A DNA stretch of 37,808 nucleotides, taken from the IMG/VR virus record IMGVR_UViG_3300025818_000059, positions 1 through 37,808 of that record, one strand, 5' to 3'. The notes beneath the pieces were generated by a model. The model was not told where the DNA came from. It saw only the letters and a list, made by a program, of their open reading frames with translations, and did not search any database. The stretch is from a virus. Shown piece by piece: positions 1 to 37,808 of the stretch (position 1 is its first letter; each line of letters begins with the position of its first letter). The translations under genes were made by a program, and so were the position numbers.

Positions 1-326
1 GTTTCACCGTAAATCGTTCTTTTATTTACTTAGGCCCCTAGGGGTCTATCTCAAGAGTGAACACATATTGACTGATGGATAAGGTGTATTTTAAGCCATA
101 AATAAAGCCCATACACGAACGATCTGCATAGTAGTAGTATGCTAGTAACACCTTGAATGAGATCGTCTGTTATACGGGCTGTAGTGACCTAATAAATAGG
201 TAGCTTTGTAAACTTTTTTGGATATTGGATCCGTCCGGCTTTAACTCAGAGATTAAGAACTAATTACGTTCCTTTTGTTAGTATGCAAACAGATGCCAAG
301 GAAGAAAGAAAGAAAGAAATAAATAA
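1..326. other. gene-free left end with complementary arms
   Basis: No convincing ORF lies here. Seen directly: a quasi-palindrome at 31-48, and a set of complementary arms: AAGGTGT (81-87) with ACACCTT (148-154), AGCCC (106-110) with GGGCT (176-180), ACGATCT (119-125) with AGATCGT (160-166), and the hairpin GCATA/TATGC (126-142). The first pair crosses the second and third, so an RNA from here could form a pseudoknot. No promoter of the Bacteroidota type was identified for it. Function unknown. Confidence 0.35.
31..48. repeat. 18-bp quasi-palindrome
   Basis: The core CCCCTAGGGG (35-44) is a perfect palindrome. It extends to 18 bp with one G:T position. It is a GC-rich island in AT-rich DNA, so it could be a protein-binding site or the stem of an RNA hairpin. 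Nothing nearby assigns a function. Confidence 0.4.
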
Positions 327-359
327 AAACCAAACCAACTTGAATAGCTGGTTTGGTTT
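327..359 (-). terminator. intrinsic terminator, minus strand
   Basis: Eleven-base arms AAACCAAACCA (327-337) and TGGTTTGGTTT (349-359) form a hairpin. Read on the minus strand it is followed by a U-rich run (complement of the A-rich bases before 327). It is the second of two tandem terminators behind the last minus-strand gene (568-810). Confidence 0.7.
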
Positions 360-389
360 GGTTGGTTGTTTGGTATGTATGGACAACAC

Positions 390-414
390 AAAAAAAAACT
401 ATCTAAATAGATAG
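390..414 (-). terminator. intrinsic terminator, minus strand
   Basis: CTATCTA (399-405) and TAGATAG (408-414) form a tight hairpin. On the minus strand it is followed directly by a run of Us (complement of the A-run ending at 398). It is the first terminator reached by leftward transcription from the gene at 568-810. Confidence 0.75.
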
Positions 415-436
415 CCTTTTAATTAATGGTTTATTA

Positions 437-450
437 AATTGATCGAACCA
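437..450. repeat. 14-bp direct repeat, copy 1
   Basis: AATTGATCGAACCA occurs here and again at 880-893, bracketing the small gene at 568-810. The flanking bases differ. It could be a short duplication left by an insertion or a protein site. Confidence 0.4.
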
Positions 451-567
451 TTTTAACAAAGTCCGCAAATTGCCTTATTGGAATATATTTTTGCTTTTGG
501 CTCTATTTGCTTTAAATACTGACAAAAACGAATAGATCGCTTAAGTCTTTGAATTTTAATAAACGGA

Positions 568-810
568 TTATTTTGTTAGGTTTTTTTTATCAGTAATCAT
601 AGTTACCCTCTTAGACTTTTTAAAAAATCTAACTTCTTTTAAAAAAAATGAATCTGAAATTGTCTTAAAAAAGTAGTTGTCAGTTTCGCCAAAATAATTT
701 CCTTTACCGGTGGATAGAAAATCTTGAGCCTGATGAGTTGAGTATAGTGACTCTTCTAATAATCTTGAATAAATCCATTCTTTATTTTGTGTTGAATGCT
801 TAGCTTCCAT
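568..810 (-). CDS. hypothetical small protein
   Basis: About 80 residues, charged and lysine-rich toward the C-terminus, with no motif or membrane segment that I recognise. The reading frame stays open up to a TTG at 849, but that TTG lies inside the promoter-like TACTTTG box. The ATG at 810 sits behind an AACAAATT...AATTATG leader that matches the leaders of the two upstream minus-strand genes, so 810 is the preferred start (first residues MEAKHS). The gene stands alone with its own promoter and two terminators downstream, and may be an accessory or early gene. Function unknown. Confidence 0.6.
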   Translation of the reverse strand: MEAKHSTQNKEWIYSRLLEESLYSTHQAQDFLSTGKGNYFGETDNYFFKTISDSFFLKEVRFFKKSKRVTMITDKKNLTK

Positions 811-836
811 AATTCTATTATTTTTTTGTTTGAAAA

Positions 837-853
837 AATTTGTTTGCAAAGTA
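837..853 (-). promoter_or_regulatory. promoter/leader module of 568-810
   Basis: On the minus strand a TACTTTG box (847-853) is followed by AACAAATT and then the ATG at 810. The arrangement copies the modules before the next two minus-strand genes. The -7 box is one base short of TAnnTTTG, so this is the weakest of the three. Confidence 0.4.
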
Positions 854-879
854 CAGATCCTCCGCTAAAGTTCTGTTCC

Positions 880-893
880 AATTGATCGAACCA
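880..893. repeat. 14-bp direct repeat, copy 2
   Basis: Second copy of AATTGATCGAACCA (first at 437-450), 443 bases away on the other side of the gene at 568-810. Confidence 0.4.
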
Positions 894-1001
894 GGTTTTA
901 CCGGATAACCTTGCTTGTCTAGTTGTGTCGTTTGGTATGTCATAATTGATAATTGTTTATTTGTTATAGGTGTATAAGTAAGCACAAAATTTGTTACTTA
1001 A

Positions 1002-1211
1002 TCAACTTAAAGACTTAATTTCAGTTTCGTAAACAACTTTTTTCGTTTCATTACAAATTACTTGCACGGTTCCAGCTTTGTAATCTTGAAAATAAGATTC
1101 ATTAGTTCCGTTCTTAGATTCAATGTAATATATTGCGTCTTCTCTTGAATATTCAAAACCTTTGCTATTACTGTCTTGGTTATCATGGAATACTACATCA
1201 TAAGTTTTCAT
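1002..1211 (-). CDS. hypothetical small protein
   Basis: 69 residues starting MKTYDVVF, with a mixed alpha/beta composition and no recognised domain, signal peptide or membrane segment. It has its own promoter (TTTG, 19 bases, TAATATTG at 1238-1268), and its leader closely matches that of the gene at 1328-2032. The terminator at 1278-1316 separates it from that gene, so it is an independent transcription unit. Its position in the accessory left end suggests an early or host-interaction role, which is inference only. Confidence 0.65.
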   Translation of the reverse strand: MKTYDVVFHDNQDSNSKGFEYSREDAIYYIESKNGTNESYFQDYKAGTVQVICNETKKVVYETEIKSLS

Positions 1212-1237
1212 AATTGTAAAAGTTTAATTTGTTTACA

Positions 1238-1268
1238 CAATATTATTACATTCCGATAAAACCACAAA
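1238..1268 (-). promoter_or_regulatory. Bacteroidota-type promoter
   Basis: On the minus strand TTTG (1268-1265), then 19 bases, then TAATATTG (1245-1238), one mismatch from TAnnTTTG. It is followed by AACAAATTAAA and the ATG at 1211. Spacing and boxes fit known Bacteroidota sigma-factor promoters. Confidence 0.65.
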
Positions 1269-1277
1269 ATTTTGAGC

Positions 1278-1316
1278 AAAAAAAAACCAACTTTTTCAAG
1301 CCGGCTTTTTTGGTTG
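1278..1316 (-). terminator. intrinsic terminator, minus strand
   Basis: AACCAA (1285-1290) pairs with TTGGTT (1310-1315), with the palindrome AAGCCGGCTT (1298-1307) inside. On the minus strand the hairpin runs into a stretch of nine Us (complement of 1278-1286). It ends the transcript of the gene at 1328-2032. Confidence 0.7.
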
Positions 1317-1327
1317 TTTGTAGGGAA

Positions 1328-2032
1328 TTAATGTTGCAAAATATAAACATCCTTTTTTGATCCCTTTAATGATCCATTGCAAAGTCCGCATTTAATGCAT
1401 GAGCTTTTTCTGTTTGACTCTTTAGATGCCGGGCAATTAACGCCATCTATGTTTGAATTATCAGCTACAAAAAAACTACGAAAACCTAACCTGGCAGCCG
1501 TTAAAGATTGCGCTAAATTGTGAGTTGAAGCCATAAAGAAATCATTGGACCAATTGAATTGGTTTTTTCTATATTGGTGAGTATATCCGGTGTGCTTTTT
1601 TCCTAAGTTAACTAGCTTTTTTACTACATCACTTCCAAGTAAAACAGGTTCGCCATATGCTCCAAACCGAACCAAATCAACTGGATACGTATTTTTAATA
1701 ATCTTAACAAAGTTGTTGAAATTACTTTCATTAAAATCGTTTAAAGTATTAATTTTTTTATTCAATCTCTTAAGCATTGATTTTAATCCCATCAATTGCA
1801 TCCCTTTGTGTGTATAACATCCGCCAGATTTCCCGTCATTTTGATTAAATGAAAAAGGACAGTCCAAACAATTATTTGTATCCATCGAAAAATCATTGTT
1901 TTTTACCTGATCAATTGAAAAGTGATAGGTTTGAATAATATAACCAATGCCAATTTTTGAGTTTTGAGATACTTTTGCCTGAATGACATTAATTACATTT
2001 TTTTGTTTATAGATGTACTCAATAGTTTTCAT
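1328..2032 (-). CDS. cysteine-rich phage protein, DUF7227-like
   Basis: About 234 residues. Cysteine clusters lie near the N-terminus (NNCLDCPF, then GGCYTHKG) and the C-terminus (NCPASKES, then CIKCGLCNG). Conserved-looking blocks between them are VRFGAYGEP, HTGYTHQYR and ASTHNLAQSLTAARLGFR. From memory this is the pattern of the phage family called DUF7227, which has no established function. The two Cys sets could hold zinc or an iron-sulfur cluster. The frame extends to an ATG at 2056, but those eight extra residues come from the leader (AACAAATTAAAATTTACG) that is shared with the gene at 1002-1211, so MKTIEYIY at 2032 is the likely start. It has its own promoter and terminator. Confidence 0.7.
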   Translation of the reverse strand: MKTIEYIYKQKNVINVIQAKVSQNSKIGIGYIIQTYHFSIDQVKNNDFSMDTNNCLDCPFSFNQNDGKSGGCYTHKGMQLMGLKSMLKRLNKKINTLNDFNESNFNNFVKIIKNTYPVDLVRFGAYGEPVLLGSDVVKKLVNLGKKHTGYTHQYRKNQFNWSNDFFMASTHNLAQSLTAARLGFRSFFVADNSNIDGVNCPASKESNRKSSCIKCGLCNGSLKGSKKDVYILQH

Positions 2033-2057
2033 AATCGTAAATTTTAATTTGTTCATG

Positions 2058-2089
2058 CAATACTAGCAAACCAAGAGCAAGCCACCAAA
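2058..2089 (-). promoter_or_regulatory. Bacteroidota-type promoter
   Basis: On the minus strand TTTG (2089-2086), then 20 bases, then TAGTATTG (2065-2058), then the AACAAATT leader and the ATG at 2032. It is back to back with a candidate plus-strand promoter whose -7 box is at 2127-2134. Confidence 0.6.
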
Positions 2090-2100
2090 AAAATATCTAG

Positions 2101-2134
2101 TTTTTTTTATCCGAATTATTTCATTATACCTTTG
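2101..2134 (+). promoter_or_regulatory. candidate plus-strand promoter
   Basis: TACCTTTG (2127-2134) matches the -7 consensus TAnnTTTG exactly. The region where the -33 box should lie is a T-run without a clear TTTG. If active, it would transcribe rightward through both repeat arrays and antisense to the RNA locus at 2354-2563. Confidence 0.4.
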
Positions 2135-2167
2135 CCGAAATTACCATATTGACCCATAGACCGCAGA

Positions 2168-2223
2168 TTAACTAAATTTTTAGTTTAAACTAAATTTTTA
2201 GTTTGAACTATTTCTTTAGTTTA
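2168..2223. repeat. tandem palindromic array, 18-bp period
   Basis: The unit is the perfect palindrome TTTAGTTTAAACTAAA (2179-2194). A degenerate copy starts exactly 18 bases later (TTTAGTTTGAACTA, 2197), a partial copy starts another 18 bases later (TTTAGTTTA, 2215), and a half copy precedes the array (TTAACTAAA, 2168). A regular period below two helical turns suggests cooperative binding by a dimeric protein, such as an operator or replication-initiator array. It lies between two divergent promoters and the iteron-like repeats. Confidence 0.65.
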
Positions 2224-2243
2224 TGCAACCGCTAGAAAAAAAG

Positions 2244-2353
2244 CTCATTGGAGTACCAAAATAGAAAACCTCGTTGGAGTCAAAAAAACCTCGTTGGAGT
2301 CTGAAAATCAAAACCCTCGTTGGAGTCAAAATTTTAAAAACCCCGTTGGAGTC
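2244..2353. repeat. iteron-like direct repeats (5 copies)
   Basis: Five copies of a 12-13 bp motif, consensus CCTCGTTGGAGTC. Its TTGGAGT core starts at 2248, 2274, 2294, 2320 and 2346. The spacings are 26, 20, 26 and 26 bases, and the spacers are unrelated A-rich DNA. Short, same-strand, helically phased repeats in AT-rich intergenic DNA resemble replication-origin iterons or an operator array. The repeats are too short and too close for a CRISPR. The last copy abuts the terminator of the RNA locus. Confidence 0.75.
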
Positions 2354-2388
2354 AAAAAAAAACAGCCCCGATAATTAAACCGGAGCTG
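2354..2388 (-). terminator. intrinsic terminator of the RNA locus
   Basis: CAGCCCCG (2363-2370) and CGGAGCTG (2381-2388) pair with one mismatch. On the minus strand the stem is followed by nine Us (complement of 2362-2354). It would end transcripts from the promoter at 2569-2601 and any leftward read-through from the main operon. Confidence 0.8.
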
Positions 2389-2563
2389 CCCAAACAAATA
2401 AACAATTATGAAAAGCCTCAATTAAAGGGAGTGGCAACCCGAATGTCTTTTTAAGACAGGGAATGAAGCGGGTTGTTTTCTCAGAACAATATCACCAAAT
2501 AAGTAATTAATACCCGCCATTCCTTGTTCAATCTAAATAATATGATTAACCTCTTTTTCATAA
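2354..2563 (-). ncRNA. candidate structured small RNA (~210 nt)
   Basis: The locus has a good minus-strand promoter (2569-2601), an intrinsic terminator (2354-2388), and a foldable body between them. P1: TTATGAAAAAG at the predicted 5' end (2563-2553) pairs with CTTTTCATAA (2415-2406). P2: GTTAATC (2550-2544) with GATTGAAC (2533-2526). P3: GGAAT+GCGGGT (2523-2512) with ACCCGC+ATTCC (2473-2460). P4: TGTCTT/AAGACA with CCC/GGG (2461-2438). P1 encloses the other helices as a multi-branch junction. CGGGTTG (2469-2475, plus strand) could instead pair with CAACCCG (2435-2441), so two folds compete. I cannot match it to a named RNA family. Alternative: the transcript also contains a 26-codon hydrophobic ORF (2481-2561), almost leaderless, which could be a small membrane peptide. 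Confidence 0.6.
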
Positions 2564-2568
2564 CAACT

Positions 2569-2601
2569 CAAAGATAAAACAAAACATTTAAAAACAAAAA
2601 A
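2569..2601 (-). promoter_or_regulatory. strong Bacteroidota-type promoter of the RNA locus
   Basis: On the minus strand a TTTTTTG run (2601-2595), exactly 18 bases, then TATCTTTG (2576-2569), a full match to TAnnTTTG. Predicted transcription starts near 2563, which coincides with the 5' strand of helix P1. Confidence 0.75.
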
Positions 2602-2692
2602 CGAAATGAAAAAATGAGGAAAAAAATGGCATAAAAATTGCAATAAAAAAAATGAGATTTTAAAAAGAGAAAAAATTCAAAATAATTTCAAA

Positions 2693-3217
2693 ATGAAAAA
2701 ATGCAAAAAATGCCAATTAGAAAAAAGTGAAAATTGCTTTTACCCTAAAAGTCCAAATGTTTGTAAGGAGTGTAAAATAAATTATCAAACTCAATATAAT
2801 AAGGAATACGGCAAGTTAAACAAATCATACAAGAGGAAAAGTAAAAGTAAAGAGCAAGATTATTATTCCTCAAACATCTTTAGGATCAGGATTTATGCCG
2901 CTCAAAGAAGAGCAAAAGAAAAAGGTTTGGATATTGATATAAACATACCTTACATAAAAAACTTATTTAATTATCAAGGTGGCCTGTGCGCTTACAGCGG
3001 CATAGAGATGACTAAAGAAAAAGGTCCTTTTAGTTTGTCGATAGATAGGATAGACTCAAATAAGGGATACACAAGAGATAATGTTCAAATTATTTGCTCT
3101 TGCTTAAATTCAATGAAGAAAGATTTATCCAATGACGATTTCGTTAATGTCTTACGAAAAGTATCTCAAAAAATCGAAAATTTCGTAGGCATACCTGGAT
3201 ACCAAATAGTATTTTAA
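2693..3217 (+). CDS. HNH endonuclease, probable free-standing homing type
   Basis: 174 residues and the only confident plus-strand gene. The N-terminus has a zinc-finger pattern, C4xxC7 and C24xxC27. The C-terminal half carries a HNH-like core: LCAYSG (Cys99), SIDRIDSNKGYT (Asp118, Arg119) and DNVQIIC (Asn130). This architecture is common in phage homing endonucleases, which nick or cut DNA at intron-like or intergenic sites. It is AT-rich and faces the main operon tail to tail, overlapping the stop of the minus-strand HNH gene, which fits late acquisition. No group I intron core was recognised. Upstream it is divergent from the small-RNA promoter. Confidence 0.8.
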   Translation: MKKCKKCQLEKSENCFYPKSPNVCKECKINYQTQYNKEYGKLNKSYKRKSKSKEQDYYSSNIFRIRIYAAQRRAKEKGLDIDINIPYIKNLFNYQGGLCAYSGIEMTKEKGPFSLSIDRIDSNKGYTRDNVQIICSCLNSMKKDLSNDDFVNVLRKVSQKIENFVGIPGYQIVF

Positions 3218-3501
3218 TATTTTCTTTCCTTAGCAGACTTCCTGTCGTGGCATCTTTTACATAGCAGCTCTAGGTTGTCTAAATCATCTGCCCCGCCGAA
3301 TCTCCGGTTATCTATGTGGTCTACGTGCCCTTCGTTATAACCCCTTCTAAGAGGCATTAGAGCACCGTCACGCTTACATTGTTGACAAAGTGACTCATCC
3401 CTTAACCAAACCATATCCCGCTTTATCTTCCACTCTTTTGTTTGGTAGTAAGGATCCGTCTTTTGCCTGTGGGTTTGTTTACGTGGTTTGTTTAATTTCA
3501 T
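3214..3501 (-). CDS. HNH endonuclease (small, phage type)
   Basis: 95 residues with a complete HNH site: Cys39xxCys42, the GHVDHIDN block (His59, Asp61, His62), Asn76, and CKRCH (Cys81, Cys84, His85). Small HNH proteins of this kind help terminase or generate nicks in many siphophages. Here it is the last gene of the long minus operon, and its start overlaps the methyltransferase gene by 23 bases, so a link with DNA modification is also possible. Its stop codon overlaps that of the plus-strand HNH gene by three bases. The two HNH proteins are not close relatives of each other. Confidence 0.85.
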   Translation of the reverse strand: MKLNKPRKQTHRQKTDPYYQTKEWKIKRDMVWLRDESLCQQCKRDGALMPLRRGYNEGHVDHIDNRRFGGADDLDNLELLCKRCHDRKSAKERKY

Positions 3502-4492
3502 CCATTTGCTGTATTACCTTAAATATCTCATAAGCCACTTGTGGAACTATTGCATTTCCTGCGGCTTTGATGGATTCGTTTCGCCACTTAGGAAAGGTGA
3601 TACCGTCCAGTCGGGAGGAAACCCCATCATTTCTAGAACAAATCGGGGATTGAGTTGGGAAGTTTGACCACCTGAGTCCCGGATTCGTTTTGGTAGGCTG
3701 TCCTGATTCCTTTTGCCTGTGTTTTTCTCTGGTGTCCAGTCGGCTAACGGTGTCGGCAGTAATCCCTTCGCTGCTAGTTCGTTCAACTCTACTCCATGTC
3801 TGCCCCCCTGTTCCGCATTGCTTGCCTTTTTCCCGTTCGGTGTTCCGTTGAATGTCTTGGGGGTTGGGAGTAGGCCGTTTCTCGCTATGTCGTTTAGACT
3901 CGCCCCCCATTTTACCCCATTCTTGTCTATATTTGTAAACCTTCCGTTTTTCATTACTAACACTTTCCCCTTGTTCGCTCCCTCCGCCATTCCATCGAAA
4001 GCCTTCACGGTAGGCAATAAACCAAACTCTGTCTCTTCTGTGGGGAGCGTTGACGGCAGCAGCTGGAAGTATAATCGGTTGTACTTCGTACCCTTCATTT
4101 TCCAAGTCATTCTGCACCTCATCGAATACCATTCCCCCGTTCCAACTAACAAGCCCAGAAACATTTTCGCCCACGACCCAACGTGGCTGAATCTCTCTAA
4201 TTGCTCTAAGCATTTCCGGCCAGAGGTGGCGGTCATCTTCCTTTCCAAGTCGTTTCCCTGCGTGGCTGTATGGCTGACAAGGAAATCCTCCTGTGAGGAT
4301 GTCGATTTTTCCTCTGTGAATAGAGAAATCTGTCTTGGTGATATCTTCGTATGATTCTGCATTAGGCCAATAATGTTTTAATATTTTCTGTCCAAATTCA
4401 TTCCATTCGCAATGAAAGATGTTCTCCCATCCCATCCACTCAGCAGCTAAGTCAAAGCCTCCTATGCCTGAAAATAGTGAGCCGTGATTCAT
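3479..4492 (-). CDS. DNA cytosine-5 methyltransferase
   Basis: 337 residues. Motif I GSLFSGIGGFDLA (4-16) binds S-adenosylmethionine. Motif IV GGFPCQPYS carries the catalytic Cys72. Motif VI is ENV (109-111), motif VIII RRDRVWF (152-158) and motif X GNAIVPQ (312-318). Between VIII and X, about residues 161-295, the target-recognition region is short of hydrophobic residues and looks disordered. That is where a second long ORF (3547-4362) runs in the +1 frame. It probably methylates phage DNA against host restriction. The start lies one base after the stop of the 30-codon membrane peptide (TAAGATG). The region is visibly GC-richer than its surroundings. Confidence 0.92.
   Translation of the reverse strand: MNHGSLFSGIGGFDLAAEWMGWENIFHCEWNEFGQKILKHYWPNAESYEDITKTDFSIHRGKIDILTGGFPCQPYSHAGKRLGKEDDRHLWPEMLRAIREIQPRWVVGENVSGLVSWNGGMVFDEVQNDLENEGYEVQPIILPAAAVNAPHRRDRVWFIAYREGFRWNGGGSEQGESVSNEKRKVYKYRQEWGKMGGESKRHSEKRPTPNPQDIQRNTEREKGKQCGTGGQTWSRVERTSSEGITADTVSRLDTREKHRQKESGQPTKTNPGLRWSNFPTQSPICSRNDGVSSRLDGITFPKWRNESIKAAGNAIVPQVAYEIFKVIQQMDEIKQTT
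3547..4362 (-). CDS. overprinted ORF: LPTP-repeat / NPRFVLEMMGFP family protein
   Basis: 271 residues in the +1 frame inside the methyltransferase gene, covering its residues about 44-315. It has protein-like features that a random frame should lack: three spaced GLLPT(P/V) repeats, each followed by a hydrophilic linker and the block SLNDIARNG or ELNELAAKG, and a C-terminal NPRFVLEMMGFPPDWT. From memory, proteins with LLPTP repeats and an NPxFVxxMMGFP or NPxWVEWLMGxP ending accompany phage cytosine methyltransferases, in some phages as separate genes. The function is unknown. In the shared region this frame looks better folded than the methyltransferase frame. The start ATG at 4362 has no clear ribosome site, so expression could be by coupling or low-level initiation. 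Real coding status needs comparative tests. Confidence 0.65.
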   Translation of the reverse strand: MQNHTKISPRQISLFTEEKSTSSQEDFLVSHTATQGNDLERKMTATSGRKCLEQLERFSHVGSWAKMFLGLLVGTGEWYSMRCRMTWKMKGTKYNRLYFQLLPSTLPTEETEFGLLPTVKAFDGMAEGANKGKVLVMKNGRFTNIDKNGVKWGASLNDIARNGLLPTPKTFNGTPNGKKASNAEQGGRHGVELNELAAKGLLPTPLADWTPEKNTGKRNQDSLPKRIRDSGGQTSQLNPRFVLEMMGFPPDWTVSPFLSGETNPSKPQEMQ

Positions 4493-4493
4493 C

Positions 4494-4586
4494 TTACTGC
4501 ACCCTTATTATACTCAGCACTATTCCTAATAGGCTAATAAAAATAACAATAGCAACTACTTGCCAAATCTTTAATTTGAATTTCAT
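4494..4586 (-). CDS. 30-residue single-pass membrane peptide
   Basis: Short ORF starting MKFKLKIW, followed by about 20 hydrophobic residues (VVAIVIFISLLGIVLSII) and a short tail RVQ. The positive N-terminus and single helix suggest an inner-membrane peptide. It fills the gap between its neighbours exactly: the upstream stop is three bases before its ATG, and its own stop is one base before the methyltransferase ATG. The fit in the operon is the main argument that it is real. Function unknown. Confidence 0.6.
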   Translation of the reverse strand: MKFKLKIWQVVAIVIFISLLGIVLSIIRVQ

Positions 4587-4589
4587 ATC

Positions 4590-4796
4590 TTAATATTTAC
4601 CGCTTGTTCCAAAAACATAATTAGCTAACCAAGAATCTCTCTTTTCGTAATACTTATCACGCTGTATATTAACACCATTAGAAAGAATGGCAACATTAAG
4701 AAAACCAATATGATCAGTTCTCCTAACATTAACCATGCACGGATAATCCGCTTTAAACTCTTCCCACCTTTCAATGTCTTTCCTTTTAACTGCCAC
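4590..4796 (-). CDS. hypothetical small protein
   Basis: 68 residues with many charged and aromatic residues (RWEEFKADYPCMV, NIQRDKYYEKRDSWLANY) and no recognised domain. It starts at a GTG overlapping the end of the 58-codon gene upstream, consistent with translational coupling. A 60-codon ORF in another frame at 4625-4807 is discarded because it lacks this packing. Function unknown. Confidence 0.6.
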   Translation of the reverse strand: MAVKRKDIERWEEFKADYPCMVNVRRTDHIGFLNVAILSNGVNIQRDKYYEKRDSWLANYVFGTSGKY

Positions 4797-4962
4797 AACC
4801 GAAACATTCTACGTTTGGATTTTTAGGTGTTGCATATCCTAGCTTTATCTTTAGTTGATAAAGTCTTTCTGAATCTTCGGGTGTTTTAACATTACCCTTC
4901 AAAGCATGGTACTCTTCTTCCCACTCTTTTTCCATTTCTGCTATTTTATCTAGTATGTTCAT
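4786..4962 (-). CDS. hypothetical 58-residue protein with C-terminal CxxC
   Basis: Starts MNILDKIAEMEKEWEEEYH, which is predicted helical and acidic, and ends VECFGCGS with a CxxC pair that could bind zinc as a dimer or form a disulfide. It begins three bases after the stop of 4966-5196 and overlaps the GTG of 4590-4796. Function unknown. Confidence 0.6.
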   Translation of the reverse strand: MNILDKIAEMEKEWEEEYHALKGNVKTPEDSERLYQLKIKLGYATPKNPNVECFGCGS

Positions 4963-4965
4963 TTA

Positions 4966-5196
4966 TTAAAATTTCCTTTTAGGTGGATTCACCTTGTAGC
5001 AGTAGTCGTTACCACGCTCAGTCTTAACGTGCTTGTAGTATTCATTTGAACACAGGGTTTTAAACTTAATGTGTTCCGCTCTCAGAACGCCCGTGTTTCC
5101 TATCAGCTCTGCCGCTTTACCACATACCGGACATTGCCCGATAGCGTGAGGGTATTCACTAGTTTCCTTTTCTTCCATAGATTCAAATACTGTCAT
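4966..5196 (-). CDS. small putative zinc-binding protein
   Basis: 76 residues with CPVCGKAAEL near the middle and a later Cys in LCSNEYY, resembling a small zinc ribbon, and a lysine-rich C-terminus. The start ATG overlaps the previous stop in an ATGA. It belongs to the block of small genes in the replication region. Family unknown to me. Confidence 0.65.
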   Translation of the reverse strand: MTVFESMEEKETSEYPHAIGQCPVCGKAAELIGNTGVLRAEHIKFKTLCSNEYYKHVKTERGNDYCYKVNPPKRKF

Positions 5197-5498
5197 TCTA
5201 TTCCTAGTTCTTTGTTTTTTTCGTGATTAATTTTAATTAGGTGATTGTTGAAGTCCAACAATGTGTTAAGGTCAGCGTCTTCTAATATATTTAAGGAAGC
5301 ATTAAGAATTGTGTTCTTAAAATCCTTGTTTTCTATGGATAAATCATAGATTAACTCTAGTAATTTACTTGAATTAGAACAAACATCATAGAAGTAAACA
5401 TCCTCATCAGGCGATTGAGACATAAACAAGTAAGCCTCTTTATCATCTATTGCAATACGCTTCAAAGCGTTCATTATATCAAGGTGGTCATCCGTCAT
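5193..5498 (-). CDS. hypothetical acidic protein
   Basis: 101 residues, acidic and helical by appearance (repeated Asp, Leu and Asn, as in LNILEDADLNTLLDFNNHL). The frame is open to 5513, but the ATG at 5498 forms an ATGA overlap with the 42-codon gene upstream, the arrangement used throughout this operon, so MTDDHLDIM is the preferred start. No recognised domain. Confidence 0.65.
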   Translation of the reverse strand: MTDDHLDIMNALKRIAIDDKEAYLFMSQSPDEDVYFYDVCSNSSKLLELIYDLSIENKDFKNTILNASLNILEDADLNTLLDFNNHLIKINHEKNKELGIE

Positions 5499-5623
5499 TT
5501 TCCATACATCCAAACGGATGCCTCTCTATAAGTTTCAAAATACTTTTCTTCCCCGTTTTTAATTGCTATAAAGTTACCTTTTTGTTCAAAGGCGGGTAAT
5601 GGGTGTTTGTCTTTAACTTTCAT
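5495..5623 (-). CDS. hypothetical 42-residue protein
   Basis: Short ORF MKVKDKHPLPAFEQKGNF...VWMYGK. Its TGA stop overlaps the ATG of the next gene (ATGA), and its start overlaps the end of the NinG-like gene by 11 bases. The middle (GNFIAIKNGEEKYFETYREA) looks like a small beta-hairpin plus helix. Function unknown. It is supported mainly by packing. Confidence 0.55.
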   Translation of the reverse strand: MKVKDKHPLPAFEQKGNFIAIKNGEEKYFETYREASVWMYGK

Positions 5624-5987
5624 TGCTTTTCTTTAATTTATCGTGTAATTCATTTAATTCAATCGGTATAGGCTTAAACAACTCTCTTGATTTAACCTCA
5701 ACCCGTTCTACCAAAGATAATCCGTGTTTTTCAATTTTCCAATCTCTGTAAGCAGTTTGTTTACGATCTTCAAAGTAACTATGACAGCCGTGACAAAGGG
5801 CATCGCAGTTTTCTTCATCCCAACGGGTAGCCATATTAGTTCTGCCCATGTAATGAGAACAATGAAGCCCTCTAGCCTTTTCAGGGTATTTTTTCTTACA
5901 CCTTTGACAAGTCCATCTATCTCTTTTTCTAATAAATAAACTAAACTGCTTGTCTAACTTCCCCTTTATTCCTTTGGGATATTTCAT
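5613..5987 (-). CDS. NinG-like recombination endonuclease
   Basis: 124 residues from MKYPKGIKG. It has a CQRCKKKYP Cys pair, a GLHCSHY His/Cys block and a CDALCHGCHSYFED block, a His-Cys metal site like that of lambda NinG (Rap) and HNH-fold nucleases. NinG proteins act on branched recombination intermediates such as Holliday junctions. The frame is open to 5996, but the ATG at 5987 overlaps the stop of the 24-codon membrane peptide in an ATGA, so it is preferred. Neighbours with exonuclease and DUF1367-type genes support a replication/recombination role. Confidence 0.75.
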   Translation of the reverse strand: MKYPKGIKGKLDKQFSLFIRKRDRWTCQRCKKKYPEKARGLHCSHYMGRTNMATRWDEENCDALCHGCHSYFEDRKQTAYRDWKIEKHGLSLVERVEVKSRELFKPIPIELNELHDKLKKSNES

Positions 5988-6058
5988 TTTAGGCAATCTT
6001 CATTAGACACTACTACTAATATAAAAACAACCACTAGTGTTATTATAAATAATGTCAT
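5984..6058 (-). CDS. 24-residue hydrophobic membrane peptide
   Basis: Very short ORF, MTLFIITLVVVFILVVVS then NEDCLK: one hydrophobic helix with a polar tail. Its ATG overlaps the exonuclease stop (ATGA) and its TGA overlaps the ATG of the NinG-like gene (ATGA), so it is a precise link between two confident genes. This could be a real membrane peptide or a coupling device. Function unknown. Confidence 0.5.
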   Translation of the reverse strand: MTLFIITLVVVFILVVVSNEDCLK

Positions 6059-7104
6059 GGTAAACTTGTTTTAAGGTTTGGAAAATCAGATTGTTTTATG
6101 TTACTCTTCCGGCTTCTACTTTGGGATCCACAATTACCACACCGAAAAGAATCATACTCATTAACGTAGGTTCTGTAATAACCATCTATTTTTAAATCAT
6201 CCGAACTACATGAAGGACATCTAGCTATATCATCGCCGATAAATAGTCCCATATTAGGGTGTGGTTTAATCCAAGGTCTAAGCTCAAGATACACTTCTTC
6301 TAATAGTCCTACGTCACCACCACAATAATGATCCATTTTATCCAATGCCGACATATCACCTTCCATCACATCTTTCCATAACTTAAACCCTCCTGTTTCA
6401 ATCTTACGACCTACGTTAAGGGCAGCTCCCAAATCATCTAAACGATTAGAAGATAAAGCCATTTGTTTTCTCGCATGAAGTAAGGTGTCAATCTCTTGGT
6501 AAGGACTAGGTGGATTAATCCCATTCATCAAGAATCTAGCGTTCATCCGCTTTTTATCAAAGCCCTTTAGGTTGTGAGCTATAACTATGTCAGCCTCATT
6601 AATCATGCCCCAAAGTGACTCACAAATCCTTTTATCATCTTCGTTGGCTAACTCTTTAGCTGTTACCTTACCTGAGTAAACCTTATCCTCCATAAACCAC
6701 TTCGCTGACCAACACAACATAAACCAATCGCTTATTATAGCTTCGGTGTGAATGTTTTGTTTCCACCTTCCCCAAACATACGCTCTTAGAGGAGCTGTTT
6801 CAATATCAAATATTAAAATTTTAGCAGGGGTTAGGTTTTCTAACTTAGGGGTTTCCTTTACGGGAACTTTCTTCATCCACTCAGAGATGTGTTTTTGTTC
6901 TCGCTTTAAATCCTTACTAAAGCTACTACCGTTCCTTCCATTAGCTCTCCGGCGGTTTCTAACCATACCCCTGACACACTCAACATTAGTGAATAACTTG
7001 GGATGTTTCTTATAGATTAGTTTAGCTAGTGTAAGCGATAGAACATCTTTATTTTCCTCGCAATACTTTGTAACAAGGTCACGGCCTTTTTTGCTTACTT
7101 TCAT
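6055..7104 (-). CDS. DEDD-type 3'-5' exonuclease with zinc ribbon
   Basis: 349 residues. Exo I is FDIETAPL (Asp100, Glu102), Exo II IVIAHNLKGFDKKR (Asp183) and Exo III YCGGDVGLL (Tyr260, Asp264), so the active site is the DEDDy form found in the exonuclease domain of family B polymerases and in YprB-like RNase H-fold nucleases. The first 90 residues are basic and may bind DNA. Residues 296-325 form a zinc ribbon (CPSC and CGNC). No polymerase domain follows. It probably trims DNA during replication or recombination. ATGA overlaps on both sides place it in the replication block. Confidence 0.85.
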   Translation of the reverse strand: MKVSKKGRDLVTKYCEENKDVLSLTLAKLIYKKHPKLFTNVECVRGMVRNRRRANGRNGSSFSKDLKREQKHISEWMKKVPVKETPKLENLTPAKILIFDIETAPLRAYVWGRWKQNIHTEAIISDWFMLCWSAKWFMEDKVYSGKVTAKELANEDDKRICESLWGMINEADIVIAHNLKGFDKKRMNARFLMNGINPPSPYQEIDTLLHARKQMALSSNRLDDLGAALNVGRKIETGGFKLWKDVMEGDMSALDKMDHYCGGDVGLLEEVYLELRPWIKPHPNMGLFIGDDIARCPSCSSDDLKIDGYYRTYVNEYDSFRCGNCGSQSRSRKSNIKQSDFPNLKTSLP

Positions 7105-7505
7105 TGCTCTAAGATTTCGTTTTCTAATAGTTCCGGATCAAAGCCCCAAATGTTACATATTGTGTCCATAAAGTGTTGGTAGAATGTTTCAAACTCTTCC
7201 TGGTCCATAGATGCAAAAGATATACTTTTTGCCTTATAAGTTGTGACTCCTTTGTGATTTATGTATGCATCAAAAAACCCTGCTGCCTTGGTCAGCTCTT
7301 CCCTCATAAATTCAATATCGTTATAAACGTCTTGATTGTCGAATGTCAACCTGAGTAACGCCCAAAACTTCTCATGGTGTTGAGGGTTGCGGGGTTTCTT
7401 AATCGTTAATTCTATAACGTCCCCAACGCTTAATTTGTTATAGTATTCGCTTTCAAACCTTGGCACTAGCCCAAACTCAGTTTTAATGTATAAATCGGGT
7501 TTCAT
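7101..7505 (-). CDS. DUF1367-type phage protein
   Basis: 134 residues. KKPRNPQHHEKFWALLRLTF, FMREELTKAAGF and KSISFASMDQEEFETFY are the kind of blocks I remember from DUF1367, a phage family found beside nin-region genes and sometimes treated as a NinB-like recombination function. The exact biochemical role is not established. It overlaps both neighbours by four bases. The NinG-like gene two positions downstream fits a recombination context. Confidence 0.7.
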   Translation of the reverse strand: MKPDLYIKTEFGLVPRFESEYYNKLSVGDVIELTIKKPRNPQHHEKFWALLRLTFDNQDVYNDIEFMREELTKAAGFFDAYINHKGVTTYKAKSISFASMDQEEFETFYQHFMDTICNIWGFDPELLENEILEQ

Positions 7506-7726
7506 TTTTTTAAATAATATCCGTTCTTTGAGAAACCGGGTTCATAGGTGTGGAGGGTTAATTCAATTCCTCGTTCTTTCTTCCAAAAATCACCCCACTC
7601 ACTAAACCAGTTTACTGCTTCGTGAATTTCTGAAAAAATCCCACTAAATAGTTCGATTTTTCCAGCTTCATTAATGTGGACGTAATGCCAACCATGTTGG
7701 TTTGTTTTGTTTTCTTTCGTAATCAT
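7502..7726 (-). CDS. hypothetical small protein
   Basis: 74 residues, rich in aromatics (WHYVHINEAGKIELF, VNWFSEWGDFW), a compact beta-rich profile. There is no recognised family. It is joined to both neighbours by ATGA overlaps, so it is almost certainly translated with the primase-helicase block. Confidence 0.65.
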   Translation of the reverse strand: MITKENKTNQHGWHYVHINEAGKIELFSGIFSEIHEAVNWFSEWGDFWKKERGIELTLHTYEPGFSKNGYYLKK

Positions 7727-7977
7727 CCTATTATCAATTTAAATTGTTTCTTTAGTTTTTTAAATTCAAGGGTAAACTCTTTTAAGTCAACAGTTCTTTG
7801 ATCTTCCTCTAGCCTAATTAAAATCAATTTTTCTAATGAAGATTCTAAGGAAGTAAAATACATAGCGTTATTGTAGTAGTCATATCCTTTTTTTGAAACC
7901 CTTGGCTTATAAAGAATGTAGTTGTTATCCTCTACCTTGACCTGATAGGGTTCTAGTAATTTGTCTTTGATTATCAT
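7723..7977 (-). CDS. hypothetical small protein
   Basis: 84 residues. The N-terminal half looks like beta-strands (YQVKVEDNNYILYKPRV), and the C-terminal half is helical and lysine-rich (LEFKKLKKQFKLIIG). It overlaps the primase-helicase stop by four bases. A replication accessory role is possible from position only. Confidence 0.65.
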   Translation of the reverse strand: MIIKDKLLEPYQVKVEDNNYILYKPRVSKKGYDYYNNAMYFTSLESSLEKLILIRLEEDQRTVDLKEFTLEFKKLKKQFKLIIG

Positions 7978-9608
7978 ATTATGTTAAAAGATTTAGTTGC
8001 TGTATTGTATTTAATATTGACTAGGCTAGGACATTGCCCCAACCAATATTGCTTTAACTTTTGGCAATATAGTTTATTAGTCTCATATTTCCTAGAAACA
8101 TTGCCATACTCATCTTGATTTTCTGTTCCAACGAAATCCCGCCAAAAAGAAAGGATGCAATCTGCTATGTTGTAGAAGTCTGAGGACCCGCTAATATCAT
8201 AAGGTTTCACTACATCGTAATTACCATCATCGTCCTTACTCATCTTCCTTGGGTGTGCTACCATGAAAACCAAAGAATTATACTTCTTAGCGAAGTTGGC
8301 AAACCCCCGAAGAACCGGAGCTATACTACTATGCTCATGTCCGTCCTTTTCTAAATAGTTAAACGGATCCACCACAAATAGATTAGTTCCAAACCGCTTA
8401 TTCATAGACTGCATGATTTTAAGTATCTCCTTATAGTGCATACTATCTACCTCCACCGTGTCAACGAATTGGTAATCCTCCTTAATCATATTCATCACAT
8501 CAAGAACGTCATCGCTGTAATCACCCGTTCCTATAATGTCTTTTTGAAGCCAATGGTTAGATATCTGCATAATTTGTATAGCATTATCCATTTCGGCAGA
8601 GATATATCCAGGTCTTACACCTTCGTTGTATTTCTTCCATTGAGCGATTAGGTAATCTAACAAAGGAGACTTACCCGAATTAGGCGTACCACTCAATACA
8701 ATAAACTGACCCCATAGTGGTGTAAGTAAATGGTCTAACTCAGGATTATTTGATGTAAGTCCTTTTGGGAATCCATTGGTAATGTAGTCATCTAATTCAG
8801 ACTCGTAATCTTCGGCACTATGTACAGACTTGATAGGCTTCTTGTGAACCCTTTTAAGGCACTCTAACGCCTTTTCTTTACCGTGCCTAACCAACACCTC
8901 ATTAATGTCTTTGCAATCGTCAGGATAGCTTATGTAGCCCGTTTCGGGACCTAGCCTAACTAATAGATCATTCCGCCCCTTTGTTCCGGCATCATCCGAA
9001 TCCATACAAAGAACAAACTCTTTGCTTTCAAGGCTCTCTATCTGACCGTCTAAGAACTTATGAGAATTAGCCCCGTTAGGTAAACTGACCACCGATATGT
9101 TAGGATCTACTTCGTAAACCGTTAAAGCATCTATTTCACCCTCAGTTATGTAAACTACATCATCTGCTAAAGCATCGTAATTATAAAAGTTCATCTCTGC
9201 CCCACCCTCTAGGGTCCACCGCTTACCAGGAAACCGCTTCTTAATATTAAAGAGTTCATCCCCCTCTCGAAAATAATTGAAGTGAATAGCTTTATCATTC
9301 CCTGTTACACCAAAGCGTTTTAATGTATTAAGGGAGATTTTTCTAGTGCCGAAGTAGTCTATTACCTTTTGTGATAGATCGTAGCTGTCGGGGGCTTCTA
9401 AGGGCTTGTAAGCGGTTTTTATCTCTTTATGCAAAGGCTCGTTCTTTGGGGCGTTGTGGTATTGACAGTTATTAACTCTATCACATCTCCCATATTCCTC
9501 AGATAAGTATTCCTCAGTAAGCAGGTCACGATATTTAACAAATCGCTTTTGTCCACATTGAGGACAATGGAACTTCTTAGAGGACTTGTCAAGTTCATAT
9601 CTAAACAT
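7974..9608 (-). CDS. bifunctional DNA primase-helicase
   Basis: 544 residues in the order of T7 gp4/Twinkle-type enzymes. There is an N-terminal zinc finger (CPQC at 15-18, further Cys at 42 and 48). A Toprim domain has ITEGEIDALT (Glu157) and CMDSDDAG (Asp203, Asp205, Asp206). A RecA-like helicase has Walker A GTPNSGKS (307-314), Walker B LFVVDPFNYLE (410-420) and a sensor-like VAHPRK (His452). It would unwind the fork and prime lagging-strand synthesis. It is the only replication enzyme in the window with a clear motor, and no DNA polymerase was found. The start ATG shares one base with the previous stop (TAATG). Confidence 0.92.
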   Translation of the reverse strand: MFRYELDKSSKKFHCPQCGQKRFVKYRDLLTEEYLSEEYGRCDRVNNCQYHNAPKNEPLHKEIKTAYKPLEAPDSYDLSQKVIDYFGTRKISLNTLKRFGVTGNDKAIHFNYFREGDELFNIKKRFPGKRWTLEGGAEMNFYNYDALADDVVYITEGEIDALTVYEVDPNISVVSLPNGANSHKFLDGQIESLESKEFVLCMDSDDAGTKGRNDLLVRLGPETGYISYPDDCKDINEVLVRHGKEKALECLKRVHKKPIKSVHSAEDYESELDDYITNGFPKGLTSNNPELDHLLTPLWGQFIVLSGTPNSGKSPLLDYLIAQWKKYNEGVRPGYISAEMDNAIQIMQISNHWLQKDIIGTGDYSDDVLDVMNMIKEDYQFVDTVEVDSMHYKEILKIMQSMNKRFGTNLFVVDPFNYLEKDGHEHSSIAPVLRGFANFAKKYNSLVFMVAHPRKMSKDDDGNYDVVKPYDISGSSDFYNIADCILSFWRDFVGTENQDEYGNVSRKYETNKLYCQKLKQYWLGQCPSLVNIKYNTATKSFNII

Positions 9609-10435
9609 TAATAATGGGTGGCTATGTATTTTACTTGTGTTTCAGTAAGATTAAACCACTCACCTCTAACCCTTTGGTTTTTGTATCTTTCATGCAGCTC
9701 ACTTTCAAAATCCTCTTTATTTGACCAAACCATTTTTATTGACGGTTTTTCTGATTGCAATGTCTTTTCCCTGTTTTTAGGGTTAATACTTCTTCCTATT
9801 TTATAAAGACCAGTTGAGTTGTCTTTCATTAAATATGTTACTTGTTGTTTTTTAACAACGGGCTTTTGTTTTTTTACTATTATTTCTTTTTTCTTAACCG
9901 GTCGTATTAAAACAATTCTATAACCAAATCCATACCCGAATAGATTTTCAATTTCAAAATCATCACTACGATAATATTCCCTTCTGTTATCGTTTATCCT
10001 TTTAATTTTCCACCCGTTCAACAATGGAAAATTTTCAAAAAACAATAAAATATCAGCAATAACGTGTTCACTATTATCTCCCATGTCAAGACAGTAAGCT
10101 AAAAAACGTATGTGATCAATAGCACTTCTTATAACAATTCTTTGTCTAAAAACTTTACCATCATCACTATAATCATACTCGAAATCCCCTATATTTTTCC
10201 ATGCAAAAGCATCAATATTGTATTCCTCTCTTTTAAAAACTATTTCATCAACAGGTATACAAATTGGTGGTATTATATTGCTCATTAAAGAAATGCTATC
10301 CCCCATTATTTCATTAAAAGTTTGGGGTTTACACTTTACGGAGTCCCATTTTTCGTTGAAAATAATTCCATCTTTGTAGTAAAATCCTTTACCCTCTAAG
10401 TAAGCCGTTAGTTCAAAATCCTCTTTGTATTTCAT
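9608..10435 (-). CDS. unknown N-terminal domain fused to GIY-YIG-like (T5orf172/MUG113) domain
   Basis: 275 residues. The last about 80 residues match the T5orf172/MUG113 branch of the GIY-YIG superfamily: VTYLMKDNSTGLYKIGRSIN, the Arg of NREKTLQ, FESELHERY and GEWFNL. The first about 190 residues are not recognised. A lysine- and valine-rich linker (KKEIIVKKQKPVVKKQQ) separates the two parts. A DNA-cutting or DNA-binding role is inferred from the superfamily. It is AT-rich relative to the primase, which suggests a mobile history. It overlaps the upstream gene by 23 bases and meets the primase start by one. Confidence 0.7.
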   Translation of the reverse strand: MKYKEDFELTAYLEGKGFYYKDGIIFNEKWDSVKCKPQTFNEIMGDSISLMSNIIPPICIPVDEIVFKREEYNIDAFAWKNIGDFEYDYSDDGKVFRQRIVIRSAIDHIRFLAYCLDMGDNSEHVIADILLFFENFPLLNGWKIKRINDNRREYYRSDDFEIENLFGYGFGYRIVLIRPVKKKEIIVKKQKPVVKKQQVTYLMKDNSTGLYKIGRSINPKNREKTLQSEKPSIKMVWSNKEDFESELHERYKNQRVRGEWFNLTETQVKYIATHY

Positions 10436-10724
10436 CTTGTAGTTTGTTTTCAGCCGTAAACCATACGGTTCTCATTTTGAGTTTCCAGTTCTTAATCACC
10501 CGCCCCGAATTATCTCGCCAAACCCAACCACCATCAGCCTTACGTATCCTCTCGTAATAGTTCCAAGCCGTTTCTCCGGCAGAAGGTTTGTATCCGTTTT
10601 GCCTAAAGAACACAACCACATCACCTAGAGTTGGTGGTTTTAAAACAGGCTTCTCATACTCTGCTAACTTTGATTCCAAAATAGCTATGTACTCTTTGTC
10701 GCTTATGTCTATTGGTCGTGTCAT
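10413..10724 (-). CDS. putative replication-associated small protein
   Basis: 103 residues. The block VVFFRQNGYKPSAGETAWNYYERI followed by WRDNSGRVIKNWKLKMRTVWF resembles the C-terminal module of many phage replication or helicase-loader-type proteins, where a helix pair precedes an IKNWKxxxRxW motif. A short predicted coiled N-terminus precedes it. A DNA-binding accessory to the primase-helicase is a reasonable inference. ATGA overlap with the upstream gene. Confidence 0.65.
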   Translation of the reverse strand: MTRPIDISDKEYIAILESKLAEYEKPVLKPPTLGDVVVFFRQNGYKPSAGETAWNYYERIRKADGGWVWRDNSGRVIKNWKLKMRTVWFTAENKLQDEIQRGF

Positions 10725-10906
10725 TGTTTTAATGTTTTCTCGTAAAACTTACCCGACACAGAATACCATTCGTTGTAAAGGGCTTCAAACACCTCATCTT
10801 CCCAAGGTGGCTCACCATCATCCATATCTTCTTTAAATGCTTTGTGAGCAGCCGTAGCAAACCTTACGGCTATTTCTTTAGTTATTTGTTTTGCTGTCAT
10901 CTTCAT
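10721..10906 (-). CDS. hypothetical small protein
   Basis: About 61 residues. The N-terminal helix KQITKEIAVRFATAAHKAFKED precedes an acidic stretch and EVFEALYNEWYSVSGKFYEKT. The frame is open to a TTG at 10918. The ATG at 10906 or the one at 10900 is more likely, and both lie within the end of the 43-codon gene upstream. No recognised family. Confidence 0.6.
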   Translation of the reverse strand: MKMTAKQITKEIAVRFATAAHKAFKEDMDDGEPPWEDEVFEALYNEWYSVSGKFYEKTLKQ

Positions 10907-11009
10907 ATTCAATAACAATTTCTTTACTTGTGGCCCAAATTACTCCATCAATGAACAGAACACAAACCCTGCCCGTTTCTTTAATTTCTTTCTTTTTAAA
11001 GAAACTCAT
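10878..11009 (-). CDS. hypothetical 43-residue protein
   Basis: MSFFKKKEIKETGRVCVLFIDGVIW...EYEDDSKTNN: a basic start, a beta-like middle and an acidic tail. Its ATG overlaps the stop of the glycosyltransferase at 11006 in an ATGA, and its 3' end overlaps the following gene. Supported by packing. Function unknown. Confidence 0.55.
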   Translation of the reverse strand: MSFFKKKEIKETGRVCVLFIDGVIWATSKEIVIEYEDDSKTNN

Positions 11010-11677
11010 ATTCCTGCATGATTACATATTCCACAAAAAGCTGCCTTATTAGTAAACCCCTCCCAAACATGGGTATTAATAGCTTTACCATTTTTTCTAA
11101 GTTTACCCTTATGAGGGTCGAAGATAGAACCAAAATCCAAAGCACTTCTACCCATTTGATCCAACTCACTAGCGATATATCTTGAAGCAGCTCCACAAGT
11201 CAATATTACAATCTTTTCTTCAAACCGCAAAACATCTTCAATTATTTTTTCAGCCTGACTCATAGCATTTTCTGAAGGACAAGAAACATACTTATGTGGT
11301 CCTCCAAAGTTTACGTCCTTATCCGACACTAAAACCCACTCACCCCAAATAACACCTTCCAACTCTTCTAAGAAGTTTTTATAGTTGTGATTGGTAGCAA
11401 ACGTGGCTAGTATCTGCCTTTCGTAATTTCCTATCTTTTGCTTTACATAGTTGTGATAAGTAGGATAGCACTCAGGACAAGGGTAGCCAATGTAGTAGCT
11501 TTTAGACCGGTAGTCTAACGCCCTCTTTAACCCACTTATCAAGGTGTTATCAACAGATTGCTCACCCTTAAATGTTCTACGTAAGTCACCAACCAAAGCC
11601 CCAACCTCACCATCATTAAATCGGGCTACACTTACTTGCTCGTCTTGGTTTAGTTTTTCAAGGATTATGTTCACCAC
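11006..11677 (-). CDS. GT-D fold glycosyltransferase-like protein
   Basis: 223 residues. SVARFNDGEVGAL (16-28), ILTCGAASRYIASEL and SALDFGSIFDPH fit the GT-D fold glycosyltransferase family (formerly DUF1792), whose members transfer sugars in bacterial surface and glycoprotein pathways. It is the last of a cluster with a GT2-like and a GT9-like enzyme, so a multi-step glycan assembly on phage or host material is likely. The C-terminus has a Cys/His cluster (FCGICNH) that is unusual for the family as I know it. Confidence 0.7.
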   Translation of the reverse strand: MVNIILEKLNQDEQVSVARFNDGEVGALVGDLRRTFKGEQSVDNTLISGLKRALDYRSKSYYIGYPCPECYPTYHNYVKQKIGNYERQILATFATNHNYKNFLEELEGVIWGEWVLVSDKDVNFGGPHKYVSCPSENAMSQAEKIIEDVLRFEEKIVILTCGAASRYIASELDQMGRSALDFGSIFDPHKGKLRKNGKAINTHVWEGFTNKAAFCGICNHAGI

Positions 11678-12384
11678 GTTTCATTTTTACGTTGAGGATT
11701 CATTTTACTTACGTGGTTGCCGTGATTAACTAAAGTTTCTTTGACTTGATACATATTACCCAAGGATTCTCCGAACTCATATTCCATTCTAAGTTCATCG
11801 TTCCAACGGAATCCACGTATGTTTCTTGTTATCTGCCTAGCTACGCCCGAACTTTCAATGTGTTTTGGAGGTGGCAGTAATTCCATTTCATTAACAGCTC
11901 TCACCATTCTATCACCACAAGCAAAAATAAGGTCCACCCAATTAGACTTAATTATGTGGCTGTTGTACTTCTCAGGCAACCCGCCCCACATTCCCGTTCT
12001 GTGATCCTTCAATAGTGTTAGTGTCATCTTCTTATCATCCTTGATAGACTTCCAAAGCAAGGCTACATTTGAAAAGAAATCGTGCCTTAATATCAGGTCA
12101 TCGTCTAGCTTTATGTAAATAGTTGCCGGATTATCCCTCAACACCTCAAAGTTCATTTTGATTAACTCGTAGTATTTAGGTTTACCCCTATGGCTAACCA
12201 TGTTGTACGCCTTTGTATCAACAAGTTTTGACCCCATTAAGGGGTAAGGGTCACACCCATCAAAGAACACGCTAAGAAGAACCGTACAACCCATCTTGTT
12301 AGCCTCTAAACAAATCTGCTTACTTAACCTATCTAACATCTCAGGACGTTGATAGGTGTTTAGTACAATATGGAAGTTATACAT
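11671..12384 (-). CDS. GT-A fold (family 2-like) glycosyltransferase
   Basis: 237 residues. The opening FHIVLNTYQRPEMLDRLSKQ is typical of a family 2 nucleotide-sugar binding domain, and IYIKLDDDLILRHDF carries the DxD metal motif. The C-terminal part includes HIESSGVARQITRNIRGFRW. It probably transfers a sugar from a nucleotide donor in the cytoplasm. It abuts the alpha-CTD-like gene upstream and overlaps the GT-D gene downstream by seven bases. Confidence 0.75.
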   Translation of the reverse strand: MYNFHIVLNTYQRPEMLDRLSKQICLEANKMGCTVLLSVFFDGCDPYPLMGSKLVDTKAYNMVSHRGKPKYYELIKMNFEVLRDNPATIYIKLDDDLILRHDFFSNVALLWKSIKDDKKMTLTLLKDHRTGMWGGLPEKYNSHIIKSNWVDLIFACGDRMVRAVNEMELLPPPKHIESSGVARQITRNIRGFRWNDELRMEYEFGESLGNMYQVKETLVNHGNHVSKMNPQRKNETW

Positions 12385-12720
12385 TTACTTGTATAATTTA
12401 ATTTGATGTTTTTGGCAATAATTAATCAATTCTTCAACACAAAACCTCCCCACATTCCTTGTTTTTGAAAAATCCTTGATAGACATTCCATTCAACTTGC
12501 TCACTTTTAATTTCTTTCTTCCCGTAATTGTAGAGGTATAACCATACCCATAAAAATAATCAATAAGTCCATTTATCGTTCTGCTTGATAATTCAGTATT
12601 GACAATAAGAACATCCTCGTCAAGAATGGTGTTGCACTCATTGATTTTATTTTCCAACTGCTGCCTGTATTTTTTTACTAAATCAACAGCCTCTAAATAT
12701 TGTTTTTCGGTAATTTCCAT
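12385..12720 (-). CDS. alpha-CTD-like helix-hairpin-helix protein
   Basis: 111 residues. After an N-terminal helical region, ELSSRTINGLIDYF and then MSIKDFSKTRNVGRFCVEEL with INYCQKHQIKL line up by eye with the C-terminal domain of RNA polymerase alpha (its ELTVRSANCL and LLKTPNLGKKSLTEIK segments). That domain binds AT-rich upstream DNA and activators through a helix-hairpin-helix. A free phage copy could modulate host transcription or simply bind DNA. It sits oddly between two glycosyltransferases. The assignment rests on a pattern match, not a search. Confidence 0.5.
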   Translation of the reverse strand: MEITEKQYLEAVDLVKKYRQQLENKINECNTILDEDVLIVNTELSSRTINGLIDYFYGYGYTSTITGRKKLKVSKLNGMSIKDFSKTRNVGRFCVEELINYCQKHQIKLYK

Positions 12721-12721
12721 A

Positions 12722-13435
12722 TCAATAAAGTATTTTAGTCGTAAGCCATTTTTTAAAGTCGTTTGTCCATTGATTCTTTTTTGAATAGAAGAAGTTTTTG
12801 TTCGGAGATTGATTCTTTAAAAACAAGGTGTCCTTCCACATAATAAATCCTTTCTTCTGATACGCCCCCGCTACGTGATACCAACCAGTATCATTAGAAA
12901 TTACAAAATCACAAGTTCTAATAAGGTGTTGACAAAGTTGTGGTTCACTAACCGCAATAGTGCTTATTTCACACTCATTGATCCAATCATTAGCTTCCCA
13001 ATCATCTACGTTACCAATAAAGTATAAGTCAAAATCAACAGGAATCATTGAGATTATTTCTTTGTAAACATCTCCACCAGGATTCTTAGCATCCCTCTTA
13101 GGGCCATTCGTAGCACACCCATTCATTATGCAGACTGTTTTTCTTTCAGGAACATGGGTATGAGGTATCTTTGAGTTGTCTGTATTAAAACACTCATAAA
13201 CAAATCGCCAATCTTGAATATCTTTATTGATTAGGCTAGACGAAAATAAAGGTTTTGTGCTCGGTTTAGTCTTTAATGGATTAATGTAAGGAGATTGATT
13301 GAAAATTTCTTCCACAAAAGGAGACTCAAAGTAAACATCTACCGACTTGCCCCAAGACTTAGATAATTCCTTAATCGTTGGTGTTAGGTTTGTGAAATTA
13401 CCTAACCCGTAATCTTTGTGTTGTAATATCCACAT
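12722..13435 (-). CDS. family 9 (heptosyltransferase-like) glycosyltransferase
   Basis: 237 residues from MWILQHKDYGLGNFTNLTPT, which matches the N-terminal donor-side loop of GT9 enzymes. Near the C-terminus DFVISNDTGWYHVAGAYQKK matches the conserved DTG..H..GA motif of that family. GT9 enzymes add heptose-like sugars from ADP- or other nucleotide donors. The frame is open to 13531, but the extra 32 residues precede the conserved start and a promoter-like sequence ends just before 13435. First gene of the glycosyltransferase cluster. Confidence 0.75.
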   Translation of the reverse strand: MWILQHKDYGLGNFTNLTPTIKELSKSWGKSVDVYFESPFVEEIFNQSPYINPLKTKPSTKPLFSSSLINKDIQDWRFVYECFNTDNSKIPHTHVPERKTVCIMNGCATNGPKRDAKNPGGDVYKEIISMIPVDFDLYFIGNVDDWEANDWINECEISTIAVSEPQLCQHLIRTCDFVISNDTGWYHVAGAYQKKGFIMWKDTLFLKNQSPNKNFFYSKKNQWTNDFKKWLTTKILY

Positions 13436-13446
13436 CTTTTTGTTTT

Positions 13447-13478
13447 GTAATATAATTAAAAATTTTTTCCCACGCAAA
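13447..13478 (-). promoter_or_regulatory. candidate promoter of the glycosyltransferase cluster
   Basis: On the minus strand TTTG (13478-13475), 20 bases, TATATTAC (13454-13447, two mismatches to TAnnTTTG), then the ATG at 13435. The spacing equals that of the left-end promoters, and the site lies in the only sizeable gap between the lysis and glycosyltransferase genes. Confidence 0.4.
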
Positions 13479-13585
13479 TTTCGATCAACTATTAACTCCA
13501 TCTTAAAAACAGGAGGATCTTCAATTTTCATGTTAATTATGTTAATTATGAATTTAAATTTAACATATTATTCAAAATCTAGACG

Positions 13586-13996
13586 TTAGCGTTTGTAAAA
13601 CAAAGGCAAAATAACCACGATTCCGAATATCCACCAATATTTCTTGAAAAAATCCCTAAGTGTAGGTTTAATAGTTACGGTTTCGGTTATGGTTGTGGTC
13701 ATCTCATTGCAATCAGGGCAGTCCACTTCAATAAATACAGAGTCAGTAACCGTGTTGTATCGGTATTTAATTATCACCTCCTTATTTAAGCTATCTTTTT
13801 GGATATATTGAACCAATGTGTCCCTTTGTAGTTTAAATAGAGTATCAACACTAGTAACCGGAACTATAACCGTATCCCTCTTAACAACCCTTGTGGTGTC
13901 TAGTATAGATGGATCCTTCTTTATAGCCCTATTAATATGCCAACTAGCCGAACAGCTCATCAAACATATCAATAAAAAAAGAGTTACTATAAACAT
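13586..13996 (-). CDS. putative unimolecular spanin (lipoprotein with C-terminal membrane helix)
   Basis: 136 residues from MFIVTLFLLICLMSC, a lipoprotein signal with lipobox LMSC (lipidated Cys14). A periplasmic, strand-rich middle with repeated Val/Thr stretches follows, then a C-terminal hydrophobic helix (YWWIFGIVVILPLFY) ending KR. A lipid anchor for the outer membrane plus an inner-membrane helix in one protein is the plan of the phage T1 u-spanin, which fuses the two membranes at lysis. It follows the holin-like and DUF5675-type genes. The ORF is open to 14080, but the ATG at 13996 follows an AAAGGAG ribosome site and begins the signal peptide. An ordinary lipoprotein is the alternative. 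Confidence 0.65.
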   Translation of the reverse strand: MFIVTLFLLICLMSCSASWHINRAIKKDPSILDTTRVVKRDTVIVPVTSVDTLFKLQRDTLVQYIQKDSLNKEVIIKYRYNTVTDSVFIEVDCPDCNEMTTTITETVTIKPTLRDFFKKYWWIFGIVVILPLFYKR

Positions 13997-14036
13997 AATA
14001 ACTCCTTTAACAGTCTTAATATAAGGGTTTATGCCT

Positions 14037-14348
14037 CTATATTGCTTCTGATTCTTCGTTTTTCTTTCTTCGTGATTCATTTCCTTTAATACTTAAATAC
14101 GTGGCTCCACCAGAACCCGCAACTAATATACCCAAAAAAGCCGGATCAGGGACTAACATTAAAGAAATATGTATCAAGATATAAATAAAACAGCAATACA
14201 TCATGCCCATTGTAAACATCTCTTGAGGTTGCCAAATACCATTACCGCCCCTTCCTGTCTTTCCGATAACCGCCCAATATCTGAAGATAAGAAAATGAAA
14301 GAACCCCAACATAAAGAAAAGTATTATGTAGTGATAGTCAAGATTCAT
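14037..14348 (-). CDS. holin-like membrane protein
   Basis: 103 residues with three hydrophobic segments: YIILFFMLGFFHFLIF (about 7-22), MGMMYCCFIYILIHISLMLV (about 48-67) and a weaker AFLGILVAGSGGATYLSI (about 70-87). The tail is very charged (ESRRKKNEESE). Size, three membrane segments and charged tail fit class I holins. Its neighbours, a DUF5675-type protein and a spanin candidate, complete a lysis cassette. It overlaps the upstream stop by 11 bases. Confidence 0.6.
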   Translation of the reverse strand: MNLDYHYIILFFMLGFFHFLIFRYWAVIGKTGRGGNGIWQPQEMFTMGMMYCCFIYILIHISLMLVPDPAFLGILVAGSGGATYLSIKGNESRRKKNEESEAI

Positions 14349-14832
14349 ATATACTTTGGTATAGTATTGTTACTTTCTCTCCTTGATTAAGGTATTTCCT
14401 TATAATCCAATAGAAGTCCTGGTACGCCTTAGTGCTTCGACCAATACGCCCCTCAAAGGATTTAGCAAACTCATCGCCGTAGCTGTCATATCCCAATAAC
14501 AAACAACCAGCAGTATCATCATCATCATTTCCAATATGTACGTATATTCCTGTGAAATTAGGCACATCCTTAACGTGAATGTGGTTTTTAAACCATTGGG
14601 GGAAACGCTCACGGTACTTTAGGGTAAGTGGTGTTTCAAGCTCCTGCCACCCGATTTCGTATTCGCCCTCTGGTATCCTAGTTTCCCCCTTTATTTTTTT
14701 ATCTTGTCTTTGATCCTCTAAACCATAGCAAAAGAACTCAGACCCCTTAGAGCCTGTTCCGTTTCTATTGATAGCTACTAATGACTTAGTGCTTTCTTTA
14801 TCGTGATCATATCTAGTTACTCTTATTTGCAT
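14338..14832 (-). CDS. DUF5675-type lysis-associated protein
   Basis: 164 residues. The blocks GETRIPEGEYEIGWQ, NHIHVKDVPNFTGIYVHIGN and DTAGCLLLGYDSY are those I associate with DUF5675, phage proteins that lie in lysis modules and have a fold reminiscent of L,D-transpeptidase-like enzymes, with His and Cys in the candidate active region. A cell-wall hydrolase role is an inference. No other endolysin is visible in this window, so this is the best candidate. Confidence 0.7.
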   Translation of the reverse strand: MQIRVTRYDHDKESTKSLVAINRNGTGSKGSEFFCYGLEDQRQDKKIKGETRIPEGEYEIGWQELETPLTLKYRERFPQWFKNHIHVKDVPNFTGIYVHIGNDDDDTAGCLLLGYDSYGDEFAKSFEGRIGRSTKAYQDFYWIIRKYLNQGEKVTILYQSIYES

Positions 14833-14953
14833 TCTTCTTAATATAATATTCTGCCTCTGCTTTACCAGGGGCTTTAAATAATACTTTTAGGAACGGACCA
14901 ATACCATGAACAACTAAGTAGTTTTTGCCGTTTTTATGTTTTATTACTCTCAT
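14813..14953 (-). CDS. hypothetical 46-residue basic protein
   Basis: MRVIKHKNGKNYLVVHGIGPFLKV...KAEAEYYIKKNANKSN, a small basic protein with beta-then-helix appearance. The ATG overlaps the stop of the fibre gene (ATGA), and the end overlaps the start of the DUF5675-type gene by 20 bases. Function unknown. Confidence 0.55.
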   Translation of the reverse strand: MRVIKHKNGKNYLVVHGIGPFLKVLFKAPGKAEAEYYIKKNANKSN

Positions 14954-15741
14954 TTGTTTTCAATCAAATCCATGAAAAATCTACCAAACACCCTAACATT
15001 ATTTACATTTGAAACAGCATTAATATAAAAAGTAACCTTTTCGGATGTCGGATTAGCAAAATCTTGAGTAAACGTAATATTATCTTGTACCGCCGTATCT
15101 AAAACAAAATCTAAAACCTTATACCTAGTGTTTGATGCAGGATTAAATGTGTAAACAAAAATCTCAATTTCAGCAGTTCCACCACTTGTTTTCCCCGCAT
15201 CAATATCTATACACTTTAAATATGCTGTTTTTCCCGCAGGAACGGTATAAATTAATTGCTCAGTTATTGCCGCTTCCGCTTTTACCTCTGCTAATTTAAT
15301 TCCGCTAGTATCTTGAATAAAGGTTATCGTTCCCACATTAGCGTTATTCGTTCCACTATAAGAAACAGCTACCCTATTAATCGCCCTGTATTGATTTGTG
15401 CTAGTAACGGTGCTTGTGCCATTTAGAGCCGTTGTAAATTCGCTTATTTCATTATAATCTTCATCTAATCCAAATATAGCTACTAACCAAGCTCCTGTTC
15501 CCGTAAGATTTGTGTCTTGTGTGCTTGTGCTAACTATATTAAGTGTTTCAGCTCCCGTTACGGAAGATGGGTCAAATAAGCCCCCTGCCCCCCAAATAGT
15601 TTCCTCTACCGTATCTAAGTCATAATTCAACCCAAACTTAGACACAAATGAGTGACCCGGTATCATCCCATGTGATACCATTGATCCGTAATCTAAAACA
15701 GGGTATTGATCCCGCTTGTTGTATTTGGATAAATAACTCAT
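14950..15741 (-). CDS. virion fibre or head-fibre-like structural protein
   Basis: 263 residues, rich in Thr, Ser, Gly and Asn with strand-like repeats. IPGHSFVSKFGLNYDLDTVEETIW, then GGLFDPSS, LNIVSTSTQDT and GTGAWLVAIFGLDEDYNE, recalls a widespread phage structural family with an N-terminal virion-attachment segment and a beta-sandwich that is found as head fibre or tail-tip decoration. Position after the other fibre genes supports a virion role. Which end of the virion it decorates cannot be told from sequence. Confidence 0.6.
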   Translation of the reverse strand: MSYLSKYNKRDQYPVLDYGSMVSHGMIPGHSFVSKFGLNYDLDTVEETIWGAGGLFDPSSVTGAETLNIVSTSTQDTNLTGTGAWLVAIFGLDEDYNEISEFTTALNGTSTVTSTNQYRAINRVAVSYSGTNNANVGTITFIQDTSGIKLAEVKAEAAITEQLIYTVPAGKTAYLKCIDIDAGKTSGGTAEIEIFVYTFNPASNTRYKVLDFVLDTAVQDNITFTQDFANPTSEKVTFYINAVSNVNNVRVFGRFFMDLIENK

Positions 15742-15974
15742 TATGATTTACTTATGAGTGTCTTAACATCTTCCTTTATTTCCCTTAAAGTTTCTTGGGT
15801 GTGTTCCCTATATTCCCTATCGGATTGGTGGTTTAGGGCTATTTCTTTTTCATTAATAATAGTTCGTTCTTCTAAGGATTCAAGTCTTCTCTCTGTTTTG
15901 TTAAACAAATACTTACCTATGAATCCTAAAACAACCAATGCTACACTAAATATATAGTCTTTTACATCCTCCAT
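15741..15974 (-). CDS. single-pass membrane protein with coiled coil
   Basis: 77 residues. A hydrophobic helix near the N-terminus (YIFSVALVVLGFIGKYLF, about 7-24) is followed by a charged, heptad-like helix to the end. Such proteins (XhlA-like) often accompany holins. It lies between the structural and lysis genes and shares one base with each neighbour (TAATG), so it may be a lysis accessory. Confidence 0.6.
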   Translation of the reverse strand: MEDVKDYIFSVALVVLGFIGKYLFNKTERRLESLEERTIINEKEIALNHQSDREYREHTQETLREIKEDVKTLISKS

Positions 15975-16369
15975 TACTTTGCTGCTTTTTCTACGTGGTT
16001 CTTATCAATCCAATTCAAGAAGTTTGCTACAAAACCCCCTGCATTAGTTAGTGTATTCCTTTTCTTATTTATCCCTAAAGCTCTACTAATCGTTTCTACT
16101 TCACCGAATTTATACTTCTTATGATACTGAGTATCTTTGCAAAGCAACTTAGTCAAAGCATATCCAAATAAAACATTACCCATAACATCAATAGCAACTG
16201 CCAAGCCGTAAGCCACGTTGTTTAAATAGGTTAGTATTCCTATTGGTTTAAGGTTAAATAATAATGCCGTTACGCTAACTAATCCCAAAGGTATAACGGC
16301 TAACTTAAAAGAAACCGCTGCAATTATAAGTAGTACAAAGCCGTTTAGATATTTTTGATAAATAGTCAT
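15974..16369 (-). CDS. membrane protein, conserved phage type
   Basis: 131 residues. Hydrophobic stretches occur at about 9-40 (FVLLIIAAVSFKLAVIPL and GLVSVTALLF) and 50-72. The soluble C-terminus contains FGEVETISRALGINKKRNTLT and FLNWIDKNHVEKA, resembling a common phage segment of the form ETISxxLGxxxxxxxxT...LDxxDxxH. I do not know a proven function. A role in lysis or virion assembly is possible. Confidence 0.55.
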   Translation of the reverse strand: MTIYQKYLNGFVLLIIAAVSFKLAVIPLGLVSVTALLFNLKPIGILTYLNNVAYGLAVAIDVMGNVLFGYALTKLLCKDTQYHKKYKFGEVETISRALGINKKRNTLTNAGGFVANFLNWIDKNHVEKAAK

Positions 16370-17001
16370 TATGATGGTTGATTAGATAAGGTTATTTGAT
16401 TAGATAAAGCGGCGGTAGAGTTTCTACCAAACCTAGAGGCTACTACAGATAGTCTATAACTATCACCATTAGATGCCGTGTAATAAAAAGCAGGAAGATG
16501 CCCTGTTATGCTTGTAGTATTAGCTGCCAAGGTTTCTCTATCTTGTGCTCCACCCCCTGCTACACTAGCTGTAACAATGAAGGAATCTTCATTACCTGAG
16601 TTATCAGTAAAACTTCCCGTAACCGTACCAAAACTACCCTCACTAATAGTAAAGGATGAAGGAGCGGTAGGAGCGTTAAAAGAAGCGGTGACCGGACTAG
16701 CCACTTCCACAAAAGCACTTGAAACAGGAGAACCCTTTGCAGATACTCGAACAGATATACTATCACCATGTTGAACCCCTGTAACAGCGTTATTGTTTTT
16801 GGATGTAGCATTAGCAGCAGCAGCCCCCCAACTTAACCACGTACCACTATTGTTGATTTCATATTGAATAGTAAACCCTAACTCATCGGAACTATTATCT
16901 GTCCAACTCACATCCCATGAGTTAGCATCAGAATCTTGGGTTAGGGTTATACCACTAGGGGCTGTAGGTGCTGAATCGCCATAAAAAAAGAAACTAAACA
17001 T
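16369..17001 (-). CDS. protein with two fibronectin type III domains
   Basis: 210 residues. Two beta-sandwich repeats begin APTAPSGITLTQD (about 11) and APTAPSSFTISEG (about 112), each with a DNS(S/G)xE turn and a later serine/alanine-rich strand, the fibronectin III pattern. Such domains decorate phage tails and capsids and bind surface glycans weakly. Placement between tail-tip and fibre genes supports a virion location. Confidence 0.7.
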   Translation of the reverse strand: MFSFFFYGDSAPTAPSGITLTQDSDANSWDVSWTDNSSDELGFTIQYEINNSGTWLSWGAAAANATSKNNNAVTGVQHGDSISVRVSAKGSPVSSAFVEVASPVTASFNAPTAPSSFTISEGSFGTVTGSFTDNSGNEDSFIVTASVAGGGAQDRETLAANTTSITGHLPAFYYTASNGDSYRLSVVASRFGRNSTAALSNQITLSNQPS

Positions 17002-17002
17002 A

Positions 17003-17605
17003 TTATTGAAAATCTAATCCTGCCGAACCATAATAATTAGTACCATCAAAATAGATAGATATTAAATCTACCGAATTAGCTGCTGTGCTTAATGTGGGGG
17101 CTGTCCCACTCTGCCAAAGCATACTAGCAGGCCATGTAATCGTTCTACTTCCAGTAGCATCTTGAACTAATTTCAAAACCATCGTAGTAGGGCCGTTTGG
17201 ATCTGTGTCAAATGTAATTGTACAAGCTCCGGTTAAGGTTGTTTTATGGAAGTTCTTATCCGTCCAATCTATACCTAAAGAAGCTCCAGAATCTCCCAAG
17301 TCGTTTTCGGCATCATTATAAATCTGTTTACTAGCTCCAACATTAGCTAACCTTTTTGAAAAATTATCAAATGTGACCTTTCTATTAGCTGCAACCGAAG
17401 CATCATAGTAAGGAATTAAATCTGCCGTTGCATCAATAGAACTATTAGTGGTTAGCCCGTTAATATTTGTACTAGCCGGATCACCATTAAACATGGTATC
17501 AATGATGTTAGTCATAAAGGTTCTAAACTTAGATGCCGTGTTAGCTCCTGAGTCAGTAAAGGTATCTCTTTCGGTTTCTAGTTGTGCTTCTGTTTTTACT
17601 GCCAT
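17003..17605 (-). CDS. tail fibre-like protein
   Basis: 200 residues. An N-terminal helix-rich attachment region (TEAQLETERDTFTDSG) precedes a beta-rich tail. TGACTITFDTDPNGPTTMVL, GSRTITWPASMLWQSG and DLISIYFDGTNYYG are typical repeats of phage fibre ends. It likely binds the host surface or connects to the tail tip. Next to the FN3 protein and the large tail protein. Confidence 0.65.
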   Translation of the reverse strand: MAVKTEAQLETERDTFTDSGANTASKFRTFMTNIIDTMFNGDPASTNINGLTTNSSIDATADLIPYYDASVAANRKVTFDNFSKRLANVGASKQIYNDAENDLGDSGASLGIDWTDKNFHKTTLTGACTITFDTDPNGPTTMVLKLVQDATGSRTITWPASMLWQSGTAPTLSTAANSVDLISIYFDGTNYYGSAGLDFQ

Positions 17606-17615
17606 TTTATTTTAT

Positions 17616-20474
17616 TTATGCCCAATCGTTATTATTCCAATCATCGCTATTCCAATCTCTGTAATCAGGCGTGTCATCTGATTTAATCTCCATCATGTCC
17701 CCACTATAAGATTGATTCTTATAATTAAACTCCATTGAAGGGGCGATAAAGGTCATCTCGCTTTCGTTGGTGTTATCATAAAAAACATTTATAGGGGTGG
17801 GTGTTGTGTCACAAAATATCTCTGAGTTTAAAAGATACCTCGCTCTACTATATCTCTCCGCTAGGTACTCTGCTAAAAGTTGTTGCCTTGTCCTTGCCGT
17901 GCCACTATTGTAGGACCAACTATCAGTAGCTGTACCATCACTAAGCCTTGTGTAGTTGTTGTAGATGTAATCATCACTTGAAATCTTATTCTCTAAGTCG
18001 TAGTGAAATATATCTATATCAATATCTCTTGTGTTGTTTACATCAGCCACCACTCTAAATAAATCCTCCGTAGGAGCCTTCTTACCGTTAGGGAATAACT
18101 CAAACTTAAAGTCAGACAGTTCTGTTTGTGTCCATCCTCCGTAATCATCAGCAGCGTAGGCTGAATCTACATACTCCCACGACTCAACCAACACCCACTT
18201 CTTGGGGTTTGTTGATGCATTGAAATCAGCGGGCCAAACCTCTTCAAATGAATTGTTTTTTTGTATACTAGAGCTTCTTAGCTCGTAATAATGCCTTACT
18301 TTATCAAACAAAGCATTCTCAAAAACTATTATTCTAGCTCCTATTGCTGTATCAACTGTTGGCTTTTCAACAAGTGCTGCATTTTCGGTATTAAATATCT
18401 CTTCAACAGTAGAGACCGATAAATCATAATCAAAAACACTAGGAACGTACAACCTAAACTCATACGTCTTTGTAGGGCTAGTGTCAGCATAAAGAGTTGT
18501 TTCAAACTCAAAATTTAGCTCTTGGTTAAGATCCTCTATAAACTCTTGTTGTATAATTGAAGTACCCGCCACCACATCATTCCAAGCCCCCCCCGAATCC
18601 ACAAACTTATCACCAACCTTTAACGACCACTTTAAAGGATAGTAAGGACCTTTGTTTACATCCTCACTATCAGCTATTCTATACGTCTTGTGCTTGAATG
18701 TAATTTTAAATCTTGTTGTCCTAGATGTTTCCAGTTCGCCGGACTGAAGAAGGAATGAGTTTGATTGTGTTCTAGGTAGCCCAACCGTCCACCTACGTTT
18801 TCCATCCTCCGCTTCTCTCTTATCTATAACAAAATCAGCCGTAGAATCATAGAAGAACTCCCATCCGTTGAAGTCTATATCGGTTTCATCTCCGAACAAC
18901 CCGCCCGTTTCAGATACTAGATTAAGTTTCTTACGGAAGTTTAGTAATCGGTAGTTGTCGGTAAAGCTTAGTGACTGTTGCCCCTTATGCCTCCAATAGT
19001 TGGTAGAACCGGCAGCTTTGTAAGTTATCCTTGGACTCCAAGTGCCACCACTAGTTCTAGTTAAATCATCCTTATCGTATTGTTGATAGGTAACACTAGA
19101 GGACTCTAACTCTTCCCATCTAATGATATACCAATACCCTCCATGATTCACAAGATATGCCCCGTAAGGTCTTAGGATGTTTATTAACACATCCTCACAA
19201 CTAATGCCTTCTCCGTCCTTATAGTAAGATGCTACATCTATGTATGTTTGATCTAGGGGTGTTCGGTTTGTTGTGGTGTGGCTATCTTCAAATAAATTCA
19301 CCGCCACCCTTATGTCTTGGTACAACCCCGTTTTTTTCAAGCAGAAGTTGATAATGTAAAGCTCAGTAAACTCCCCCTCTAAGGCTGTCTTTCTTACCGT
19401 AGCTATGTCTAAATCACCACCAAAAGATTCCTCGTTTATTCTCTCGTTTTCAAACTTTTCATCAGAAAACACCCCCGTTCTGTCGTGTGCTTCAAGGTTA
19501 GTTATGTAACCTGGATTAGAATACTGTTCGGAATAACTAGATGGTTGAACAAATCCCTCCCAAAGAAGCTCATACCCACCATTATCAATGTAGTGCTTAA
19601 CCTTATACTCCTTATCGTCAGCCCTAGCTATGTCTATAAACTTTTGATCTGTGTCGCTATGAAGCTCTATGTTAGCCTTTGTTTTCAACAACGTAAGCTC
19701 ATGTAACTCTCTGCCACTAGCCGTTGTTGATAAGGTAAAAGGGGATGCCCCGAACTCTGTTAAGGTCGTGACAGAGCCGGAATAACCCCTCTTGAGGATT
19801 TCTACCTTATAGTCTTTTTCTGTGTTGTGGTCACTATCTGAATACTCACCCGAATATAATATACCATAACTAGCCTCGTTTGTTTGCTCCTTTAAAGGAA
19901 GGACTACATTTAAGGTAACACTAAAGCCCAAGAGGTCTTTTACTACTATCTCATAGTTCCCCGCTGGAAGCCCCGTAAAGGTGTACTCATATTGAAATAG
20001 ATTATCAGTACCCGCATAAGTAGTCATTGACTTAGCGCCCGTTCCAAGGTTCACCGTTAGAGGGTTGTTTGTTCCCGAAGCATAAACTATTATAGAACCA
20101 TCAGCGGTTACCTCATCGGTAGCAGGGGTAACATAATCAGCAAACGCCTTTATATCGTTCGTGCCTGTATCTGTAAATAAGTCCTCACCAACTAATTCCC
20201 AATAAGGCCATGTGTCAATAGGTGAAAATGTAAAGGACTGTGTTCCGTCTGGTGATATAGGTGAAAATCCCGCCGTAGCTTGTGGATATGGATTTACGTA
20301 AGTGTTTTCATCAATAATTGGAGCACTTCCTACAAGTAAATTAGACCCATTTAGATTTACTGTAAAAGTATCGGTAGTTGTAAGCGTATCAAGATCAAAA
20401 AATGTCTCGAATGTATCAAAACTACCTAGCCCATATGGAGCTATCCACGTTCCTATGAGAATTTTATTAGCCAT
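17616..20474 (-). CDS. large tail-tip / baseplate hub-like protein
   Basis: 952 residues directly downstream of the tape measure, where siphophage tail-tip proteins lie. The N-terminal region is strand-rich, with one repeat resembling an Ig-like fold (LPAGNYEIVVKDLLG). The region from about 200 (LYSGEYSDSDHNTEKDYKVEIL) through YVQ-type blocks such as WEGFVQPSSYSEQYSNPGY resembles tail proteins of Bacteroidota phages. It probably joins the tail tube to the fibres and may contact the host. No enzymatic motif recognised. Confidence 0.7.
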   Translation of the reverse strand: MANKILIGTWIAPYGLGSFDTFETFFDLDTLTTTDTFTVNLNGSNLLVGSAPIIDENTYVNPYPQATAGFSPISPDGTQSFTFSPIDTWPYWELVGEDLFTDTGTNDIKAFADYVTPATDEVTADGSIIVYASGTNNPLTVNLGTGAKSMTTYAGTDNLFQYEYTFTGLPAGNYEIVVKDLLGFSVTLNVVLPLKEQTNEASYGILYSGEYSDSDHNTEKDYKVEILKRGYSGSVTTLTEFGASPFTLSTTASGRELHELTLLKTKANIELHSDTDQKFIDIARADDKEYKVKHYIDNGGYELLWEGFVQPSSYSEQYSNPGYITNLEAHDRTGVFSDEKFENERINEESFGGDLDIATVRKTALEGEFTELYIINFCLKKTGLYQDIRVAVNLFEDSHTTTNRTPLDQTYIDVASYYKDGEGISCEDVLINILRPYGAYLVNHGGYWYIIRWEELESSSVTYQQYDKDDLTRTSGGTWSPRITYKAAGSTNYWRHKGQQSLSFTDNYRLLNFRKKLNLVSETGGLFGDETDIDFNGWEFFYDSTADFVIDKREAEDGKRRWTVGLPRTQSNSFLLQSGELETSRTTRFKITFKHKTYRIADSEDVNKGPYYPLKWSLKVGDKFVDSGGAWNDVVAGTSIIQQEFIEDLNQELNFEFETTLYADTSPTKTYEFRLYVPSVFDYDLSVSTVEEIFNTENAALVEKPTVDTAIGARIIVFENALFDKVRHYYELRSSSIQKNNSFEEVWPADFNASTNPKKWVLVESWEYVDSAYAADDYGGWTQTELSDFKFELFPNGKKAPTEDLFRVVADVNNTRDIDIDIFHYDLENKISSDDYIYNNYTRLSDGTATDSWSYNSGTARTRQQLLAEYLAERYSRARYLLNSEIFCDTTPTPINVFYDNTNESEMTFIAPSMEFNYKNQSYSGDMMEIKSDDTPDYRDWNSDDWNNNDWA

Positions 20475-22372
20475 TATAAGGAAGCATCTCTATCGTTTAC
20501 TCTAATAGCACCCACAAGGTCTTTACCTTGGAGTCTTAACATTATAGGCTCGAATTGGATGGATTGTGAGGTTTGAGTTCCTTGAAAGCCCCTGCCCCCT
20601 CCTGTTCTTTCAGCACTACCGCCTGCTGCTTTTTGAACACGACCAAAAGCTGAACTCAACGCTGAACCAGCTATAACAAGTCCTGTGCCCGCAGCAATCA
20701 TTTGACCAGGGTTTAATGTAGCAACAGCTTTCCCAAAAATAGCTTGGGCTGTTCCTAAAGCAATCATGCTAACGCCGTATTGCACCATAGCATCTCCCAT
20801 TGTTTCAAATAAAGCACCAAAAACCGCTTTCATTGATTTACCATCCCTAATAGCCTGAATGGAAGCACTCAATCCCGCTCCAAATATCCCTGCAAAAGCA
20901 TCTGTTATATTTATTTGGTTTTGAATCATTTCCTCGCCGGCTTCGTCAACGGCGGTGGTTACTATGTTTGTGGCGTTTAAGAGAGATTGAGCCATGTTTT
21001 CAGCCCAATTTTTTCCCACTATATCTTCAAGATTGTCTGCCCCGGATAACCACTCATCAAAACCAGGAATGCCATCCATTATATCACTTCCTGTAATTCC
21101 ACTAGGGGATGATGGAAATATCGCATCAACTAGCCATTGTTCCCCCATTGAAACCCTAGCTGAATCAGCTATTTGTTGGTATTCATCATTTAGTTTCTTA
21201 GCAGCCTCTGCTCTCTTATTGGCTATCTCTGCTTCTTTCTTACCTTTTTCATTATACTTAGACAAGATTGCATTCATCATGTCTAGTGTCATAACACTTT
21301 CACGAACCTCGTCATTATAAAGGATAGTCCCGTTTTTAGCATCACTTAAACGGCTTTCAAACTCTTCCATTGTAACCCCACCATCAATAAGGCCCTGGAA
21401 AAACTCTTTATGAGCTTTTTCTATCCTGTCTGCTTCCTTTGTTGCATCATCAGCTATTTCCTTGTACTTTTCCCTTACCCTATCTGCAATAGTGTTGATG
21501 TTATCTGTGTTCCATAAGAAATCATCAAAAAACTCAATCGTTTTGTCATTAAGGGCAGCTATAACGGTTAACCAATCAGTAAAAATACCAACTGCACCAC
21601 TTATTAAACCCCCACCAGTATCAACAGACTCAGTAAATAAAGTCCACGCTGTATTTAATCTACCAAATTCAGAAACAAGTGTTTTAACTTTATCAATTTG
21701 GTCAGCTCCAATGGCTTTTTCATATTCTTCAGCAAACTTTGGTAGAACCTCATCTGCTATTACCCCGCCTTTTTTTAGCATATTATCAAGCTCTCCGGTG
21801 GTAATACCCATTGACTGAGCCATGATAACAAAGGCCCCAGGAAGTCTATCCCCTAATTGGCCCCGAAGTTCCTCCGCTTGAACTTTTCCCTTTGACATCA
21901 TCTGCTCAAGTGCCTTTAAAACACCGTGAGTTTCATCAGCAGACAAACCAAGAACAGCAGCACTCTTGGTCATCTTGTTAAATATTGCATCTAATTCCTT
22001 TGTGGCTAATGTAGAGGACTTAGATGCAGCATAAAACCGAACGTAAGATTTTGTTAAATCAAGTAGATTAACCCCGAACTCTTCAGCAGAAACCCGAAGC
22101 ATTGACTTAGCTCTGTTGTACTCTTCGGTAGTTCCCGTTATAGCTTTTAATGCCCTATTAGATTGGTCAATTTTTTTAACCAACTCCACCTGAGAACGAG
22201 CAAAGTTTGAAACAGCACCGATAGCGAACATTCCTGCAAGATGCCCTTGTATCTGACTACCAATAGCCTTAAAGCGTTTCTCAGTTCGAGACATACGCCT
22301 TTCGGCAGCCGCCAACTTCCGCTCTAGGCTGGCTATCTTTAATTCTAACCGTAATACTACACTTTCAGCCAT
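20474..22372 (-). CDS. tape measure protein
   Basis: 632 residues. An N-terminal coiled coil (LRLELKIASLERKLAAAERRM) is followed by the classic tape-measure N-domain (KAITGTTEEYNRAKSMLRVSA, LRGQLGDRLPGAFVIMAQSM), then long helices, hydrophobic Ala/Gly-rich segments around 490-590 (GTAQAIFGKAVATLNPGQM) and a short tail. It sets tail length. By the usual ~1.5 angstrom per residue this would be a tail of roughly 95 nm. It lies between the chaperones and the tail tip, as expected. Confidence 0.9.
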   Translation of the reverse strand: MAESVVLRLELKIASLERKLAAAERRMSRTEKRFKAIGSQIQGHLAGMFAIGAVSNFARSQVELVKKIDQSNRALKAITGTTEEYNRAKSMLRVSAEEFGVNLLDLTKSYVRFYAASKSSTLATKELDAIFNKMTKSAAVLGLSADETHGVLKALEQMMSKGKVQAEELRGQLGDRLPGAFVIMAQSMGITTGELDNMLKKGGVIADEVLPKFAEEYEKAIGADQIDKVKTLVSEFGRLNTAWTLFTESVDTGGGLISGAVGIFTDWLTVIAALNDKTIEFFDDFLWNTDNINTIADRVREKYKEIADDATKEADRIEKAHKEFFQGLIDGGVTMEEFESRLSDAKNGTILYNDEVRESVMTLDMMNAILSKYNEKGKKEAEIANKRAEAAKKLNDEYQQIADSARVSMGEQWLVDAIFPSSPSGITGSDIMDGIPGFDEWLSGADNLEDIVGKNWAENMAQSLLNATNIVTTAVDEAGEEMIQNQINITDAFAGIFGAGLSASIQAIRDGKSMKAVFGALFETMGDAMVQYGVSMIALGTAQAIFGKAVATLNPGQMIAAGTGLVIAGSALSSAFGRVQKAAGGSAERTGGGRGFQGTQTSQSIQFEPIMLRLQGKDLVGAIRVNDRDASL

Positions 22373-22375
22373 TTC

Positions 22376-22975
22376 TTATACAAGTTTGTTTTGCCTCGTT
22401 CTTCTCTTCATTGCATTATAACCAGCCCTTATCGCTGAACGCTTTATCTCTCTAGTCCAAGCTCTTGTCATTATAGGAGCAAACTTTGATTGAGCCTGTT
22501 TTAGCTTGTTCCCTATACCACTTGTTCTTCCTGTTCTCTTATCCGACCTATGCCGCCTCTCGCCTGTTTTATAACTTCCCTCCATTATGAGTTTAGCATA
22601 GCCCTGAGCACTCCATCTAATTAATCCACTTTTACTTTCGTAAATAGGAATTGAAACACCCTTCCTCATCCTCAACCTAGTACCAAAGGCATCCTTTTCT
22701 TTTATAGGATGCCTCTTTTTAGGATAGGGTTTTATTAATTGAGCTATAATTTTCAACTTACTATACCCCCGTTTTGATCTTTCTTTAGAAGATCCCTTAT
22801 GGGTATCAGGATGAGTAAGCATCTGTTGTTTGGCATAACGTCCTGCGGGTTTAGCAGCCCTGCCGGCAGCAGCATTTATCTTAGCCCTCTCCTTACGAAA
22901 CTCATCCCCAAAGGCAAGCATAACCATCCGCATCACCTTAACGGGTTCTGAAAAATCACTTGTTACCTTTGCCAT
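22376..22975 (-). CDS. basic protein of the tail module, unknown
   Basis: 199 residues, strongly basic (many Arg and Lys, e.g. ERRHRSDKRTGRTSG). It lies between the frameshifted chaperones and the tape measure. There is no membrane segment and no recognised domain. Size and composition recall tail-completion (gp10-like) proteins, but those usually lie before the major tail protein, so the identity stays open. Its start overlaps the T reading frame by 20 bases. Confidence 0.6.
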   Translation of the reverse strand: MAKVTSDFSEPVKVMRMVMLAFGDEFRKERAKINAAAGRAAKPAGRYAKQQMLTHPDTHKGSSKERSKRGYSKLKIIAQLIKPYPKKRHPIKEKDAFGTRLRMRKGVSIPIYESKSGLIRWSAQGYAKLIMEGSYKTGERRHRSDKRTGRTSGIGNKLKQAQSKFAPIMTRAWTREIKRSAIRAGYNAMKRRTRQNKLV

Positions 22976-23311
22976 TCTTTTTCATTAACTTCTCGTAACG
23001 CCTCATCCTTTCGGCTTTAGATGGAATGTTGACTTTTTTAGCTTCCTCATTCCAATCGGGCCAATACTTCTCAATCGAGATATGTTTCTTCTTACCTATA
23101 TCCGTAGATAGATAAGCCCTGTACTCTAGCCGCCTTGTCATGTACCAAAACTGCTCTAGTTCTTTCCCCCTATGCTCACTAAACCCCTCGTAGGCTAATA
23201 TCACCTCGTAGGGGGTCATCTTTAGATACTCGCTCTTAGAAATATGGAGAACTCCGAAGGCCACCTTCTTCATCCAGTCCAACCCAATCTGGCCTCCGGA
23301 TTCCCCTTTTA
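22956..23311 (-). CDS. tail assembly chaperone, T part (via -1 frameshift)
   Basis: The T reading frame has no ATG at its 5' end. It is open from the slippery site and continues through VKGESGGQIG into LDWMKKVAFGVLHIS. It is therefore expected only as the C-terminal part of a 217-residue fusion made by a -1 shift at 23312-23318. It contains a helical block typical of GpT-like chaperones (YEVILAYEGFSEHRGKELEQFW) and a basic tail. In lambda the equivalent domain binds the tape measure and tail tube subunits during assembly. Confidence 0.85.
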
Positions 23312-23608
23312 CTTTTTTTCCGTCAGAGCATCTTCTAATTTATCACCCGCATCGGGACCTAACACCGCCTTAAAATATTCCTCAACAATAGGAACGGCAA
23401 CCGTAAGGTTTACATGAGACTTAACAAAACTTTCCTCTACATCTCCTCCCGCTTCCTTAATAGCTAGGTAAGTCATCTTACTCAACTGTTTAAGGTTTCG
23501 TTGGTCGAACTGAAAGGCATTGTGTTTTGCCTCATCTTCAAACTTCTCTAAGACTTCATTGTTAATTACAATGTCGTACTTTTTGTTACTGAGTTGGATT
23601 TTTGCCAT
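23309..23608 (-). CDS. tail assembly chaperone, G part
   Basis: 99 residues (MAKIQLSNKKYDIVINNEVL ... ALTEKK), the size and position of gpG-like chaperones between the major tail protein and the tape measure. The last codons GAA AAA AAG run straight into the stop TAA and form the slippery site. Normal decoding gives this short form. A -1 shift gives the longer G-T fusion. A fixed ratio of the two is known to matter for tail assembly in lambda. Confidence 0.85.
   Translation of the reverse strand: MAKIQLSNKKYDIVINNEVLEKFEDEAKHNAFQFDQRNLKQLSKMTYLAIKEAGGDVEESFVKSHVNLTVAVPIVEEYFKAVLGPDAGDKLEDALTEKK
23312..23318 (-). promoter_or_regulatory. programmed -1 ribosomal frameshift site (A AAA AAG)
   Basis: On the minus strand the heptamer A_AAA_AAG is in the correct 0-frame register at the very end of the G frame, one codon before TAA. 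After slipping, decoding continues G|TAA... as GTA AAA GGG GAA and enters the T frame without a stop. It is the classic siphophage tail-chaperone signal. A short CCAG/CTGG stem downstream could stimulate it but is weak. Confidence 0.88.
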
Positions 23609-23617
23609 GATTAATTA

Positions 23618-24031
23618 TTAAGTATGTGTAGCCGCTGTTAAAGTTCCTGTTCCCTCAATAGTGAATGATCCTGTTACAGAATCTTCCGAAGGAGATGCTT
23701 GATTAACAGAAGTCAAATAACCTTGACCCGTGTAATAAGTTCCCCCCGCTCCTATCAAGCTAGTATTATCAATTCTAACGCTAATAAGCGTTCTGTTATT
23801 TACAAGCGTTACAAAATCTGTAAACTCGTAGTTAGAACTTCCAATATCGTCTAAGAAGTCCCCACTTACTGACCAGGAAATAGTTCCCGGTAAAATCTCT
23901 CTCTTTCCTCCACTATCCTTACTTGTTACCTCAAAGGTGTCCATGTTAAGGTCTAGCGTACAACTTGTCGATGCTGCTACTTGTGTGTCTTGCACAAATA
24001 CCAGCACATCCGTTCCATTATATTCAGCCAT
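23618..24031 (-). CDS. major tail tube protein
   Basis: 137 residues. A start MAEYNGTDVLVFVQDTQVA, the TLDLNMDTFEVTSKDSGGKR motif and a strand-rich C-terminus with TGSFTIEGTGTL are typical of TP901-1/phage_tail_2-type tube proteins. Many copies stack into the tail tube. It sits just before the frameshifted chaperones, as in most siphophages. Confidence 0.85.
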   Translation of the reverse strand: MAEYNGTDVLVFVQDTQVAASTSCTLDLNMDTFEVTSKDSGGKREILPGTISWSVSGDFLDDIGSSNYEFTDFVTLVNNRTLISVRIDNTSLIGAGGTYYTGQGYLTSVNQASPSEDSVTGSFTIEGTGTLTAATHT

Positions 24032-24197
24032 CTTTATGCTCTATTTTATCGTTTTTAACTTTTACTTTCTTTTCCTTATACAATTCCGCAATCCCTTGCG
24101 ATATAAGATTTTTAGCGTGGATTTCATCGGAAGTCTTTACCTCTCCTTTCTTCCACTTTCCTGTGTCTTTTAGTAGTTTTATCTTTATAAATTCCAT
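24024..24197 (-). CDS. small virion-module protein
   Basis: 57 residues from MEFIKIKLLKDTGKWKKGEV, followed by SDEIHAKNLISQGIAELYKE and a lysine-rich tail. The KLLKDxGxYxKGE...A..LI..GIAE pattern is common in short phage proteins next to head-tail genes. The frame is open to 24224, but the ATG at 24197 shares its first base with the previous stop (TAATG). Function unknown. Confidence 0.6.
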   Translation of the reverse strand: MEFIKIKLLKDTGKWKKGEVKTSDEIHAKNLISQGIAELYKEKKVKVKNDKIEHKDG

Positions 24198-24487
24198 TAC
24201 ACTAATTCTTCTTCTTCTTCCCAATCAGTTTTATTCAAAAGTAAATAATTCTTTACTTCCTCCTGTGTGAATATCTGCACATCCTGCCTCGCTAGGTGTT
24301 CGGGTAGGAACTTGCTTTCCTCTTCTTCTAATAGCACCTGAGTGCCATCTAGTGAATAACGGACAGCTCCCCAATTGTCGAAACCAATGTCGAAGTAGTG
24401 TCCTTGTTCTTGTTGGTATAGGGCAAACTCCTGATCAAAGATTGTCTTTGCCTCTCCTGTTCCGATTACATATATTGTGTTTTTCAT
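24197..24487 (-). CDS. hypothetical protein of the virion module
   Basis: 96 residues. A start MKNTIYVIGTGEAKTIFDQ is followed by an acidic C-terminus ending WEEEEELV. No recognised domain. It may be a small accessory to the LamG protein encoded just upstream or to the tail tube encoded downstream. It lies between confident structural genes and is closely packed. Confidence 0.55.
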   Translation of the reverse strand: MKNTIYVIGTGEAKTIFDQEFALYQQEQGHYFDIGFDNWGAVRYSLDGTQVLLEEEESKFLPEHLARQDVQIFTQEEVKNYLLLNKTDWEEEEELV

Positions 24488-24499
24488 TTGTTTAATTGT

Positions 24500-26161
24500 T
24501 TATGATCTTCCTAGATTATAAATTTCTGTAACTTCTGCTGCTGATATAGCTCTATTGTATATGCGGAGGTTGTCTATTGCTACATCCCCATAAGTACCAC
24601 CAAAAGTATCTCCCCCTATTTGTAGTGACGCATTATTTGTGCTAGGGTCAGGTACAGAAGTATTAGTGTCTGTTAATGCCCCGTTTACGTACATCTTAAA
24701 GGTTGTTGTGCTTACATCATAAATTGTAACAACATGATACCAAGTTCCCGTACTTACACCAAAATTACTATCTACCCTAGTTGCAGCATCATCTTTAAAT
24801 GCAATTATATTATCGTCAGCCGCACTCACAAAAATATAAATAGGTCTGTTTGTTGAGCCTGATCTTTTTGTAAGTAAAGGGTTTGTCCCTAAAGAATCTA
24901 CACGAACCCAAAAAGAAATACTTTCGTCACCCGATATGTCTAAATCACCTAAGTCTACATAATCATTCACTCCATCAAACTCATATTCAGTTCCTGTTTG
25001 AGTAGCTCCTACAACCGTTCCGTCGTTTGAGCCTGTTTGATCAAGCAAATCACCCGAAGACTCATTAAAGTTGTAGGATGATACCAATTCCTTTGTAAGT
25101 ATATCGGATATCTCTAGCTCGTAGATTTCTGTTACCTCTGCTGCTGAAATAGCTCTGTCGTAGATGCGTAGGTTGTCTATGTCTGCTTCTAAAAAACTAG
25201 AATTACCACCCCCGCCAAAATTCCTACAAGCAATTCTTGCATTATCAATGTTTAAATTATCACTAAACCAAAAAGACTGATCTACATTTGTGTCTGCGGT
25301 TAATGCCACCTCTAAACCATCTTTGTATAGCTTGATGGTTGTGCCATTTTGTACTAGTACAAAATGTGCCCATGTATTATTAAAAAACAACTGTGCACCC
25401 CCTGAATCTATTACAAATTGTAACGCCCCTGCATCTTGACCAACTATAACACATTCTCCCGTTAAGTTTCTTTGAGTAAATTCAAGCCTAGTATTCTCAT
25501 TTGTGTCAGAAAAACTAATTATGGTTCCTGCATTGCTAACATCAACCACATTCACCCAAACGCTCCAACTCCCCCCTGTTGTGTTAGCTAAATCCGTTAC
25601 TACATCATCAATATTTACATAATCATTCACTCCATCAAAGCTATACTCAGTACCGTTCTGCGTTGCTCCTACAACCGTTCCATCGTTTGAACCCTGTTGA
25701 TCAATTAAATTACCCGAAGATTCGTTGAAATTGTAGGATGACACAAGACCATTTAGCAAGGTGCTTCCTGTGTCTACCGTTGCAGCAAATCCTGTCACGG
25801 TAATAGCACCCACACCCGATGTGGAAAGTATCTCTGAGTCTGGTGCAATGCCATTAATGGTAACACTTCCACTAGTTACATCAATGTTGACACCTAGAGC
25901 AGCAGCGAATCCTTGTAGTGTCACATCTCCTAAAGCAGAGAAGGATGATACCTCACCAACAGCAGCAAATCCCTCAAATGTTAAGTCATTTACGTTTAAT
26001 GGAATTTCAACACCCATTGAAGGAATGAATGCTGTAATTGTAAGCTCACCACTACCAGCAATCACATTAACTCCCAAAGGATACACTTGTTCTGTGCCGT
26101 AGTAAATCTTAACTATGTCACTCGCTATATTAGAGCCTAGATATCGTTCTAGTATCTGCAT
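24500..26161 (-). CDS. virion protein with N-terminal repeats and two LamG domains
   Basis: 553 residues. The first about 135 hold four short repeats ending in GFAA or GIAP (LTFEGFAAVGEVSS, VTLQGFAAALGVN). Two LamG/concanavalin-like domains follow at about 140-345 and 355-553. Both start LVSSYNFNESSG and end DNLRIY(D/N)RAISAAEVTEIY, and their DNA is also similar (for example 24955-25090 and 25616-25750), so they arose by duplication. Such domains bind carbohydrates. A capsid or tail decoration that captures host glycans is likely. Confidence 0.75.
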   Translation of the reverse strand: MQILERYLGSNIASDIVKIYYGTEQVYPLGVNVIAGSGELTITAFIPSMGVEIPLNVNDLTFEGFAAVGEVSSFSALGDVTLQGFAAALGVNIDVTSGSVTINGIAPDSEILSTSGVGAITVTGFAATVDTGSTLLNGLVSSYNFNESSGNLIDQQGSNDGTVVGATQNGTEYSFDGVNDYVNIDDVVTDLANTTGGSWSVWVNVVDVSNAGTIISFSDTNENTRLEFTQRNLTGECVIVGQDAGALQFVIDSGGAQLFFNNTWAHFVLVQNGTTIKLYKDGLEVALTADTNVDQSFWFSDNLNIDNARIACRNFGGGGNSSFLEADIDNLRIYDRAISAAEVTEIYELEISDILTKELVSSYNFNESSGDLLDQTGSNDGTVVGATQTGTEYEFDGVNDYVDLGDLDISGDESISFWVRVDSLGTNPLLTKRSGSTNRPIYIFVSAADDNIIAFKDDAATRVDSNFGVSTGTWYHVVTIYDVSTTTFKMYVNGALTDTNTSVPDPSTNNASLQIGGDTFGGTYGDVAIDNLRIYNRAISAAEVTEIYNLGRS

Positions 26162-26619
26162 TAATCAGAGTCTGCCCCACTCAATGTAAAGATTCCAGAT
26201 GCGTTAATGTTGAGTGTTAGCGTATTGCCATCGTTTACTATTACATCGGCTGGTGTAGTGTCTAGAACGCACACACATAGAGGAGCATCATTTGCATTGG
26301 TATCATCGTAGATCACCGCATATCTAGCCGTGATACTCCCACCTGATGCCGTCCAAGATGGGTCGGTAGAATCTACCGTAACCGTCCCTGCTGACTCACT
26401 CACACTTAATGTGACCGTTTGCCCACTTGTGTAACCATTTGCCACCGCAACCTCGTTTGTGATGTCTGATAGTTGTGTAATAGTTGCACTTGATAAAGTG
26501 TTAGCATTACTAGCTGATGTGTAGAGGTTTATCTTGAATACATCTGTATCTAGATCAATGCCTCCTGTGGCTAATAGTTCTTTAGCCTTTGCATAGAGTT
26601 TAAACTTTCCTGCTGCCAT
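26161..26619 (-). CDS. virion structural protein
   Basis: 152 residues, strand-rich and Ser/Thr-rich after a short helix (KFKLYAKAKELLATGGIDLD). The form FKL...LL..G.IDL.TD.FK..LYTS is common among small phage structural proteins placed near the connectors. It may be a decoration or tail protein. It shares one base with the LamG gene start. Confidence 0.6.
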   Translation of the reverse strand: MAAGKFKLYAKAKELLATGGIDLDTDVFKINLYTSASNANTLSSATITQLSDITNEVAVANGYTSGQTVTLSVSESAGTVTVDSTDPSWTASGGSITARYAVIYDDTNANDAPLCVCVLDTTPADVIVNDGNTLTLNINASGIFTLSGADSD

Positions 26620-26620
26620 T

Positions 26621-27145
26621 TTATTCTTGAATTAAATAATATGTTGTTGAATCAGGGCTTATCCCATCATACTCTGCTTGAGTTAATTTTATTGTCGGAA
26701 CACTTGTGCCAACCGTAGAAGCGGTAGGGGCATTTAGTGTTGCCTCATAGGTTTGAACAATCATCCAATAATGAACATTTTCCTCAATGGTATTTAAGGA
26801 ACTTTCATTAACTAAACGGCAAGAATGAAGTGTTTGACCGTTGTACTGACCGGAAGCAACTCCATCTAAAGCAGCCTCCACTTTTTCAGCAATAGCCTTT
26901 ACGTTAGCATAGGACCTATCATAGATATAAACGTCATATGCCTCCTTTATAAACCCTCGCCCACCGTCTTTATCTATGTAGTTGTCAATAGTGTCGGCAT
27001 CAATGGTTATGTAAGCAGGCTCTTGATCTTGGATAGCGTGACCGATATACACGGCATCAGCAGCAACAGCCCCCGCCGTGGTAGGAGCTTGCAACAGACT
27101 TGTTATATCTGAGTTGTTACGTAATATCCAATGTATTGCCCTCAT
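26621..27145 (-). CDS. tail completion / terminator protein (DUF3168-like)
   Basis: 174 residues. An N-terminal helix IHWILRNNSDITSLL, AYITIDADTIDNYIDKDG, AYDVYIYDRSYANVKAIAEK and RLVNESSLNTIEENVHYW fit the gp17/DUF3168 family that caps the tail tube at the head end. It lies in the standard order after the head-closure gene and overlaps it by four bases. Confidence 0.75.
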   Translation of the reverse strand: MRAIHWILRNNSDITSLLQAPTTAGAVAADAVYIGHAIQDQEPAYITIDADTIDNYIDKDGGRGFIKEAYDVYIYDRSYANVKAIAEKVEAALDGVASGQYNGQTLHSCRLVNESSLNTIEENVHYWMIVQTYEATLNAPTASTVGTSVPTIKLTQAEYDGISPDSTTYYLIQE

Positions 27146-27501
27146 GTTGCTATCCCTGCATAAACGCCCTCTAACCGAATAAATCCCTCTCTCTGCCTAA
27201 TGGCTACATCTGAAATTTCAAAAGTTTCAGCACCAAACAATATCCTCCATTTTTCTTGAACCCCCGAAACATCAGAAGAGTAACGAATAAAAAACCTATT
27301 TCTTCTACCCCCTTGAACCTTATTTCCATCCTCTAGGGTTTCGTTGTTTCTGTTAAAAGAAGGCTCTTTAATATCAGCATAGACAGTAGCCACATCCGTA
27401 TAACCGTAAGTAACCTGGTTATAAGTTGCATCCCTGCTTTCGGTAGGTTTCTGAATTGTTATCCTACGATCTGCTTTACTAAAGTCAAAGCCTCTTATCA
27501 C
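27142..27501 (-). CDS. head closure (head-tail joining) protein
   Basis: 119 residues from a GTG at 27501 that overlaps the previous stop in a GTGA. The protein then begins with RGFDFSKADRRITIQKP, matching the usual start of SPP1 gp16-like joining proteins. FIRYSSDVSGVQEKWRI and EISDVAIRQREGFI complete the family pattern. The open frame extends to 27552, but those residues overlap the connector gene without conserved features. Confidence 0.75.
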   Translation of the reverse strand: MIRGFDFSKADRRITIQKPTESRDATYNQVTYGYTDVATVYADIKEPSFNRNNETLEDGNKVQGGRRNRFFIRYSSDVSGVQEKWRILFGAETFEISDVAIRQREGFIRLEGVYAGIAT

Positions 27502-28136
27502 GAATAATGAATCACATAAGGGTCCAACATAAATTGCCAAGCGGGTTTCCACCCATCATAACTCACCAACCTAGTTTTCATCTGCTCATGTGTTTCTCTG
27601 TGTTCGTATAGGTCGGATGCTATAATTAGTATGGCATTTTTAATATCTTGTGGCACATCTGAGGCATTAGCCCCATATCCGGCTGTATAAGTTATCTCTA
27701 CACCGTTAGGTATTTCGTCATCCGTATCCGGCCACTCAGTTACGGGTCTTATTATTCCTATCTCTGTTTCTAGTGCTACGTAGTAATCACTTGAACTCAT
27801 AGGAGTGTCATGGGCAGCCGTTGTAGCATAATCAACAGAAGTTACAGATATAACCCTACCCATTGGAAGCCTAATATCTTCATAGACATTCCTTACATAG
27901 CTATTTTCTTTGTTATTAATTGCCCGATTAAAGTAAGACGGAAAGTCATCCATGTACGCTTTCCATGTAGACGTTATAAAGGTCCTGTGGCAGTATTCTT
28001 CAGCCATACGTCTAGCGGCTGAAATCATAGAAGAAATCATGGTGTCCTCATCCGTATGGTCAATCCGTAGATGATTCTTCAGCTCCGTAGCTGTTACGGG
28101 TTCGGTAGCTGCATCAGTAGTTCTTACGTAATCCAT
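27498..28136 (-). CDS. head-tail connector (gp6/gp15-like)
   Basis: 212 residues. ATELKNHLRIDHTDEDTMISS, ISAARRMAEEYCHRTF and GVEITYTAGYG with VPQDIKNAILIIASDLYEHRE are the hallmarks of HK97 gp6 / SPP1 gp15-like connectors, a helical ring beneath the portal. The gene lies downstream of the capsid gene, separated from it by an inserted glycosyltransferase gene. Confidence 0.85.
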   Translation of the reverse strand: MDYVRTTDAATEPVTATELKNHLRIDHTDEDTMISSMISAARRMAEEYCHRTFITSTWKAYMDDFPSYFNRAINNKENSYVRNVYEDIRLPMGRVISVTSVDYATTAAHDTPMSSSDYYVALETEIGIIRPVTEWPDTDDEIPNGVEITYTAGYGANASDVPQDIKNAILIIASDLYEHRETHEQMKTRLVSYDGWKPAWQFMLDPYVIHYS

Positions 28137-28812
28137 TCAAATGTTCTTTTTCAGCATCACTCAATCCCATAAACAATTTACCCGTTAAATAGGGTTTGCC
28201 AGGCATTTGCTTATAAGACCAAAGATTCACATTACTCTTTATGTCAAACGCCAAAGGCTCTTCTGTTGTGGTTATCCTTGCATAAACCTTATCTTTCATT
28301 AGAACCCGCTCAGAATGGTTGTCCATACCTCTGTCAGCTTCATCGTCCCACAACTTCTTTCCTTCTACTACATCTCTTTTATAAGCACGACCTATGCCAA
28401 AAACAGTATGTGAATCCCTAAATGTGCATTCCTTAGATTCCCCCGTTTCTGAGTTGTAAAAGACAAAGTTGCCCATACCAATAAAAGGAACACCCTGTTC
28501 CATTAATTTAGCATAGACCTCTATAAGCTCGTCTTTTATAATATCGTCACTATTCATTTCCAAGAGATAGTCCCAATCTTTTTTTAGGGCTTCTTGTAAC
28601 CCGAAGTTCTTTTTTTTACCCAACTTGTTTTCATGTAAAACGTATGGGATTTTGTATTTATCTAATATCAACGTATTGTGTGTCGGATCTTCAGGAGAAC
28701 AAACACACAACACATCAATATCAAACTTTCTTTTAAGCCTGAGAATACCAAGACAATAAAGCTCAGTAATCTCAGGTCTTTTCCATACCGGTGTTAAAAC
28801 CAGTATCTTCAT
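28114..28812 (-). CDS. glycosyltransferase inserted in the head module
   Basis: 232 residues from MKILVLTPVWKRPEITELY, a GT-A fold start. YLLEMNSDDIIKDE gives a DD metal motif, with GIGRAYKRDVVEG and later DNHSERVLM. The frame continues upstream, but this ATG is one base after the capsid stop (TAAGATG). Position between major capsid protein and connector, in an operon otherwise made only of structural genes, suggests that it modifies the capsid or another virion protein, perhaps co-translationally. That is inference. Confidence 0.75.
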   Translation of the reverse strand: MKILVLTPVWKRPEITELYCLGILRLKRKFDIDVLCVCSPEDPTHNTLILDKYKIPYVLHENKLGKKKNFGLQEALKKDWDYLLEMNSDDIIKDELIEVYAKLMEQGVPFIGMGNFVFYNSETGESKECTFRDSHTVFGIGRAYKRDVVEGKKLWDDEADRGMDNHSERVLMKDKVYARITTTEEPLAFDIKSNVNLWSYKQMPGKPYLTGKLFMGLSDAEKEHLNGLRKNY

Positions 28813-28813
28813 C

Positions 28814-30064
28814 TTACGTAGTAAGCTGTCTAATAAACTTGATAGCAGCAGAATCAGTAAGAACAGCATCGAAACGCATTGTTCCCATCCAACCTATTTG
28901 ATACTTTTCTGCATAACGCTCATCCAATCTGATAAGCTCCATTCCGTTCACAATTCTGATCCAGAACTTAGACCAATCTCCAAAGAATACACTTCTATTA
29001 TCAGCAGCAAGAGTAGAAGGAAGGTCGTTGTTAATGTAAACAGCATCGCCCAACAATCTATCAGGTTGTCCCTGAGTGAAGTTTGGCTCCCATAAATACT
29101 GATCAGCATTAGCCGTAACAGTTAATTTACGGATAGAAGCAGCAATGGCATCATTCATCATAAATCCAACACCAGGACCATTTCTGTAAGCAGGATCAAC
29201 TGAGTGTTGAAGGTCAATTAGCTCATTAGCCGTGATAGCAGCAATAGCAGCAGAAACAACACCCTCAGTAGCAGCATCGTAGAAACCACCAACATTAGCA
29301 GCAGCATCAACATCTCTAGTTACCTTGTTGTTGTATCTACGTCCCATTCTTTCCCCAAGAAGTTCAGCCAACAATCCAACAAACCCAACACCTTCATCTT
29401 GAAGTAATTGTTTAGGAACTTGAATCACGTCAGACGTAATCACATGAGCATCTAATTGCTTAGTACCAAAAGTCAAAGCAGTTGAGCTAGTTGAAGCATC
29501 TGTGTTGATAGCTAGATCCTGTCCTGTATTCGCTGTGTCGTTGATAGTTGGAATAGGGAAAGGATTACCACCACTTGTTCTTATGATTCTTGCAGGACCC
29601 GCACCAGGATTAACCCCGAAAGGGCCGTAATAAGCCATACTCTTAACAACCTCACCAGCAAAGTCCTCCGGTATAACATAGCCACCACCGGTAGTTGTGA
29701 TTGTTTGCTCCGCAGCATTTTGGTAATTAGATAGTGCACTAGCCTCTACGTCAGTCATAGACTTACCTGAAGCATACTTAGCAAAAGCCTCTTTGTAAAT
29801 CTCCTTAGAGGTTTTAAGTGACTCGTTTTGGTTGGCAATATTCTTACCTTGTTGTCCGGCAAGATCATTCTCTTTAGCCTCAATAGCCTCTAAGTCTCTT
29901 ACCTGATTTTCGATGAACTTGTATTCATCATTCATTCGTTCAAACTTCTCTTCTAGGGAAGCATCGAACTTACCGTCAGCAACCTGATCCCTCAGCCCCT
30001 CAATTTCATTCCAAAGGTGGCCTTTTCGATCAAGCAACTTTTGGATATTATTTACGTTGCTCAT
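28814..30064 (-). CDS. major capsid protein, HK97 fold
   Basis: 416 residues. An N-terminal helical scaffold-like delta region (about 1-105, coiled and charged) is followed by the HK97 core. GGGYVIPEDFAGEVVKSM, TFGTKQLDAHVITSDVIQVP, MNDAIAASIRKL and DRLLGDAVYINNDLP are characteristic. The protease encoded next upstream should cleave after the delta region near ITTTGGG. It forms the icosahedral shell. Confidence 0.93.
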   Translation of the reverse strand: MSNVNNIQKLLDRKGHLWNEIEGLRDQVADGKFDASLEEKFERMNDEYKFIENQVRDLEAIEAKENDLAGQQGKNIANQNESLKTSKEIYKEAFAKYASGKSMTDVEASALSNYQNAAEQTITTTGGGYVIPEDFAGEVVKSMAYYGPFGVNPGAGPARIIRTSGGNPFPIPTINDTANTGQDLAINTDASTSSTALTFGTKQLDAHVITSDVIQVPKQLLQDEGVGFVGLLAELLGERMGRRYNNKVTRDVDAAANVGGFYDAATEGVVSAAIAAITANELIDLQHSVDPAYRNGPGVGFMMNDAIAASIRKLTVTANADQYLWEPNFTQGQPDRLLGDAVYINNDLPSTLAADNRSVFFGDWSKFWIRIVNGMELIRLDERYAEKYQIGWMGTMRFDAVLTDSAAIKFIRQLTT

Positions 30065-30908
30065 TATTCAAAAAATTATTGATTTTAAAAACTAAAATTT
30101 GCTTTAATAACGCTTCCCTCGCATCAACGTCAGAAGCAGACACATCGGCCTCTTGGACCATTGTGGTTTCTGTAAGTGTTATGGTTTCAGTCCCATTTGT
30201 AGTAACCATGTTGGCGGGAATTAAATTGTAATCAATTCCTTCAACTGTTACCATAACCGGATTATATTCCATATCATCCTTTTCTTTAGGCGAACCGCCC
30301 GTATCTTTAGGTCCGTTTTTGAACCCGTACTCTTTAAGTTTCTTATTAAAAGATGCCGCTATTTTAGGTGCATATATGGTTTTTGATATAAACCCGTACT
30401 CTTCGGCTGTTTCAGCATCCATCCACGTTTCCTCCGACATTAGCATTTCTATGGTGGCAGAGTCTAGGTTAGAGTTATTTACATAAATGGAAACAAGTTG
30501 ATCTTTAATCTGATCTAGGGTGTCAGCCTCTTTTCTCATGTCATCAGCATCCCCCACCATCATAGTCCAAGGATTATGAATCATTAAGAAGGTTCCTTCC
30601 CTCATTACTCTAGTTCCTCCCGCCATAGCTATAATAGATGCAATAGAAGCAGCTAATCCACTAACCTCAACAGTAAGTTTATCTCTAACATCTTTAAGCA
30701 TATTATAAATAGCAATACCGTCAAAAACGGATCCACCAGGACTGTTTATTAGTAACTTAATAGATGAAAGATTTTTAACCTTATCAAGATCAGCCTTAAA
30801 GTTAGAAGCATCAACGCCCCACATTCCAATCTCATCAAAAATGGTTATTTCCGCTTCGCTCGTAGCATTTTTTTTAGGAATAACCTTTACATCATACCAC
30901 TTCTTCAT
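30048..30908 (-). CDS. ClpP-like head maturation protease
   Basis: 286 residues. LLINSPGGSVFDGIAIYNM, GLAASIASIIAMAGG (nucleophile Ser88) and FLMIHNPW (His111) are the S14 peptidase active-site blocks, followed by EETWMDAETAEEYGF. It trims the capsid and scaffold during prohead maturation. Its end overlaps the capsid gene by 17 bases and its start the portal gene by four. Confidence 0.92.
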   Translation of the reverse strand: MKKWYDVKVIPKKNATSEAEITIFDEIGMWGVDASNFKADLDKVKNLSSIKLLINSPGGSVFDGIAIYNMLKDVRDKLTVEVSGLAASIASIIAMAGGTRVMREGTFLMIHNPWTMMVGDADDMRKEADTLDQIKDQLVSIYVNNSNLDSATIEMLMSEETWMDAETAEEYGFISKTIYAPKIAASFNKKLKEYGFKNGPKDTGGSPKEKDDMEYNPVMVTVEGIDYNLIPANMVTTNGTETITLTETTMVQEADVSASDVDAREALLKQILVFKINNFLNNEQRK

Positions 30909-32212
30909 TCCTTCTTATTGTAAAGTTTATCTGCCAACATTTGAGCTATCATTTGTTGACCTTCTTCTGAATTATAAATGTTATCTATCAGGTCTAAAGG
31001 AACCATATTAGATTGAATAAACAACCTATCACCGCCCTCTATCGGGTTATCTCCATTATACTCTCGAACCTGATTAGGTGTTTTGTAAGCGTTCTGTATT
31101 CCTGTTCTATTCTGCTCTGCAACAGCCATTGCATCAGCTCTAATATAACGCTCCATATCCATGTTTATGTATGCACCATCAAGATCCCTTGCTAACTTTG
31201 TGTTAAGCTCACACTCAAACTTTTCCACCATAGGAGCCAAAGAGTCTTTAAGAAAGGCAATACCCATTTCTTCAATATTTCTGAATGTAGAACCTTGTTG
31301 TAAGTCTTGTATCTTCCAAGGTGGAACACCAAACCATCTAGCAATAGTGTTTACTGAAAAGAACCCCGTTTCAAGAAATTGTGAATCTTCCGGTGGAATT
31401 GAATAAGGGGTGTATTCGGTTTCTACGTTCGTTATCAAATCTCCCCCGTTTTTCTTAGCTATTGCGTGTTTGTCTACTAAGTCTTGGTATTGTTTATCAT
31501 TTAGCCGTGACTTAACGGAAAGAACTCCATCAAACTTACCACCTTGACCAAAGTATTTAGAACCATATCTTCTTCTAGCTAACTCTAAACCTATATCTTC
31601 CCTCGCCCTTGAAATAGGTGGAATACCAACAACCCCATCACCAAGATTTGCCACGTGAATTATCCTATCGGGAGATAAACGCCTAGCATCTCCATCTTCG
31701 GAAGTGATTTCGTAAATTATTTTTTGATCAACACCATCCCCTTTTTTAATCACTTTTACCTTAGATGGATGGTGAATAAAAAAACCAGTAATAGGCTTTA
31801 GTCTTGAAACCCTTATCGGTTCAATGTAACAATTTCCCCACAATGTATAATGCATTGCCGCCCTTTCCATAAGGGTGTTTCCGTTCATGTACGGAAGTGG
31901 CTGTTTGAATAATTTTAAAAGAGAATGATCAATTTTCTCTTTTCTATTTCTTGTCTCTCTGTAAATATTTATAGGAAAATAAGAAAAAGGACCTGAATAA
32001 GCCCTTACACACGCCCAAACAGCAGAAAATGTTAAAGCTTTTTGTTCGTTTACATCTTCTCCGGAAGCCGTTGAATCACCACCACCTAATATCTGAGCTA
32101 CCGTAAAGCCGTTTATTTGTCGGTCTGGATTTTCTAAGGTAAAATTACTAAACCCTAAAGAGTGACCAATAGCATCATAAGTCCTTTTAAAGAAGGATTC
32201 TTTCTTATCCAA
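30905..32212 (-). CDS. portal protein, HK97 gp3 family
   Basis: 435 residues. FSAVWACVRAYSGPFSYFPI, TLMERAAMHYTLWGNCYIEP and FFSVNTIARWFGVPPWKI are the portal family blocks. The dodecamer forms the DNA channel and docks terminase. The best start is a TTG at 32212. The frame has a stop a few codons upstream and no ATG before the conserved part, so the insertion just upstream may have removed the original start. An 11-codon ORF runs over the same bases in another frame. Confidence 0.9.
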   Translation of the reverse strand: MDKKESFFKRTYDAIGHSLGFSNFTLENPDRQINGFTVAQILGGGDSTASGEDVNEQKALTFSAVWACVRAYSGPFSYFPINIYRETRNRKEKIDHSLLKLFKQPLPYMNGNTLMERAAMHYTLWGNCYIEPIRVSRLKPITGFFIHHPSKVKVIKKGDGVDQKIIYEITSEDGDARRLSPDRIIHVANLGDGVVGIPPISRAREDIGLELARRRYGSKYFGQGGKFDGVLSVKSRLNDKQYQDLVDKHAIAKKNGGDLITNVETEYTPYSIPPEDSQFLETGFFSVNTIARWFGVPPWKIQDLQQGSTFRNIEEMGIAFLKDSLAPMVEKFECELNTKLARDLDGAYINMDMERYIRADAMAVAEQNRTGIQNAYKTPNQVREYNGDNPIEGGDRLFIQSNMVPLDLIDNIYNSEEGQQMIAQMLADKLYNKKE

Positions 32213-32241
32213 TCGTAATGTTGTTTATCGTCATAAACATT

Positions 32242-32285
32242 TAAGAGGAAAGGGTTAGCTAACCGTAAGATAAATAATCCTCTTA
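32242..32285. repeat. nested palindrome upstream of portal
   Basis: TAAGAGGA (32242-32249) and TCCTCTTA (32278-32285) form eight-base arms around the perfect palindrome GGTTAGCTAACC (32253-32264). In the portal 5' leader this could be an operator or an RNA hairpin. Confidence 0.6.
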
Positions 32286-32351
32286 TACTATATTATAACG
32301 ACAAAACAAAAAAAAAGTTGTGTTTTTTTTATTTTTTTTACTACCTAAATT

Positions 32352-32393
32352 CGGTCATACTGCTCGTCCCTACGGGCACTCCGGTACAGACCG
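32352..32393. repeat. GC-rich hairpin beside the cassette boundary
   Basis: CGGTC (32352-32356) with GACCG (32389-32393), and inside it TGCTCG (32361-32366) with CGGGCA (32373-32378) around the loop TCCCTA. The outer stem ends at the GTTAAC box that marks the cassette end, so this may be a second degenerate recombination site or a terminator remnant of a former neighbouring cassette. Confidence 0.5.
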
Positions 32394-32444
32394 TTAACAT
32401 TTTATAAAAGGCATTAAAACGCTTTTTATGTCGGCGTTATGCGC
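32393..32444 (-). repeat. attC-like site, downstream end of cassette
   Basis: GTTAAC (32393-32398), then stem ATAAAAGG (32404-32411), loop CATTAAAACG (32412-32421), stem CTTTTTAT (32422-32429), then GTTATGCGC (32436-32444). Read with the gene it begins GCATAAC two bases after the stop codon and ends GTT. The site is an imperfect direct repeat of 33264-33318. The loop is identical and the stem sequence differs with pairing kept. Confidence 0.6.
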
Positions 32445-33271
32445 AATTAGATATTGAACTTTACATTTATAACCCCATTCTTTTGGAATGCAACTATCTC
32501 TTGATTAAAACCGTCAAGTTTTCTTTTGTACATTTTTGCACCATTTCTACAATCTGTCTTGTAAAATAATCCGCAATCTTCTTTTATTTCGTTAAAAATT
32601 TCAAGTTCGTTTTCTAAGTCATATACTTTGTCTTGCAATAGCTTTATCTCGGATTTATGCTTTCTTATTAATTTATAGTATTCTTGCTTAAATTTTTCCC
32701 TTAATTCCTTCATTTCCTTGTATTCTGGTATATGTATTATGTGCTTGTATGAATTCTGACTTATAAGATGCTTTTCTATTTCCGTTATTGAATTGACTGT
32801 TTTAATTATGTCAATTTCCAAGCAAAAAAGATTACTTTTTTTTATTTTCTTTTCCTTACGTTCTCCTATGTAAGAACTTTTTGCAAATTCTACTAAATAC
32901 CTTTCATCGCCTATATAACCTATTGCATCTGGTATGTAGTCATCAATTTTTTTCTCTAACTCAACTTTGTCAAAAATTAAGACATCAGACCCATTGATAA
33001 CATACGGCAATTTTACCTTTCTTACTTTCTCAAAGATTGCTTTATATGCTTTATGTACGGCAGACTCTAAAGAACAATTAGAATCATCAATATGATAAAA
33101 ATGGTCTGATATAATATCACCTCCCCTTAGTTTTACATCAGAACCACAATTACACCTATAAATTATTCCCTTTTTAGCACTTTCTATGTCGACAACATTG
33201 TTATTTTCATCAAATGCAAAAGGTATTTTAAATGTTTTAGCCATATTATTTGTTTTAAAAAAAGCGCATAA
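32398..33271 (-). mobile_element. integron-like single-gene cassette (874 bp)
   Basis: One gene lies between two related hairpin sites. If recombination joins at G|TT, as at integron attC sites, the excised circle would carry GCGCATAAC ... GTTATGCGC, perfectly complementary 9-mers. The two present-day sites have only partly matching outer boxes, as expected when each is a hybrid of cassette and host site. The gene starts 20 bases inside one end and stops two bases before the other site, the compact layout of cassettes. It separates terminase from portal, which are normally adjacent. No integron integrase gene is in the window. Boundaries assume this model. Confidence 0.55.
32447..33244 (-). 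CDS. CoiA-like PD-(D/E)XK nuclease (cassette cargo)
   Basis: 265 residues from MAKTFKIPFAFDE. An N-terminal zinc-like patch has CNC (31-33), His48/His51 and Cys57. SLESAVHKAYKAIFEK follows, then the PD of IPDAIGY (105-106) and LVEFAKSSY with Glu119 and Lys122, then LFCLEIDI. This order matches competence CoiA-like nuclease-fold proteins seen in bacterial accessory regions. The C-terminal third is a coiled coil. Catalysis is plausible but unproven. The frame extends to 33310 only because the hairpin site happens to be open; the ATG at 33244 is the sensible start. It is more AT-rich than its neighbours. A role in exclusion of competing phages or in DNA uptake or recombination is speculation. 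Confidence 0.65.
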   Translation of the reverse strand: MAKTFKIPFAFDENNNVVDIESAKKGIIYRCNCGSDVKLRGGDIISDHFYHIDDSNCSLESAVHKAYKAIFEKVRKVKLPYVINGSDVLIFDKVELEKKIDDYIPDAIGYIGDERYLVEFAKSSYIGERKEKKIKKSNLFCLEIDIIKTVNSITEIEKHLISQNSYKHIIHIPEYKEMKELREKFKQEYYKLIRKHKSEIKLLQDKVYDLENELEIFNEIKEDCGLFYKTDCRNGAKMYKRKLDGFNQEIVAFQKNGVINVKFNI

Positions 33272-33318
33272 CAATTTATAAACCACATTAAAACGATGGT
33301 TTATACTCAACGTTACCC
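33264..33318 (-). repeat. attC-like site, upstream end of cassette
   Basis: GCGCATAAC (33264-33272), perfect nine-base stem TATAAACCA (33277-33285) / TGGTTTATA (33297-33305) around loop CATTAAAACGA, then CTCAA and CGTTACCC (33311-33318). The terminase stop codon TAA lies inside the terminal box (GGGTAAC on the minus strand). Confidence 0.6.
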
Positions 33319-35010
33319 AATATTAGTAAAATAATTGTAATCTAACAACTTTAACTCTAATAATTTTTGAACACAAGTAGCTAACGCAGTAGATCCGTCT
33401 ATTCTTTTATTAGGATTATCCTTCACCATCATCTTATCGCCATGATTTCCCACCTTTATTTCCGTGTTAGTTAGATTCCACCTCATTACCGGATTAAATA
33501 AAAAGTTCATGCTATTTTTATACAACAAGTGTTCTATGTAGTTAATAGCCGGACTGAGATAAAACCCTTGCCCAACCTTTTCCATAAATCCTTCTTGAAC
33601 ATAATTACTATCCTTCATAAAAGTAGCCAAAGAAGATAGATACTTAGGGTCACAGGCCATTGTTTGAACATCGTATTTATCCATTTCTTCATTCATATAC
33701 CTAGCCATTTCATCATATTCCACCGTATCCCCCTCGAAAACCGTGATATAACCCTTATCTACCCATCTTTGATAGTCAACCTCGTCAAATCGCTGCTTTT
33801 TGATCTTTTCTTGAGGTATCCAGAAGTGAGACTTAACAACAACCCGACCTTCTATATCAGGAAAAACTAACACAAAAGCGTTTAAATCACCCCCCGCAGA
33901 AAGGTCAACGCCGGCTCCACAAGTAGCCCCAATAAGTGATTCTTCATCAATTTCCTCGTTATTTGCCTTAATTACATCAGTAGGAACCCAAATACTAGCC
34001 TGATCAAGCCATAATCCTGCATTTTTGATGTAAATATTAACGGCCTCGCTACCTTTGACAGATTCAGCCTCTAATTTACGCTCTTTTAGGTACGACCACA
34101 AGGTTTCTGAGTAATCCACCATAGGATTAGATTTAGCCCACATCTTCAGGTCGTTTTTTTCTTCCTCAGCATCCAACTCGAACATTATAGCTAGATTTCT
34201 GTCTGCATCTATATTCCCCTCTAATGTACTTACCGCCTTTTGCCTTAAAACAGAGTAACAAGGACCGTCTTTATTGTGACCTGGTGAGGTTATGACTAAT
34301 GTTAGTGGGTTTTTCCTCTGACCCTGACCCGACTTAATTGTTTCAAGTAAGACAGAATCCTTCGCTTCGTGGAACTCGTCAATAACTCCGATAGATGGAT
34401 TCCCTCCATCACCTGGATTCTTTGGCATTGCCTCAATTTTTCCTCTACGGTTAATGTCTTCATAAGTAATTTTTATTGTTTCTTCCTTGTGAGTAAAGAC
34501 CTTTAGTGGTCCTGAGTTGTTCTTATTGTCTATTTTTAGCCACAAATCGCGTAATTGTGGTGACTTTTTGATGATTTCCCCCGTTTTTCCGGTACAAATC
34601 AACGCTTGATCCCTAGAATTTGCCCCATGTAGAATTTCAGGGTAGGTATCATGGTATAATAGCAGCTCTATAAGGCTGACTATCGAAACGTAGAAGGTTT
34701 TAAAGTTTTTACGGGCTACCTGAATGTATGCTTCCCTAAATCGCCTCTCACCACTCTCTTTGTACTTCCATCCGTAGATTTGCTCGAACCAAAAGGCAAA
34801 AGGCGGTGGTATAGAGTTTTTAATTCGTAATTCAGGGATATGTACTATCTCTTCAGCAAAGAAGTTTACCCGATTTATCTCATCTACGTCCCAAATAAGA
34901 TCATCCCTCTCTAAATCGGATAAAAACCTCTCCGCAGCAAGCCTCACCCATTTCCCAACTAAAACCCTGCCGTTTATTACATCATGTGCATATTGTTCGG
35001 CCTTAGTCAC
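33313..35010 (-). CDS. terL: terminase large subunit
   Basis: 565 residues. A Walker A-like VARKNFKTF (deviant, as in HK97 terminases), Walker B IGVIDEFHEAK, a coupling TLVITSPG, then the nuclease domain GAGVDLSAGGDLNAF and a C-terminal KRIDGSTALATC aspartate. It pumps and cuts DNA at the portal. Its normal partner, portal, is now about 1.1 kb away because of the cassette. Its last codon and stop fall in the attC-like site, so the C-terminal residues may have changed on insertion. Confidence 0.92.
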   Translation of the reverse strand: MTKAEQYAHDVINGRVLVGKWVRLAAERFLSDLERDDLIWDVDEINRVNFFAEEIVHIPELRIKNSIPPPFAFWFEQIYGWKYKESGERRFREAYIQVARKNFKTFYVSIVSLIELLLYHDTYPEILHGANSRDQALICTGKTGEIIKKSPQLRDLWLKIDNKNNSGPLKVFTHKEETIKITYEDINRRGKIEAMPKNPGDGGNPSIGVIDEFHEAKDSVLLETIKSGQGQRKNPLTLVITSPGHNKDGPCYSVLRQKAVSTLEGNIDADRNLAIMFELDAEEEKNDLKMWAKSNPMVDYSETLWSYLKERKLEAESVKGSEAVNIYIKNAGLWLDQASIWVPTDVIKANNEEIDEESLIGATCGAGVDLSAGGDLNAFVLVFPDIEGRVVVKSHFWIPQEKIKKQRFDEVDYQRWVDKGYITVFEGDTVEYDEMARYMNEEMDKYDVQTMACDPKYLSSLATFMKDSNYVQEGFMEKVGQGFYLSPAINYIEHLLYKNSMNFLFNPVMRWNLTNTEIKVGNHGDKMMVKDNPNKRIDGSTALATCVQKLLELKLLDYNYFTNIG

Positions 35011-35368
35011 CGGCTATCATTTTTTCCAACGGACTCTTAGCTTCGGTAGTCGGGGCAACCTTTCCCTTCAACTTTTCATAGTCAGAAGGTGTCAACCCGA
35101 ACTTAGGGCTAAGTTTGTCTATCACACTCCTAGCCTTTACTTGGACATTCATCCAAGGACCCTCACTCTTCCACCCCGTCTTAGCCTCTTGATACTTTCC
35201 ATAGGTGTTCTGATCATCTACACCCTCATGGTACTTACTAAACTCATGAGCTAGTTGGCTAAGTTCCATACTAAATCCATCATTAGCATCTCCCCGTTCC
35301 TCTAGTATAGAAACTAGGTGATCAAAATACTCCCTAGCTAGTTTCGATAAATATGGGGCGGGTGTCAT
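35003..35368 (-). CDS. terS: terminase small subunit (P27 family)
   Basis: 121 residues. PAPYLSKLAREYFDHLVSIL, LSQLAHEFSKYHEGV and LSPKFGLTPSDYEKLKG match the P27-type small terminase. It recognises the packaging site and loads TerL. It overlaps TerL by eight bases and the small gene upstream by four (ATGA). Confidence 0.88.
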   Translation of the reverse strand: MTPAPYLSKLAREYFDHLVSILEERGDANDGFSMELSQLAHEFSKYHEGVDDQNTYGKYQEAKTGWKSEGPWMNVQVKARSVIDKLSPKFGLTPSDYEKLKGKVAPTTEAKSPLEKMIAGD

Positions 35369-35553
35369 CGCTTTGATCCTCTTTTGCCTTTTCCACTAAA
35401 CCAAAATTCGCTATAAGCCTCTTTTGGAAAAAAACCATAAAGAATCTTAGTTTTATTTTCATTCCAAACCTTAACATTAGGAATGAGCCTAGTTTCATCC
35501 GCATTAGGCATACGTAAATAAAGTTGCTCATAGCAAATTACTATCTGATTCAT
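35365..35553 (-). CDS. hypothetical small protein
   Basis: 62 residues, MNQIVICYEQLYLRMPNADE...GFFPKEAYSEFWF then a basic tail. It joins both neighbours through ATGA overlaps, so it is preferred over a 65-codon ORF in another frame at 35334-35531. Function unknown. It may assist the exonuclease or terminase between which it lies. Confidence 0.65.
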   Translation of the reverse strand: MNQIVICYEQLYLRMPNADETRLIPNVKVWNENKTKILYGFFPKEAYSEFWFSGKGKRGSKR

Positions 35554-36464
35554 AGTTTTCCTGTTTTAAAGTAAGCAAACATCTCATCTAAGGCTTTCTT
35601 GTTATCGTCTGTAATCTTAGCCTTTTCTTCAACTTTCTTCAATACTCTATTCCACCGTCCAATTTTAGGAGAAACATAGTCACGATAATGCATGGGTAAC
35701 TCAAACCCGTACTCCTCAAGGTAAGCACTATACTCTACCTTCCAGTTCTTAGCACACCTCCCGTTGTTATTCACTATCAATGGTTCTAAGGGTGGTCGCT
35801 CATTCGCTAGATAATAGCCAGACAACTCCTTCAACCACTTAATCGTCTTTTCGTGAGCATCATCAACATTTACAAAGTGAGCTGCCATCAAACCGTCATC
35901 CTTACTAATGTACTCAATCAAAGCGGGTACGCCCTCTTCTTTAGCGTAAAATCCCGCTTGAAGCCAATGGTTAGGGGCGGGTTCCCTTTCCCTTATAGGA
36001 AACATCTGTGAAGATACACTCTTCAATTCTGTTATCCAGGTTCGGGGTTCAATAGGAGAATTAGACCTAATTTTTTCAACTAGGTCTTTTTTCCATCCCG
36101 TAAGATTATCAGCAGACCTGGCTCTGTCCCTCATCCCATCATAAGAAAGAAAGAAATCAAGCCGACCACTAATGCCCACCATATCACTAGTGGGTTCTCT
36201 TGTAACTCTTTTTTCATCTTGAATCAAAAGCCCCGTTATCTCGTAAAGTTCCTTAACCTCATCCTCCAACCTATTACCCATCTTGAACTTTCGTTGGGAT
36301 CTTGCATTTGGTGGATGTGACTGAGGTTTGTTTTTCATCTTCATCCAAACATCAAACACCGAACCACCTAACTCCGAAGCGTAAACATAGTCACGCTCTT
36401 TAGGTTCTTTATCACGGTATTCCTGTGATATAACCTCGTTCATTAGGTCTGATATACTTATCAA
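35550..36464 (-). CDS. PD-(D/E)XK exonuclease (Cas4/RecB-like)
   Basis: 304 residues. GNRLEDEVKELYE (Glu67), SGRLDFFL (Asp103), ITELKS (Glu146, Lys148) and LQAGFYAK (Gln169) form the complete RecB-family nuclease site. Paired with the SSB-like gene just upstream it resembles a phage recombination pair in which an exonuclease resects ends for annealing. ATGA overlaps on both sides. Confidence 0.85.
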   Translation of the reverse strand: MISISDLMNEVISQEYRDKEPKERDYVYASELGGSVFDVWMKMKNKPQSHPPNARSQRKFKMGNRLEDEVKELYEITGLLIQDEKRVTREPTSDMVGISGRLDFFLSYDGMRDRARSADNLTGWKKDLVEKIRSNSPIEPRTWITELKSVSSQMFPIREREPAPNHWLQAGFYAKEEGVPALIEYISKDDGLMAAHFVNVDDAHEKTIKWLKELSGYYLANERPPLEPLIVNNNGRCAKNWKVEYSAYLEEYGFELPMHYRDYVSPKIGRWNRVLKKVEEKAKITDDNKKALDEMFAYFKTGKL

Positions 36465-37159
36465 AATGGTAAGTCATCTTCAACAACAGAAGTATTCTCA
36501 GGCTCAGGGGTCAAAGCGGGTTCTTCATAAACATTGTGTTGCTTGTAATCCGCTTTAAAGGAATCCGGCTTAGGGCTATAAAGATATGATTGTAAGTCCT
36601 TATCCATGTCAACACATCTAGCTAGTATGTCCTCTCTTCTTTTAGACTTCTTAACAAGTGGTTGATAATATTTAGTTGCTCCCTTTGTTTGCTGAACGGG
36701 ATCACAAGTCAAAACAATTACGTTTCCTTCATCACCAATCTTAGCTTCTATCCAAGGACCAACAGAAGAACCGTACAATTTAAAGTTGACAAGTTCTAGC
36801 TCAGAACTATCAGGGTCTATCAAAGCGGCATAAACAGACTTAGCATACTTAGCTCCGGCAGGGAATGACCCTTTTATTTCTTTGTACAAACCATTAGCGA
36901 TAGAACCGCCACCCATGTAACCAACAACTAACTGTTCTTCATTAAGGTTATGAACCTCGTTACTAAAGATGCCTTTTCCTTTATCGACATCAAACCCCGT
37001 AATACAAGATAGCTCGTCAAGAACTACAATGTAAATAGGTCCTTCAATAAATACCTCAGACTCTTTTTCTTTATCCCAATAGCGGAACTTTCCGGAACCT
37101 CCCTTCCACTCTATGTAGCGAGAAACGGGACTTGTTTTTTTAGGACTAGATAAACTCAT
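36461..37159 (-). CDS. SSB-like single-stranded DNA-binding protein
   Basis: 232 residues. There is no canonical OB signature I can point to, but the acidic C-terminal tail ends SVVEDDLPF, the protein-interaction tip of bacterial SSB proteins (DDIPF). The N-terminal half has strand-rich, aromatic segments (YIEWKGGSGKFRYWDKEKE) suited to ssDNA binding. It precedes the exonuclease in the operon. Alternative: an annealing protein that borrowed an SSB tail. Confidence 0.7.
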   Translation of the reverse strand: MSLSSPKKTSPVSRYIEWKGGSGKFRYWDKEKESEVFIEGPIYIVVLDELSCITGFDVDKGKGIFSNEVHNLNEEQLVVGYMGGGSIANGLYKEIKGSFPAGAKYAKSVYAALIDPDSSELELVNFKLYGSSVGPWIEAKIGDEGNVIVLTCDPVQQTKGATKYYQPLVKKSKRREDILARCVDMDKDLQSYLYSPKPDSFKADYKQHNVYEEPALTPEPENTSVVEDDLPF

Positions 37160-37181
37160 GTTTTTAATAAATTTTAGTTGT

Positions 37182-37313
37182 TTAAATATAACACTTTTTT
37201 TTGTGTTTTTTCTTTCTATTATAAAGTTTCTTAGAAGCTACTACTCTAACCTTCATAGCTAATCGGGAGCTGTGTTCTAATCGCCGTTTCTTTTTTTTCT
37301 CTATTCTTTTCAT
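37182..37313 (-). CDS. small highly basic protein
   Basis: 43 residues, nearly half Lys or Arg (MKRIEKKKKRRLEHSSRLAM, then VRVVASKKLYNRKKKHKKKC). It could bind nucleic acid or be a ribosome-associated peptide. It is the first ORF behind the right-end promoter and leader, and its stop lies in a TTATATTTAAAC sequence that could also serve as a promoter for the SSB-like gene. Supported only by position and composition. Confidence 0.45.
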   Translation of the reverse strand: MKRIEKKKKRRLEHSSRLAMKVRVVASKKLYNRKKKHKKKCYI

Positions 37314-37364
37314 AAGGTAGAATACTATGTTAATAGCAATGTCTTAGATTGGAGTGTTTCTCTA

Positions 37365-37424
37365 GGTAACAAAAAACAAGTTATACCCCCTACCCCCAAG
37401 GAAGAGATATAACTTGTCGTTACC
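37365..37424 (-). terminator. long hairpin with U-run, leader terminator or attenuator
   Basis: ACAAGTTATA (37376-37385) and TATAACTTGT (37408-37417) pair perfectly. Outside them GGTAAC (37365-37370) and GTTACC (37419-37424) extend the stem around a bulge. Read on the minus strand the inner stem is followed by five or six Us, as in an intrinsic terminator, while the outer arms could form a competing longer stem. The loop is C-rich on the plus strand. GGTAACAAGTTA occurs once more at 37473-37484. Confidence 0.6.
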
Positions 37425-37808
37425 AGCTAATAGCATAGCCTTGAGTTGTCGGCCCCCTTTTGGCTCTGTTCGGGTAACAAGTTAAGAAAACCCATCTAAC
37501 AGATTTAAAACGAAAAACACGCCCGTTTTCCTCCGGTATGTCTTGTCAGCTCCACCGCCTGATAGTTCAACCAGGTAAAGTGGTCAGCAGTCTTTTTAAG
37601 GCAAAAGATGACAAAAAGCCAATAACCCCACCATAGGGTATAATCTTGTACGGCAAATATAGTAAAAGGTTTTAGAAAAAAGACTACAAGGCAATAATCA
37701 GTAATTTATATTGATGATAACAATAAATATTAAATATTATTTGGCAAAATAATTAAAACACCAAATAAAAAGGGGCTTATAGGCTGTTACGCTTATCAAA
37801 AAAACAGG
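37425..37808. other. right-end leader DNA without recognised genes
   Basis: Only short ORFs of 20-25 codons appear, none convincing. Seen: an exact -7 match on the minus strand (37654-37661), an extra GGTAACAAGTTA copy (37473-37484), and a quasi-palindrome around ATTATTTGGCAAAATAAT near 37736-37755. No tRNA or att site recognised. A cos or pac site could lie here but cannot be shown. Confidence 0.4.
37654..37690 (-). promoter_or_regulatory. candidate promoter of the long minus operon
   Basis: TATATTTG (37661-37654) is a full TAnnTTTG match. Upstream DNA is T-rich on the minus strand, with TTG at 37689-37687, a longer spacer (25) than in the left-end promoters. It would start a transcript with a leader of more than 300 bases that contains the hairpin at 37365-37424 before the first ORF. 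Confidence 0.45.

Follow-up and report, generated by a model that had tools for sequence, protein, structure and literature searches.

Why should a phage carry, between its terminase and portal genes, a single gene enclosed by two hairpins that resemble the attC sites of integrons, and what could have put it there? We addressed this question in a viral DNA of 37,808 nucleotides (IMG/VR record IMGVR_UViG_3300025818_000059), the whole of which we refer to as the window. A first-pass annotation of the letters alone had read the locus as an integron-type cassette bounded by attC-like hairpins.

Two attC-like hairpins flank one gene in the window

Site 1 (32390..32444, minus strand) lies between the cassette gene and the portal gene, and site 2 (33264..33320, minus strand) lies at the terL end of the cassette, where the terL stop codon falls inside it. 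In our covariance model, site 1 scores 56.2 bits on the minus strand and 19.0 on the plus strand, and site 2 scores 62.0 bits; both belong to the training set of that model. Read on the minus strand, site 2 consists of a stem, TATAAACCA/TGGTTTATA, with one unpaired T and an apical CGTTTTAATG; its putative exchange point is G33312|T33313. The apical element (on the plus strand, CATTAAAACG) is common to both sites, with one AT-rich gene between them, and a direct-repeat search recovers the pair as a 27-nt repeat of 85% identity at a spacing of 874 nt. The R box of site 1 on the plus strand, GTTATGCGC (32436-32444, putative exchange point G32436|T32437), is the exact complement of GCGCATAAC (33264-33272). 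The site sequences, coordinates, common loop and complementary boxes given in the first-pass annotation were thus all borne out.

The CATTAAAACG decamer by itself is not rare in so AT-rich a window (seven matches at no more than one mismatch, versus four expected), and the third of its exact copies (at 9316) lacks a hairpin. Taken together, however, R boxes, hairpin and apical loop are not a matter of chance, because the two sites score as given above, independent bacterial loci reach up to 62 bits in the same model, and random Flavobacteriales DNA is nearly free of matches to a wider model described below. Neither site matches an Rfam family at gathering thresholds. Site 1 is imperfect, with an A/C mismatch in its stem, and alone shows no attC-type folding (z 0.05). 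The circle junction predicted by the geometry of the first-pass annotation does fold into an R stem, spacers and an inner stem (z -2.35).

The putative mobile cassette would span 32437..33312, 876 bp running from just after G32436 to G33312, with its gene reversed relative to the site. Its ends are complementary R boxes, TTATGCGC...GCGCATAA, which pair exactly, and its GC content is 28.7% versus 37.8% for the phage. The flanks are the portal gene (30905..32212, minus strand; PF04860) and terL, encoding the terminase large subunit (33313..35010, minus strand; PF03354 and PF20441). The cassette gene (32447..33244, minus strand) encodes 265 amino acids, of which residues 19-59 resemble CoiA_N (E 1.1e-5, slightly short of the Pfam cut-off); by eye, the sequence after them includes a stretch reminiscent of a PD-(D/E)xK nuclease. 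The protein has no match in phage records, PADLOC or solved structures and a weak one in PHROG (E 0.0029), and a single-sequence AlphaFold model (pLDDT 36.9) was set aside. By eye, there is no tyrosine recombinase among the open reading frames of the window. A search through terL for a relative with an empty site returned none: two contigs with the same terL both hold the same cassette, and other terL relatives are at 25-32% identity. Elsewhere in the window, two long open frames overlap on the minus strand (3479-4492 and 3547-4362), and the former resembles, by eye, a DNA cytosine methyltransferase.

Other phage genes are bounded by sites of this type

Scanning IMG/VR with a pattern for the site turned up further examples in unrelated contigs (L004, L005 and L007), and the cassette itself in the two contigs with the same terL (L006 and L009). 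Genes other than this one are bounded by matching sites in further phages and in chromosomes; the lack of a similar site around any other gene was among the findings by which the first-pass annotation would have had its reading refuted. Matches to TTGTTATGCGCTTTT and TTAATTGCGCATAAC within unrelated coding sequence were set aside.

Across the phage sites the stems vary and yet pair, whereas the apical CGTTTTAATG is constant. We aligned 12 sites, mostly from unrelated phages and including two from Polaribacter phage P12002L. Nine of the 13 hairpin pairs are altered on both sides, the covariation score is 0.367 versus 0.130 for shuffled alignments, and 92.6% of cells pair, as compared with 31-45% in slid controls. 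The stem covariation suspected from the two window sites is therefore confirmed. Both cores, AAC and GTT, are unchanged throughout the alignment, for which the sites were selected with these cores. The family can be described as an R'' box ending in AAC, a spacer of 5-7, a covarying stem usually with one unpaired base, the apical CGTTTTAATG, the returning stem, a spacer of 3-5, and an R' box starting with GTT.

Such phage cassettes have a precedent in P12002L, for which one study reports attC sites (PMC9892861), one of which is reported there to recombine with IntI1. In our model, two P12002L sites next to DNA methyltransferase genes score 60.1 and 57.5 bits; they probably include the published, tested attC sites. 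P12002L also contains half sites such as AACGTATTTGTGTAAGATTAGT, with the next gene directly after (L138:31256-31325 and 40897-41005), which are possibly decayed attC sites. A phage-encoded integrase was considered and dropped, as no PF00589 recombinase was found in 19 cassette-bearing phage records, many of them fragments and that of P12002L complete.

Related sites form arrays in Flavobacteriales chromosomes

A genome-wide scan with the exact short-site pattern gave no matches because bacterial sites carry other R boxes, and a plain scan for R boxes plus stem was uninformative. The covariance-model search of Bacteroidota that the first-pass annotation had proposed did find chromosomal sites: a model first trained on phage sites (R1), whose E-values are rough, has matches in 20 of 395 Bacteroidota genomes, and these form arrays with genes between the sites. 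In one genome (G112), a 375-aa tyrosine recombinase is encoded directly upstream of the array, on the coding strand of the array genes. Its relatives are common in Flavobacteriales; several are at contig ends, and several contigs stop right downstream of the recombinase gene, as expected from a repetitive array.

With a wider model (R2), likewise with rough E-values, we counted 115 matches in 347 kb beside genes for tyrosine recombinases of ~375 aa, a sample of 23 loci of which most were picked by recombinase and a few by sites. In 398 kb of 20-kb pieces drawn at random from these genomes there were two matches (one palindrome, counted on both strands), and the surroundings of 20 canonical IntI loci (within about 10 kb) gave none in 382 kb. 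The majority of array sites, at about 135 nt, are long and score weakly when taken singly (20-39 bits). Some recombinase loci (G024 and G017) have no sites by R2, and some site-bearing genomes (G423) have no recombinase of the ~375-aa length. In one Plebeiobacterium contig (L251:7644-9752), a 702-aa open frame with a long N-terminal part and a C-terminal tyrosine recombinase lies beside site matches.

In an integron, the R' box at the start of a cassette and the R'' box at its end derive from one circle. Neighboring sites must therefore have complementary boxes across the gene between them. When R' was compared with the next R'' in the arrays, 48 of 77 pairs were perfect at all six variable positions (mean 5.05 of 6), versus 14 of 756 for other pairs (mean 2.41) and 3 of 102 when both boxes were of the same site (mean 2.52). 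In one locus (L098:2500-6400), a series of small genes encodes the recurring peptides KALHIADV/KALHIGGV and VVGRSEQL where box-like sequences occur, as though the frames cross recombination sites.

The R' box of the first cassette is 36-48 bp past the recombinase stop codon in 8 of 16 loci (two with one mismatch); three further loci have it at distances of 62, 90 and 112 bp. Throughout, the nearest model match was taken as the first attC, so that missed sites would overstate some distances. This box is mostly preceded by a palindrome of varying sequence that resembles attI. The position is the one in which an attI would be expected.

The recombinase lacks the IntI-specific domain

Canonical IntI (TIGR02249, E 1e-60) was found in none of 296 Flavobacteriales genomes. 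As a positive control, the search of 395 Bacteroidota genomes returned IntI above the curated NCBIfam cut-off in 105. Few complete integrons have been reported in Bacteroidetes (PMC9024848), and 105 of 395 is far above what that count suggests.

The ~375-aa Flavobacterial recombinase has SAM-like and catalytic domains and an N-terminal extension of ~105 aa. It has no IntI-specific domain, which is the usual criterion of an integron integrase in surveys (PMC9668308), and scores under the TIGR02249 cut-off. The catalytic lysine and the HxxRH motif are 65-66 aa apart in every N-extended recombinase whose landmarks were detected (which excludes five), versus 107 in IntI. In a tree, 13 IntI proteins form one clade (100/100) and eight XerC/D proteins another (100/99), and the Flavobacterial recombinases are outside both (92/98, at an open fork). 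Against NF040815 the score is 218 bits, with a cut-off of 220, and the best relatives among solved structures are XerC-like 4a8e, IntI4 2a3v and XerA 5hxy. The position of its gene suggests that this enzyme acts on the array sites.

Exchange point and gene orientation

In one genome (G075), four contigs are alike in the site body and the downstream sequence and unlike upstream of the AAC. The contig ends concerned (L202, L203, L204 and L205; contigs C23, C18, C7 and C22) are identical in their site and in a further 25 bp, which suggests that a repeated cassette interrupted the assembly. At about nine loci, phage or chromosomal, body, GTTATGCGC and leader agree and the sequence diverges upstream of the AAC, and L126 and P12002L have a common body and right flank. 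L004 and L007, which share the right flank with differing bodies, fit the proposed exchange point less well.

Because the G075 contig ends, the attI-like junctions and the phage comparisons place it there, we infer that exchange occurs at G|TT on the strand opposite the model, which in the window is the plus strand (32436|32437 and 33312|33313). The cassette would then carry site 2, with its gene running against the site. The first-pass annotation had put the exchange on the minus strand, also at G|TT, and had made site 1 part of the cassette; the same three comparisons favor the plus strand and site 2 instead. The left-hand gene lies on the model strand at all 23 of the 23 phage-type sites, two of them (in L097 and L098) in bacterial assemblies, and on the opposite strand at 24 of 26 bacterial sites. 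With respect to the site, cassette genes thus have opposite orientations in phages and in bacteria.

Discussion

We consider it likely, at a probability of roughly 0.8, that the window holds an integron-type cassette of a Flavobacterial site family whose arrays are headed by a ~375-aa tyrosine recombinase, and that the phage cassettes are moved by a host enzyme or are remnants. The integron-type reading of the first-pass annotation is supported by the covariation, the complementarity of R boxes, and the families of sites in phages and arrays. The cassette, at about 32437-33312, would have brought one folded attC-like site, site 2, and site 1 would be the resident site that received it by recombination. 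The predicted circle junction would read ...ACTCAACG|TTATGCGC..., and the predicted empty junction ...GTCGGCG|TTACCC.... In Flavobacteriales chromosomes, sites of the family build cassette arrays behind the recombinase, which is related to IntI and XerA and for which G|TT in folded sites is the most likely point of exchange. For phage cassettes, which come without a recombinase of their own, a host enzyme may insert and excise them in trans, or they may be remnants of past exchanges. The mechanism would be a single-strand one, with a putative host supplying the enzyme. The first-pass annotation had proposed a Bacteroidota-specific system, and the sites are so far found in Bacteroidota only; it had also proposed an integrase acting in trans, which is supported, but the likely enzyme is not canonical IntI, since the arrays adjoin a recombinase without the IntI-specific domain.

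Could these be ordinary attC sites, mobilized by a canonical IntI from another bacterium, with the Flavobacterial recombinase a mere neighbor? The attC-like anatomy of the sites and the occurrence of IntI in other Bacteroidota would suit this explanation, and the reported activity of IntI1 on a P12002L attC (PMC9892861) means that canonical IntI might also serve. We nevertheless regard it as improbable, given the lack of IntI in the Flavobacteriales genomes and of model matches around the 20 IntI genes; in those IntI genomes that do have R1 matches, the matches are on other contigs or about 1 Mb off. The attI-like spacing, moreover, ties the arrays to the other recombinase.

Two further explanations do without an integron. 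It is very unlikely that the hairpins are regulatory or terminator elements of phages that merely resemble recombination sites, even though some hairpins with the same loop are found where a gene ends but no complete site is present, and stop codons often lie in or beside a hairpin arm. Such elements would not explain R boxes that match between neighboring sites across a gene rather than inside one site, and the invariant cores (with the selection noted above), the lack of an Rfam family, and arrays linked to a recombinase at attI-like spacing speak against them as well. An insertion by an IS200/IS605-type single-strand transposon or a homing endonuclease, suggested by hairpins around a single-gene cargo with a nuclease-like stretch, is scarcely credible: the cassette gene has a weak match to CoiA_N and none to a transposase or homing-endonuclease family, and includes neither an HUH transposase TnpA nor the accessory TnpB family. 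Each unit has a single hairpin and complementary boxes at its ends, the same site goes with many unrelated cargo genes, and the attI-like junctions and the arrays also argue against such an insertion.

The Flavobacterial system shares with the IntI integron its folded sites with R and inner boxes, its arrays of complementary R boxes, an apparent G|TT exchange, and an attI-like junction beside the integrase gene. It differs in that its integrase lacks the IntI-specific domain, is outside the IntI clade, and is encoded upstream of, and co-directionally with, its array, and in that its short sites have the conserved apical CGTTTTAATG. Among tyrosine recombinases of the simple kind, the nearest comparison is with XerA and the integron-like subgroup (PMC8138268), with which the proximity to the NF040815 cut-off agrees, but from which the N-terminal extension and the position at the head of cassette arrays set the Flavobacterial enzyme apart. 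In that classification, the insertion is incompletely conserved in the integron-like subgroup, yet essential for function (PMC8138268). The window, with two sites and no recombinase-like frame by eye, corresponds to a phage CALIN (at least two attC and no phage integrase), as does P12002L, where the phage likewise has two model-matching sites and no integrase. The P12002L study treated the sites as ordinary attC, and its available portion makes no mention of Flavobacterial arrays or recombinase (PMC9892861). Searches of an open-access library returned no Flavobacterial integron of this kind, so that novelty is provisional.

It seems probable that Flavobacteriales have integrons of their own, run by a recombinase without the IntI-specific domain, and that their phages carry a distinct pool of the cassettes of this system, with site-reversed genes. 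If such an integrase does run integron arrays, the present definition of an integron integrase (PMC9668308) is narrower than it should be, and a means of gene capture has been overlooked in a large environmental order. The same system would offer a testable route by which Flavobacterial phages may gain accessory genes, such as those for methyltransferases and nuclease-like proteins.
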